Shown here in pieces: positions 1 through 50,843 of a stretch of DNA of 50,843 bases (its first letter is position 1; every line of letters begins with the position of its first letter). The notes under the pieces are model-generated. The model had not been told where the DNA came from, searched no databases, and was given only the letters and a program-made list of their open reading frames with translations. A program made the translations under genes and the position numbers. This stretch comes from Lachnospiraceae bacterium. Lineage in GTDB: Bacteria; Bacillota; Clostridia; Lachnospirales; Lachnospiraceae. The stretch spans positions 11,108 to 61,950 of the forward strand of contig JAIDPF010000025.1 in NCBI GenBank assembly GCA_029062895.1, read 5' to 3'.

Positions 1-56
1 AATAATAAATATTTCATTATATCAAAAGAAAAAACATAATCTCTTAATATCAATGA

Positions 57-155
57 GGTTTACATAACTCTTTATTTACATATTCATGTTCCAAAAACAT
101 CATAAATGAAATCATTTTTGGAACATGAATATGCAAATTGCAGGTTATGTAAACC
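57..155. repeat. Nested perfect inverted repeats (large hairpin)
   Basis: Two perfect inverted repeats lie one inside the other. The outer arms are 12 bp (57-68 and 144-155, GGTTTACATAAC and its complement). The inner arms are 19 bp (79-97 and 115-133, starting CATATTCATG), with a 17-nt centre at 98-114. The whole element is about 99 bp, AT-rich and non-coding, and lies beyond the 3' end of the decarboxylase operon. It has no GC-rich stem with a T-run, so it is not a standard terminator. It could be a small palindromic mobile element, a binding site or an RNA structure; I cannot tell which. Confidence 0.75.
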
Positions 156-233
156 AGAGATCGAGTTGTGTAAGCCGGATATCAAATCTTTATACTACTA
201 CAAAACCCCGTCCAATATCATTCTTATTGAAAA

Positions 234-260
234 TTTCCCCACAGAAAACCTGTGGGGAAA
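234..260 (-). terminator. Probable terminator of the decarboxylase operon
   Basis: The stem is a perfect 10 bp (TTTCCCCACA, 234-243, with 251-260) around a 7-nt loop. Read on the minus strand it is followed by ATTTTCAATAA, a modest U-run. It lies about 80 bases past the stop of the OadA-type gene, the last gene of the operon. Confidence 0.65.
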
Positions 261-339
261 CTATTATCAGAATATTCCACAGTGCAATTTACCGGCGCAC
301 TGCGTCAGATCCAAAGCACGCGCCTATTGCCTCTGCGGA

Positions 340-1776
340 TTAAACAGGGTAAGCGCCGTTCTTAGAATCAGCCTTTGTCATATCCACTTTCTCCTGCTGT
401 GCCTGACGGTACTTGAAGAAGTCAGTTGCAACCTGCGGGAACAGCGCATAGGAAAGGACGTCCTCATCCTGTTGCTTCCATTCCTTCATCTCGCTCTCCA
501 ACTTATCCATCTCATTTTCGATCAGGTCAGCGGGACGACAGGTGATTCTTTCTTCACCCGGTATAACCTTATCAATAACTTCCTGATTCATCGGTTTTAC
601 GGTCTGACCATATTTACCGCGCAGTACATCCTTCGTCTGATCGGTAGCCATTTTATATCTCTCGCCCATCAGTACATTAAATACAGCCTGTGTTCCGACG
701 ATCTGAGAGGAAGGCGTAACCAGAGGCGGCTCACCAAGATCCTTACGAACCTGCGGAATCTCCTTTAATACGTCATAATATCTATCCTCCGCATTCTGCT
801 CCTTCAGCTGGCTTACCATGTTGGACAACATGCCGCCCGGTACCTGATAAAGCAGCGTCTTGATATCAACACCCATAACCTTCGGATTAAGAAGACCATT
901 CGCAAGACACTCATCACGATAAGGTCTGAAATAATCAGCGATCTCAGCCAGCAGATTCTGATCGAAACCGGTATCGTATTCCGTACCCTTAAATGTCTCA
1001 ACCATAACCTCTGTAGCAGGCTGGGAAGTACCCAGCGCAAATGGTGACATCGCACAGTCAATAACATCAACACCAGCCTCAACTGCTTTCAGATACGTCA
1101 TGGAAGCAACACCGGAAGTATAATGGGTATGCAACTGGATCGGCAGTTTTGTTACGCTCTTCATGGACTTGATCAACTCAGAAGCCTTATACGGTACAAG
1201 AAGTCCTGCCATATCCTTGATACAGATAGAATCTGCACCCATCTCTTCGATCTTCTTCGCCATATCCATCCAGTATTCCATGGTATAAGCATCACCCAAA
1301 GTATAGGACAATGCGATCTGCGCATGACCTCTGCCTTCACGCTTCTTGATTACGTTTGTTGCGTTAACTGCTTCCTGTAAATTTCTAAGGTCATTCATAC
1401 AGTCAAAGATACGGATGATGTCGATACCATTGGCAACAGACTTCTCTACGAATGCATCTACAACATCGTCTGCATAGGGACGATATCCCAGAATATTCTG
1501 TCCTCTGAACAACATCTGTGTCTTAGTATTCTTCAGACCATCCTTGATCTTTCTAAGACGTACCCACGGATCCTCCTTCAAGAAACGCAGGGATGCATCA
1601 AATGTCGCGCCGCCCCAGCACTCGATGGAGTGATATCCCACCTTATCCATCTTATCCAGAATCGGAAGCATCAGCTCAGTGGGCATTCTAGTTGCGATCA
1701 ATGACTGATGCGCATCTCTAAGTATTGTTTCTGTAATCTTGATCGGCTTCTTTTCAGCCGTTTCATTATTTGCCAT
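340..1776 (-). CDS. oadA: Oxaloacetate decarboxylase / pyruvate carboxylase-type carboxyltransferase alpha subunit
   Basis: This carboxyltransferase moves a carboxyl group between oxaloacetate/pyruvate and biotin. The TIM-barrel signatures are visible: LRDAHQSL near the N-terminus, a CIKDMAG segment with the lysine expected to be carboxylated, and LHTHYTSG supplying metal-binding histidines. At 478 residues it ends before the biotinyl domain found in full-length OadA (about 590 residues), so it resembles the free 5S subunit of transcarboxylase and must use the separate carrier encoded at 3159-3527. It is last in the operon, 170 bases after the OadB pump gene and behind two hairpins. It has its own strong SD (AGGAGGTTAAAT). 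Substrate (oxaloacetate rather than another 2-oxo acid) is inferred from family. Confidence 0.9.
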   Translation of the reverse strand: MANNETAEKKPIKITETILRDAHQSLIATRMPTELMLPILDKMDKVGYHSIECWGGATFDASLRFLKEDPWVRLRKIKDGLKNTKTQMLFRGQNILGYRPYADDVVDAFVEKSVANGIDIIRIFDCMNDLRNLQEAVNATNVIKKREGRGHAQIALSYTLGDAYTMEYWMDMAKKIEEMGADSICIKDMAGLLVPYKASELIKSMKSVTKLPIQLHTHYTSGVASMTYLKAVEAGVDVIDCAMSPFALGTSQPATEVMVETFKGTEYDTGFDQNLLAEIADYFRPYRDECLANGLLNPKVMGVDIKTLLYQVPGGMLSNMVSQLKEQNAEDRYYDVLKEIPQVRKDLGEPPLVTPSSQIVGTQAVFNVLMGERYKMATDQTKDVLRGKYGQTVKPMNQEVIDKVIPGEERITCRPADLIENEMDKLESEMKEWKQQDEDVLSYALFPQVATDFFKYRQAQQEKVDMTKADSKNGAYPV

Positions 1777-1841
1777 TCTATTTAACCTCCTATTTTTTCA
1801 TATTAATCCCCATGCCGCCTTCGGCAGCTCATATAGAAATG

Positions 1842-1884
1842 AAAAACGCTGCATCAAAAGCGAACAAGTTCGCTTTGCGTTTTT
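1842..1884 (-). terminator. Hairpin with T-run between oadB and oadA
   Basis: On the minus strand an outer stem AAAACGC/GCGTTTT encloses AAAGCGAAC/GTTCGCTTT, and a run of T follows. It looks like an intrinsic terminator or attenuator placed inside the operon, ahead of the OadA-type gene. Confidence 0.6.
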
Positions 1885-1886
1885 CT

Positions 1887-1946
1887 GTGTGAAACTTAAT
1901 ATATCTTAGGCAGTGTTTTTTACTGCCTTAGATATATTTTTCACAC
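1887..1946. repeat. Long imperfect palindrome after oadB
   Basis: Outer arms GTGTGAAA/TTTCACAC (1887-1894, 1939-1946) enclose 16-bp arms with one mismatch (1899-1914, 1922-1937). It begins just past the oadB stop codon. No T-run follows directly on the minus strand, so it may protect the upstream mRNA 3' end or take part in alternative folding with the next hairpin. Confidence 0.6.
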
Positions 1947-1949
1947 TAC

Positions 1950-3116
1950 TTACATGACACCAAAGATCGCCATGAATGTTCCGGCTGCAACGGCAGTACC
2001 GATAACGCCAGCAACATTAGGTCCCATCGCATGCATCAGAAGGAAGTTGGTAGGATCTTCCTCCGCGCCCACCTTCTGTGAAACACGCGCCGCCATCGGC
2101 ACTGCGGAAACTCCGGCAGAACCGATCAACGGGTTGACCTTTCCCTTCGTCAAAGCACACATCAGCTTTCCGAACAGCACACCAGCAAGCGTACCAAAAG
2201 CGAAAGCAATCAGTCCAAGAATTACAATAAAGATTGTGTCTGTATTTAAAAATGCTTTTGCGGATGTCGTCGCTCCTACGGAAGTACCAAGCAGGATAAC
2301 AACGATGTACATCAGCGCATTGGAAGCTGTCTCTGTCAGCTGTCTTACAACTCCGGACTCCCTGAAAAGGTTACCAAGCATCAGCATACCAACAAGGGGA
2401 GCTGTAGTCGGCAGGATCAGACATACCACAATCGTTACGACGATGGGGAACAAAACCCTCTCCAGCTTAGATACCGGACGGAGCTGCTCCATCTTGATTG
2501 CCCTTTCCTTCTTTGTCGTAAATGCTTTCATAATGGGCGGCTGGATCAACGGTACCAGCGCCATGTAAGAATATGCCGCTACTGCGATCGGTCCCAGATA
2601 TTTGGTCTGTCCCAGCTTTCCTGCAAGGAAGATAGATGTCGGTCCGTCAGCGCCGCCGATGATAGAGATTGCCGCCGCAGCCTTATCGCTAAAGTCTGCC
2701 CATCCCATTGCGGCTGCAAGCAAAGCGCCAAAATATGCAGCGAAGATACCAAACTGAGCTGCCGCACCAAGAAGAAAACTCTTGGGATTTGCAATCAAAG
2801 GACCAAAGTCCGTCATCGCGCCTACTCCAAGGAAAATCAGAGACGGCAGGATAGCCCATTCGTCTAACAGATAAAAATAATATAATAATCCGCCTGCGCC
2901 TGTTTCCGAATCCTCGATCGGAATCATAATATCAGGATAAATATTTACCAGCAGCATACCGAATGCAATCGGCACCAAAAGCAGAGGTTCAAATTCCATC
3001 CTGATCGCCAGAAAAAGGAATACGCACGCAATAACGATCATGATCACATTCTTATACGTAAAGTCCGGATTCATGAACGCCATCTGTCCAAGCAGATTTT
3101 GCAAAATTTCTAGCAT
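1950..3116 (-). CDS. oadB: Na+-translocating decarboxylase beta subunit
   Basis: This is the membrane subunit that removes CO2 from carboxybiotin and pumps Na+ outward (OadB/MmdB/GcdB family). The 388-residue protein is almost all hydrophobic helices. It carries the family blocks GAMTDFGPLIANP, GGADGPTSIFLAGKLG and HAMGPNVAGVIG, which in known members hold the conserved Asp and polar residues of the ion path. It lies 42 bases after the biotin carrier gene, with SD GGAGGTTAAGG. It is shared in principle by both carboxyltransferases of the operon. Whether the complex acts on oxaloacetate, methylmalonyl-CoA, glutaconyl-CoA or malonyl-CoA cannot be read from this subunit. Confidence 0.93.
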   Translation of the reverse strand: MLEILQNLLGQMAFMNPDFTYKNVIMIVIACVFLFLAIRMEFEPLLLVPIAFGMLLVNIYPDIMIPIEDSETGAGGLLYYFYLLDEWAILPSLIFLGVGAMTDFGPLIANPKSFLLGAAAQFGIFAAYFGALLAAAMGWADFSDKAAAAISIIGGADGPTSIFLAGKLGQTKYLGPIAVAAYSYMALVPLIQPPIMKAFTTKKERAIKMEQLRPVSKLERVLFPIVVTIVVCLILPTTAPLVGMLMLGNLFRESGVVRQLTETASNALMYIVVILLGTSVGATTSAKAFLNTDTIFIVILGLIAFAFGTLAGVLFGKLMCALTKGKVNPLIGSAGVSAVPMAARVSQKVGAEEDPTNFLLMHAMGPNVAGVIGTAVAAGTFMAIFGVM

Positions 3117-3158
3117 TACCTTAACCTCCTATTGTTAATCAGTCTATTGACATCTCTC

Positions 3159-3527
3159 TTAGTTCATGGTTGCCAGCAGAGCACCTGCTTCTACAGCATC
3201 GCCAACTGCAACATCGATACTTGCAACAGTACCATCCTGAGGCGCTACAACAGGGATCTCCATCTTCATAGCTTCCAGAATAACGACTGTATCACCTTTC
3301 TTCACAGCCTGACCAGCGCTTGCCTCCAGCTTAAATACCTTTCCTGCCGCACCAGCTTCAATCTTTATAGATCCTGCGCCGGAAGAAGCCTTTGCTGCAG
3401 CGGGAGCCGCCTTCGGAGCTGCCTTGGGAGCTGCTTTTGCCGCAGCAGGCGCTGCACCTGTGCCTGTTCCTTCCTCTACAGTTACATCATATACGTTGCC
3501 ATTTACGGTAATTGTATAATTTTTCAT
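3159..3527 (-). CDS. Biotin carboxyl carrier protein of the decarboxylase
   Basis: This small carrier shuttles carboxybiotin between the soluble carboxyltransferase and the membrane pump. Residues 1-20 form a short beta segment, residues 22-50 an Ala/Pro/Lys-rich flexible linker of KAAP-like repeats, and residues about 52-122 the biotinyl domain. The EAMKMEI motif places the biotinylated lysine at Lys88. At 122 residues it matches gamma/1.3S-type carriers (MmdC, GcdC, transcarboxylase 1.3S). Strong SD (AGGAGGATAATAAA). It lies between the OadG-like and OadB genes. Confidence 0.93.
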   Translation of the reverse strand: MKNYTITVNGNVYDVTVEEGTGTGAAPAAAKAAPKAAPKAAPAAAKASSGAGSIKIEAGAAGKVFKLEASAGQAVKKGDTVVILEAMKMEIPVVAPQDGTVASIDVAVGDAVEAGALLATMN

Positions 3528-3553
3528 TTTATTATCCTCCTATTTGATATAAA

Positions 3554-4348
3554 TTATCTGATTTTTCTAATGCTTCTGACAACAAAGCCGTCTGTGGAAG
3601 AAGCGCACTCGCTGGCCGCAATGGCGGCTGCAATGACTGCGATCAGTTCCTGGTCATCTGAAACCTCTTCACGTTCAATGATACCTGCAATCGCATTATC
3701 AACAGACTCCTCTACTGCTTCCTTTACCTGCTTCCGCGCGCTAAGAGACGCCTGGATCTTCGGAATGAATCCAAAGCCTCCGATGATCAGGGAAATCAAT
3801 ATCAGAACTGCAAATACCGTTCCCATACCGATCAGCGTATTGACACCTGCTTTCTCCATAAGTTCGCCGAAAGAGTAAATTATATTTGTATTAATACTTA
3901 TAATATGAAGATTCTTATCATACATCATTTCCATCACTGCATCATGGAGCTCTCCATCAATAGCAACGGAAACGATCAACTCATCTTCCTTTGCATCAAT
4001 GGTGATATCGTTAACCGTAACTTTCTCCTCTACCCGGCCGATCTCTTCTTTGTTATCGATCCAGGAATGAATACCGGAAACAACTACCTCACCGTCCACA
4101 CGGATACTTGAAATTTCATAAATATTTGCGGTATAAGCATCATATTCATCTTTGGTATAAGCATCAAACATTTCCAGCTCACTGGCAGTCCACTCCCGCG
4201 ACATACCCTCATACATCCACAGACACTGGGCTTTCACCACATCCGGATCATGACGCATCACCTTTTCTTCTCCGCCGCATGCAGTTAATCCAATGATACA
4301 GGTAAGCATGAGCAATATACTTGCTAATTTTTTCATAGAAATTCTCAT
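3554..4348 (-). CDS. Lipoprotein domain fused to OadG-type gamma/delta subunit
   Basis: This is the probable small membrane subunit of the decarboxylase, but larger than usual (264 residues against about 80-120 for OadG/MmdD). A lipoprotein signal with lipobox LTAC (Cys24) comes first. Residues about 30-160 form an extracytoplasmic alpha+beta region rich in acidic residues. The OadG-like part is one transmembrane helix around residues 168-195 (GVNTLIGMGTVFAVLILISL), followed by a charged cytoplasmic tail. Two starts are possible: Met1 at 4348 (SD GAGG 5 nt away) or Met5 at 4336 (SD AAAGGA). The lipid-anchored external domain is unknown to me. Confidence 0.75.
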   Translation of the reverse strand: MRISMKKLASILLMLTCIIGLTACGGEEKVMRHDPDVVKAQCLWMYEGMSREWTASELEMFDAYTKDEYDAYTANIYEISSIRVDGEVVVSGIHSWIDNKEEIGRVEEKVTVNDITIDAKEDELIVSVAIDGELHDAVMEMMYDKNLHIISINTNIIYSFGELMEKAGVNTLIGMGTVFAVLILISLIIGGFGFIPKIQASLSARKQVKEAVEESVDNAIAGIIEREEVSDDQELIAVIAAAIAASECASSTDGFVVRSIRKIR

Positions 4349-4368
4349 CCTTTCCTCACTTTCCCATT

Positions 4369-5760
4369 TTAAGCATACAGCATTTCAAATGCATAAATAA
4401 GGTGCTTTCTTGTATCTTCAGGTGCTATAACCGCGTCAACATATCCCCGCTTCGCAGCACTCTCAACATTGTTCTGAAGCGCAGCATATTCCTTTGTCTT
4501 TTCAGCGATCACATCAGCGCCTTGTCCATCATACATGATCTTTGCCGCAAGACTGGCTTCCATCGTCCCGATCTGTGCGTCCGGCCATGCGAATGTAAGA
4601 TCACAGCCAATTCCCTTAGAATTCATGGATACATACGCGCTGCCATACGCCTTGCCTACGATCACATTGACTCTTGGCACATCACAGCCGGCAAATGCCG
4701 CCGTCATATCGGCAACCGCTCTGGATATTTTCTTTTCCGCGCATACGCTTGCTTCATATCCCTTAACATTGGTAACGCTAAGTACAGGAATGCCGAAGCT
4801 GTCACAGAAATAAATAAAATCCGTCGCCTTTTCGCATCCGTTGACGCTGAGTACACCGTCATACTTCTCCGCGATCTTGCCATCCTCGCCCACAAGTTCC
4901 GTGCGGTTGGCAACACAGCCTACCGTCATACCATCCAGACGGATGAACCCGGTCACCATATCCTTTGCATAGCCGGCCTTTACCTCGACAAAGTTATTGT
5001 CATCCGCAATATTGCTTAACAAAATGGATGTATCGCCCGCGCAGTCCGCAAGATCCGGACAGATTCTGTTCAGATCATCCGTGCAGTCGGCTAATGCAAC
5101 ATCATCATTATTTCCAGGGATCATGGAAATGAGTTCGCGAAGCTGTGCAATGATATCTTCTTCACTTCCCACGAAATCAACTACGCCACTTTCTTCTGCC
5201 TGAAATTTGGCTGCTGCTGTATCATTCTTATCCGCGTAATTACCATCCAGCGCATTCGGAGAATTTACGAAAAGCTTTGCTTTCTTCTCTTCCATGAAAG
5301 TAAAATCCGTCATAGAAGGAACGATTGCCAGTCCTCCGCCACATGCTCCGAAAACCGCAGTGATCTGAGGAACGACGCCTTTTGCCATCGTCTGCTTAAA
5401 ATAAATTTCCCCAAGACTGTTCAGCGCATCTGTTGCCTCCTGCAAACGAAGTCCGGCAGAATCGATCAGTCCGATCACCGGCGTTCCCGTCTTCATAGCA
5501 AGATCGTAAATGCCAACAATCTTCTTTGCATGCATCTCACCAATGCTTCCACCGATCACAGAAGCATCCTGACTGTATACATAGACACGATTGCCTTCAA
5601 TCGTTCCGTAGCCGGTGATAACACCGTCAGACGGAGTATCATTTTGTTTCAAATTAAAATCAGTTGCTCTGGCTGTCACCTTAGCACCGATCTCAACGAA
5701 ACTTTTTTCATCGAGCAAAGCTTCTATTCTTTGACTCGCCGAGCTTGTTGAAGTACTCAT
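4369..5760 (-). CDS. Acyl-CoA carboxyltransferase (methylmalonyl-CoA decarboxylase alpha-like)
   Basis: This carboxyltransferase of the MmdA / PccB / transcarboxylase 12S family moves carboxyl between an acyl-CoA and biotin. Crotonase-fold hallmarks are visible: GGSIGEMHAKKI, a glycine-rich FGACGGGLAIVPS oxyanion-hole segment, and C-terminal MNSKGIGCDLTFAWPDAQIG. The protein is 463 residues, a little short of the usual 500-515. I start it at 5760 because the upstream in-frame ATG at 5775 lies on the GGAGG that serves as SD for the 5760 ATG. It is the first gene of the operon. The acyl-CoA (methylmalonyl, malonyl or glutaconyl) is not determined. Confidence 0.88.
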   Translation of the reverse strand: MSTSTSSASQRIEALLDEKSFVEIGAKVTARATDFNLKQNDTPSDGVITGYGTIEGNRVYVYSQDASVIGGSIGEMHAKKIVGIYDLAMKTGTPVIGLIDSAGLRLQEATDALNSLGEIYFKQTMAKGVVPQITAVFGACGGGLAIVPSMTDFTFMEEKKAKLFVNSPNALDGNYADKNDTAAAKFQAEESGVVDFVGSEEDIIAQLRELISMIPGNNDDVALADCTDDLNRICPDLADCAGDTSILLSNIADDNNFVEVKAGYAKDMVTGFIRLDGMTVGCVANRTELVGEDGKIAEKYDGVLSVNGCEKATDFIYFCDSFGIPVLSVTNVKGYEASVCAEKKISRAVADMTAAFAGCDVPRVNVIVGKAYGSAYVSMNSKGIGCDLTFAWPDAQIGTMEASLAAKIMYDGQGADVIAEKTKEYAALQNNVESAAKRGYVDAVIAPEDTRKHLIYAFEMLYA

Positions 5761-5825
5761 TCTTTTGACCTCCATTTTGATTACTTAGTATTAAGATTCC
5801 TATGTGGACAGACCACACCTTGACC

Positions 5826-5854
5826 ATTATAGCATACATATTCTTTAAATCATA
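5826..5854 (-). promoter_or_regulatory. Promoter of the decarboxylase operon (extended -10)
   Basis: On the minus strand TGCTATAAT (5826-5834) is an extended -10. The -35 position 17 bp upstream is weak (TATGAT, 5849-5854), as often tolerated with an extended -10. The leader then carries GTGG-TCTGT-CCAC, a short dyad that could be an operator. Confidence 0.55.
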
Positions 5855-5906
5855 GGATTTTTTTCATTTTTTGGTCAAAATTTACAATACTTTTACGACC
5901 AATGAA

Positions 5907-7193
5907 TTATAACAAAAATTCTTCCAAAAGGGATCGAACCACATAAGGGAAGTCTCTTGCTTCGATCGTCTCCGGCTGCCACAGCTTCTGCATGGCATAA
6001 CATTCTCTATTGACCAGCAAAAACCGTAAACCGATCTGCTCCCGTTCCGAGATCGGGCCATCAATGGATACCGGATATAAAGTCACCATTCTGATGGTAT
6101 CATAATCTCCGGTCAGCATTAACATGGCATCTGACGGAAACATCCATGTTGTTTCAGGCAGCACACATCCTGTAACAGAAGTGGTACCTTGCACCGCGGG
6201 GACGCTAAGCTTGCTGTTCTCATAATGCTCTATACCGTGATTCATCAATGCAGCGGTATCCTGCCATTTATAATTCCGATGCGGCGGCCAGCCGGAAGCC
6301 AGCACGACGCTGATATATACCCGTCCTTGATTCTCTAAGGCTCCAGCAAAACAATAACCGGCATTATTGGTATATCCGGTTTTGATTCCAAGAGCGCCGC
6401 TCATCTGCTGCAGAAAAGCGTCTTTGTTATAAGCGCTGATCGTATGTCTTCCTTCCACGTCACAAAATTGATAGGACGATGTCTGGATGATACTGCAGAA
6501 TTCCTCATTTTTTATAGCATACGCACTTAAAATCGCCAGTTCTTTTGCCGTTGTGGAATGTACGCCATATTCATCCGCGGCATCCAAACCGTTGGGAGTG
6601 ATAAAATATGTATTCTCCATGCCAAGAGATGCCGCTTTTTCATTCATCATATCCGCAAATCCTTCTACACTGCCACCAATATGCTCTGCGATCACAACCG
6701 CAGTATCATTGTGGGACTCAAGCATCATGGAATATAACAAATCACGGATGTAATACTGCTCTCCCACCCTGAGACCGGCATGTACTTTAGGCTGTGATGC
6801 TGCATAACTGCTCACGGTCGCCAGTTCATCCAGTTTCCCGGATTCCAATGCCAGAATACACGTCATGATCTTGGTGGTGGAAGCCATCGGCATAACGGCA
6901 TCCTCATTTTTTCCGTATAGAACTCTTCCGTTTTCCGCGTCCATCAATACCGCCGAACTTGCATATAAAGAAAGATTCGGCTCCTGCTCCCCCTGCTGCA
7001 GCACATAATTATTGCTGACAAGATGGATCACCGGGACGTCGGAACTCTCCTCAAAATAAAAATGTAAAAACGGAATCAAAAAAGCTGCCACAAGGACAAC
7101 CCAAATGACAGCTTCTCTGATTATGTGAAATACCTGAAAATCCTTTTCATTATCTACACTGCTGTTAGTATTTCCGGCCTTACTGTTTTTCAT
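5907..7193 (-). CDS. D-alanyl-D-alanine carboxypeptidase (DacF-like), membrane-anchored
   Basis: This low-molecular-weight penicillin-binding protein trims the terminal D-Ala from peptidoglycan stem peptides outside the membrane. The active-site triad of the S11 family is present: STTK (SxxK, catalytic Ser and Lys), SHN (SxN) and KTG. A hydrophobic helix at residues about 28-46 follows a polar 25-residue N-terminus, so it looks like a signal anchor rather than a cleaved signal peptide. A C-terminal beta domain of about 110 residues follows the catalytic part. The SD is GGAGT. It follows scpA-scpB, an order also known around dacF in other Firmicutes. A paralogue lies at 9767-10942. Confidence 0.88.
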   Translation of the reverse strand: MKNSKAGNTNSSVDNEKDFQVFHIIREAVIWVVLVAAFLIPFLHFYFEESSDVPVIHLVSNNYVLQQGEQEPNLSLYASSAVLMDAENGRVLYGKNEDAVMPMASTTKIMTCILALESGKLDELATVSSYAASQPKVHAGLRVGEQYYIRDLLYSMMLESHNDTAVVIAEHIGGSVEGFADMMNEKAASLGMENTYFITPNGLDAADEYGVHSTTAKELAILSAYAIKNEEFCSIIQTSSYQFCDVEGRHTISAYNKDAFLQQMSGALGIKTGYTNNAGYCFAGALENQGRVYISVVLASGWPPHRNYKWQDTAALMNHGIEHYENSKLSVPAVQGTTSVTGCVLPETTWMFPSDAMLMLTGDYDTIRMVTLYPVSIDGPISEREQIGLRFLLVNRECYAMQKLWQPETIEARDFPYVVRSLLEEFLL

Positions 7194-7240
7194 ACATAAA
7201 ACTCCGGATTTTTTTTAATTATATGCGATCCAAATGTGGG

Positions 7241-7810
7241 TTATACATCCACCTTCATACTGATCTCTTCTTCTGCCTGCGCGGTAAAGTCAGCCATCAG
7301 CTCCGGATTCATCGTTGGAAGCTCCTGAATGGACGACACTCCGAAACTCCTAAGGAATTGCTCTGTCGTGCCAAACAACAGTGGTCTCCCCGGCGCGTCC
7401 AGCCTGCCGACTTCCTCAATCAGATCATATTCCAGCAGTTTATTGACCGCGTGATCACAGCTCACCCCTCTGATCTTTTCGATCTCACCTCTCGTTACCG
7501 GCTGTTTATAGGCAATGATAGACAATGTCTCTAAAACCGTATCCGTCAATACATATTTCTGGGGAATCCTTGCAATCTTGCTAAGATATTCAAACGTCTC
7601 CCCCTTCGTTCCAAGCTGATAGGATCCGTCCAGTTCCACCAATTCGATCCCCCGATCCTCTGCCTGATATTTTTCCTTCATATGTTCTAGAATGCCGCGG
7701 GTCTCTTTCTTATCCAATTCCAGCGTTTCCGCCAGCTTCTCCAGACTGACCGAGCTTCCCATGGCAAATAAAATTGCTTCTATGATTGCTTCTGCTTTTG
7801 TCTGTTCCAC
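7241..7810 (-). CDS. scpB: Segregation and condensation protein B
   Basis: This is the kleisin-associated winged-helix subunit of the SMC-ScpA-ScpB condensin complex, needed for chromosome folding and segregation. The 189-residue length fits. Two winged-helix units are readable, with the family block YKQPVTRGEIEKIRGVS (around residues 101-117) and a GRPLLFGTT segment in the second half. The start codon is GTG at 7810, preceded by AGGA. It lies about 100 bases after scpA on the same strand. The C-terminus is acidic, as is common. Confidence 0.93.
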   Translation of the reverse strand: MEQTKAEAIIEAILFAMGSSVSLEKLAETLELDKKETRGILEHMKEKYQAEDRGIELVELDGSYQLGTKGETFEYLSKIARIPQKYVLTDTVLETLSIIAYKQPVTRGEIEKIRGVSCDHAVNKLLEYDLIEEVGRLDAPGRPLLFGTTEQFLRSFGVSSIQELPTMNPELMADFTAQAEEEISMKVDV

Positions 7811-7912
7811 CTTATCCTGATTCCTTTCTGCTATGATATCATCAGCCGCATTAATCCTACATTACATGCCCTCTGATCTGCTTTACAGATCATCTGCCTT
7901 TCTCTACGGGCA

Positions 7913-8698
7913 TCAAAAAATCGCAAATTCCTCATCTAATGCAACCGGCGACGCCGTATCGGCTCTTGTTATGATAATATCATCAAACAGCTTGTCCTGC
8001 ATAATATAGATCTGCCCTACCTTAATCAATTCCAAAACTACCAAAAAGCTGACGATAATCTCCATCCTGCTATTCTGCTTTTCCAGCAATTCACGGAAAC
8101 TGCACCGATCATGCTCATTCAGATAGGAAAGGATATGATGCTGCTTTTCTTCCAACTGGACCTCATCCTTTTCCACGTTGCCAAACCTGCTCCTGATCGG
8201 ATCGATACGGTCCTCCTGACGCTTTACCATCTCCTTAAAGATCTCATTGAGCTTCTGCAGCGTCATATCGCCCACCAGTTCCTCATAATTCACCGGTTCT
8301 CTGTAATTCAAGATCTCCTCCGGTATGGAAGGCTTTTTATACAAAGAACGCTGTGCATCAAGCTGCCTGTCCTTCAACTCATAAGACATATATTTATACA
8401 TCTTATATTCGATCAATTTCTGTACCAGTTCCGCGCGCGGATCTTCTTCCTCCCCCTCTTCATTGACCTCCTTAGGGAGAAGCATCCTGCACTTAATATC
8501 CACCAGCGTTGCCGCCATAACAAGGAACTCACTCATAATATTCATATCACTGCGTTCCATCGCCTTAATATAATCCAGATACTGTTCCGTGATTTCTACG
8601 ATCGGAATATCATAGATATCCACCTTATTTTTTTCTATCAAATGAAGCAGAAGATCCAACGGTCCCTCAAATACTTCAAGTTTTACCGAAATTGCCAT
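7913..8698 (-). CDS. scpA: Segregation and condensation protein A
   Basis: This is the kleisin subunit that bridges the SMC heads. The N-terminus has the family signature FEGPLDLLLHLIEKNKVDIYDIPI, which binds the SMC neck. A central variable acidic region (EEGEEEDP, residues about 81-88) follows, then a C-terminal winged helix for the SMC cap. Its 261 residues are typical. A plausible promoter, TTGATA and TAAAAA with 16-bp spacing, lies in the 126-base gap upstream. It is followed by scpB and then the carboxypeptidase gene. Confidence 0.94.
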   Translation of the reverse strand: MAISVKLEVFEGPLDLLLHLIEKNKVDIYDIPIVEITEQYLDYIKAMERSDMNIMSEFLVMAATLVDIKCRMLLPKEVNEEGEEEDPRAELVQKLIEYKMYKYMSYELKDRQLDAQRSLYKKPSIPEEILNYREPVNYEELVGDMTLQKLNEIFKEMVKRQEDRIDPIRSRFGNVEKDEVQLEEKQHHILSYLNEHDRCSFRELLEKQNSRMEIIVSFLVVLELIKVGQIYIMQDKLFDDIIITRADTASPVALDEEFAIF

Positions 8699-8824
8699 GA
8701 TACTTGTCCTGTCTTTCTTTATTTCTTAATGTGATATTTCTGAAACATCGTACTTGTTTTTCTATCTTTTGCTACGCATTTTTACATTTTTTATCCGTTT
8801 TATCAACACTTAAAAATACGGTTC

Positions 8825-9688
8825 TCATCTCGGCATACGCATCAGGTCGATGACAACAAGTTCCCCCGGATTGAAGATCCGAAGCGGCAGCGTATGCATG
8901 CCAAGCCCTCTGCTGATGATCATGCAGTTCTTACGATATCTGATCAACCCGCCCGCGCACTGCGGAAACAGTTTATATTTTGGAGAAATCAGTCCCATAG
9001 ATTTTGAAAACGGCATCCTCATAAAACCGCCGTGATAATGACCTGCCAGCGAAAGATCAGCTCCCCAGTCAGCATAAGCTTTTCCATATTCCGGGTTGTG
9101 TCCCACAAGAATCTGATAGGAATATTTATCTTTGGCGCCAAGATGATGCTTCACATAAGAAGCATCCATTTGCATTTTACCACGCTTCCGGTAATAACAA
9201 AGTTCCTGCGTCAACCCTGAAATCTTAATATTGGTTCCCGGAAGATACTTGCCGGTATTGTCAAGCACATTGGCGCCACAGCTTTTCAGCGCATGAAGAA
9301 ATGCCGCATATTTGGTTCTGTATCGCCATGGCATTTCTTTAAGCTTTAATTCATGATTACCCATAACGTAATAAACAGGATATTTTTTTCTCAGGGCGAT
9401 AATCAGCTTCGCCACTGGATTCAGATCCGGCTCTTTACCAGCCGTAATCATATCTCCTGCCATAATAATACAGTCCGGATGCTCAAGATCGATTGCCCGG
9501 ATCAGATCCACATTTTCTTTTCCATATGACTTTTCATGTAGATCCGCCAACAGGATGATCCTGCAGTCCTTTGTAATTTTTCTTGTTTTAATACGGTAAG
9601 ATATCTTTTTAAAGTGCGTGGAATCCGACCACATGACTCCTGAAAAAAACGTACTGAAAAAAGAAAGCAGGAATGTCATATAATTCAT
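8825..9688 (-). CDS. Membrane-anchored metallophosphoesterase
   Basis: This is a calcineurin-like phosphoesterase of the YkuE/YaeI type. The dimetal motifs appear in order: LADLHE (D-x-H), MAGDM (GD), MGNHEL (GNHE), LVGHNPE and LAGHYHGG (GHxH). A hydrophobic N-terminal segment acts as anchor. YaeI/YkuE-type relatives have been linked to lipid A or wall-polymer substrates; the substrate here is unknown. The longest frame starts at 9703, but that ATG has no SD. The ATG at 9688 has GGAGA 8-9 nt upstream and is preferred, giving 287 residues. A palindrome overlapping its likely -10 lies just upstream. Confidence 0.85.
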   Translation of the reverse strand: MNYMTFLLSFFSTFFSGVMWSDSTHFKKISYRIKTRKITKDCRIILLADLHEKSYGKENVDLIRAIDLEHPDCIIMAGDMITAGKEPDLNPVAKLIIALRKKYPVYYVMGNHELKLKEMPWRYRTKYAAFLHALKSCGANVLDNTGKYLPGTNIKISGLTQELCYYRKRGKMQMDASYVKHHLGAKDKYSYQILVGHNPEYGKAYADWGADLSLAGHYHGGFMRMPFSKSMGLISPKYKLFPQCAGGLIRYRKNCMIISRGLGMHTLPLRIFNPGELVVIDLMRMPR

Positions 9689-9713
9689 TCTCTCCATCTC
9701 CATTCAACACACA

Positions 9714-9750
9714 ATATCTTGTGCTATTTTGAAATTATAGCACAAGATAT
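9714..9750. promoter_or_regulatory. Perfect 14-bp inverted repeat overlapping a -10 element
   Basis: Arms ATATCTTGTGCTAT (9714-9727) and its complement (9737-9750) are separated by 9 nt. On the minus strand the sequence TGCTATAAT, an extended -10, spans the left arm as read on that strand and the loop. It is placed to drive the metallophosphoesterase gene. It may be an operator site, or a hairpin ending the upstream dac transcript; no T-run follows on the minus strand. Confidence 0.5.
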
Positions 9751-9766
9751 CTTTTTAGAAAAGAGA

Positions 9767-10942
9767 TTATAAAAGAAATTGTATAAAAATTTTACTAAAA
9801 TAGTCGGAAAGTGCCGCAGCTTCTACGTTTTCGGCCGCCAAAATATCCACGCTGCCGATGACATTTTCACCGATCCGATAGACCGCCGTCCCAATCACCG
9901 TGCCTTCTTTGATCGGCGCCGTCAGTCCTTCTTGATATACGATTTCTTTTTCTATCCCATCCAGCGGCGTTCCGTCAATGGAAATACACCGAAATTCCGA
10001 AGCATAATTGGCGGAAACCGCGTCACATTCCCCTCTCGCCACCTGTATCGGCCGCAAGGGATCCGTGTTCTCATCCACATACAGATTGCAGCATGCAAAT
10101 CCATATTCCAGCATAGTCTGCGCTTCCTGAAACCTTGTGGCGCTGTCCGGAGCTGCTAAAATGACCGCTATCATGGAAATTCCGTTTTTTTCCGCAGTCG
10201 CAGAAAGACAATGTTTTGCCGTAGACGTATAGCCGGTCTTTAACCCTGTTGCATAAGGGTACTGTTTTAACAGTTTATTGGTGCTGCTCAGGGTGAAAAT
10301 GCTTTCCCCTCTGGCTGTTTGATGAACAATATCCTCCATCCATATTCCGCAATAATTAAAGATCTCCGGATGATGATTGATCAGCTCTCTGCTCATAACT
10401 GCCACATCATAAGCGCTGGTATAATGGTTTTCTGATGACGTCAGTCCGCAGCAGTCCTCAAAATGTGTATTTTCCATACCAAGAGATGCCGCTTTCTCAT
10501 TCATCATCTCTACAAATGCAGCTTCCGAACCGGCAATATGTTCTGCCATGACTACGCTGGCATCATTGCCGCTGGAGACTGCGATACATTTGATCAACGT
10601 GTCTACTGTCTGGATCTCCCCTGTTTCCAAAAAAACCTTGGAACCTCCCATAGACATCGCGTAACTGCTTGTCACAGCCTCTTCATCCAACGTGATCTTA
10701 CCGCTTTCTATCGCATCAAAGATCAACAGCAGCGTCATAATCTTTGTAATACTGGCAGGACTTCTGCGCTCGTCGGAATTTTTTTCAAAGATCACGCTCC
10801 CGGTGCTTGCCTCCATCAATACCGCAGATGGCGACGCCAGCTCCAATGGCGCTGCATTGACAATGACTGTCAGCATGGGATTCATAATGATGATCAATGT
10901 CAGACAAAATACTGCAACGATTCTTTTTATTCTGAGATTCAT
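9767..10942 (-). CDS. D-alanyl-D-alanine carboxypeptidase, secreted
   Basis: This is a second S11-family carboxypeptidase acting on peptidoglycan. A typical signal peptide (residues 1-31, ending VNAAP) precedes the catalytic domain. Motifs are SITK (SxxK), SGN (SxN) and KTG (in GLKTGYTSTAKHC). A C-terminal beta-rich domain follows from about residue 285. It ends in the hydrophobic, amphipathic segment YFSKIFIQFLL, as expected for membrane attachment of PBP5/DacA-type proteins. The 391-residue length matches that group. No strong SD is visible before the ATG (GTGAG at 6-7 nt). It sits downstream of the rpsU terminator, so it probably has its own promoter. Confidence 0.9.
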   Translation of the reverse strand: MNLRIKRIVAVFCLTLIIIMNPMLTVIVNAAPLELASPSAVLMEASTGSVIFEKNSDERRSPASITKIMTLLLIFDAIESGKITLDEEAVTSSYAMSMGGSKVFLETGEIQTVDTLIKCIAVSSGNDASVVMAEHIAGSEAAFVEMMNEKAASLGMENTHFEDCCGLTSSENHYTSAYDVAVMSRELINHHPEIFNYCGIWMEDIVHQTARGESIFTLSSTNKLLKQYPYATGLKTGYTSTAKHCLSATAEKNGISMIAVILAAPDSATRFQEAQTMLEYGFACCNLYVDENTDPLRPIQVARGECDAVSANYASEFRCISIDGTPLDGIEKEIVYQEGLTAPIKEGTVIGTAVYRIGENVIGSVDILAAENVEAAALSDYFSKIFIQFLL

Positions 10943-11030
10943 ATTTTTCTCACATGATATTAATCTTACAATAAGTATATGAATCCTCTGATATTCCTAT
11001 TCCTTGATCTGATAATTACAGATGTCATAA

Positions 11031-11057
11031 AAAACAGTCCGCTTACACGGACTGTTT
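11031..11057 (-). terminator. rpsU terminator
   Basis: On the minus strand AACAGTCCG-TGTAAG-CGGACTGTT followed by TTTT forms a clear intrinsic terminator, 14 bases past the rpsU stop codon. Confidence 0.88.
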
Positions 11058-11070
11058 GGCTTCGCAATAC

Positions 11071-11247
11071 TTAATTGTATTTACGTTTTCTAGCAGCTTC
11101 AGATTTTTTCTTACGCTTAACGCTAGGCTTCTCATAATGCTCACGTTTACGAATCTCCTGCTGGATACCAGCCTTAGCGCAGCTTCTCTTAAAACGACGT
11201 AATGCGCTATCAAGATCCTCATTCGGCTTTACTTCAATCTTAGACAT
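11071..11247 (-). CDS. rpsU: 30S ribosomal protein S21
   Basis: This small basic protein of the 30S subunit takes part in initiation complex formation. The 58-residue product begins [20 protein letters not shown] and ends in the Lys/Arg-rich tail [10 protein letters not shown], both typical of S21. The frame was read directly from the sequence because it is short. The SD is GGGGGAGG, 9 nt before ATG. It has its own promoter (TTGACG, extended TATAAT) and terminator, so it is probably monocistronic, though read-through from alaS is possible because no hairpin separates them. Confidence 0.96.
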
Positions 11248-11318
11248 CTAACTCAACCTCCCCCTCAGTCATTACTTGTGCACACGACTGTATAGGGTAT
11301 TCAAAATGCACATAAATG

Positions 11319-11346
11319 ATTATACCATAACTTGGCGTTTCGTCAA
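11319..11346 (-). promoter_or_regulatory. rpsU promoter
   Basis: The -35 TTGACG (11341-11346) and -10 TATAAT (11319-11324) have a 16-bp spacer, and the -10 is extended (TGGTATAAT). The leader is about 65 nt. The -35 lies 9 bases from the alaS stop codon. Confidence 0.8.
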
Positions 11347-11354
11347 CAGTTTTT

Positions 11355-14009
11355 TTATTGTATCTGTCCACCAAGTACGATCTTAGCCTCCTCCAGCGCA
11401 TCCTTGATGCCTGCCGGATTCTTACCGCCCGCCTGCGCCATATTGGGTCTTCCGCCCCCGCCGCCGCCGACCTTTCCTGCGATCGCTTTGATCAGATTGC
11501 CGGCATGGGCTCCTTTTGCCATTGCGGCATCGGTTGCCATTGCCATCAGATTGACTCTTCCGTCCTGTTCCGAAGCAAGAACAATAACGCCGTCACCCAT
11601 CTTAGCCTTTAACTGGTCGCCAAGATCACGCAGACCATTCATATCCACACCGGCAATACTAACAGCCAGAAGCTTTACGCCCTTTACCTCTTCCATCTGG
11701 TTCATTACATCGCCTACCGCTTCGCTTGCCGCCTTGCTCTTTAAAGACACGATCTCGTTCTGGAGCGTCTTAAGCTCGGCTAACACATTCTCGATTTTAT
11801 CATTTACCGCAGCTGGTGTGGTTTTTAAAAGTGCGGCGGATTTCTTAACGCTTTCCTCCATTTCCTGATAATAAGCAAATACATTGTCTCCGGTAATCGC
11901 CTCGATACGTCTCACCCCTGCAGCAACACCGCTTTCCGAAAGGATCTTAAAGGCACGGATCACGCCGGTATTGCCAACATGCGTTCCGCCGCAAAGCTCC
12001 ACAGAGAAATCTCCCATGCTGACCACGCGCACCGTTTCACCGTACTTTTCACCAAAAAGCGCCATGGCACCGGTCTTCTTTGCATCCTCGATGCTCATTT
12101 CTTTCGTAACAACTGCAAGGTTCTCCGCGATCTTCTCATTGACGATTGCCTCTGCCTTCTCTAACTCTTCCTTTGTCATTGCCGCAAAATGTGAAAAGTC
12201 AAAGCGGAGTCTGTCCCCATTCACAAAGGAACCTGCCTGTTCCACATGGGTGCCAAGCACTGTTCGAAGCGCTTTCTGTAATAAATGGGTCGCGCTGTGA
12301 TTCTTACAGGTGTTCTGACGGTTTGTCTCATTGACCATCAGCGTTACCTTATCACCGATTCTAAACATTCCCTTCGTTACCCGTCCTACATGTCCGATCT
12401 TACCGCCTACTAGTTTGATGGTATCCAGAACCTCAAACTCGCCCTCAGGACAGGTAATGATACCGATATCAGCATTCTGCCCGCCCATCGTTGCATAAAA
12501 CGGGGTTTTCGCGACGATGATTGTCCCTTCTTCCCCATCCGTCAACGCTGTAACGATTTCCGTTTCATTCGTCATTGCCAGAAGTTCCGAATCACCGGTC
12601 AGCCTGTCATATCCGACAAACTCACTTGTAATATTCTTATCAATAGTCTCATATACGGTTGCATCAGCGCCCATATAATTTGTTACTTTTCTCGCTTTTC
12701 TGGCTTTTTCTTTCTGCTCCTTCATGGCAGCCTCAAAGCCATCCTGATCTACGCCAAATCCTTTCTCCTCCAAAATCTCCAGCGTCAGATCCATCGGAAA
12801 TCCATAAGTGTCATAGAGTTTAAACGCATCTGCACCGTCCAATATCTTCTTATTTTCCGATGCCATTTTTTCTTCCATCTCGCCAAGAATTGCAAGTCCC
12901 TGATCGATGGTCTTATAAAATTTATCTTCTTCCTGCGTCAGCACATTTAAGATAAAATCCTTTTTCTCCTCCAATTCCGGATAACCGTCCTTGCTTCCTG
13001 CAATAACGGTCAGCGCCAAATTGGCCAGAAACTTATCGCTGATACCAAGCAACTTCCCATGACGCGCCGCACGGCGGATAATACGTCTAAGTACATATCC
13101 CCTGCCCTCATTGGAAGGAAGGATACCATCGGAGATCATAAACGTAGCGGAACGCATATGATCCGTAATCAGCCGTATCGACACATCTTTCTTTGCATCC
13201 GACTCATAAACAACACCTGCCACTTCACAGATCCTGTCACGAATCGCCTTCATCGTATCAATGTCAAATACCGTATCCACATCCTGTACTACCACCGCAA
13301 GACGTTCCAACCCCATACCGGTATCGATATTCTTCTGCTTTAATTCGGAATAATTTCCTTTTCCGTCACCATCAAACTGGGTAAATACATTGTTCCAGAC
13401 CTCCATAAAACGGTCGCATTCACATCCCACCTTACAGTCCGGCTTACCGCAGCCGTACTTGATGCCACGGTCATAATATATCTCAGAACAGGGACCGCAG
13501 GGCCCTGCGCCATGCTCCCAGAAATTATCGCATTTACCATTCTCATCTCTATAAAACCGCGTAATCTTCTCCGCAGGCACGCCGATCTCATCCGTCCAGA
13601 TCTGAAAGGCTTCATCATCCTCACAATAAATAGAAGGGTATAAACGCTCTGGTTCAAGACCGACGGTCTTCGTTAAAAATTCCCAGCTCCATGCAAGAGA
13701 TTCCCGTTTAAAATAATCTCCAAAAGAGAAATTGCCGAGCATTTCAAAAAAAGTCAGATGCCTTGCCGTCTTACCGACATTTTCAATGTCGCCTGTCCGT
13801 ACACATTTCTGACATGTGGTCACCCTTTTCCTCGGCGGGATCTCCTGACCTGTAAAATAAGGTTTTAAAGGAGCCATACCGGAATTGATGATCAGCAGGG
13901 AATTATCATTATGCGGCACCAGCGAAAAGCTTTTCATCGCAAGATGCTCCTTGCTCTCAAAAAAATCCAAAAACATTTTTCTTAATTGATTCACACCGTA
14001 CTTTTCCAT
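11355..14009 (-). CDS. alaS: Alanyl-tRNA synthetase
   Basis: This enzyme charges tRNA-Ala, with editing of Ser/Gly-tRNA-Ala. The 884 residues show the full architecture: class II aminoacylation domain at the N-terminus (NQLRKMFLDFFESKEH, then WNNVFTQFDGDGKG), tRNA-recognition region, the editing domain with zinc motifs HSATHLL and CGGTHVGNTG, a coiled-coil, and the C-terminal glycine-rich C-Ala domain (GGGGGGRPNMAQAGG). The SD is TTGGAGAAAG. The leader is only about 110 nt and I see no T-box specifier stem or antiterminator, so control by T-box is unlikely here. Confidence 0.97.
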   Translation of the reverse strand: MEKYGVNQLRKMFLDFFESKEHLAMKSFSLVPHNDNSLLIINSGMAPLKPYFTGQEIPPRKRVTTCQKCVRTGDIENVGKTARHLTFFEMLGNFSFGDYFKRESLAWSWEFLTKTVGLEPERLYPSIYCEDDEAFQIWTDEIGVPAEKITRFYRDENGKCDNFWEHGAGPCGPCSEIYYDRGIKYGCGKPDCKVGCECDRFMEVWNNVFTQFDGDGKGNYSELKQKNIDTGMGLERLAVVVQDVDTVFDIDTMKAIRDRICEVAGVVYESDAKKDVSIRLITDHMRSATFMISDGILPSNEGRGYVLRRIIRRAARHGKLLGISDKFLANLALTVIAGSKDGYPELEEKKDFILNVLTQEEDKFYKTIDQGLAILGEMEEKMASENKKILDGADAFKLYDTYGFPMDLTLEILEEKGFGVDQDGFEAAMKEQKEKARKARKVTNYMGADATVYETIDKNITSEFVGYDRLTGDSELLAMTNETEIVTALTDGEEGTIIVAKTPFYATMGGQNADIGIITCPEGEFEVLDTIKLVGGKIGHVGRVTKGMFRIGDKVTLMVNETNRQNTCKNHSATHLLQKALRTVLGTHVEQAGSFVNGDRLRFDFSHFAAMTKEELEKAEAIVNEKIAENLAVVTKEMSIEDAKKTGAMALFGEKYGETVRVVSMGDFSVELCGGTHVGNTGVIRAFKILSESGVAAGVRRIEAITGDNVFAYYQEMEESVKKSAALLKTTPAAVNDKIENVLAELKTLQNEIVSLKSKAASEAVGDVMNQMEEVKGVKLLAVSIAGVDMNGLRDLGDQLKAKMGDGVIVLASEQDGRVNLMAMATDAAMAKGAHAGNLIKAIAGKVGGGGGGRPNMAQAGGKNPAGIKDALEEAKIVLGGQIQ

Positions 14010-14125
14010 AATCTTTCTCCAACCTTTCCTGTCGACGCTATTTACTCACTTGTAATCTGTATTTTAAGCTATCTAAATCATGGTTCTTCCCATGACAAAC
14101 AATATAATGCAAAACCAGCGTTAAC

Positions 14126-14155
14126 ATTATAATATCGCATACCATACCTTGTCAA
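14126..14155 (-). promoter_or_regulatory. alaS promoter
   Basis: Consensus -35 TTGACA (14150-14155) and -10 TATAAT (14126-14131) with an 18-bp spacer. Predicted start near 14119. Confidence 0.85.
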
Positions 14156-14187
14156 ATATTTCAGATGAAAAGTTTTCACAAAAAGAC

Positions 14188-14216
14188 TTGCCAAAAAGCA
14201 AAATTCTTTATATAAT
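14188..14216 (+). promoter_or_regulatory. tRNA-Thr promoter
   Basis: TTGCCA (14188-14193), 17-bp spacer, TATAAT (14211-14216). The predicted start near 14223 gives only about 3 nt of 5' leader before the tRNA. It is divergent from the alaS promoter. Confidence 0.8.
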
Positions 14217-14225
14217 AACAATGCT

Positions 14226-14298
14226 GCTGAAATAGCTCAGTTGGTAGAGCACTTCACTCGTAATGAAGGGGTCGAGGGTTCAAGTCCCTTTTTCAGCT
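14226..14298 (+). tRNA. tRNA-Thr (anticodon CGT)
   Basis: The cloverleaf is complete. The acceptor GCTGAAA (14226-14232) pairs with TTTCAGC (14291-14297), with discriminator T. The D arm is GCTC...GAGC. The anticodon stem is CTTCA/TGAAG with loop CTCGTAA, giving anticodon CGT at 14259-14261. The T arm is GAGGG-TTCAAGT-CCCTT with one G-T pair. CCA is not encoded, so it must be added after transcription. It is a single-gene unit with its own promoter and terminator. Confidence 0.97.
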
Positions 14299-14300
14299 TT

Positions 14301-14346
14301 AAAAATTGCCACATTCCTTATGTTATATGGACTGCGGCAATTTTTT
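14301..14346. terminator. Bidirectional terminator between tRNA-Thr and the glgB-like gene
   Basis: AAAATTGCC and GGCAATTTT arms (14302-14310 and 14336-14344) enclose a long loop and are flanked by T-runs in both directions. It ends the tRNA transcript (+) and the convergent glgB-like gene (-). Confidence 0.7.
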
Positions 14347-14369
14347 AATTTCTGCTTTTTTATGTGGTA

Positions 14370-16778
14370 TTATTTCTTTCTGGTCTTAGAACCCTGTGAC
14401 AACTCTTTTTCGATGGCGGCCTCAGCATCCGCGATCTTCTTTGCCAGCTCCTCCTTCAAGGAAGCGCGGATCTTTGCCTTCTCTTTTGCGAGCTTAGCTT
14501 TCTTTCGTTCATTTTCCAAACGCTTTTGCTCTTTTTCTTCCTTCTTTTTCTTCATTTCAGCCAGTTCTTTCTCCGTATAAGGACTACACTCAAAAATACT
14601 GATTGAAAGCGGAGCCAGCGTAACCCGGATAGACTGATCCCTTCCATCACATTCATCATCTTTGCTCGGTATCACCCTGCTGTTTACCATTCCTGTTCCG
14701 CCATAAGCCTTTGCATCTGAAGAAAAGATCTCCCGATAACGTCCCATTCCCGGCACGCCGATCTTATATTTCTCGTATGGTCTGTTTGCAAAGTTAAGAA
14801 CGATCAATAACTGGTCCTGCGTCTTTCTGCCGCTTCTGACAAACGAAACCACATTCTCATTAGCAGAAATATTGTTGATCCATGTAAATCCGGCTTCCTT
14901 TTCATCCAGTTCATAACATGCCTTATGTTCCAGATAAAAATGATTTAACGCCTTAATATATTCCCGGAAAGCTTCCGCCCCATCCCCCTGAAGCGCATCC
15001 TGCCCCATAAACATCTGCTTCTTACCGGGATGCATCATCAGATAGCCATACATCACCTTCAAGTTATTGATCCGGTCCGTCCGGTCTCCGGGCATCCTGT
15101 CTATGATATCGCCCTGTCCAAAATTCGTATTGTTATGGCTGATTGGCAGGATATAGCTTTCATTATACTGATAGATCATACTCATCGTCAGTTCATGATG
15201 ATGCGCGTAACGCTCGATGGGATCAAAAGCCATATATCCCAATACATCCTGATTCCAGCCATGATTGCAGCAAAGATCAAAACCAAGACAATCGTCCTGC
15301 ACCGCTCCCGTCATACCGCTCCAGCCGCTTTCGTCCTCGGCGATGGTCAGCACATCCGGATACTTCTTGTGCAGCAGACGGTTCCACTTCTTGATAAACT
15401 CGATTGCCTCAAGATTCTCATTACCGCCATAGATATTGGCAATCCATTGTCCGGGCTGACGGTAATAATCCAAATACAACATCGATGCGGTATCACAAAT
15501 CATAAAGCCATCCACATGATATTCCCTGATCCAATAAACCGCATTGTCCAACAGATACGCAGCGACTTCCGGTCTCTGATAATTAAACAGCAACGTACCG
15601 TTTCTTGGATCCACACCGCGTCTTGGATCTTCATGTTCATACAGACACGTTCCATCATATCTTCCAAATCCGTCCTCGCTGACCGCAAAGCAGTTCGGCG
15701 TCCATTGCAGGATCACTCCGATCTGTTCTTTATGCAATTCATTGATCAGATATTGATAATCCCACGGTGTTCCATACCTGCTGGTAGGAGCATAATAAAG
15801 AGACGTCTGATAGCCTTCTGTCTCATCCTGTGCATATTCCATGACCGGCATCAACGCCACATGCGTATAACCCATCTCTTTGACATAGGAAATCATTGCA
15901 TCGGCAATCATTTTCATATCAGGCACATTCTTATCCTGATCGCTATTCTGAGCCTCGATATCATTAAGAAACGCCCCCAGCTTACATTCATAAATATTCA
16001 TAGGAAGTTCATGGATATTCTTAGCCTTTCTTTCCTTAAGCCATGCTTCATCCTGCCATTTAAAGCCCTTCAGGGAGGTGATGATGGACGCACAGTCCGG
16101 ACGCAGCTCCTGAAGTACACTGTAGGGATCTGTTCTAAAGGAAGCGATGCCTCCGCGCATCAAAACAGCATATTTATACTTTTCTCCTTCTTTTACATCA
16201 GGCAGGAACAGTTCAAAGATACCGGTATTATACAGACGCACCATCTGGTGGATCTTTTCATTCCATTCATTAAAATCTCCCACAACGCTGACACGGACTG
16301 CATTCGGCGCCCACACTCGGAACATGCATCCACGAACGCCATCAACGGTCGTTACGTGCGCTCCCATAACTTCATAAGAGTTATTCAGGGAACCGAGATG
16401 AAATGTCTCCGCATCATCTTCAGAGAGATTGTTCACATAGTTGTAAGGATCAACAAACTGCTTCGCGCGTTTTCCCTTTTCTTTATACTGAACATAATAT
16501 TTATAATCCTTACGGTTTTTTCCGGGCAGCATCGCTGCAAAAAAACCGGTGTCGTCCATCCGTTCCATCTTGATCTCTTCTTTGACGGTCTTGCCCTTAG
16601 GTCCCTCCGAACCATTGATATATAAGCTGACTGCCTTGGCATCCGGAAAAAATGCCTGCACCAATGTCTGCTTACCCACCGTATGTGCTCCAAGATATTC
16701 CTGTGGGTGATCACATTCCGCGTAAACAACCTCTTCGATCGCCGCCCAGTCCATCATGTTATATAATTTTTTATTCAT
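14370..16778 (-). CDS. Degenerate 1,4-alpha-glucan branching enzyme homologue (probable pseudoenzyme)
   Basis: The 802-residue protein has the GlgB plan. There is an N-terminal CBM48-like module (residues about 10-110), a second immunoglobulin-like module with VWAPNAVRVSVVGDFNEW (about 150-250), a GH13 barrel (about 255-600), a C-terminal beta domain, then a Lys/Glu-rich coiled coil (about 733-802). The GH13 catalytic positions are mostly replaced: Gln358 for region I Asp, Cys363 for His, Met426 for Arg, Cys428 for the nucleophile Asp, and Asn549 for the transition-state Asp. Only Glu481 (in TIAEDES) remains. It should bind glucan but probably cannot branch it. No other glycogen genes lie near. 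SD AGGAGGGATG is strong, and the frame is intact across 802 codons, which argues for a selected non-catalytic role. Confidence 0.85.
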   Translation of the reverse strand: MNKKLYNMMDWAAIEEVVYAECDHPQEYLGAHTVGKQTLVQAFFPDAKAVSLYINGSEGPKGKTVKEEIKMERMDDTGFFAAMLPGKNRKDYKYYVQYKEKGKRAKQFVDPYNYVNNLSEDDAETFHLGSLNNSYEVMGAHVTTVDGVRGCMFRVWAPNAVRVSVVGDFNEWNEKIHQMVRLYNTGIFELFLPDVKEGEKYKYAVLMRGGIASFRTDPYSVLQELRPDCASIITSLKGFKWQDEAWLKERKAKNIHELPMNIYECKLGAFLNDIEAQNSDQDKNVPDMKMIADAMISYVKEMGYTHVALMPVMEYAQDETEGYQTSLYYAPTSRYGTPWDYQYLINELHKEQIGVILQWTPNCFAVSEDGFGRYDGTCLYEHEDPRRGVDPRNGTLLFNYQRPEVAAYLLDNAVYWIREYHVDGFMICDTASMLYLDYYRQPGQWIANIYGGNENLEAIEFIKKWNRLLHKKYPDVLTIAEDESGWSGMTGAVQDDCLGFDLCCNHGWNQDVLGYMAFDPIERYAHHHELTMSMIYQYNESYILPISHNNTNFGQGDIIDRMPGDRTDRINNLKVMYGYLMMHPGKKQMFMGQDALQGDGAEAFREYIKALNHFYLEHKACYELDEKEAGFTWINNISANENVVSFVRSGRKTQDQLLIVLNFANRPYEKYKIGVPGMGRYREIFSSDAKAYGGTGMVNSRVIPSKDDECDGRDQSIRVTLAPLSISIFECSPYTEKELAEMKKKKEEKEQKRLENERKKAKLAKEKAKIRASLKEELAKKIADAEAAIEKELSQGSKTRKK

Positions 16779-16884
16779 CCCGCATCCCTCCTGTATGCAT
16801 ATTTCAGTATGTGATATCTGATATTTTTTTCTTTTATATTAGCTCATCCCGCAAATTGATTTATCTTACATACAGCCTATCCGG

Positions 16885-18123
16885 TCATTGCAGTTCATGA
16901 ATAAATAATCCGCTTCGTAATTTTGGTTCAAACCAGGTAGATTTCGGCGGCATAAGCAGCCCGGCATCTGATACTGCAAATAGTTCTCCAATAGACGTGG
17001 GATACATTGCAAACGCCAGCACACAGTCTGATGTGGCACGGCGTTCCAGTTCTTCAAGTCCACGAATGCCTCCTACAAAATCAATCCGCTGATCCGTCTT
17101 GGGATCACGGATATCAAGAAGTTCTGCCAATACATATTTCTGCAGAATCGACACATCCAGTCCGTCTACCGGATCGGAATTGCGTAGATTCTCCTTTAAC
17201 GTCAAAAGATACCATTTCCCGTCCAGATACATTGCCGTCTCGCCCTTCTTCTTTGGACAGATCGGCGCATCCGCCGGCGCACTAATCTCGTATATCTCCA
17301 AAAGCTTTTTTTTGAATTCTTCCGCAGTCATTCCGTTCAAATCCTTGACTACGCGATTATAATCCATGATCATCAGCTCATTATCCGGGAAAAGCACGGA
17401 AAGAAAATAATTGTATTCTTCCTCTCCGGTATAGCCGGGATCAGACTCCCGCCGTTTTAATCCTACTTTTACGGCAGATGCGCAACGGTGGTGTCCATCC
17501 GCAATGTAAATTGCGTTAATAGAAGCAAATGTCTCCTTCATCAGGGCGATATCCTCCGTACTGTCAATCACCCATACCCGGTGTCCGACACCATCCTCCG
17601 CAACAAAATCATAAAGCGGCTCCTCCGTTTTTGTCTTCGCAACAACATCTGCTATCCTTTGATTCGCACGGTATGCCAAAAAAATGGGTCCTGTCTGGGC
17701 ATTGCAGGTATCTACATGACGGATCCTGTCCTGCTCTTTTTCCGCTCTTGTATTCTCATGTTTTTTGATGATATTATTCTGATAATCATCAATAGAGGCG
17801 CAAGCGACAATTCCAGTCTGTACCCTGCCGCTCATGGTCAACTCATAAATATAATAACAAGGTTTCTCCTCTTTGATAAACAGTCCATCCTCCCGCCATT
17901 CCTTCAACATGGAAGAAGCTTTCTCATAAACATAATCCGCATACATATCCGCATCTTCCGGAAACTGCGTTTCCGCACGGTCGATTGCCAAGAACGAATG
18001 CGGATTTTTAAGGACAACCTCCCTTGCCTCCGCTTGATTATATACATCATACGGCAGCGCCGATATGATCTCCTCCTGTCCTTTTGTGGGACGGATTGCC
18101 TGAAATGGTTTGATGTCTGCCAT
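16885..18123 (-). CDS. DUF1015 family protein
   Basis: This is a soluble 412-residue protein of the DUF1015 family. Typical blocks are IRPTKGQEEIISALPYDVYN near the N-terminus, the central ADGHHRCASAVKVGLKRR (residues about 208-225) and a C-terminal GLLMPPKSTWFEPK. The DGHHR motif recalls the ParB/SerK-type motif that binds nucleotide in free-serine kinases, but that link is my inference. It lies in a region with serA and serC, a neighbourhood I associate with this family in clostridia, so a role in serine or phosphoserine metabolism is possible. It has its own promoter (18196-18224). Function is not established. Confidence 0.82.
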   Translation of the reverse strand: MADIKPFQAIRPTKGQEEIISALPYDVYNQAEAREVVLKNPHSFLAIDRAETQFPEDADMYADYVYEKASSMLKEWREDGLFIKEEKPCYYIYELTMSGRVQTGIVACASIDDYQNNIIKKHENTRAEKEQDRIRHVDTCNAQTGPIFLAYRANQRIADVVAKTKTEEPLYDFVAEDGVGHRVWVIDSTEDIALMKETFASINAIYIADGHHRCASAVKVGLKRRESDPGYTGEEEYNYFLSVLFPDNELMIMDYNRVVKDLNGMTAEEFKKKLLEIYEISAPADAPICPKKKGETAMYLDGKWYLLTLKENLRNSDPVDGLDVSILQKYVLAELLDIRDPKTDQRIDFVGGIRGLEELERRATSDCVLAFAMYPTSIGELFAVSDAGLLMPPKSTWFEPKLRSGLFIHELQ

Positions 18124-18195
18124 AGAAAATCCCTTTCTTTTGTCTATAATAAGAAAATATGATCTGCCGCGTCTTTGGAACGGATAATCATATCT

Positions 18196-18224
18196 ATTTT
18201 AACAAAAAATAAACCATAACACAA
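18196..18224 (-). promoter_or_regulatory. Promoter of the DUF1015 gene
   Basis: On the minus strand TTGTGT (18219-18224), 17-bp spacer, TAAAAT (18196-18201), followed by a leader of about 65 nt to the ATG at 18123. Confidence 0.6.
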
Positions 18225-18305
18225 GAAATTCCGCTTTTCAAAATACCTGAATTGTACTATAATCCATTATAATAAAAATAAAACAAGCATAAGGAGCGCT
18301 TAGCC

Positions 18306-18587
18306 ATGACTAAGGAAGATGAAATCTTTTTAGACCGTATCAATGAATATGCCGACAAAGTGCTGGACGGGATTGACCCTCAAAAAACCCAGGTATCCTT
18401 TCAATTGGAAAAACTACGTCCAATCATGGAAGAACTTGCCAAAGAAAACAATTCCACCGTGGAAGAAACTTTTATCCGTTATATGGATCTTGCAACAGAA
18501 CGCAGCGTTACCTTAGAACGTAAGTTTCAAAGCACGCTGGGCAACATGAATACCTACGGCGATGTTATGGACGGTAACAAAATATAG
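18306..18587 (+). CDS. Small acidic protein of unknown function
   Basis: This 93-residue protein looks largely helical (MTKEDEIFLDRINEYADKVL at the start, then charged amphipathic segments) with no signal peptide, membrane helix, or cysteine/histidine cluster. I do not recognise its family. It is a real gene in my judgement: SD AAGGAG lies 9 nt before the ATG, TATAAT-like promoter sequence lies near 18262, and a clear terminator (18602-18634) follows the stop. It stands alone and is divergent from the DUF1015 gene. Confidence 0.75.
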   Translation: MTKEDEIFLDRINEYADKVLDGIDPQKTQVSFQLEKLRPIMEELAKENNSTVEETFIRYMDLATERSVTLERKFQSTLGNMNTYGDVMDGNKI

Positions 18588-18601
18588 GATCAACATACAG
18601 A

Positions 18602-18634
18602 AATCCCACTCTATTAACAAAGCAGAGTGGGATT
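18602..18634. terminator. Terminator after the 93-aa gene
   Basis: AATCCCACTCT (18602-18612) pairs with AGAGTGGGATT (18624-18634), followed by TTTTACTTTTT on the plus strand. It could also stop the convergent lipoprotein transcript. Confidence 0.85.
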
Positions 18635-18665
18635 TTACTTTTTGAATCAATCTGTGGAATCAGTA

Positions 18666-19121
18666 TCATTCTACTGTAAAGGTAAGACTGTTGAATGCCT
18701 TTTTTGCACCGCGTGAACCTGCCAGACTAGCAATAAGTACGCCTGTGTCACTTCCATCGATCCATACGATAAAGTTGCTTTCCATTCCTGCCAGCCCATC
18801 AAATTCGTAAAACAACCATGTCAGACCATTGGCAGAATCTTCTTCAATGTTCTCTACCCCATCCGCAATTTTTACCATTTCCATATAATAATCATAAGTA
18901 TCCTCATCAATAAAGCTGCCCTGAAGGATCGTCTCATCATCTTCCGTAACGATAAAAATATCGTCTTCATTCTCCAACATTAAGCCGTCCGAAGTATCCA
19001 GTGCCAACTTAACGGTATCCCCCGTCCCAACCTCGTAGGTATAACTTATACTTGTGGAACAGCCTGTCAATACCATCATTCCGAGAAGCACACTTAATAC
19101 TAGTGCCGTTAACTTTTTCAT
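18666..19121 (-). CDS. Small lipoprotein, paralogue A
   Basis: This 151-residue secreted lipoprotein has a signal peptide and lipobox LTGC (Cys21). The mature part is a short beta-rich acidic domain with blocks GTGDTVKLALDTSDG, EEDSANGLTW and FIVWIDGSDTG. It is clearly paralogous to the product at 19309-19758, which has the same blocks in the same order. Membrane outer-face location is inferred from the lipobox. I do not recognise a family or a ligand. A terminator (19206-19237) separates it from its paralogue, so it is probably transcribed on its own. Confidence 0.8.
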   Translation of the reverse strand: MKKLTALVLSVLLGMMVLTGCSTSISYTYEVGTGDTVKLALDTSDGLMLENEDDIFIVTEDDETILQGSFIDEDTYDYYMEMVKIADGVENIEEDSANGLTWLFYEFDGLAGMESNFIVWIDGSDTGVLIASLAGSRGAKKAFNSLTFTVE

Positions 19122-19205
19122 TTTCTTTCTCCCTCCTTTAAATAATATAGCTTTAATATATAAAATTACTCCACCTAATTATAAATTATAGCATTAATAC
19201 AAAAT

Positions 19206-19237
19206 ACCGGAAACCACCCCTTTGGTGCGTTTCCGGT
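19206..19237 (-). terminator. Terminator after lipoprotein paralogue B
   Basis: The stem ACCGGAAAC/GTTTCCGGT (19206-19214, 19229-19237) with an inner CACC/GGTG pair is followed on the minus strand by ATTTTGTATT. Confidence 0.75.
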
Positions 19238-19308
19238 GTTCGATGTCAACCTTAGGTTGCGCTCATTTGAGTACTGATTATGATCTTCCAATCATATTGC
19301 CATTCCAA

Positions 19309-19758
19309 TTACTTTACGGAGAAAGTAAGACTATCGAATACTTTTTTTTCAGTATCATAATCTTCCATACCACCCATAACCAAGCCCGTGTCACTTCCGT
19401 TGATCCAGACGATAAAGGAACTTCTTCCGTCTAAGTTATAAGAAGTCCATGTAATACCATTCGCGGAATCTTCTTCAATAATCTCTACCAAATCGTCGAG
19501 TGCATGCTTATAGGCTTCATAATCATCCTCATCGACAAAGGCTGCCTGAAAAATCTTATCGTCATCCTGCGTCACATAAAAACCGTAGTCATCAGCCCCT
19601 TCCAGCATAAAACCTTCCGAGGTATCCAGAGTTACTTTAATGGTATCTCCTGTCCCGACATTGCAGGTCACACTCATACTCGATGCGCAACTTGTAAGCG
19701 CAAGGATGATAACCATCACACATATAACCGGCGTAAGTCCTTTACAAAATTTCCTCAT
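19309..19758 (-). CDS. Small lipoprotein, paralogue B
   Basis: This 149-residue lipoprotein has a signal peptide and lipobox LTSC (Cys24), with a mature domain matching paralogue A: GTGDTIKVTLDTSEG, EEDSANGITW, FIVWINGSDTG and C-terminal FDSLTFSVK. It starts 41 bases after the serA stop with no terminator between, so it may be the last gene of a serC-serA-lipoprotein transcript. AAAGGAG lies 12 nt before the ATG, a long spacing. The function is unknown; similarity to paralogue A suggests an ancient tandem duplication. Confidence 0.8.
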   Translation of the reverse strand: MRKFCKGLTPVICVMVIILALTSCASSMSVTCNVGTGDTIKVTLDTSEGFMLEGADDYGFYVTQDDDKIFQAAFVDEDDYEAYKHALDDLVEIIEEDSANGITWTSYNLDGRSSFIVWINGSDTGLVMGGMEDYDTEKKVFDSLTFSVK

Positions 19759-19798
19759 CCTGTTTCTCTGCTCCTTTGGTTTTGGTAATAGACTCCGC

Positions 19799-20962
19799 TT
19801 ATTTAATCACTCTGACTTTAATGACATCCTCAATTGCAGTCAGCTTCGCCACGATATCATCCGATACCACTCCTGCTACATCAAGCATCGTATAAGCATA
19901 CTCGCCCTTGGACTTGTTCATCATATTCTCGATATTGATGCCAAGATCTCCAAAAGTTGCGGTGAACTTCGTGATCATATTCGCCACATTCTTATGGCAG
20001 ATCGCTACACGTCCCTGTGAAGTGCAGATGCCCATATCCACATTCGGATAATTCACGCTATTAACAATATTGCCGTTCTCCAGAAAATTCATCATTTCCT
20101 TAACAGCCATCTTGGCACAGTTATCCTCCGCTTCTTCTGTAGATGCTCCAAGATGCGGAATGACAATACAACCTTCTGCGCCTGCCGTAGTTACATTCGG
20201 GAAATCCGTAACATATTTTCTGATCTTTCCGGACTTGATTCCGGCAAGGACAGCCTTCTCATCCGCAAGAAGATCACGCGCAAAATTAAGCAGGATCACC
20301 CCATCCTTCATCATACTGATGGCTTCCTCGTTGATCATACCTTTGGTGGAATCCATTAAAGGCACATGAACTGTAATAAAATCACATTCACTGTAAATAT
20401 CATTTAGATCAACCACATGCTTTACCTCACGGCTAAGGCTCCATGCTGCATTAACAGACACATACGGATCATATCCATAGACCTCCATCCCAAGATGGAT
20501 CGCTGCATTCGCTACTTTCACGCCGATTGCGCCCAGACCAATCACACCCAGCTTCTTACCTTCTATTTCCGTTCCGGCAAATTTCTTCTTTTCTTTTTCA
20601 ACTGCCTTTGCAATATTCTCATCATCCTGATCTTCTTCCACCCACTGGATACCGCCGACGATATCCCGGCTTCCCAGCAGCATACCTGCGAGCACAAGCT
20701 CCTTGACTGCATTAGCATTGGCCCCCGGCGTATTAAATACGACAACGCCCTTCTCTGCACATTGATCCAACGGAATATTATTGACGCCAGCCCCGGCTCT
20801 TGCAACTGCCAGCAGACTATCCGGTAGCTTCATATCATGCATCGCCGCGCTTCTGACCAGAATCCCCTGCGCCTCGTCATACTGCTCCGTCTTTACATAA
20901 TCTTTTGTAAAAACATCTAATCCCACCTGAGCGATCGGATTTAAACAATGATACTTAAACAT
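19799..20962 (-). CDS. serA: D-3-phosphoglycerate dehydrogenase
   Basis: This enzyme oxidises 3-phosphoglycerate to 3-phosphohydroxypyruvate, the first step of serine synthesis. Visible are the substrate-side ARAGAGVNNIPLD (catalytic Arg nearby), the Rossmann fingerprint GVIGLGAIGVKVANAA, the catalytic-His region VIPHLGASTEEAEDNC, and a C-terminal ACT domain of about 80 residues that in relatives senses serine. The 387-residue form with a single ACT domain lacks the longer intervening domain of type I enzymes. It follows serC by 31 bases in the same operon. SD GGAG. Confidence 0.95.
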   Translation of the reverse strand: MFKYHCLNPIAQVGLDVFTKDYVKTEQYDEAQGILVRSAAMHDMKLPDSLLAVARAGAGVNNIPLDQCAEKGVVVFNTPGANANAVKELVLAGMLLGSRDIVGGIQWVEEDQDDENIAKAVEKEKKKFAGTEIEGKKLGVIGLGAIGVKVANAAIHLGMEVYGYDPYVSVNAAWSLSREVKHVVDLNDIYSECDFITVHVPLMDSTKGMINEEAISMMKDGVILLNFARDLLADEKAVLAGIKSGKIRKYVTDFPNVTTAGAEGCIVIPHLGASTEEAEDNCAKMAVKEMMNFLENGNIVNSVNYPNVDMGICTSQGRVAICHKNVANMITKFTATFGDLGINIENMMNKSKGEYAYTMLDVAGVVSDDIVAKLTAIEDVIKVRVIK

Positions 20963-20993
20963 AGTTCCAACTCCTGCCTTTCATTCTTCTATA

Positions 20994-22076
20994 TTAGCTG
21001 TTCTGGGCTTCAAACTTCTTCATGAAATCAACCAATGCCTGCACGCCCTCTATCGGCATCGCATTATAGATACTTGCACGCATACCGCCCACTGACCGAT
21101 GTCCCTTTAAATTCTCAAATCCTGCTTCCTTGGCTTCCTTAACAAACTTCGCGTCCAAGTCGGCATCTCCCGTAACAAAGGGAACATTCATCAGGGAACG
21201 GTCTTCCTTTCTGACAGTTCCTTTAAACAGCTTGCTTTCGTCCAGAAAATCATAAAGAATCTTTGCCTTCTTTTCATTTCTTTCTTTCATCGCTTCCAGA
21301 CCGCCCATCTTTTTGATCCACTTAAAAACCTTTCCGCAGATGTAGATGCCATATGCAGGCGGTGTATTGTAAAGGGAATCATTGTCCGCATGCGTCTTAT
21401 ATTTTAACATGGTCGGAGTTCCCGGAAGAACCTCCTCCGTAATCAGGTCTTCCCTGATAATCACGATTACCACGCCAGCCGGTCCGATATTCTTCTGTAC
21501 GCCGCCATAGATTACTCCATACTTTGTCACATCCACCGGCTCACTTAAGAAGCAGGAAGATACATCGGCAACCAGAGTCTTACCCTTAGTATTCGGAAGT
21601 GTCTTGAACTTCGTACCATAGATGGTATTGTTCTCGCAGATATATACGTAATCTGCATCCTCCGAAATCGGCAGATCAGAACAGTCCGGAATATAAGAAA
21701 ATGTCTCATCCTCAGAAGACGCGATCTTATTAGCTTTCCCATAGATCTGAGCCTCCTGATAAGCCTTCTTAGCCCACTGTCCGGTCACAATGTAATCAGC
21801 AACCTTATTTTTCATCAGATTCATCGGAATCATTGCAAACTGCTGACTTGCACCGCCCTGTAAGAACAGCACCTTATAATTATCAGGAATGTTCATAAGC
21901 TCTCTTAAGTCTGCCTCTGCTTCCTTAATAATGTTATCATATGTCTTGGATCGGTGGCTCATCTCCATTACGGACATGCCGCTTCCCTTATAATCCAGCA
22001 TCTCATCTGCTGCTTCCTTCAATACCTCTTCCGGCAATACGGCCGGTCCTGCGGAAAAATTATACACTCTTCCCAT
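20994..22076 (-). CDS. serC: Phosphoserine aminotransferase
   Basis: This PLP enzyme converts 3-phosphohydroxypyruvate and glutamate to phosphoserine. The start MGRVYNFSAGPAVLPEEVL is diagnostic. LFLQGGASQQFAMIPMNLM and the PLP-lysine segment YGVIYGGVQKNIGPAG follow, and the C-terminus has GHRSVGGMRASIYNAMP. Its 360 residues are normal. It has a strong SD (AGGAGGAGCAGG) and a promoter 80-110 bases upstream. It is first in the operon, with serA after it. No serB is seen in the window. Confidence 0.96.
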   Translation of the reverse strand: MGRVYNFSAGPAVLPEEVLKEAADEMLDYKGSGMSVMEMSHRSKTYDNIIKEAEADLRELMNIPDNYKVLFLQGGASQQFAMIPMNLMKNKVADYIVTGQWAKKAYQEAQIYGKANKIASSEDETFSYIPDCSDLPISEDADYVYICENNTIYGTKFKTLPNTKGKTLVADVSSCFLSEPVDVTKYGVIYGGVQKNIGPAGVVIVIIREDLITEEVLPGTPTMLKYKTHADNDSLYNTPPAYGIYICGKVFKWIKKMGGLEAMKERNEKKAKILYDFLDESKLFKGTVRKEDRSLMNVPFVTGDADLDAKFVKEAKEAGFENLKGHRSVGGMRASIYNAMPIEGVQALVDFMKKFEAQNS

Positions 22077-22155
22077 TTTCCTGCTCCTCCTAAATTAATA
22101 GCCTATTATGAAATCTAAATGTCAAATCTACTTAATATACTTTAACATCTAATAT

Positions 22156-22184
22156 AATGTACTCTGTTTTTCTGTCTGCGTCAA
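22156..22184 (-). promoter_or_regulatory. serC-serA promoter
   Basis: TTGACG (22179-22184), 17-bp spacer, TACATT (22156-22161). A second TTGACA lies closer to the gene but its -10 spacing is poor. Confidence 0.6.
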
Positions 22185-22245
22185 GTGGTATCATAACGAT
22201 ATTAAACGCCTGAGCTTACAGTTCAGAGTATTTCTAATGAAGGTC

Positions 22246-23928
22246 TTAACCCTCTCTCGCTTTCAAGTCATCCGCGTCAAAGGAATCGCTGATCGGTGCG
22301 CCGCCCGGCACCATCGGAAAGACTTTATCATCTTCCTGAATCACACAGTCAATCACCACCGGTCCGCCCACTTCCAAGGCTTTTCTCAGGGTCGGCTCTA
22401 CTTCTTCTTTTGTCGTCACCCGAAAAGCTGTACAGCCAAGCCCTTCCGCCACCTTCACATAATCCACTTTATCCTGAAGGACGGTCTGGGAATATCTTTT
22501 TTCATAAAACAGTGTCTGCCACTGTCTTACCATCCCCAGCACATGATTGTTAATGATGATCTGGATGATCGGAATGTTATATCTGGAAGCCGTCGCCAGC
22601 TCATTCATATTCATTCTGAAGCACCCGTCGCCGCCGATATTACAAACGATCTTATCAGGTCTTGCCACCTTCGCACCGATACATGCGCCCAGACCATATC
22701 CCATCGTACCCAGACCTCCTGAGGATAAAAAGGTCCTCGGCTCAGTGTACTTATAAAACTGAGAAGCCCACATCTGATGCTGCCCCACATCGGTTGTTAT
22801 GATCGCCTTTCCTTCCGTCACTTTATCAAGTGTCTCAATAATATATGGACAAGTCAGCTTGCTCTTCGGATACGTCAGCGGCATATCTGCCTTCATCTGC
22901 CTGATCTGATCCGTCCACTCCTTATGATCCTGCTGTTCCAGCTTCGCGTTTAATTTTATCAGAACTTCTTTTAAGTCTCCTACGATGGAGGCCGTTGTCT
23001 TGATATTTTTGTTGATCTCCGCAGCATCAATATCAATATGCAGCACTTTAGCATTCTTTGCAAATGCTTTTGCGTCACTGATTACTCTGTCGGAAAATCT
23101 TGCTCCCAGCGCAATTAAAAGATCACACTGACTGACGCCAAGATTAGAAGTCTTTGTCCCATGCATTCCGATCATGCCGGTATAAAGTTCATCATTCCCA
23201 TTAAACGCTCCCTTTCCCATCAGCGTATCACAGACCGGTGCATCTATCTTCTTTGCAAACTCCTCCACTTCCTTGGAAGCTCCGGAAATAATCGCGCCAC
23301 CACCCAGATAGATATATGGCTTCTTGGAAGCGCGGATCAATTCAGCTGCCCGATCAATATCTTCATCCGTATATTTGACAGGCTGCTCGATCACGATCGG
23401 CTCCATCTTCTCGTATTCGCAGGAATTGGCCGTTACATCCTTCGTAATATCCACAAGCACCGGTCCCGGTCTTCCTGATCTAGCAATTGCAAATGCCTTA
23501 CGGATCGTATCCGCCAGCTTCGTCACATCCTTTACAATAAATCCATGCTTTGTGATCGGCATGGTAACGCCTGCGATATCCACCTCCTGAAAGGTATCCT
23601 TTCCAAGCAATGGAAGCACAACATTAGCTGTGATCGCTACAATCGGGACACTATCCATATAAGCGGTAGCAATACCTGTTACCAGATTTGTTGCGCCTGG
23701 ACCGCTGGTCGCCATACATACCCCGACTTTTCCTGTTGCTCTTGCATATCCATCCGCTGCATGAGCCGCTCCCTGCTCATGTGATGTTAATATATGTTTG
23801 ATCTCATCAGAATGCTTATAAAGTTCATCATAGACATTCAGGATCGTTCCGCCCGGATAACCAAACACCGTATCCACGCCCTGTTCCTTTAAACATTCAA
23901 TAACGATCTGTGAACCTGTCAGCTGCAT
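22246..23928 (-). CDS. ilvB: Acetolactate synthase, large (catalytic) subunit
   Basis: This TPP-dependent enzyme makes acetolactate or acetohydroxybutyrate in valine, leucine and isoleucine synthesis. The N-terminal block LTSHEQGAAHAADGYARATG contains the TPP-activating Glu. The C-terminal GDG...NNH block (GGDGCFRMNMNELAT, IIINNHVLGMV) binds the Mg-pyrophosphate. The 560-residue length is that of anabolic ILVB. It is last of leuB-ilvD-ilvB, 57 bases after ilvD. The regulatory small subunit gene (ilvN/ilvH) does not follow, so it must be elsewhere or absent. SD GGAG. Confidence 0.95.
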   Translation of the reverse strand: MQLTGSQIVIECLKEQGVDTVFGYPGGTILNVYDELYKHSDEIKHILTSHEQGAAHAADGYARATGKVGVCMATSGPGATNLVTGIATAYMDSVPIVAITANVVLPLLGKDTFQEVDIAGVTMPITKHGFIVKDVTKLADTIRKAFAIARSGRPGPVLVDITKDVTANSCEYEKMEPIVIEQPVKYTDEDIDRAAELIRASKKPYIYLGGGAIISGASKEVEEFAKKIDAPVCDTLMGKGAFNGNDELYTGMIGMHGTKTSNLGVSQCDLLIALGARFSDRVISDAKAFAKNAKVLHIDIDAAEINKNIKTTASIVGDLKEVLIKLNAKLEQQDHKEWTDQIRQMKADMPLTYPKSKLTCPYIIETLDKVTEGKAIITTDVGQHQMWASQFYKYTEPRTFLSSGGLGTMGYGLGACIGAKVARPDKIVCNIGGDGCFRMNMNELATASRYNIPIIQIIINNHVLGMVRQWQTLFYEKRYSQTVLQDKVDYVKVAEGLGCTAFRVTTKEEVEPTLRKALEVGGPVVIDCVIQEDDKVFPMVPGGAPISDSFDADDLKAREG

Positions 23929-23985
23929 GATCTTTTCTCTCCTTAATACATATTATTAATTTTACAACTTTAATGAAGATATCGC

Positions 23986-25656
23986 CTACTTACCATGAGG
24001 CACTTCCAAGACCGCCCCACGGTTACCGCTGGTTACAAGTTCATGATACCTTGCTAGATAGCCGGTCAGATGCTGCTCCTTCGGCTGCCATTTTGCCCGT
24101 CTTGAAGCCATTTCCTCGTCTGATATTTTCACATTCAATGCGTTATTCGGGATATCTATGGAAATGATATCGCCTTCCTCTACCAATGCAATCGGACCGC
24201 CGACTGCCGCTTCCGGAGATACGTGACCTATGGATGCGCCTCTGGATGCACCGGAAAACCGTCCATCCGTAATCAGCGCCACGCTGGAGCCCAATCCCAT
24301 ACCTGCGATTGCCGATGTGGGATTTAACATCTCCCTCATACCAGGACCACCTTTCGGACCTTCGTAACGAATGACAATGACATCTCCTGCCACGATCTTA
24401 CCACCCTTAATGGCTTCTATCGCATCTTCTTCACATTCAAACACCCTTGCCGGTCCTTCATGCACCATCATCTCAGGAACAACGGCAGACCGCTTTACAA
24501 CTCCGGAATCCGGCGCAAGATTTCCTTTCAGTACCGCTATGCCCCCGGTCTCGCTATAGGGATTCTCAACCGGTCGGATTACTTCCGGATTGCGATTGAT
24601 ACAACCCTTGATATTCTCTGCAACTGTCTTGCCTGTCACGGTTATAATGTCGGTATAAAGAAGGTCTTTCTTTGTCAACTCATTCATGACCGCATAGACG
24701 CCGCCCGCTTCATTTAAATCCTCCATATAAGTCGGACCTGCCGGAGCCAGATGGCAGAGATTCGGCGTTTTCGCACTCAGCTCATTCGCCAGCTCCACAT
24801 TCAGTTCCACACCGGCTTCCTTTGCGATTGCCGGAAGATGAAGCATGGAATTGGTTGAGCATCCCAGCGCCATATCGATCGTCAGCGCATTATGAAAAGC
24901 TTTCTCTGTCATGATATCCCTTGGCTTGATATCTTTCTTTACCAGTTCCATGATCTGCATACCGGCATGTTTTGCCAGACGGATACGTTCCGAATATACA
25001 GCCGGAATCGTACCATTACCTTTTAAGCCCATTCCCAGTGCCTCTGTCAGGCAGTTCATACTGTTAGCCGTATACATACCGGAGCAGGAACCGCAAGTAG
25101 GACATACCTTTTCCTCAAATTCCTCAAGATCCTCCATAGTCATCGTTCCCGCCGCTACAGAGCCGACAGCCTCAAACATGGAAGAAAGACTTCTCTTTTC
25201 CCCTTTGACACGACCCGCCAGCATCGGTCCGCCGGAACAGAAGATCGTCGGGATATTGAGCCGCGCAGCAGCCATCAACAGTCCCGGTACGTTCTTATCA
25301 CAGTTCGGTACCATCACCAATCCATCAAAGCCATGTGCCATTGCCATACATTCCGTAGAATCAGCAATCAGATCTCTGGTCACCAGAGAATATTTCATCC
25401 CGATATGTCCCATTGCAATTCCGTCGCAGACTGCAATCGCAGGGAATACCACCGGGGTTCCGCCTGCCATGGCTACACCCATTTTTACCGCTTCCACAAT
25501 CTTATCCAGATTCATATGTCCCGGAACGATTTCATTATAGGAGCTGACGATACCGATCAACGGGCGTTCCCGCTCCTCCTTGGTGTAACCAAGTGCATTG
25601 AACAGACTTCTGTGGGGAGCCTGCTGTGTCCCTGTTTTTACGCTGTCACTTCTCAT
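23986..25656 (-). CDS. ilvD: Dihydroxy-acid dehydratase
   Basis: This iron-sulfur dehydratase makes the 2-oxo acids that precede valine and isoleucine. Cluster-ligand motifs are present: [25 protein letters not shown] and [15 protein letters not shown]. The C-terminal half has [12 protein letters not shown] and [10 protein letters not shown]. At 556 residues it is full length. The SD is AGGAGG just before the ATG. It lies between leuB and ilvB on one transcript, with 27- and 57-base gaps. Confidence 0.97.
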
Positions 25657-25683
25657 ATTTAACCTCCTTCTTTCTTTTCAGTT

Positions 25684-26766
25684 TTATATCCGCTCTGTAA
25701 TCAGGCTTCCCATTTCTTTACAGCCTACCTTCTTACAGCCTTCACTCATAATATCGCCTGTCCGATAACCATCCTGCAATACCTTCTTTACTGCCGCATC
25801 AATCGCATCCGCTTCCTGATCCAGATCAAAGGAGTAACGAAGCATCATAGATGCCGACAGGATAGTTGCAATGGGATTTGCCAGATCCTTTCCCGCAATG
25901 TCAGGCGCAGAACCATGACTAGGCTCATAAAGCCCGAATTTTGTATCGTTTAATGACGCGGAAGCCAGCATACCGATAGAGCCGGTCACCATACTCGCCT
26001 CATCCGACAGGATATCTCCAAACATATTTTCCGTAAGCACAACGTCAAACTGAGCCGGATCCTTCACAAGCTGCATGGCGCAATTATCCACCAGCATATG
26101 TTCCACCTTAACATCAGGATACTCCTTTGCAACCTCGTTGACAACAGCTCTCCACAATCTGGAAGAATCTAACACATTGGCCTTATCAACACTGGTCAGC
26201 TTCTTCTTCCGCTTTCTAGCAATATCAAAACCTTTAATTGCGATCCGGCGAATCTCATTCTCATCATAGGTCAAGGTATCAATCGCTTTACGGACACCGT
26301 TCTCTTCTACCGTCTTTCTTTCTCCAAAATAAAGACCTCCTGTCAGCTCACGCATGATCAGAATATCAAATCCTGCCGCACTGATCTCTTCTTTTAACGG
26401 ACAAGCCGCCGCCAGTTCTTCATATAATACAGCCGGTCTTAAATTGGCAAAAAGATTTAGTGCCTTGCGGATCTTTAACAATCCAGCTTCCGGTCGCTTT
26501 TCAGGCGGAAGCTGATACCATGGAGAAGTATTCGTATCACCGCCGATCGAACCCATCAATACCGCATCAGCCGCTTTCGCTATAGCTATCGCCTCATCTG
26601 TCAATGGAACTCCATGCACATCAATCGATGCACCTCCCATCAGTATATCCTTAAAAACCATTTCGTGACCATATTTATCAGCGACCTTATGTAATACCTT
26701 TTTTGCTTCTGCCACGATCTCCGGTCCGATCCCATCGCCGGGGATACACACAATATTTAATCTCAT
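25684..26766 (-). CDS. leuB: 3-isopropylmalate dehydrogenase
   Basis: This NAD-dependent oxidative decarboxylase acts in leucine synthesis. The N-terminal [15 protein letters not shown] and VLMGSIGG blocks are seen, then the substrate-binding arginine region, [16 protein letters not shown] with metal-binding aspartates, and [14 protein letters not shown] for NAD. Its 360 residues are typical. It is first of the branched-chain group. The 80-base gap upstream holds a yajC terminator but no room for a T-box leader, so a leucine T-box is not seen. leuA, leuC and leuD are not in the window. Confidence 0.96.
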
Positions 26767-26797
26767 ATGAGTTTTCTCTCCTCTCTTAATATCATGT

Positions 26798-26827
26798 TAA
26801 AAACAAGGCGCATCCACGATACGCCTT
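26798..26827 (-). terminator. Terminator between yajC and leuB
   Basis: AAGGCG (26805-26810) pairs with CGCCTT (26822-26827), followed on the minus strand by GTTTTTAA. Confidence 0.7.
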
Positions 26828-26846
26828 ATCTGAAATACTCCACCTT

Positions 26847-27164
26847 TTATTCCGGTTTTTCGACTTGTGCAATCGCGGTTTTTCTCATGGGAATCCTACA
26901 GTTCTTATTGCTTCCAAATTCTACAATGACATCTTCTTCCGTAATATCAATAATAACGCCATAAAAACCGCTGGTAGTCAGAACCACATCTCCGATCTCC
27001 ATCGCCGCAACCATCTCCGCTATCTTTTTCTGTTCCTTTTTCTGCGGTCTGATCAGCAAGAAGTAAAAGACTATGATCATAACGATCGCATACATAACGG
27101 TAAAGCCTATACCGCCACCCTGCGCTGCCGCCGGATCCGCTGCCGCATCTAAAAGCATAAACAT
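26847..27164 (-). CDS. yajC: Preprotein translocase accessory subunit YajC
   Basis: This small single-span protein associates with SecDF and aids protein export. The mature reading is MFMLLDAAADPAAAQGG, a transmembrane helix (VMYAIVMIIVFYFLLI) followed by RPQKKEQKKIAEMVAAM, then a beta domain with GDVVLTTSGFYGVI, all hallmarks of YajC. I start at 27164 (106 residues-scale product) because GGAGGAG lies 7-8 nt upstream; the longer frame from 27203 lacks an SD. It lies downstream of tgt, a common pairing in bacteria, but secD/secF do not follow; leuB does. Confidence 0.92.
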   Translation of the reverse strand: MFMLLDAAADPAAAQGGGIGFTVMYAIVMIIVFYFLLIRPQKKEQKKIAEMVAAMEIGDVVLTTSGFYGVIIDITEEDVIVEFGSNKNCRIPMRKTAIAQVEKPE

Positions 27165-27217
27165 CACATGCTCCTCCTGTTTTCCTAAAATTTGATACAC
27201 CATCCATTATCATACAC

Positions 27218-27245
27218 AAAAAACGCCTTAGAAGCAAGGCGTTTT
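27218..27245 (-). terminator. Terminator upstream of yajC
   Basis: AAAACGCCTT-GCTTCT-AAGGCGTTTT followed by more T on the minus strand. A possible yajC promoter (TATGAT at 17 bp from TTGCTT) overlaps it. Confidence 0.8.
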
Positions 27246-27330
27246 CCAATTTTTTCACAATTTCCCTCCCGGACCTGTTTCCTTCGAGCCCGATCTCTTT
27301 CCTATTACTAACAACCATGCCTTTCCATAA

Positions 27331-27422
27331 CCTGCGAATTATAATGCACTTTAGTGCTATGCCGCAGGCACAATATTTGCAAAACAAATTTATTTGTTTT
27401 TGAAAAATCTTTGATTTTTCAA
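27331..27422. repeat. Three consecutive palindromes after tgt
   Basis: Reading left to right: CCTGCG...CGCAGG (27331-27368) with a nested GCACTTTAGTGC (27346-27357); AAAACAAAT/ATTTGTTTT (27381-27389, 27392-27400); TTGAAAAATC/GATTTTTCAA (27400-27409, 27413-27422). The last begins 1 base past the tgt stop. They probably end or protect the tgt mRNA, but only one is GC-rich. Confidence 0.6.
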
Positions 27423-27423
27423 T

Positions 27424-28557
27424 CTACCGTCCGCCTGTCATTTTTTCCAGTTTTTCCTTTTTATATTCCTGAAATCTTCCGTGATCCAGCGCATCCCTGA
27501 TCTCTTTCATCAGATGATTGTAAAAATACAGGTTATGCAGAACACACAGCCGCATTCCCAGCATTTCCTTTGCTTTTAAAAGATGCCTGATATATGCTCT
27601 GGAATATCTCCGGCAGACAGGACAACCGCATCCCTCTTCTATCGGCCGAGCATCCGTCTCATACTGCGCATTCATCAGGTTAATCTTTCCGGTATTGGTA
27701 TAAAGGTGCGCATGCCGTCCGTTCCTCGTGGGATAGACACAGTCAAAAAAATCAATTCCCCGGTCTACCGCCTCCAAAATATTGACCGGCGTACCGACAC
27801 CCATCAGATAAGTCGGCTTGTCCTTTGGCAGATAAGGAACCGTTTCCTCTATGATATGGTACATCTCTTCATGACTTTCTCCAACGGCAAGACCACCGAT
27901 GGCATAACCGTCCAGCTCCAGCTCCGAGATCCGTTTGGCGTGTTCGATACGGATATCCGGAAAGATTGCCCCTTGATTAATCCCAAACAAAAGCTGTTCT
28001 TTATTAATGGTATCTTCTCTCTGATTCAATTCCGCCATTTTTCTCTTACACCGTTCCAGCCATCTTGTCGTGCGGGATACCGAGGCCTCAACGTACTCCC
28101 GTTCTGCCGTACTCGCCGGACATTCGTCAAATGCCATGGCGATCGTAGAAGCCAGATTGGACTGAATCTGCATGCTTTCCTCCGGTCCCATGAAGATCTT
28201 TCGGCCATCAATATGGGAATGAAAATATACCCCTTCTTCTTTGATCTTACGAAGTCCTGCCAGTGAAAACACTTGAAATCCGCCAGAATCCGTAAGGATC
28301 GGTTTATCCCACGACATAAACTTATGCAGTCCGCCCAATGTTTTGACGATCTCATCCCCCGGCCTGACATGCAGATGATACGTATTAGACAACTGCACCT
28401 GCGTTCCGATCTGTTCCAAATCTTCCGTAGACACTGCTCCCTTGATTGCTGCCACCGTACCCACATTCATAAATACCGGTGTCTGGATCACGCCATGCAC
28501 GGTCGTCATTTGTGCCCTTTTCGCGACACCTTCCGTCTTTAAAATCTTATATTCCAC
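27424..28557 (-). CDS. tgt: Queuine / preQ1 tRNA-guanine transglycosylase
   Basis: This enzyme exchanges guanine-34 for a queuosine precursor in tRNAs with GUN anticodons. Characteristic blocks include FMNVGTVAAIKG, LTDSGGFQVFSLAGL, MAFDECPAS and the zinc-binding C-terminal region CGCPVCRRYSRAYIRHLLKA with a downstream histidine. Its 377 residues are normal. The start is GTG at 28557, with AGGAG 8 nt upstream. A good promoter lies at 28604-28632. queA is not in the window. Confidence 0.96.
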   Translation of the reverse strand: MEYKILKTEGVAKRAQMTTVHGVIQTPVFMNVGTVAAIKGAVSTEDLEQIGTQVQLSNTYHLHVRPGDEIVKTLGGLHKFMSWDKPILTDSGGFQVFSLAGLRKIKEEGVYFHSHIDGRKIFMGPEESMQIQSNLASTIAMAFDECPASTAEREYVEASVSRTTRWLERCKRKMAELNQREDTINKEQLLFGINQGAIFPDIRIEHAKRISELELDGYAIGGLAVGESHEEMYHIIEETVPYLPKDKPTYLMGVGTPVNILEAVDRGIDFFDCVYPTRNGRHAHLYTNTGKINLMNAQYETDARPIEEGCGCPVCRRYSRAYIRHLLKAKEMLGMRLCVLHNLYFYNHLMKEIRDALDHGRFQEYKKEKLEKMTGGR

Positions 28558-28603
28558 AATCGCTGCTCCTGTATATTATTGGTTGTAATTTTATGTTAAT
28601 TGC

Positions 28604-28632
28604 ATTATAATACAAGCTGTTAGTGAAGACAA
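28604..28632 (-). promoter_or_regulatory. tgt promoter
   Basis: TTGTCT (28627-28632), 17-bp spacer, TATAAT (28604-28609) on the minus strand, about 45 nt before the GTG start. Confidence 0.75.
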
Positions 28633-28664
28633 ATATTAATTAATAAAATAAGGCTGGAATAAAA

Positions 28665-29159
28665 ATGGATATGACAATGTTTGAAAAGTTCAGTCAGATC
28701 TGCTCCAAAAAATTACCGAAAGAAATCAATAAAATATTAAAAACTGCTAAAGGTCATAAGGCTTGTGCGATCGGTTTTATAACAACAGATGATTTATACG
28801 GTTTTTATCTGACATGGGATTACGTCAGCAGCATAAATGAATATTACGCTTGGGGAAATAGTCTTAATCCGAATTTCCTATACCAGCCTCTTGTAGACAT
28901 TGTTGATGCTTGTAAGGACATTGATTTTTGCAATCCGTCGGAGGAAAAGTGGGCGTTTACAAAAACCTTGCTTTCTGTATTGGGAAAAAACATTAAACAG
29001 CTCCCAGATAACCTCTTCCACAATAACGGCTTTAAAAGAGAAGATATTCTTTTCTTTTCAACAATGAGTGATGGCGACTACATACAAGAAATGATTGATG
29101 CATCCTTAAAAATGTTCAATACTTCGGAAACATTGAAAACATATGGAATGATTCAGTAA
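28665..29159 (+). CDS. Small protein of unknown function, DUF4303-like
   Basis: This 164-residue soluble protein has no signal peptide or membrane helix. The pattern of an N-terminal helix, a central beta segment with aromatic residues (GFITTDDLYGFYLTWDYV) and a C-terminal FFSTMSDGDY strand before a helix resembles DUF4303 proteins, which often act as immunity proteins in polymorphic toxin systems. I hold that match loosely. The gene is more AT-rich than its neighbours and uses AAA, AAT and ATA codons freely, hinting at acquisition. No toxin gene is adjacent; aroC follows 49 bases later. SD is weak (AAGG). Confidence 0.6.
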   Translation: MDMTMFEKFSQICSKKLPKEINKILKTAKGHKACAIGFITTDDLYGFYLTWDYVSSINEYYAWGNSLNPNFLYQPLVDIVDACKDIDFCNPSEEKWAFTKTLLSVLGKNIKQLPDNLFHNNGFKREDILFFSTMSDGDYIQEMIDASLKMFNTSETLKTYGMIQ

Positions 29160-29208
29160 ATGCAACAACATAATAAAACTGTTTTAAAGAAAGGATATTT
29201 GATACAAT

Positions 29209-30309
29209 ATGGCAGGTTCTACATTTGGCAAACATTTTAGAGTAACGACCTGGGGAGAATCTCACGGTCCGGCGCTTGGCGCAGTCATCGACGGCTGTCC
29301 TGCAGGACTGCCCTTATCAGAAGAGGACATCCAGCCCTTCCTTGACCGCAGAAAACCCGGCACATCAACAGTCACTACCGCACGCAAGGAAGACGATACT
29401 GTCCATATACTGTCCGGAGTCTTTGAAGGAAAGACCACCGGCACTCCGATCTCCTTAATGATCAACAATACCTCCCAACATTCCAAGGATTATGGCAATA
29501 TTGCGGTTTCCTACCGTCCCGGTCATGCGGATTATACCTATGACCAGAAATACGGTTTTCGCGACTACCGCGGTGGCGGACGCTCCTCCGGCAGGGAAAC
29601 TGCAGGAAGGGTAGCTGCAGGCGCCATCGCTATAAAAATTTTAAATCAGCTTGGCATTACGATCAATGCCTATACTTGCTCCATCGGCGATATCGAGATC
29701 AATGACGCAGCCATGGATCTAGCCTATGCCCGGTCTTCTACCATATGTATGCCCGATCCTGAAGCAGAGAAACTGGCACTGGATTATATTGCAAAATGTC
29801 GTGCTGAAAAAGACTCTGTCGGCGGCTGTATTGAATGTCGTATGGAAAATGCTCCTGCCGGAATCGGCGAGCCCGTTTTTGATAAATTAGATGCTGCGCT
29901 CGGAAAAGCGCTCTTTTCCATCGGGGCAGTAAAAGCCGTGGAAATCGGCGCAGGCATCAAGGCATCCAGAATGCGCGGCAGTGAAAATAATGACGCTATC
30001 TCTATGCAGGATGATAAAGTGACCTTCAAAAGCAATCATGCAGGCGGTATCCTTGGCGGTATTTCTTCCGGCGAGCCGATCATCATCCGTGCTTATGTGA
30101 AGCCTACGCCCTCTATCTATCAGCCACAGGATACTATTACCAAGGATCATCAGAACACCGTCCTTACCATCGCAGGACGCCATGATCCCGTGATCGTTCC
30201 CCGTGCCGTTGTGGTGGTAGAATCCATGTGTGCCCTGACGCTTCTGGATCTGATGCTTTCCAACATGGGCTCCAAGATGGACCACCTCACTCGGATATAC
30301 CACACCTAG
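29209..30309 (+). CDS. aroC: Chorismate synthase
   Basis: This FMN-dependent enzyme makes chorismate from EPSP, the last step of the shikimate pathway. Conserved blocks are WGESHGPALGAVIDGCPAG, the YRPGHADYTY loop, GGGRSSGRETAGRVAAGA and RHDPVIVPRAVVVVE. The 366 residues are full length. SD AAAGGA lies about 11 nt before ATG. It stands apart from other aro genes here and ends convergent with the membrane protein gene 29 bases away. Confidence 0.97.
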   Translation: MAGSTFGKHFRVTTWGESHGPALGAVIDGCPAGLPLSEEDIQPFLDRRKPGTSTVTTARKEDDTVHILSGVFEGKTTGTPISLMINNTSQHSKDYGNIAVSYRPGHADYTYDQKYGFRDYRGGGRSSGRETAGRVAAGAIAIKILNQLGITINAYTCSIGDIEINDAAMDLAYARSSTICMPDPEAEKLALDYIAKCRAEKDSVGGCIECRMENAPAGIGEPVFDKLDAALGKALFSIGAVKAVEIGAGIKASRMRGSENNDAISMQDDKVTFKSNHAGGILGGISSGEPIIIRAYVKPTPSIYQPQDTITKDHQNTVLTIAGRHDPVIVPRAVVVVESMCALTLLDLMLSNMGSKMDHLTRIYHT

Positions 30310-30338
30310 GAAAACACTGATGAACGCACTTCCTGGAC

Positions 30339-31025
30339 CTATAATGTTGGTTTGGGCCAGTTATAGATAAGGATGATCACGGCCACACTAACAACCGCCG
30401 TGATCATTATCGTCCTAACGCGCATCTCCCTCTTGAATGGTTCTGCCGGAACGACCTCTTCAAAATATACCAACTTATCCAGTTCCGTCCGTAGTTCTTC
30501 CGGTGTCAGAGTAAGCTGATCCCCCGCAAGGTCGTTTTTCATCTGCACCATCCGATCACGGTACATATAATAGATAGAAAGCATCCTGAGCAGCTTTTCT
30601 TCTTCAATGGCATAACTGATTTCCTCTTTCGGAAGTTCTTTTCGGTATGGATCATATTCTTCCAACGGCTTACTATCTGTGGGATGATATTTGCTGATCA
30701 TCCAGATCACAAGCGCCTTAACAAAAAAAAATACCAGAAACGGAAATAGGCAAATATAAAAGCATTGAAAAACCAGTACCAGCGTCTGTCTGCTTGCCGT
30801 CAACATATTACCGACAACGCTTCCCGATGAGTATAACGGAAAGAATGCGTCAACAACGATCATCACCAGCGGCAAAACGATCAGTCCTCCGCACACGATC
30901 ATCTCGCGTTTCAAAAGTCCGGTGCGAAACCTGCAGTTTCTAAGCTGTCCCTCCGCCTTGGATATTTCAAGATCCAGATGGTCTTTTTCTGCTTTCCATA
31001 TAAACTCATGATAACAAGTAAACAT
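30339..31025 (-). CDS. Membrane protein of unknown function
   Basis: This 228-residue protein has a charged N-terminal coiled-coil-like segment (residues about 1-45), two membrane helices close together (about 46-70 and 92-118), a cytoplasmic acidic middle of about 80 residues, and a third helix at the C-terminus (RTIMITAVVSVAVIILIYNW). I do not recognise a family. SD GGAG lies before the ATG. It precedes no clear partner; the lactonase-like gene is 49 bases upstream on the same strand, so the two could be co-transcribed. Confidence 0.75.
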   Translation of the reverse strand: MFTCYHEFIWKAEKDHLDLEISKAEGQLRNCRFRTGLLKREMIVCGGLIVLPLVMIVVDAFFPLYSSGSVVGNMLTASRQTLVLVFQCFYICLFPFLVFFFVKALVIWMISKYHPTDSKPLEEYDPYRKELPKEEISYAIEEEKLLRMLSIYYMYRDRMVQMKNDLAGDQLTLTPEELRTELDKLVYFEEVVPAEPFKREMRVRTIMITAVVSVAVIILIYNWPKPTL

Positions 31026-31074
31026 TATACTTCTCCATAGTCATTTTTCAGGCCATAACATCAGCTTAAAAAAG

Positions 31075-32130
31075 TTAATCTTCCACCAGTCTATGAAATA
31101 CGATACAGTTCGGCTGCATGATCTTAATCTCTTTCGCATTCATGACGATCGTTCCATTTTGGAGATCAACTGCAAAAAATGTCATCGTATTATTTTCATG
31201 ATTTAAGGATACCAGATGTCTATTATCCGGAAACAGCATCGCATCCTTAGGGTAGTTCCCACTGATGGGAAGACAAAGAATCTTTTCCAGCATCCCCGTC
31301 TTTTTATCAATCTTATAGAGGATCACGCTGTTATCCCCCGCATTGGAGCAGATCAGATAATTATTGTCCCAGGAAAGTTTCAGCGCGCTTGCCGCGGCAT
31401 CTCCTGCATGGTATTCATTGAGCGTGGAAATTGTCTGGATCTTCTCAAAATTAGGATTCCTACCGTCTTCTGTATAATGATATACATCCACACAGTTCTT
31501 CACCTCATGAACAATATAAATAAACTGTCCATCCTTTGACGTCTTGATATGTCTCGGTCCCGAATACTGTTCCGAATGAATAATATCCGCCAGCTTTAAT
31601 TTTCCTGTGTTATAATCCAACGCATATACCTTGATCTGATCCATACCAAGGTCGGCCGCCAGAAGATATTTATTATCACGCGTCATCTTTACACAGTTCA
31701 CATGCGGACGATAGTTCCGATCCACGATACTTCCAATGCCCTTATGATAAATCTCATCAGCAATCCCTAAGATACTACCGTCCTCTGCCAGCTTCATCAC
31801 CGTGATCTTACCGTCATGATACCCTGCCACAAAGAGGAACTTATCATGATAATCCGTAGAAAGATAACAGCCCCGCATACCATTGATCGAAGAAGCCGAG
31901 ATTGTCTTTAAATCACCATCCGGCAGAATCCGATATGCCTCTACACCGTAATCAGTGATAGAATATAGATATTTCCGGTTATGGGAAGTCGTCACATAGG
32001 ACGAATTGGAAATCCGGACCTGTGTCTTTTCCTGCATGGTTCCTTTTTTCACATCCACATCAAAGATCTTAATACCATTCTTATCTCCCTGCGTATAACA
32101 GGATACATATGCAACGTATTTTTCGCTCAT
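31075..32130 (-). CDS. Lactonase-type beta-propeller protein
   Basis: This is a member of the 6-phosphogluconolactonase-like (Pgl/YbhE, PF10282-type) seven-bladed propeller family, which hydrolyses sugar-acid lactones in characterised members. Repeated blade patterns are visible, such as NSSYVTTSHNRKYLYSI, RPHVNCVKMTRDNKYLLAADLG, SGPRHIKTSKDGQFIYIV and NYPKDAMLFPDNRHLVSL. The 351 residues fit seven blades. No signal peptide is seen, so it is cytosolic. The pentose-phosphate role is uncertain; many relatives are not true phosphogluconolactonases. SD AGGTAGGG. Confidence 0.82.
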   Translation of the reverse strand: MSEKYVAYVSCYTQGDKNGIKIFDVDVKKGTMQEKTQVRISNSSYVTTSHNRKYLYSITDYGVEAYRILPDGDLKTISASSINGMRGCYLSTDYHDKFLFVAGYHDGKITVMKLAEDGSILGIADEIYHKGIGSIVDRNYRPHVNCVKMTRDNKYLLAADLGMDQIKVYALDYNTGKLKLADIIHSEQYSGPRHIKTSKDGQFIYIVHEVKNCVDVYHYTEDGRNPNFEKIQTISTLNEYHAGDAAASALKLSWDNNYLICSNAGDNSVILYKIDKKTGMLEKILCLPISGNYPKDAMLFPDNRHLVSLNHENNTMTFFAVDLQNGTIVMNAKEIKIMQPNCIVFHRLVED

Positions 32131-32178
32131 AACCCTACCTCACTTTATTTTAATAAAACAAATATGTAATCTGAATCA

Positions 32179-33549
32179 CTAATTTCTTGCTTCCATCTCC
32201 ACAAAATTCTTATGCATCCCGACATATTTATATGCAGGACGGATAATCTTGCCCTTATTGACCAGTTCCTCCAGCCTGTGGGCACTCCAGCCGGAGATAC
32301 GTGAGATTGCAAAGATTGGAGTAAACAGTTCCTCCGGAATATCCAGCATGGAATATAAAAAACCGCTGTAAAAATCTACATTGGCGCATACCGGCTTAAA
32401 TAATCTCCGATACTGTCCTATTAACCTTCCACCAACCGTCTCTACCATATCGTACAAAGTAAATTCCTTCATACGTTCCTTTTCTTCTGCAAGCTTTCTG
32501 GTGGATTCCTTTAAAATCTTTGCTCTTGGATCAGAATCCGTATATACTGCATGCCCCATACCATAAATCAATCCCGCCTGATCAAATGCCTCTTTATTCA
32601 GGATCTTAATTAAATATTCCTCTACTTCCTTTTCATTCGCCCAGTCCTGCACATGTTCTTTGATATTGGCAAACATCTGCTGTACCTTCAGATTGGCACC
32701 GCCATGCTTCGGTCCTTTTAAAGATGCTATAGAAGCCGCTACCGCAGAATAAGTATCCGTTCCTGTGGAAGTAACCACATGCGTGGTAAAGGTCGAGTTA
32801 TTACCTCCTCCATGATCTGCGTGCAGTACCAGCGCAATATCCAGCACAGATGCCTCCAGCGGTGTGAACTGTCCATCCGGTCGCAGCATGTTTAAAATAT
32901 TCTCCGCCGTGGAATATTCTTTCTTCGGATTACGGATAATCAGATTTTCATTCAAGTTATAATGACGGTAACCATGATAGGCATAGACCGACATCAATGG
33001 CAGTTTTCCAATCATCTGAAGGCACTGGCGCAATACATTCGATACCGTGATATCCTCCGGATTATCATCATAGGAATACAGGTTCAGCACCGCCTTCTGC
33101 AGTGAATTCATAACATTCACGCTGGGATTATGAAGAATGACATTCCTGACAAAATCACCTGATAGCTCCTGCAGATCCGTCAGTATAGCAATAAAACTTT
33201 CAAACTGCTTCCTTGTCGGAAGCTCCCCAAACAACAGAAGATAAGTCACCTCTTCAAATGCATATCTTCGGCTTCCGATCCCCTTGATAATCTCTTCCAC
33301 ATCATATCCTTGATAATAAAGCTTTCCTTCCGCAGGAATCTTTTGTCCATTCACCAGACGATAAGAAACTACATCAGAGATCTCCGTCAGTCCCGTCAAA
33401 ACGCCTTTACCATTGGAATCACGCAGTCCCCTCTTCACATCATACTCCGTATAAAGATTCTGATCGATCTCACCGGACTTCATGCAAAACTGCACCAGTT
33501 TGTCAAACAGCTCATTCCGATTGTCATTTAATTCCATCATAGAGTTCAT
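32179..33549 (-). CDS. Citrate synthase
   Basis: This enzyme condenses oxaloacetate and acetyl-CoA to citrate, here probably to supply 2-oxoglutarate for glutamate. Catalytic regions are readable: LKGPKHGGAN (His), GMGHAVYTDSDPRA (His) and NVDFYSGFL (Asp). An N-terminal extension of about 70 residues makes it longer (456 residues) than the short Gram-positive type. I start at the ATG at 33549: the longer frame begins at a GTG (33558) that overlaps the space after the AGAGGAG SD, while 33549 is 8 nt from it. 2-methylcitrate synthase activity cannot be excluded. Confidence 0.92.
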   Translation of the reverse strand: MNSMMELNDNRNELFDKLVQFCMKSGEIDQNLYTEYDVKRGLRDSNGKGVLTGLTEISDVVSYRLVNGQKIPAEGKLYYQGYDVEEIIKGIGSRRYAFEEVTYLLLFGELPTRKQFESFIAILTDLQELSGDFVRNVILHNPSVNVMNSLQKAVLNLYSYDDNPEDITVSNVLRQCLQMIGKLPLMSVYAYHGYRHYNLNENLIIRNPKKEYSTAENILNMLRPDGQFTPLEASVLDIALVLHADHGGGNNSTFTTHVVTSTGTDTYSAVAASIASLKGPKHGGANLKVQQMFANIKEHVQDWANEKEVEEYLIKILNKEAFDQAGLIYGMGHAVYTDSDPRAKILKESTRKLAEEKERMKEFTLYDMVETVGGRLIGQYRRLFKPVCANVDFYSGFLYSMLDIPEELFTPIFAISRISGWSAHRLEELVNKGKIIRPAYKYVGMHKNFVEMEARN

Positions 33550-33642
33550 AAAACACACTCCTCTCTAGTATTTACATCTGAGTTAGGCAAACCTCATTCT
33601 CCGCATACTTTACCATAATTGCGCACGCTTTTTGCGCTTATT

Positions 33643-34647
33643 TTAACGCACCCGCTCCGGAAATCCTACTTTCTTCTGCACCTTCCTCAATGTCTTTAAG
33701 GCATAATATTCCGCCTTTTCCGCATTCTCTTTAATGATGCCGTCAAGATATCCCTTATCTTTTTCAAGTTCCGCAAAACGCTCCTGTAACGGCTTCAAGA
33801 TCGCCACAACAGATTCGCCTACTGCCATCTTAAAGTCGCCATATCCTCTGCCCTCAAATTCTTTTTCAATTTCAGCAGATGTCTTTCCGGTACATGCACC
33901 ATAAATATCCATCAGGTTTCTGATGCCCGGCTGTTCCTCGCAGTATCTGACACAGCCCTCCGAATCCGTCACGGCACGTTTGAACTTCCTCATGATCGTA
34001 TCCGGATCATCCATCAGATAAACGGAAGCATTGGCATTTTCATCTGATTTTGACATCTTCTTATCCGGATCCTGCAGGCTCATGATCTTTGCGCCTGTCT
34101 TGCCAAGATACGGCTCCGGAATTGTAAATACATCGCCATAGATGGCATTGAACCGCTGCGCGATATCCCTTGTGATCTCCAGATGCTGTAGCTGATCCTT
34201 GCCAACCGGCACTACATCCGCCTGGTACAGCAGGATATCCGCCGCCATCAACACCGGATAAGTGAACAGTCCCGCATTGATGTTATCCGCATGCTTTGCG
34301 GACTTATCCTTAAACTGGGTCATACGGTTCAATTCCCCCATATAGGTAAAGCAGTTTAAAATCCATGCCAGTTCCGCATGTCCGCTAACATGGGACTGGT
34401 AATAAAGACAGTTTTTCTTCGGATCCAATCCTGCCGCGATATATAATGTCAACAGCTTTCTTGCGCGCTGCCTCAGTTCCGACGGATCCTGCCGGACCGT
34501 AATGGAATGAAGATCCACCACCGAATAAAAACATTCATACTCGTCACACAGGGTCACCCAGTTTTTCAATGCCCCCAGATAATTGCCAAGCGTCAGATTT
34601 CCTGTCGCCTGCATACCGCTGAATAATACTTTTTTATCTCCGATCAT
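33643..34647 (-). CDS. trpS: Tryptophanyl-tRNA synthetase
   Basis: This class I synthetase charges tRNA-Trp. The HIGH-like signature is TGNLTLGNYLGALKNW, and the KMSKS loop reads DPDKKMSKSDEN. GKDQLQHLEITRDIA and NCFTYMGELNRMTQFKDK are further conserved blocks. At 334 residues it is typical. AAAGGTGG serves as SD. The upstream gene (DUF5662) ends 28 bases away, so there is no room for a T-box leader and it is probably co-transcribed. Confidence 0.96.
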   Translation of the reverse strand: MIGDKKVLFSGMQATGNLTLGNYLGALKNWVTLCDEYECFYSVVDLHSITVRQDPSELRQRARKLLTLYIAAGLDPKKNCLYYQSHVSGHAELAWILNCFTYMGELNRMTQFKDKSAKHADNINAGLFTYPVLMAADILLYQADVVPVGKDQLQHLEITRDIAQRFNAIYGDVFTIPEPYLGKTGAKIMSLQDPDKKMSKSDENANASVYLMDDPDTIMRKFKRAVTDSEGCVRYCEEQPGIRNLMDIYGACTGKTSAEIEKEFEGRGYGDFKMAVGESVVAILKPLQERFAELEKDKGYLDGIIKENAEKAEYYALKTLRKVQKKVGFPERVR

Positions 34648-34675
34648 TATGATTTTCCACCTTTCTGCTATAATA

Positions 34676-35221
34676 TCATCTGTTTTTTAAGATATATTTC
34701 CTAATATATGCCCGTGTATAACGCTCCCCTTTTTGGGCGTTCATTTTCAGCAGCTTCTCCAGCATCCGCTTTGTATAGGGATGAAGAAACGCATCGATAT
34801 TTCCCTTCTGATAATATTCCAACGGATCCGATGACTTATATGCCCTGCCATGATAGACCTTGCATGCTGCCACCCGGTCCATGAACATCTCTACAATATA
34901 CCGGTCCGGCATCTTCGCAGGCACAATCTTAACCCCGGTCCCCTCTTGCTCCCTAACCGGATAATCAAGCCAATATTCATAATGATGCCGGTTCCTTCCT
35001 TTATGGTGAAGCCATGCCGACGAATAACCAATCGCCTCACGCTCCGCGTTATTCGGACTGCGGTCACCCTGCCAGTATTTCGCGCCTACCATAAACTCAG
35101 ACGGCATATATTTGGAAAGATCATGGGTCAGCCCCTGCCAGTACAATCCCACTGCAAAACATCCTTTTCGCACGTACCACCGATGGATCGTAATGGTCTT
35201 AAAATGATTCCATGCATTCAT
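34676..35221 (-). CDS. DUF5662 family protein (HD-like metal motif)
   Basis: This 181-residue soluble protein starts MNAWNHFKTITIHRWYVRKG, the pattern I associate with DUF5662. A histidine/aspartate set, LTHDLSKYMPSEF and WLHHKGRNRHHYEYW, resembles the metal site of HD-domain phosphohydrolases, but the family activity is not known to me. A C-terminal basic tail (YTRAYIRKYILKNR) follows. SD GGAG lies 9 nt before the ATG. trpS follows closely on the same strand. Confidence 0.72.
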   Translation of the reverse strand: MNAWNHFKTITIHRWYVRKGCFAVGLYWQGLTHDLSKYMPSEFMVGAKYWQGDRSPNNAEREAIGYSSAWLHHKGRNRHHYEYWLDYPVREQEGTGVKIVPAKMPDRYIVEMFMDRVAACKVYHGRAYKSSDPLEYYQKGNIDAFLHPYTKRMLEKLLKMNAQKGERYTRAYIRKYILKNR

Positions 35222-35434
35222 ATCGTTTCTCCATATTGTGAATGATTTTCAAAGACACCCAAGTGCCCTTTGGTTTCCTGACCGTTTTCATCTCATTCTT
35301 GTCAATAATAGCACAAAAATGCTTGCTTTCCAACCTGTAATTTAATAAAATGATTAATAATAAGTTAATAGGTAATTACAAAACTATATTTTAGAAAAGT
35401 AAACCGGATTATATAAGAAAGCGAGGTTTTCACT

Positions 35435-35770
35435 ATGGCAATCAATAAAAATCCCGATAACGATGAGGAAATGTATGTTGATCTGGATCTGGATGACGGT
35501 ACCGTCACCTGCTCCATCGTCGCAATCTTTTCCGCAGCGGGCAAGGATTATATCGCTCTGCTTCCTTTAGATGAAAACGGGGAAAATGCAGACGGAGATG
35601 TCTGGATCTACGGTTATAGAGAGGACCCCAACCATCCGGAGGCAGAACCGGAAATCCTATATATCGAAAATGAGGAAGAATATGAAATTGCCGCAGATGC
35701 ATTTGATGAATATTTGGATGCTCAGGAATTTGATGAGTTGATTGACGAATCCACGTCTGATTCCGACTGA
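35435..35770 (+). CDS. DUF1292 family protein
   Basis: This very acidic 111-residue protein has the DUF1292 pattern: YVDLDLDDGTVTCSIVAIF, YIALLPLDENGENADGDVWIYGYRED and a C-terminal acidic helix. The family is widespread in Firmicutes, often near Holliday-junction and alanyl-tRNA genes; its role is unknown. SD GCGAGG lies before the ATG. Its TGA stop directly abuts the TCA (reverse stop) of the convergent helicase gene, so the two coding regions touch with no base between. Confidence 0.85.
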   Translation: MAINKNPDNDEEMYVDLDLDDGTVTCSIVAIFSAAGKDYIALLPLDENGENADGDVWIYGYREDPNHPEAEPEILYIENEEEYEIAADAFDEYLDAQEFDELIDESTSDSD

Positions 35771-37594
35771 TCATACCCGCATCCCGATCTCTTTCAGGAA
35801 CCGGCTCGGCATCAGCCGGTTTTCTTTTGTCTTTCTGACATAAAATAAAAACAGCTTTTCTTTTGCTCTGGTCATCGCCACATAAAACACTCTTCGTTCT
35901 TCTTCCATCTCCTTTTGCGTAACCGCTTTCTTCTGTGGCACATTACCCTCATTAATGTCGGGCAGAATAATAATCTTGTATTCCAGTCCTTTGGATCCGT
36001 GCATCGTAACCAAGGATACCGCATCCTCCTCTTCAGATGGAGCTTCTGATCGTTCCAGATTCTGATGATAAACCTCTATCATATCAAGCCACTCCGGAAA
36101 ACTTTCCATTCCTCTTGCGCTATTCTGTATCCAGTCCAGCAGTTCCATATTATCCGCGCCATTTTGATGTCTTTCTTTAGCATTCCCCACTACCCACTGG
36201 TCATATCCCATCCCCTTGCGGATATAATTGATGGCGGCATAGGGTTCCATCTCCCGTATCTGCAAAAGATCATACTTCAATCGTTTCAAAAGCATGCCCC
36301 TGTTCTTTCCAAGTCCGGACACCGCAAGCATCCTGTCAATATCAACATTTTCCTCCACCATATCGCGGCGCAGATACCGCACCGGCTTATTCATAAACCG
36401 CAGAAAATATTTCCTTTTCCGTCCCCCATGGGCAAAATGAAGCATCGCAAGAAGATCCAAAGCCATCGGATCCTCAAACAGATTTTTTGTCTTTTCCTTT
36501 TGCCAAAAGGGAATCCTTTCCTGCGACAATTTTTGTGCCAAAAAGGAAGCGCTTAGATTTGTACGGAACAGAACCGCGATATCTCTGTAGGCCCCATACT
36601 GCCGGTAATGTTTGATCAGCGTTATGATTTCTTCCGCCTCAGCTTCCTTGGAATCGCAACCTGTCAGAATGACGTCCTGATGTCCTTCCTTCTTTGCCTG
36701 CAGCTGCTTTAAGAACCGGTTTTTATTATGATCAATCAGTCTTACCGCACTCTTGACGATATGTTTGGTACAACGGTAATTTTCCTTCAAAAGCACTGTC
36801 TCACCATCCGGATATTCTTTGGCAAACCCCAGCATAATTGACGGATCCGACCCCCGGAATCCATAGATCGACTGGTCATCATCTCCGACGACAAACAGAT
36901 TGTTCCGCGGTTTCGCAAGAAGTTTGATCACCTCATACTGCATCCTGTTGATATCCTGAAACTCATCAATCAACAGATACCGATAGATATCCTGCCACAT
37001 AGCAAGCAGCTCCGGCTGGCTTTGCAACAGACGGTGGCATAGCAGAACCATATCATCAAAATCAATCTTATGTTCCATCCGCATCCTTTTCTGATAAGCC
37101 AGAAATATCTCCTGAAAACTTCCTTCCGGCAGATACGCAGCCTGATACCCGTCTATCGAAAGTCCTTCGTTTTTGATCTTGCCAATATCATTTAATAACA
37201 GCGCAATATAAGAATCTCCCGATTCCTCTTCTCCCAATTTTTGCTCTAAGACTTCTTTTAAATACTCCCGCTTTTCTTTTTCCGTGATAATGTTAGATTG
37301 ATCATAATGATAAGATCGTTTCAGGATATGAAAATAGATTGCGTGAAATGTTCCAAACGTGACATTCTGACCGGCGTCGTCCATCAGACATTCAAATCTC
37401 TCTTGCATCTCCAGCGCCGCCGCTTTGGTAAAAGTGATCACCAGGATCTGTTCCGGCGGGACTCCGTAATGTTCCATCAGATATTGTATCCGGTGAGTGA
37501 TTACAAAAGTCTTGCCGCTGCCCGGTCCTGCAAGCACCATCATGGGACCGTCCCCATGATGGATCGCCTGCAGCTGCTCCTTACTTGCCGCCAT
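35771..37594 (-). CDS. UvrD/PcrA-type superfamily 1 DNA helicase
   Basis: This ATP-dependent 3'-5' helicase has motifs in order: Walker A AGPGSGKTFVITHRIQYL, Ia TFTKAAALEMQERF, II LLIDEFQDINRMQYE, III VVGDDDQSIYGFRGSDP, IV region LKENYRC, V SLVTMHGSKGLEYKIIILPDINEG, VI RRVFYVAMTRAKEKLFLFY. At 607 residues it is about 120-140 shorter than PcrA/UvrD and lacks their C-terminal Tudor-like tail, so it is a short paralogue rather than the main PcrA. Likely roles are DNA repair or recombination. SD GGAGGATG. It is convergent with DUF1292. Confidence 0.92.
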   Translation of the reverse strand: MAASKEQLQAIHHGDGPMMVLAGPGSGKTFVITHRIQYLMEHYGVPPEQILVITFTKAAALEMQERFECLMDDAGQNVTFGTFHAIYFHILKRSYHYDQSNIITEKEKREYLKEVLEQKLGEEESGDSYIALLLNDIGKIKNEGLSIDGYQAAYLPEGSFQEIFLAYQKRMRMEHKIDFDDMVLLCHRLLQSQPELLAMWQDIYRYLLIDEFQDINRMQYEVIKLLAKPRNNLFVVGDDDQSIYGFRGSDPSIMLGFAKEYPDGETVLLKENYRCTKHIVKSAVRLIDHNKNRFLKQLQAKKEGHQDVILTGCDSKEAEAEEIITLIKHYRQYGAYRDIAVLFRTNLSASFLAQKLSQERIPFWQKEKTKNLFEDPMALDLLAMLHFAHGGRKRKYFLRFMNKPVRYLRRDMVEENVDIDRMLAVSGLGKNRGMLLKRLKYDLLQIREMEPYAAINYIRKGMGYDQWVVGNAKERHQNGADNMELLDWIQNSARGMESFPEWLDMIEVYHQNLERSEAPSEEEDAVSLVTMHGSKGLEYKIIILPDINEGNVPQKKAVTQKEMEEERRVFYVAMTRAKEKLFLFYVRKTKENRLMPSRFLKEIGMRV

Positions 37595-37643
37595 ACTACA
37601 TCCTCCATGTCGCAGTTCTGCTGCGACTTAATATAGAAATAAC

Positions 37644-40600
37644 TTATTCGACAGAAAAGACTTCCACAACATCTTCCTTCCTAGAATTATCCGGGTTGAT
37701 TCCCAAAAATACCGGTGTCTTACATCTGACCAGAGCCTCTATTTTGATGCTCTCCAGATCCACAACCGCATCCTCCTCAAAGGAACCGATTCCCAAACAT
37801 TCCCGTCCGTCTGCCTGAAGGGTTAGCTTGGTATATTTTGAAGTTATCTTTATACCGCCTCCATGGTTGCCAACCAACAGACATTTCTTTCCACTGAGCG
37901 TAATGGAGATCCCTGCGTTTTTCACTTCCATATTTCCTTCGCCACTGTTGATCGTGCCAAATCCCGCCAGTTCATTTCCGGTTCCATGGATCTCAATACC
38001 GACGCTGTCAGCCTTGAAATTCTGCGTTCCTCTCCAAGAGCCCACAACAGTACCTTCCGTAAAAGCAATATTTGCTGCCAAATTACACTCTCTCAATTCG
38101 ATCGGCGTTTCGTCTTCCAGTACGCCGATACCGATTCCTTTTCCCGCATTCATATCCAAGATAATTTTGCCCGCATGGATCAGCAGCGCTTTTGCAGTCC
38201 TTCCGCCGATACCAATGGCAACATTGCTGTTACAGTTGATCCTGATCGTACCTGACATACGATTTTCAATCTGACCACAGGCGCTATTTTCATCATTACC
38301 AATACCGTAAAAACTGGTTCTGTTAGAACGTATTTCCAGCGTACCTGTTCCTTCCAGAATCAGATTTGCGCTTTCCGGCACCCGGATACCGCCTTCCAAC
38401 AACTCATTTCCATTCTCCGTCACAAGCGTCAAGGTTGCTCCTTCTCCAATGTCAATACACGGCGAACCATCGTTGCTGCGCAGTCTGACATCCGAAATCG
38501 TCAGACGGCAGTGTGTATTTTCCTTGATCTTGATGGTAACGCTTGCCACAAAATCCGGATTGCCAACGATCTTCACCTCCGGCTCCGCTACAACAATACC
38601 TGTATAATTCTTTAATGCAAGCTGCATCAGATTCAGCGCCGGATCATTGGCTGCAAGATATACTCTCTTCCGAACTGTCTCATAACGCTCCTGATTGGCC
38701 TGTATGATCTCCATACGACGGGCTTCACTGATCTCCCCTGCAATCTCAAATGCCGGACGAGCCGTATAGAAGCCTTGGATTAAATCAACATCCATCCTGA
38801 TCAGCGCTTTCAGTTCTTCCAACGTCTCCACGCCCTCTGCCAAAGCCATAAACCCATTATCATGAGCAAATTCTATAATATTCTTTACAAAATGTTGTTT
38901 CTTTGGCTCCTGATGAATATCGCTGATCAACATCCGGTCGATCTTAACATAGTTCGGCAGATACTTCAAAAGATTGACCGTATTGGAATAACCGGTGCCA
39001 AAATCATCAATCGCCACCTCAAATCCATTACTGTCGCTCCGACCAAGCAGAATGCCGATCTCACCGTCATCTGACTCCGTCTGCTCTGTCACTTCAATAA
39101 CCACATTATCAAAAATATCTTTATATTTGTGCTTTAATTTATCAAAATCTCCCTCTTTCAGAAAGTATCCGGGAATGCTGTTGACAAAAATCTTCTTTCC
39201 TTTCAGCGCCTCCTGATTCTGGTGAACCAGTTTAAAAACATTGCTTAAGGTAGCATATTCTATATGATACAACCGCTTTTCGATCGTCGCGTACTTCAGG
39301 ATCGTCAGCGGCGATACCGGCCTGTCTTTCGGTGATCTCATCAACGCCTCGTATGCATAGATCTCGCCTGTCCTTGCACTGACAATTGGTTGAAATGCAT
39401 ACAAAAACAGGTTCTTGTCCATGATATCTTTCACAGTTTCATGATCTTCCCTGCTATATTCCTCCTGCGGTACGACGCTGCTCTGTCTGGTTTGATTGCG
39501 CTTGCTGTTTTTCTGTACATTTTTCCGAGTAAACACTTCATCCAACAGTTCCATTTCATTGATGATCTGCTCCGGCTTTACGCTAATATAGCCATAATTT
39601 AATTCGATCGTATATTCTTTTCCGGAAATCCTGTTGTATTCACTAAGATGTCCATTAATCTTTTCTACAAGATGCGTTGCCACGCTTTCCCCATCAGCAG
39701 CTGCATAACTGGCTATCACAAATTCATCCGTTCCAAGACGTGCGCAGACCGCCTTGTCCGACACTCCCTGCTGCAGGATCTGCGCTACCGCTTTGATTGC
39801 ATGGTCTCCTTCCGAATGACCATATACATCATTGATATTGCTCAGTCTGTCGATATCAAGACATCCTATCAACAATTCCTTATCATGACTCCTGCAATAG
39901 TCCACCAGCTGCGTTAATTCATAACTGAATCCTTCCGCATTGAGCATGCCTGTAAGAATATCTCCATGCTGCAGCTTCTTCATATTCTCATTGGCATTCA
40001 CCAGCATATTGTTGGCAAAAGTCAGACGCTTTTCCACTGTATAACGTGCCAAAACACGTCCAAAATTATAGACTACTCTGTTAATCTTATAATATTCATT
40101 ATCATAATCCTCTGCGCAGAAAATCAAATACCCAAAATGCTGATGCAGATACCGAACCGGCGTTAAGATCAAGGGAATACCTCTGTTAATATCCCTCTCC
40201 AATCCGGGAATCGGCTCTCCCAGCAAAAAAGAAACCCACTGAGCAGACTGCGCTCTGGTATCCGCAAGGATAAAATATTTTTCTCCTTTTCTCGGCCAGC
40301 GGTCTTCCCTACCTTCCAAAAAGATATCTTGCATAAAAGAATCTTTGACACAGAATACAGAATCCCGCAGCATGTATTCAGAGAATACATCCGCAATCTC
40401 CTCAATCCCATTAGTTTTTAAAAGATTGTCCGTCAGTCCGTAAAAACTCTGTTCATGCAACATACTGTCATACAGATTTTGATAAAGATTATTGATCGTC
40501 AGAAGTGCTTCGCCTGCCGCATACTCCATATCTCTACATATAACGATATCATCCGTCGCAAGAACCTCCTGCATTCTTTTTTCGTTCAGAGCATCTTTTT

Positions 40601-41369
40601 CCTTCTTCTCTAAAAGGTCCAGAATTCTGCCTGTTACTTCCATATAATCAATAAAACAGATCGTGAAATTAAGACCTATCGCCTGCGTCCGGGAAGCCTC
40701 TCCGCAGCAGGCAACCATCACATCCTCCGGCACCTGATACCCGTTTCTGCCTAATTGGTGACATACATAATTCGCGACATTTTCATTCTCGCAGAAATAT
40801 ACATCCGAAAGTTCCTCTTTAGATAAGGTGGGAAGAACTTTTTTCAGTTCCCGCATCGGTACATGTGATATTTTTCCATCGGAGATTCCCTGTTCCATAA
40901 GATAATTCCGATAATACGCACCCGTTAATCCTTCCTCTTCCGTCCCGGATACATAAGTAACACTTTCATATCCATATTTCTCTTTGAAAAACTGCAGGAA
41001 TCGTTTGACAGAATACTCCATAACAAAATTAAGTTCAACCGCTCCTTTTGCACTGCCGTGCCATACGAAAAGAGGGACATTGGCATCCACAGCCTGTCCC
41101 GCAATAATATCCAATACTTCCTGTGCCTTGATACCTTCTGCATCAATCAGCAGCGCCTCTAAATTATCAATATGCGCCATGCATGAAATGACCGGAAACA
41201 TATCCGGCTCCAAGGCATCCTTCCTATTTTCAAAGTCCATATCATCAATATAATATGTCAAAAGACGGTAACCCTTTGACACGGCTTTTTCCTGAATTGC
41301 CTTCATCTTCCGCCAGTGCTCTTCCACCTTAATTTTCGCAATACATAAGCCTATCAGTTTTTCTCCCAT
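37644..41369 (-). CDS. Sensor-GGDEF-EAL protein with C-terminal beta-solenoid-like domain
   Basis: This 1241-residue protein is probably a c-di-GMP phosphodiesterase. Residues about 1-250 look like a LacI-type sugar-binding (periplasmic-binding-fold) domain without the DNA-binding part. About 260-465 resembles a GAF-like sensor. The GGDEF domain (about 470-610) has GTDEF in place of GGDEF (residues 545-549). The EAL domain (about 645-880) keeps EAL, EVTEQ, DDFGTGYS, KIDR and AEGVET, so looks active. The tail (about 930-1240) is a run of short beta repeats with GGxxxxIxIG patterns, like a right-handed solenoid. No membrane helix or signal peptide is seen. I start at 41369 (AGGGG about 10 nt upstream) rather than 41471, which has no SD. 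Confidence 0.85.
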   Translation of the reverse strand: MGEKLIGLCIAKIKVEEHWRKMKAIQEKAVSKGYRLLTYYIDDMDFENRKDALEPDMFPVISCMAHIDNLEALLIDAEGIKAQEVLDIIAGQAVDANVPLFVWHGSAKGAVELNFVMEYSVKRFLQFFKEKYGYESVTYVSGTEEEGLTGAYYRNYLMEQGISDGKISHVPMRELKKVLPTLSKEELSDVYFCENENVANYVCHQLGRNGYQVPEDVMVACCGEASRTQAIGLNFTICFIDYMEVTGRILDLLEKKEKDALNEKRMQEVLATDDIVICRDMEYAAGEALLTINNLYQNLYDSMLHEQSFYGLTDNLLKTNGIEEIADVFSEYMLRDSVFCVKDSFMQDIFLEGREDRWPRKGEKYFILADTRAQSAQWVSFLLGEPIPGLERDINRGIPLILTPVRYLHQHFGYLIFCAEDYDNEYYKINRVVYNFGRVLARYTVEKRLTFANNMLVNANENMKKLQHGDILTGMLNAEGFSYELTQLVDYCRSHDKELLIGCLDIDRLSNINDVYGHSEGDHAIKAVAQILQQGVSDKAVCARLGTDEFVIASYAAADGESVATHLVEKINGHLSEYNRISGKEYTIELNYGYISVKPEQIINEMELLDEVFTRKNVQKNSKRNQTRQSSVVPQEEYSREDHETVKDIMDKNLFLYAFQPIVSARTGEIYAYEALMRSPKDRPVSPLTILKYATIEKRLYHIEYATLSNVFKLVHQNQEALKGKKIFVNSIPGYFLKEGDFDKLKHKYKDIFDNVVIEVTEQTESDDGEIGILLGRSDSNGFEVAIDDFGTGYSNTVNLLKYLPNYVKIDRMLISDIHQEPKKQHFVKNIIEFAHDNGFMALAEGVETLEELKALIRMDVDLIQGFYTARPAFEIAGEISEARRMEIIQANQERYETVRKRVYLAANDPALNLMQLALKNYTGIVVAEPEVKIVGNPDFVASVTIKIKENTHCRLTISDVRLRSNDGSPCIDIGEGATLTLVTENGNELLEGGIRVPESANLILEGTGTLEIRSNRTSFYGIGNDENSACGQIENRMSGTIRINCNSNVAIGIGGRTAKALLIHAGKIILDMNAGKGIGIGVLEDETPIELRECNLAANIAFTEGTVVGSWRGTQNFKADSVGIEIHGTGNELAGFGTINSGEGNMEVKNAGISITLSGKKCLLVGNHGGGIKITSKYTKLTLQADGRECLGIGSFEEDAVVDLESIKIEALVRCKTPVFLGINPDNSRKEDVVEVFSVE

Positions 41370-41619
41370 AATGCAGTAACCCCTTATCATGTCTATGCTT
41401 TTCGTTTGAATACGGAACGATTCTCCAATCCATTCTTTATCAGTGTAACACATCTTTACAGTTTTTACCATTAAATATCTCTAAAATTCAACAAGAAAAA
41501 AGAAATAAATTTTTTAAATTAATCTGAAGATTACTCTTTTCATTTTCCATCAACTACTATATAATGTATTGAGAAATAATCAAGAAACGAAACGAACTAC
41601 TATATCTAGGAGGAGTATT

Positions 41620-44600
41620 ATGCCAAAGCGTACTGATATCAACAAAATCCTTATCATCGGCTCAGGCCCTATCATCATCGGACAGGCCTGCGAGTTTGAC
41701 TATTCCGGCACACAGGCCTGCAAAGCCCTTCGCAGTCTCGGTTATGAGATCGTCCTTGTCAACTCCAATCCCGCAACAATCATGACCGATCCGGAGATTG
41801 CCGATGTTACTTATATTGAGCCATTAAATATCGAAAGACTTACACAGATCATCGCAAAGGAACGTCCTGATGCTGTTCTCCCCAACCTTGGTGGACAGTC
41901 AGGACTTAATCTTTGTTCAGAACTCGCCTCGAAAGGCATTCTGGAGCAATATCAGGTCAAGGTCATCGGCGTCCAGATTGACGCGATTGAACGCGGTGAA
42001 GACCGGATTGAATTTAAAAAGGCCATGAACGCTATCGGGGTGGAAATGGCGCGAAGTGACGTTGCCTACAGTGTGGAAGAGGCTCTGAATATCGCAGAAA
42101 CCCTCGGTTACCCTGTAGTCCTGCGACCTGCCTATACGATGGGCGGTGCCGGCGGTGGTCTGGTTTATAATAAAGAAGAATTAAAAACCGTCTGCGCCAG
42201 AGGACTGCAAGCCAGCCTTGTGGGGCAGGTTCTTGTAGAAGAATCCGTCCTTGGCTGGGAAGAATTAGAGCTTGAGATCGTCCGTGACGCAGACAATAAT
42301 ATGATCACAGTCTGCTTTATCGAAAATATCGACCCCATCGGCGTACATACCGGCGACTCCTTCTGCTCTGCTCCCATGCTGACCATCTCAGAAGAATGTC
42401 AAAAACGTATGCAGGAACAGGCATACCGCATCGTTGAATCCATAGAAGTTGTCGGAGGAACCAATGTGCAATTTGCACACGATCCTGTCAGCGACCGGAT
42501 CATCGTCATCGAAATTAATCCGAGAACTTCCCGTTCCTCCGCGCTGGCTTCCAAAGCGACTGGTTTTCCCATCGCATTGATATCCGCAATGCTTGCCTGC
42601 GGCCTTACGTTAAAGGATATCCCCTGCGGCAAATACGGCACCCTTGACCGGTATGTGCCGGGAGGTGATTATGTCGTAATCAAATTTGCACGCTGGGCAT
42701 TTGAAAAATTCAAAGGAGTGGAAGATAAACTGGGTACGCAGATGCGTGCTGTCGGCGAGGTCATGAGCATCGGTAAGACTTATAAAGAGGCTTTTCAGAA
42801 AGCTATCCGAAGCTTGGAAAACGGGCGTTCCGGTCTTGGTTATGCCAAGAACTACCATGATATGGACAAGGAACAGTTGTTAAAACTTCTGATCTACCCG
42901 TCCAGTGACCGTCATTTCATCATGTATGAAGCATTGCGCCATGGAGCTTCTATTGAAGAGATCTATCAGCTGACCAAAGTAAAACATTATTTTATTGAAC
43001 AGATGAAAGAACTGGTTGACGAAGAAGAAACGCTTCTTACGTTCCACGGTTCTCTTCCCACTGACGATCTGCTGATCCAAGCGAAGAAAGATGGTTTTTC
43101 CGATCTTTACCTGAGTAAGATCCTTGCAGTTTCCGAGGATGAGATACGTAATAAACGTATTTCCCTTGGCGTAGAGGAGGCATGGGAAGGCATCCATGTC
43201 AGCGGCACGAAAGACAGCGCTTATTATTATTCTACTTACAATGCGCCGGATAAAAATCCGATCAACGATAACACAAAGAAGATTATGATCCTCGGCGGAG
43301 GGCCCAACCGTATCGGTCAGGGTATTGAGTTTGACTACTGCTGTGTCCACGCCGCTCTGGCTTTGAAAAAGCTTGGATTTGAAACGATTATCGTCAACTG
43401 TAATCCGGAAACCGTATCTACAGACTATGATACATCGGATAAGCTTTATTTTGAGCCGCTTACCTTAGAAGATGTTTTAAGCATCTATCACAAAGAAAAG
43501 CCGCTGGGCGTAATTGCACAGTTCGGCGGACAAACACCACTGAACTTAGCTTCCGATCTGGAAAAGAACGGCGTCCGTATCTTGGGCACTTCTCCTTCCG
43601 TCATTGATCTGGCGGAAGATCGGGATCAGTTCCGCGCTATGATGGATAAACTGGGCATCCCCATGCCGGAGTCCGGCATGGCAACAACCGTAGAAGAAGC
43701 CCTTTCTATCGCTCAAGACATCGGCTATCCTGTCATGGTACGCCCTTCTTATGTCCTTGGCGGTCGCGGTATGGAAGTTGTTTATGATGATCAAAGCATG
43801 GAGGAATATATGAAGGCAGCTGTGGGTGTCACTCCCGATAGACCGATTTTAATTGACCGCTTCTTAAATCATGCACTGGAGTGTGAGGCAGATGCGATCA
43901 GCGACGGCACACACGCTTTTGTTCCTGCGGTCATGGAACATATTGAACTGGCAGGCGTACATTCCGGCGACTCGGCATGCATCATCCCGTCTGTCCATAT
44001 TTCTGAGGATAACGTCGCCACCATTAAAGAATATACTAAAAAGATCGCGGAAGAAATGCATGTCCGCGGTCTGATGAATATGCAGTATGCGATTGAAAAT
44101 GATAAGGTCTATGTTCTGGAAGCCAATCCCCGTGCATCCAGAACAGTTCCACTGGTATCCAAAGTATGCGATATCCGCATGGTGCCTCTTGCAACAGATA
44201 TCATCACATCGGAACTGACCGGACGTCCATCACCTGTGCCAGAATTAAAAGATCGTACCATTCCTTATTATGGCGTGAAAGAAGCTGTATTTCCGTTTAA
44301 TATGTTCCCGGAGGTGGATCCGGTACTTGGTCCGGAGATGCGTTCCACCGGCGAAGTACTCGGTCTTTCCACCTACTACGGAGAAGCTTTTTACAAAGCT
44401 CAGGAAGCAGCACAGTCTCCGCTTCCGCTTGAGGGTACGGTTCTGATTTCCGTAAATCGCAAAGATAAAAAAGAGATTGCTGAAATCGCAAAACTGTTTG
44501 CGGAAGACGGATTTAAGATCCTTGCAACAGGAACGACTTGTGAGGTGATTCGCGAAGCCGGCATTGAGGCAGAACATATCTTAAAATTATATGAAGGTCG

Positions 44601-44838
44601 TCCGAATGTCTTGGATGCGATTACCAACGGCGAAATTGACCTGATCATCAACTCTCCTGTCGGCAAGGACAGCGTCAATGATGACAGCTACTTAAGAAAG
44701 GCCGCCATCAAGGGTAAGATCCCTTACATGACCACTATTGCGGCGGCACGGGCAACCGCAAAGGGAATCCATTATGTGAAAGCGAAAGGAAACGGCGAAA
44801 TCAAATCTCTGCAACAGCTGCATAGTGAAATACAATAG
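41620..44838 (+). CDS. carB: Carbamoyl-phosphate synthase large subunit
   Basis: This subunit makes carbamoyl phosphate for arginine and pyrimidines from ammonia supplied by the small subunit. The 1072 residues hold two ATP-grasp halves: IGSGPIIIGQACEFDYSGTQ in the first and LGGGPNRIGQGIEFDYCCVH in the second, each with its ATP-binding loop. The MGS-like regulatory domain lies at the C-terminus (TVLISVNRKDKKEIAEIAK). The start at 41620 is set by AGGAGGAG just upstream; a longer frame from 41569 lacks an SD. carA is not adjacent. A bidirectional terminator follows. Confidence 0.97.
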   Translation: MPKRTDINKILIIGSGPIIIGQACEFDYSGTQACKALRSLGYEIVLVNSNPATIMTDPEIADVTYIEPLNIERLTQIIAKERPDAVLPNLGGQSGLNLCSELASKGILEQYQVKVIGVQIDAIERGEDRIEFKKAMNAIGVEMARSDVAYSVEEALNIAETLGYPVVLRPAYTMGGAGGGLVYNKEELKTVCARGLQASLVGQVLVEESVLGWEELELEIVRDADNNMITVCFIENIDPIGVHTGDSFCSAPMLTISEECQKRMQEQAYRIVESIEVVGGTNVQFAHDPVSDRIIVIEINPRTSRSSALASKATGFPIALISAMLACGLTLKDIPCGKYGTLDRYVPGGDYVVIKFARWAFEKFKGVEDKLGTQMRAVGEVMSIGKTYKEAFQKAIRSLENGRSGLGYAKNYHDMDKEQLLKLLIYPSSDRHFIMYEALRHGASIEEIYQLTKVKHYFIEQMKELVDEEETLLTFHGSLPTDDLLIQAKKDGFSDLYLSKILAVSEDEIRNKRISLGVEEAWEGIHVSGTKDSAYYYSTYNAPDKNPINDNTKKIMILGGGPNRIGQGIEFDYCCVHAALALKKLGFETIIVNCNPETVSTDYDTSDKLYFEPLTLEDVLSIYHKEKPLGVIAQFGGQTPLNLASDLEKNGVRILGTSPSVIDLAEDRDQFRAMMDKLGIPMPESGMATTVEEALSIAQDIGYPVMVRPSYVLGGRGMEVVYDDQSMEEYMKAAVGVTPDRPILIDRFLNHALECEADAISDGTHAFVPAVMEHIELAGVHSGDSACIIPSVHISEDNVATIKEYTKKIAEEMHVRGLMNMQYAIENDKVYVLEANPRASRTVPLVSKVCDIRMVPLATDIITSELTGRPSPVPELKDRTIPYYGVKEAVFPFNMFPEVDPVLGPEMRSTGEVLGLSTYYGEAFYKAQEAAQSPLPLEGTVLISVNRKDKKEIAEIAKLFAEDGFKILATGTTCEVIREAGIEAEHILKLYEGRPNVLDAITNGEIDLIINSPVGKDSVNDDSYLRKAAIKGKIPYMTTIAAARATAKGIHYVKAKGNGEIKSLQQLHSEIQ

Positions 44839-44855
44839 TAAATTACTGATAAACT

Positions 44856-44892
44856 AAAAACAGGCTGCCATGTAAATGGTTAGCCTGTTTTT
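44856..44892. terminator. Bidirectional terminator between carB and gltX
   Basis: AAAAACAGGCT (44856-44866) pairs with AGCCTGTTTTT (44882-44892). T-runs exist in both directions, serving the two convergent genes. Confidence 0.9.
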
Positions 44893-44896
44893 ATAA

Positions 44897-46351
44897 TTAG
44901 CTTAATTTTTCAATTGCCAGACGGATACGTTTCAGACTCTCCTCTTTCCCGATCACTTCCATGATCTCCGTTGCTCCGGCCGGAGTCATCTGCTTACCAG
45001 AGACTGCGGTACGGATCGGCCACATCACATATCCATTCTTATATTCTTTCTCCTGTACATAGGCAAGAAGCGTCTGATACAGATTATCATTGCTGTAATC
45101 ATCCGTTCCTTCAAGAATCGGAAGCACATCCTTCAGCACTGCCAACGAACTTTCCGCATTGGTTTTCATCTTCTTATGGGTGTACATTTCAATATCATAC
45201 TCCGGCAGCTCATTGAAGAAATCCACAAGTTCCTTAATATCCGGAAAGACCTCAATTCTTGTCTTTACCATCATCGCAACCTTTCTCTGATCTAATCCAT
45301 CTTTCAGATATTGATCCAGATACGGCTTTGCCATATCAAAAAATTTCTCGTCATCCATCGCCTTTAAATATTCTCCATTCATCCAGCGAAGTTTTGTATA
45401 ATCAAATACTGCGGGAGATTTACTCATATGACGATAGTCAAATGCCTTTACCAGTTCCTCCAAAGTAAAGATCTCACGGTTCTCCTCCGGCGACCAGCCA
45501 AGCAACGCCACAAAATTCACAACTGCCTCTGTCAGAAATCCCTGTTCAATCAAGTCCTCATAAGAGGAATGACCGCAACGCTTAGACAGCTTCTTATGCT
45601 CTTCATCTGTAATCAATGGACAGTGTACATAGACCGGAACCTCCCAGCCAAATGCATCATACAGGCGGTTATACTTGGGTGAGGAGGATAAATATTCATT
45701 TCCCCTGACCACATGGGTAATCCCCATCAGATGATCATCCACCACATTTGCAAAGTTATAGGTGGGATATCCGTCCGATTTGATCAGGATCATATCGTCC
45801 AGCTCCGCATTCTCCACCGTAACATCCCCATAGATCTCATCATGGAAAGTCGTCGTTCCCTCGGTGGGATTGTTCTGCCGGATCACATAAGGCTTCCCTT
45901 CGGCAAGATTCCTCTCTATCGTTTCCTTTGACAGGGAAAGGCAGTGTTTATCATACACCGTGATCTCTTTCCCGTCTCCGCCTACATTTTGATTCAAAGA
46001 CGCCAGTCGCTCCTTGTCACAAAAACAGTAATAGGCCTCCCCTTTTTCGATCAACTCTTTCGCGTATTTCAGGTAAATGCCTTCTTTCTGTCTGTCGCTC
46101 TGCACATAAGGTCCACAACCCTTATCCTTATCGGGTCCTTCATCATGAATCAGCCTCGTCTTCTCCAGCGTCCTGTAGATAATATCCACCGCACCCTCCA
46201 CATAACGTTCCTGATCGGTATCCTCAATCCTTAAAATAAACTCCCCGCCCTCATGCTTTGAAATCAGGTACGCATACAGCGCAGTCCTTAGATTTCCTAC
46301 ATGCATGCGCCCGGTAGGACTTGGGGCGAACCTTGTTCTAATCTTTGTCAT
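44897..46351 (-). CDS. gltX: Glutamyl-tRNA synthetase
   Basis: This class I synthetase charges tRNA-Glu, and possibly tRNA-Gln if GatCAB is present. The HIGH-type motif reads [19 protein letters not shown], and KKLSKRCG is the KMSKS equivalent. [11 protein letters not shown] is also typical. I start at Met at 46351 (484 residues) with AGGAG about 10 nt upstream; the longer frame to 46396 would overlap the permease stop region and lacks support. It follows the ABC permease gene on the same strand by about 44 bases. Confidence 0.95.
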
Positions 46352-46395
46352 TTTCTCATATCTCCTCTCTTTATATCCCATTAGTAGGCAATCCA

Positions 46396-48537
46396 TTAAT
46401 ATTTACGTCTCAAGAACCAGATATTAAATCCGGTCAGCACAAGCCCTCCCGGAATGATTCCGATCAGCAGCACGGAAAATATGCTCCTTGCCGTGGAATT
46501 CATGAGAATCGGATCATAAGTAAAAGGTTTAGGCGGAATGATGCCGGCTTCTTCCTCACCCATCAGCTTATTGACCGCATTCATAAAGACGCTATAATTA
46601 TTACCACCCACCGCCTCATTCATATCCGACCACAACAAATACTCCGATGAAAATGCCACGATCTCACTGATTCCATCAGGATACACCTTGCTTGCATAGG
46701 CGCCTAAAATAAACGGACCCATTTCGGGAGCTGTCTCATCTACATCCATATTATAACTGGATGTGGAATACGCATATTCCGTCGTAGTAAGGAACACAAG
46801 AAGCGAAACATCCGAAAGCGTCTCTTCCTCTTTCATTCCTTTGGCATACGGCATATAGATATATTTGGTACGATAAACAGAATAAATACCCTCCGTAAAC
46901 TCCGTATCCTTAATATCCGGCAACAGAAGATACTGCTGTCCATTATAATAACTGCTTCCCTCCTCCATCACGAGTCCCGGACATACCTTAAGACCATAAG
47001 GCTGCAGCAGGCGATAATAATTGGTCAGTTCACCGGAATCGCTAAATGCTACAACAATCATTGCATTGCCGCCTTTTTGCAGATAAGCTTCAATCTTTGC
47101 AAGCTCATCATCATTATAATCCTGCAGCGGCGCAATCAGGAAAAGACAGGATGCGTCCTCCGGAATCGCATCATAGGTCAAAAGATTGATCGTTTCCATT
47201 TCATAATTGGCATTGGCAATCAGGGAAGCCAACGTCGTATCCAGCTCCAATTCATCATGCCCCGCGATACAATAAATCTTAGCGTCTGTCTCTCCCGTCA
47301 CATAATCGATCGCTGCCACCAGACTTCCTTCTCCGTCATAACCGGTCACCTCATAGCCAACCACTTCATACTCACCGGTCAAATAATTAACCTGTGTCAA
47401 AATCTCACTCTGATAACATTCATTATACTCAACCACTTTATGCTTATCACCGCATACCACGATCACACTGTTGTCCATAGGCATCGTATCTGTATATGAC
47501 GCGTAAAAATATGGATTCTCCGTGGGCGATACATCAATGACCGTAATCTGGTCTGAGTTCTCATCCATCGCCGTCAGTGTAAAATGCAGCGTTTCATCCA
47601 TTGCAGACTGATCGGCAAGATAATACATCGTCACCGGCTGATTCACCGTCTCCAGATATGCCTTCGTTTCAGGCAAAAGCGAATAAAGACGATTATAGGT
47701 GATATCCAAAGTCGTGTATTCGCCTGGCAGCATGCCTATGCCGACATTGACCGCAATGATCACAAGGATCATAACCACAACGCCGGAGATACTGCCGACT
47801 GCCTTTCCGATCCCATGAGTCGCCACGCGCCAGCGGCGCTTCAAAATAACAAACCCGGTCAGGAACAGACACAGAAAGATTACGGAAGCATAATACAAAA
47901 GTGACGGTAAATATATCATTCCGTTCAATCCATAATTCATGAAATAAGAAGTAATATTAAATACCTGCAGGATATCGGTGATCACATTACCATTGGCGCT
48001 GATCAGGTTGCAGATTCCCTGCATCATAGCGCCTAACAACAGCGTAAAAAAAGTCAACACTGCCGCAATGATCTGGCTCTCTGTCAATACCGACAGGAAA
48101 ACGCCGATGGCTATACATGTAATGCCAAAAACCCAGAAGCTAAAGATCGCCACATAATTTTCTCCCAGAGGAACCGATCCATATATCTTTAACACCAACG
48201 GATAAAGACAGAGGATCAAAAGCATGATGGAAAAGATGGTAACCAGCGCCAGATATTTCCCCAATATGATTTTCCAGACCGACACCGGCGACGTATATAG
48301 CAGCTGATCCGTCCTTGTTCTGGCTTCCTCGGAAAATACCTTCATTGTCAGAATCGGCACGCTGAGCAAAAATATCATCAAGATTGCGCTGAGCACATAA
48401 GAAATATATGGATATCCCGCCATCATTCCATAATATCGAAAATTCCAACCTGCAAAGAAAAGATTGACTGCCAGAAACAGCCATCCGATCATAGAGCGGA
48501 AATAGGAAGCAATTTCTTTTTTATAAATCGCAAACAT
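46396..48537 (-). CDS. ABC-2 permease fused to GldG-type extracytoplasmic domain
   Basis: This 713-residue membrane subunit pairs with the ATPase just upstream. Residues about 1-235 hold six helices of an ABC-2 permease (start [19 protein letters not shown], then [20 protein letters not shown]), as in GldF. A seventh helix ([18 protein letters not shown]) leads to a large outer domain (about 275-675) like GldG/DUF4350-type ABC proteins ([36 protein letters not shown]). A last helix and RRKY end it. GldF and GldG are separate genes in Bacteroidetes; here they are one chain. Substrate unknown. Confidence 0.85.
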
Positions 48538-48540
48538 CGT

Positions 48541-49509
48541 TTATTCTTCCCTCCCCTCATCTGGCATCTCCATGGCATACGCTTCACTTGTCAGTTTCAG
48601 ATATACATCTTCAAAAGAGATTTCCTTCACATTTAGTTCTAGCACACGCAACCCGCTTTCAACGCATTTTACAAAGATTTCCTCCCTGATATCCCTGCCT
48701 GCCTCTGCCATGATCCTAATCTTACAGGACTCCGCGTTTTCTTCCAGCATCGTTTTTTCCTCGATTCCTTCTATCTTTCCGAGCACCTTTTCCGCATTAC
48801 TGGAGTTCCCCTTCACCACAAGGGTAAGCCGCTGTTTCTCATTATATTTTTCTACCAGATGATCAATGCTGTCATTCGCCGTGATCTTTCCTCCGGAAAC
48901 GATAATCACATGATCGCAGACCGCTATGACCTCGCTTAAAATATGGGTACTTAAAATAACCGTATGTTCTTCTCCCAATCTCCTGATCAGATCGCGGACT
49001 TCCACGATCTGTTTGGGATCCAATCCTACGGTCGGCTCGTCCAGAATGATAATCTCTGGATCTGTCAATAATGCTTGTGCCAGTCCCACACGCTGTTTAT
49101 ATCCTTTAGAAAGATTCTTGATCAGACGTTCCTCTACCACCTTAAGATTTACGGTTTCAATGATCTTACGGATCCTATCCGTCCTTTCAAATTTAGAGAT
49201 CCCCTTTAATTCTGCCGCAAATTTCAGATATTCCAAGACTGTCATATCCGGGTACAGCGGTGGGATCTCCGGAAGATAACCGATCAGCTTCTTGGCCTTT
49301 TCCGGAGATTTCATCATGCTGATATCATTGATCAGCACAGTGCCTCTCGTCGGCGCAAGATATCCTGTGATCATATTCATTGTTGTACTTTTCCCGGCGC
49401 CGTTCGGTCCTAAGAAGCCATACACATGTCCATTTTCCAATTCAAACGAAATATCGTCTACAGCATGATACTCACCGTATTTTTTTGTCAGATGCGTCAC
49501 CTTGACCAC
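48541..49509 (-). CDS. ABC transporter ATP-binding protein (GldA/CcmA-type)
   Basis: This 322-residue ATPase drives the export or envelope function of the adjacent permease. Walker A is GFLGPNGAGKSTTMNM, the signature loop is NLSKGYKQRVGLAQALL, Walker B is LLTDPEIIILDEPTVGLDP, and the H-loop is ILSTHILSEV. A C-terminal extension of about 100 residues, as in GldA-like ATPases, follows. The start is GTG at 49509, with GGAGG 7 nt upstream. Its stop lies 3 bases before the permease start, so the two are translationally linked. Confidence 0.93.
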   Translation of the reverse strand: MVKVTHLTKKYGEYHAVDDISFELENGHVYGFLGPNGAGKSTTMNMITGYLAPTRGTVLINDISMMKSPEKAKKLIGYLPEIPPLYPDMTVLEYLKFAAELKGISKFERTDRIRKIIETVNLKVVEERLIKNLSKGYKQRVGLAQALLTDPEIIILDEPTVGLDPKQIVEVRDLIRRLGEEHTVILSTHILSEVIAVCDHVIIVSGGKITANDSIDHLVEKYNEKQRLTLVVKGNSSNAEKVLGKIEGIEEKTMLEENAESCKIRIMAEAGRDIREEIFVKCVESGLRVLELNVKEISFEDVYLKLTSEAYAMEMPDEGREE

Positions 49510-49583
49510 GTTAATACCTCCGTCGTGTTGATTACTCTTTTATTCTGCTGTATCGGCTTTAAAACCGTACTTAAACGCGCCAA

Positions 49584-50438
49584 TCATGGCTGATGGATAT
49601 ATTCCCACATATCCTCCCATTTCGCGGCAATCTCATATGCCTCAGGCGCATCTTCTTTTAAACGATTAAGACATCTGATGCAGAAGCGTTCCCTCTCAGC
49701 ATAATTAAATCTAAGCACATTCTTATGCCCCCAGATATGAGTAAATGCCTGCTGTTGATCCAACTTTTCCATCGAGGGAACAAAGGGAGTAACAAACTGT
49801 CTCTCCCTTGCGGCACACATGGGCAGAAGTCTCTGTTCCGCAAATACCATATGGCAGAGATTTTCCTTCTGTTCCACACAGTTTAGCATAAACCGCTGGG
49901 ATTCTTCCACATATCGGTCTTTCAGCTTCATATCCCTGATATAGAGAAGTGCTGTATTGCACGGAAGGACATTCCAGTTCAACGCCGGATCAAACTGATA
50001 TTCCGGCTTCATCCTGAAAAATTCCTTACCCGGATAAATCTCTTCCCGCAACGGTTCTTCGTGGATCACGCAGACATCCCTTCCCTGAAAAAAGACACTC
50101 ATATCCTGCCAAACGATCAGATCCAGGTCGATCATTGCCGCAGGTGAAGTAATCTGTTTTAATGCCTCCAGCTTTCCGGCCGCCCAGAATACCATGGGAT
50201 TGATCCGTTCATCCACTTCCATCACCGTCACTCCGGCATTAAAAACAGGCAATAACCCCATATCCTCAAGAAATACTATTGCCTGTTCATCTGCAATCAT
50301 TTGCACAGGACCATTGAATTTTTTCCACTCCTCTGCGGAAAGCAAAAGCGTGATTTTCTCAAAATCCTGCATATAATATTTTTTTTCTTTTTTTTGATTA
50401 AAAAATGGTTTTGACCATATGGAGTAAAATCCATTCAC
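49584..50438 (-). CDS. Glycosyltransferase-like protein (DUF6734-like)
   Basis: This 284-residue cytosolic protein begins with FYSIWSKPFFNQ. It has a central MIDLDLIVW segment (a DxD-like acidic pair at the end of a strand, preceded by about 90 residues of alpha/beta) as in GT-A glycosyltransferases, followed by CVIHEEPL and a LPCNTALLYIRD strand. DUF6734 and related sugar-transferase folds match this pattern in my judgement. I put it forward with reservation. The start is GTG at 50438; no strong SD is seen. It follows the GSYR-repeat gene by 33 bases on the same strand, so the two may form an operon. Confidence 0.55.
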   Translation of the reverse strand: MNGFYSIWSKPFFNQKKEKKYYMQDFEKITLLLSAEEWKKFNGPVQMIADEQAIVFLEDMGLLPVFNAGVTVMEVDERINPMVFWAAGKLEALKQITSPAAMIDLDLIVWQDMSVFFQGRDVCVIHEEPLREEIYPGKEFFRMKPEYQFDPALNWNVLPCNTALLYIRDMKLKDRYVEESQRFMLNCVEQKENLCHMVFAEQRLLPMCAARERQFVTPFVPSMEKLDQQQAFTHIWGHKNVLRFNYAERERFCIRCLNRLKEDAPEAYEIAAKWEDMWEYIHQP

Positions 50439-50471
50439 GATGCCTGTCTCTTTTCAGCCTCTATTATCGTC

Positions 50472-50843
50472 CTACCAAATCAAATCCAATCCATATCCCA
50501 GCGTGCCATCTACCATATTATCCTCTTCCGGGAAATATACAGACATTTCATCCATATCATCATAAATATGATCCTGATGATCTTCTGGCAACCTTCCGTA
50601 ACTGTCCGCCAAATTCCAACCACTGCCGGATAAGCTGCGGTAACTGCTCCCTATCCCACGATAACTGCCGGATAAACTGCGGTAGCTTCCTCCTATTCCA
50701 CGGTAACTGCCGAATAAGCTGCGGTAGCTTCCTCCTATTCCACGGTAACTGCCGAATAAGCTGCGATAGCTTCCTCCTATTCCACGATAACTGCCCAATA
50801 AACTGCGGTAGCTTCCTCCTATTCCACGATAACTGCCCAATAA
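50472..50843 (-). CDS. GSYR heptad-repeat protein (5' end outside the window)
   Basis: This is the 3' part of a gene that enters from the right edge. The visible 123 codons open with 12 heptads of the form G-S-Y-R-x-x-x, alternating GSYRGIG and GSYRSL(L/F/S). Two degenerate heptads (GSGWNLA, DSYGRLP) close the array. An acidic tail of about 40 residues (HIYDDMDEMSVYFPEEDN...) ends in GYGLDLIW. The frame is open to the last base, so the TTG at 50840 is a repeat codon, not a start. There is no cysteine in the visible part. The composition (Gly, Ser, Tyr, Arg) recalls spore-coat CotG-type or condensate-forming proteins. Function unknown. Confidence 0.8.
   Translation of the reverse strand, partial: LLGSYRGIGGSYRSLLGSYRGIGGSYRSLFGSYRGIGGSYRSLFGSYRGIGGSYRSLSGSYRGIGSSYRSLSGSGWNLADSYGRLPEDHQDHIYDDMDEMSVYFPEEDNMVDGTLGYGLDLIW
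50628..50843 (-). repeat. 42-bp tandem repeat array (5 units plus, open at edge)
   Basis: Units of 42 bp lie at 50628-50669, 50670-50711, 50712-50753, 50754-50795 and 50796-50837, with a sixth beginning at 50838. They are nearly identical; the first unit at the array's left is the most diverged. Period 42 is a multiple of 3, so each unit encodes the 14-residue pair of heptads. Confidence 0.95.

Follow-up and report, generated by a model that had tools for sequence, protein, structure and literature searches.

Repeated loss of catalytic residues in a tailed homologue of the branching enzyme GlgB from Lachnospiraceae

The locus and its GlgB homologue

The window analyzed here is a stretch of 50,843 nucleotides from a Lachnospiraceae bacterium. 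Its reverse strand encodes a long homologue of the branching enzyme GlgB, with a DUF1015 gene and serA-like and serC genes upstream. The features are as follows, with residue replacements given relative to E. coli GlgB.

14370..16778 (-): open reading frame of a tailed GlgB homologue, 802 aa, predicted to be non-catalytic
16689..16778 (-): N-terminal segment, residues 1-30, with the LYxxMDW motif; lowest column entropy in the inactive genus clade
16443..16748 (-): GlgB_N domain, residues 11-112 (PF22019, E 3.7e-26 for the protein)
16119..16367 (-): CBM48, residues 138-220, with W172, equivalent to E. coli W159 of glucan site IV (PF02922, E 7.8e-29)
15705..15707 (-): Q358 replacing D335 (phmmer and MAFFT alignments)
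15690..15692 (-): C363 replacing H340 (phmmer and MAFFT alignments)
15501..15503 (-): M426 replacing R403 (phmmer and MAFFT alignments)
15495..15497 (-): C428 replacing the nucleophile D405 (phmmer and MAFFT alignments; not Asp in 33/33 same-genus rows)
15492..15494 (-): D429 at the Ala406 position (Asp or Glu in 33/33 same-genus rows; helix 430-434 next)
15336..15338 (-): E481, equivalent to the acid/base E458 and kept here (MAFFT alignment; present in only 14/33 same-genus rows)
15132..15134 (-): N549 replacing D526 (phmmer and MAFFT alignments)
14586..14882 (-): Alpha-amylase_C domain, residues 633-731, with W633, equivalent to E. coli W628 of glucan site VI (PF02806)
14373..14579 (-): Lys/Glu-rich C-terminal helical tail, residues 734-802 (single helix 736-795 in the model)
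16885..18123 (-): DUF1015 gene, 106 nt upstream of the GlgB homologue (PF06245, E 2.7e-120)
19799..22076 (-): serA-like and serC genes, upstream (best model of the former, phosphoglycerate dehydrogenase-like, below its cut-off; SerC over its cut-off)

Two tandem similar small proteins at window positions 18666-19121 and 19309-19758 are lipoprotein-like by sequence and gave no Pfam match. A tRNA-Thr (CGT) lies on the opposite strand between alaS and the GlgB homologue (14226-14298, +). The DUF1015 protein gave no PDB match at E <= 1.

The Pfam models GlgB_N, CBM48, Alpha-amylase, and Alpha-amylase_C all matched the 802-aa product, and its nearest solved relatives were branching enzymes (phmmer E 5.7e-151, Cyanothece GlgB 5gqz). 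An AlphaFold2 model computed from an input of 33 sequences reached a mean pLDDT of 80 and a pTM of 0.79, with N-terminal helices at residues 3-8 and 11-18. When this model was compared with the PDB, branching enzymes ranked first (best E 8.6e-75; 3k1d with TM 0.80 by query and 0.89 by target), the matches to Cyanothece structures aligning at a high rmsd of ~15.8. By domain matches, model, and structure comparison, the architecture and fold are those of GlgB. The chain is of full length, and the long inactive gene is present with an open frame in 33 of 35 genomes of the genus group (one copy, L009, being cut by a contig end), which agrees with the sequence-only reading that the gene has not decayed by frameshift; the two genomes without it are 81% and 67% complete.

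Catalytic residues and the remodelled cleft

In phmmer alignments to PDB GlgB chains and in a MAFFT alignment against E. coli K-12 GlgB, the E. coli residues D335/H340/R403/D405/E458/H525/D526 correspond to Q358/C363/M426/C428/E481/H548/N549. The triad D405/E458/D526 thus reads C428/E481/N549, and the GH13-motif residues D335, H340, and R403 read Q358, C363, and M426; neither set is that of a GlgB. The sequence-only reading had listed D335, H340, R403, D405, and D526 as replaced, and each substitution was correct in both alignments; its claim that only Glu481 is left held for E458, but H525 is kept too, as H548.

The substitutions are common to the clade. Among the 33 long copies from the same genus, D405, R403, H340, and D526 are found in none, D335 in 1, E458 in 14, and H525 in 17, so that 12 rows keep none of the seven key residues, 10 keep one, and 11 keep two. 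The nucleophile position is occupied by Leu (13 rows), Cys (6), Thr (4), Ser (4), Asn (2), Gln (2), Met (1), and Lys (1), and positions 335, 340, 403, 405, 458, and 526 all vary freely within the clade. With the nucleophile D405 in 0/33 rows, the same-genus counts exclude chance or a sequencing slip as the source of the loss. As a control, all 18 further GlgB rows from relatives kept the seven residues. A second control found them in 74 of 78 GlgB rows, the exceptions being L310 and L312, both tailed and previously recognized as inactive, a split-gene fragment (L298), and one more inactive long copy (L300). The loss extends beyond the key residues: of 185 barrel columns conserved at >=90% in 82 active orthologues, 33 fell to <=10% in 29 inactive rows and 59 were kept, indicating that the cleft as a whole is relaxed. 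According to an excerpt of PMC11046441, the double displacement of GH13 enzymes requires the nucleophile Asp, and from these sequences we infer that the 802-aa protein has no branching activity.

As the residue following C428 is an Asp, we examined whether it could occupy the nucleophile slot. The region corresponding to E. coli 398-414 aligns gap-free in all 33 same-genus long rows, placing D429 at E. coli Ala406, immediately after the nucleophile position; moving it into the slot would need gaps. Position 406 is Ala in 82/82 active orthologues and Asp or Glu in 33/33 genus rows; the 19 other inactive rows have Asp (9), Ser (5), Asn (2), Gly (1), Glu (1), and Met (1). In the AlphaFold2 model, a short helix of residues 430-434 begins directly after D429. 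The gap-free alignment and the helix start at 430 rule out D429 as a displaced nucleophile; D429 is probably a helix N-cap, allowed once the cleft is free. Position 416 is Tyr in 33/33 genus rows and Gly in 99% of active orthologues.

Twelve glucan sites have been listed for E. coli GlgB, with I and VII proposed to belong to the donor path (excerpt of PMC10254366). Among the 33 same-genus rows, the equivalent of W159 (site IV) is Trp in 28 and that of W628 (site VI) in all 33, and the W262 position is aromatic in 16. W586 (site I) is Trp in a single row, and the positions of Y499 (site VIII) and F294 (site XII) are aromatic in none; active orthologues keep the sites to which all six residues belong. 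The donor path is thus gone and two surface aromatics stay, which fits binding without catalysis but is no proof of it: W628 may have a structural role, and since sites I, VIII, and XII have disappeared, the protein may bind glucan weakly or no longer at all.

The gene is nevertheless maintained, as the sequence-only reading had supposed. Purifying selection was evident in 11 pairs (dN/dS 0.032-0.089, Nei-Gojobori, own script, tail included), 4 of which have saturated dS >1, and the tail segment considered by itself gave 0.03-0.09 in five close pairs. Comparison genes, with three pairs each, gave 0.074-0.092 for DUF1015 and 0.005-0.039 for alaS. The source genome, 97.9% complete, holds three GlgB homologues, and the other two, L005 and L006, lie on contigs 5 and 102 and retain the full set of seven residues; canonical glgB genes are thus present elsewhere in it. 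The genome also has glgA on contig 114 and, on contig 64, a glgD match over cut-off adjoining a second match taken as glgC. Another genome of the genus, G014, yielded as its sole further GlgB a copy broken into two frames; the split in the short GlgB L045 (G014 contig 88) is either a sequencing error or real. A third GlgB type of 643 aa with intact residues was seen at L008 9566-11497 (-), on a contig that also has a folC gene and an ABC transporter. Clade-wide residue loss (D405 and D526 in 0/33), purifying selection, and the intact paralogues L005 and L006 are the features that mark the protein as a putative pseudoenzyme.

The protein passes the cut-offs of the curated models TIGR01515 (626.5 vs 463.95 bits) and NF008967 (657 vs 577) and stays below those of NF003811 (674.3 vs 741), NF009221, NF011293, and NF011294. 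Since two NCBI equivalog models accept it as GlgB, the mis-annotation as glgB foreseen in the sequence-only reading is likely. The protein is a GlgB by descent but lacks the catalytic features tested, and the name "branching enzyme" is therefore unsuitable.

Repeated loss in the tailed GlgB lineage

We looked for the same loss elsewhere in the family, defining the inactive group in trees and counts by the catalytic residues. A named scan covered 80 Lachnospiraceae-type loci, and a family survey covered 150 genomes, one or two per genus group. The two sets overlap, several entries being the same genome (e.g., L137 and L191). In the scan, 10 of the 80 loci had lost a triad residue: seven in the window's group, one of them from Lachnospiraceae bacterium AB2028 (L064), and three others (L092, L132, and L137). 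Most remaining loci were intact, for example those of Robinsoniella, Parablautia, Murimonas, and Anaerobium. The survey gave, among the matches listed and starting within the first 27 query residues, 98 long GlgB from 84 genomes (two further such matches, G000 and G002, belonged to the analysis already and are not among the 98); of these listed matches, 81 keep all seven residues, 16 have lost at least one triad residue, and one (L239) keeps the triad and has lost H525. In L289 (G137 contig 3), a single open frame encodes a GH13 resembling neopullulanase or maltogenic amylase fused to a GlgB whose residues are intact.

Trees were computed with near-copies left out, giving 29 of the 33 genus rows in the genus tree, 158 rows in FastTree, and 57 rows in IQ-TREE under a mixture model. 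The genus clade forms a single branch. Inactivity needs five changes on the FastTree tree and six on the IQ-TREE tree, where starred branches force five. The two trees differ in the placements of L234/L245 and L239. Constraining all 26 inactive rows together cost 317 log-likelihood units, and a single shared loss for all inactive copies was rejected (AU test, p 7.3e-7) with the long branches L266, L251, and L239 in the set. Both trees place L223 beside the intact L174 as its sister, with high support, which makes it a clear separate loss; L229 and L239 still have the nucleophile inside the large mixed inactive clade of the FastTree tree, and further losses may thus be hidden there. The loss that the sequence-only reading saw in one gene is real, but its scope was too narrow, as the trees place several losses of catalysis in the tailed GlgB lineage. 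The 762-aa long GlgB L300 (G220 contig 51) also lacks the catalytic residues, and since its nearest relatives are the untailed long GlgB L252 and L250 (35% identity), catalytic loss occurs outside the tailed lineage as well.

Among the matches listed, a defective tailed copy occurs in 17 genomes, and each of these also carries a GlgB with the full set of seven residues, in one case (G090) as a 633-aa copy plus a copy split over two frames. Of 59 genomes in which the tailed copy is unimpaired, 48 have another GlgB as well, and the association between a second GlgB and catalytic loss is not significant (17/17 vs 48/59, Fisher p 0.11). The best reading is that the catalysis of the tailed GlgB was dropped repeatedly in genomes holding another GlgB.

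Outside the barrel, the tailed lineage shares both ends of the chain. Within the inactive genus clade, conservation is strongest in residues 1-30, with a mean column entropy of 0.59 bits, against 1.47 in the barrel and 1.43 in the tail. The corresponding values for the 82 active orthologues are 1.52, 0.91, and 2.33 bits; because the diversity of the two sets is unequal, only the reversal seen inside each set is meaningful. The LYxxMDW motif is present in 29/29 inactive genus rows, 15/19 other inactive rows, and 66/84 active members of the tailed lineage and in 0/26 other GlgB. In the model the tail forms a single uninterrupted helix of residues 736-795, with confidence falling toward its end, and the Lys/Glu tail of the sequence-only reading does exist; it was not added to an inactive protein, however, as 60 of 82 active tailed-lineage GlgB have tails of at least 40 residues. 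That the tail is an addition of the inactive form is ruled out by these active Lachnospiraceae orthologues, which are tailed and have the same N-terminal motif. Tails of <40 residues occur in 22/82 active and 4/19 inactive members, so the tail is not essential to a shared function in all. A 46-aa tail query found no second protein with the tail in the same genome at E <= 10. A general short C-terminal LKEEL-type motif (own pattern) failed as a shared feature, matching 23/29 genus rows, 3/19 other inactive rows, and 12/84 active ones.

The neighbourhood is shared too. The order serC, serA, DUF1015, tailed GlgB, MscS is found in many Lachnospiraceae (window 16885-22076, loci L059-L138). The adjacent upstream gene is DUF1015 in 40 of 62 active loci whose flank is long enough, in 8 of the 9 inactive loci from the 80-locus set, and in all 18 genus rows. 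The adjacent downstream gene is MscS, with matched channel domains, in 46/65, 5/9, and 13/17, respectively, the window being counted twice among the genus rows (as L004) and L135 standing outside the count. Among 69 active loci, serA is near 40 and serC near 37. The gene order predates the catalytic loss. In the window's subclade there is no MscS, and alaS lies 364 nt beyond the GlgB homologue.

A putative non-catalytic role and its alternatives

The features shared by active and inactive members suggest that the tailed GlgB has a second, non-enzymatic job. Our best explanation would start from a full GlgB ancestor, whose N-terminal motif, CBM48, GH13 barrel, and beta C-domain were, by the comparisons above, usually accompanied by a charged C-terminal tail and whose gene most often followed DUF1015. 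The donor-chain cleft, as the sequences record, was then remodelled in the window's genus group, presumably with loss of catalysis, and the same would have happened separately in other genera. Selection would have kept a second function that the active ancestor already had. The protein probably binds glucan via its kept surface sites and meets partners via its conserved N-terminus and helical tail: glycogen or maltodextrin would be held through CBM48 W172 and C-domain W633, and the hyper-conserved N-terminus and long helical tail would hold a partner, another GlgB copy, or the protein itself. Glycogen synthesis might thereby be organized or regulated, as ISA2 does for ISA1 and GlgD for GlgC. 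On the whole we find it reasonably probable, and well short of certain, that the protein is a pseudoenzyme, descended from the tailed Lachnospiraceae GlgB and kept for a non-catalytic role in glycogen metabolism.

The partner could instead be unrelated to glycogen, the protein being a scaffold only for protein contacts, e.g., with DUF1015 or MscS, and its sugar binding vestigial. The conservation of the DUF1015/MscS neighbourhood in active, inactive, and genus loci and the loss of several glucan sites would fit this, but the Trp of CBM48 and that of the C-domain are kept, MscS is lost as a neighbour in the window's own subclade, and operon membership alone does not show contact; we consider this explanation unlikely, though worth keeping in view. 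Rather doubtful, in our judgement, is the proposal that the tailed GlgB has been a dual and mainly structural protein all along, with its N-terminus and tail tying glycogen to an envelope/osmotic module (MscS, DUF1015), and that secondary catalysis was shed repeatedly once another GlgB took over branching.

Explanations that retain catalysis or deny function fare worse. A new activity housed in the old barrel, with D429 and E481 or other residues as its catalysts, would make sense of the uniform Asp/Glu at 406 and Tyr at 416, both unlike the active orthologues, and of E458 being kept in 14/33 genus rows. A conserved active site would, however, forbid the free variation seen at positions 335, 340, 403, 405, 458, and 526; the Asp, Ser, Asn, Gly, or Glu found at 406 in 18 of the 19 other inactive rows fits a helix N-cap, as does the helix that follows D429 in the model, and we regard a new activity as very improbable. 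Even less credible is a still weakly active branching enzyme: E458 and H525 are present and the modelled fold is intact, but the nucleophile, the transition-state Asp, and the Arg beside the nucleophile are all gone, and GH13 catalysis is described as needing the nucleophile (PMC11046441, in part). We give least weight of all to slow decay of a redundant gene, for which the second and third GlgB of the genome would allow but which the open frames across the genus and the low dN/dS contradict.

The nearest known systems clarify what a pseudoenzyme of this kind would be. The bacterial GlgB of the E. coli, Cyanothece, and M. tuberculosis structures have the same domain order and fold and are homologous over the whole length, but the 802-aa protein lacks the triad and most of the donor-chain cleft and has a charged helical tail. 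The active tailed GlgB of other Lachnospiraceae (Robinsoniella peoriensis L072, Parablautia muri L107, and Anaerobium acetethylicum L095) form a sister lineage with the same N-terminal motif, a tail, and often the same DUF1015 and MscS neighbours; they differ in having all seven catalytic residues. ISA2, a non-catalytic plant isoamylase in the ISA1/ISA2 complex with a proposed role in binding glucan and attracting enzymes (excerpt of PMC12510319), offers a working analogy as a GH13 starch enzyme without catalysis beside an active paralogue, but it belongs to the debranching lineage, and its complex and phenotype have been measured, whereas those of the 802-aa protein are putative. GlgD, described in part of PMC10395257 as the regulatory partner of GlgC, is likewise a glycogen-pathway partner without a catalytic role and is encoded in the same genome, but it derives from another enzyme and fold, and any complex of the 802-aa protein is putative. 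We see ISA2 and GlgD as precedents for the arrangement and not as relatives. Plant scaffolds of the PTST type reportedly combine a CBM48 with a coiled coil and thus likewise place a carbohydrate-binding module beside a long helix; they have no GH13 barrel, and in the 802-aa protein the tail is one modelled helix whose coiled-coil pairing is putative.

Three glgB homologues have been noted in Blautia obeum by a review (excerpt of PMC10395257), and excerpts of PMC4236520 make no mention of inactive copies in bacteria. Plants are known to have relatives of starch enzymes that lack catalysis; we found no report of a non-catalytic bacterial GlgB as their counterpart in the open-access library searched. 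If the dual-protein proposal were true, bacteria would have a glycogen scaffold comparable to the starch scaffolds of plants. The repeated loss in one lineage provides natural replicates in which the features kept by all inactive copies point at the second function, and genera with both active and inactive orthologues allow direct comparison. As two curated equivalog models accept the protein as GlgB, glgB counts in gut genomes overstate the capacity for branching.
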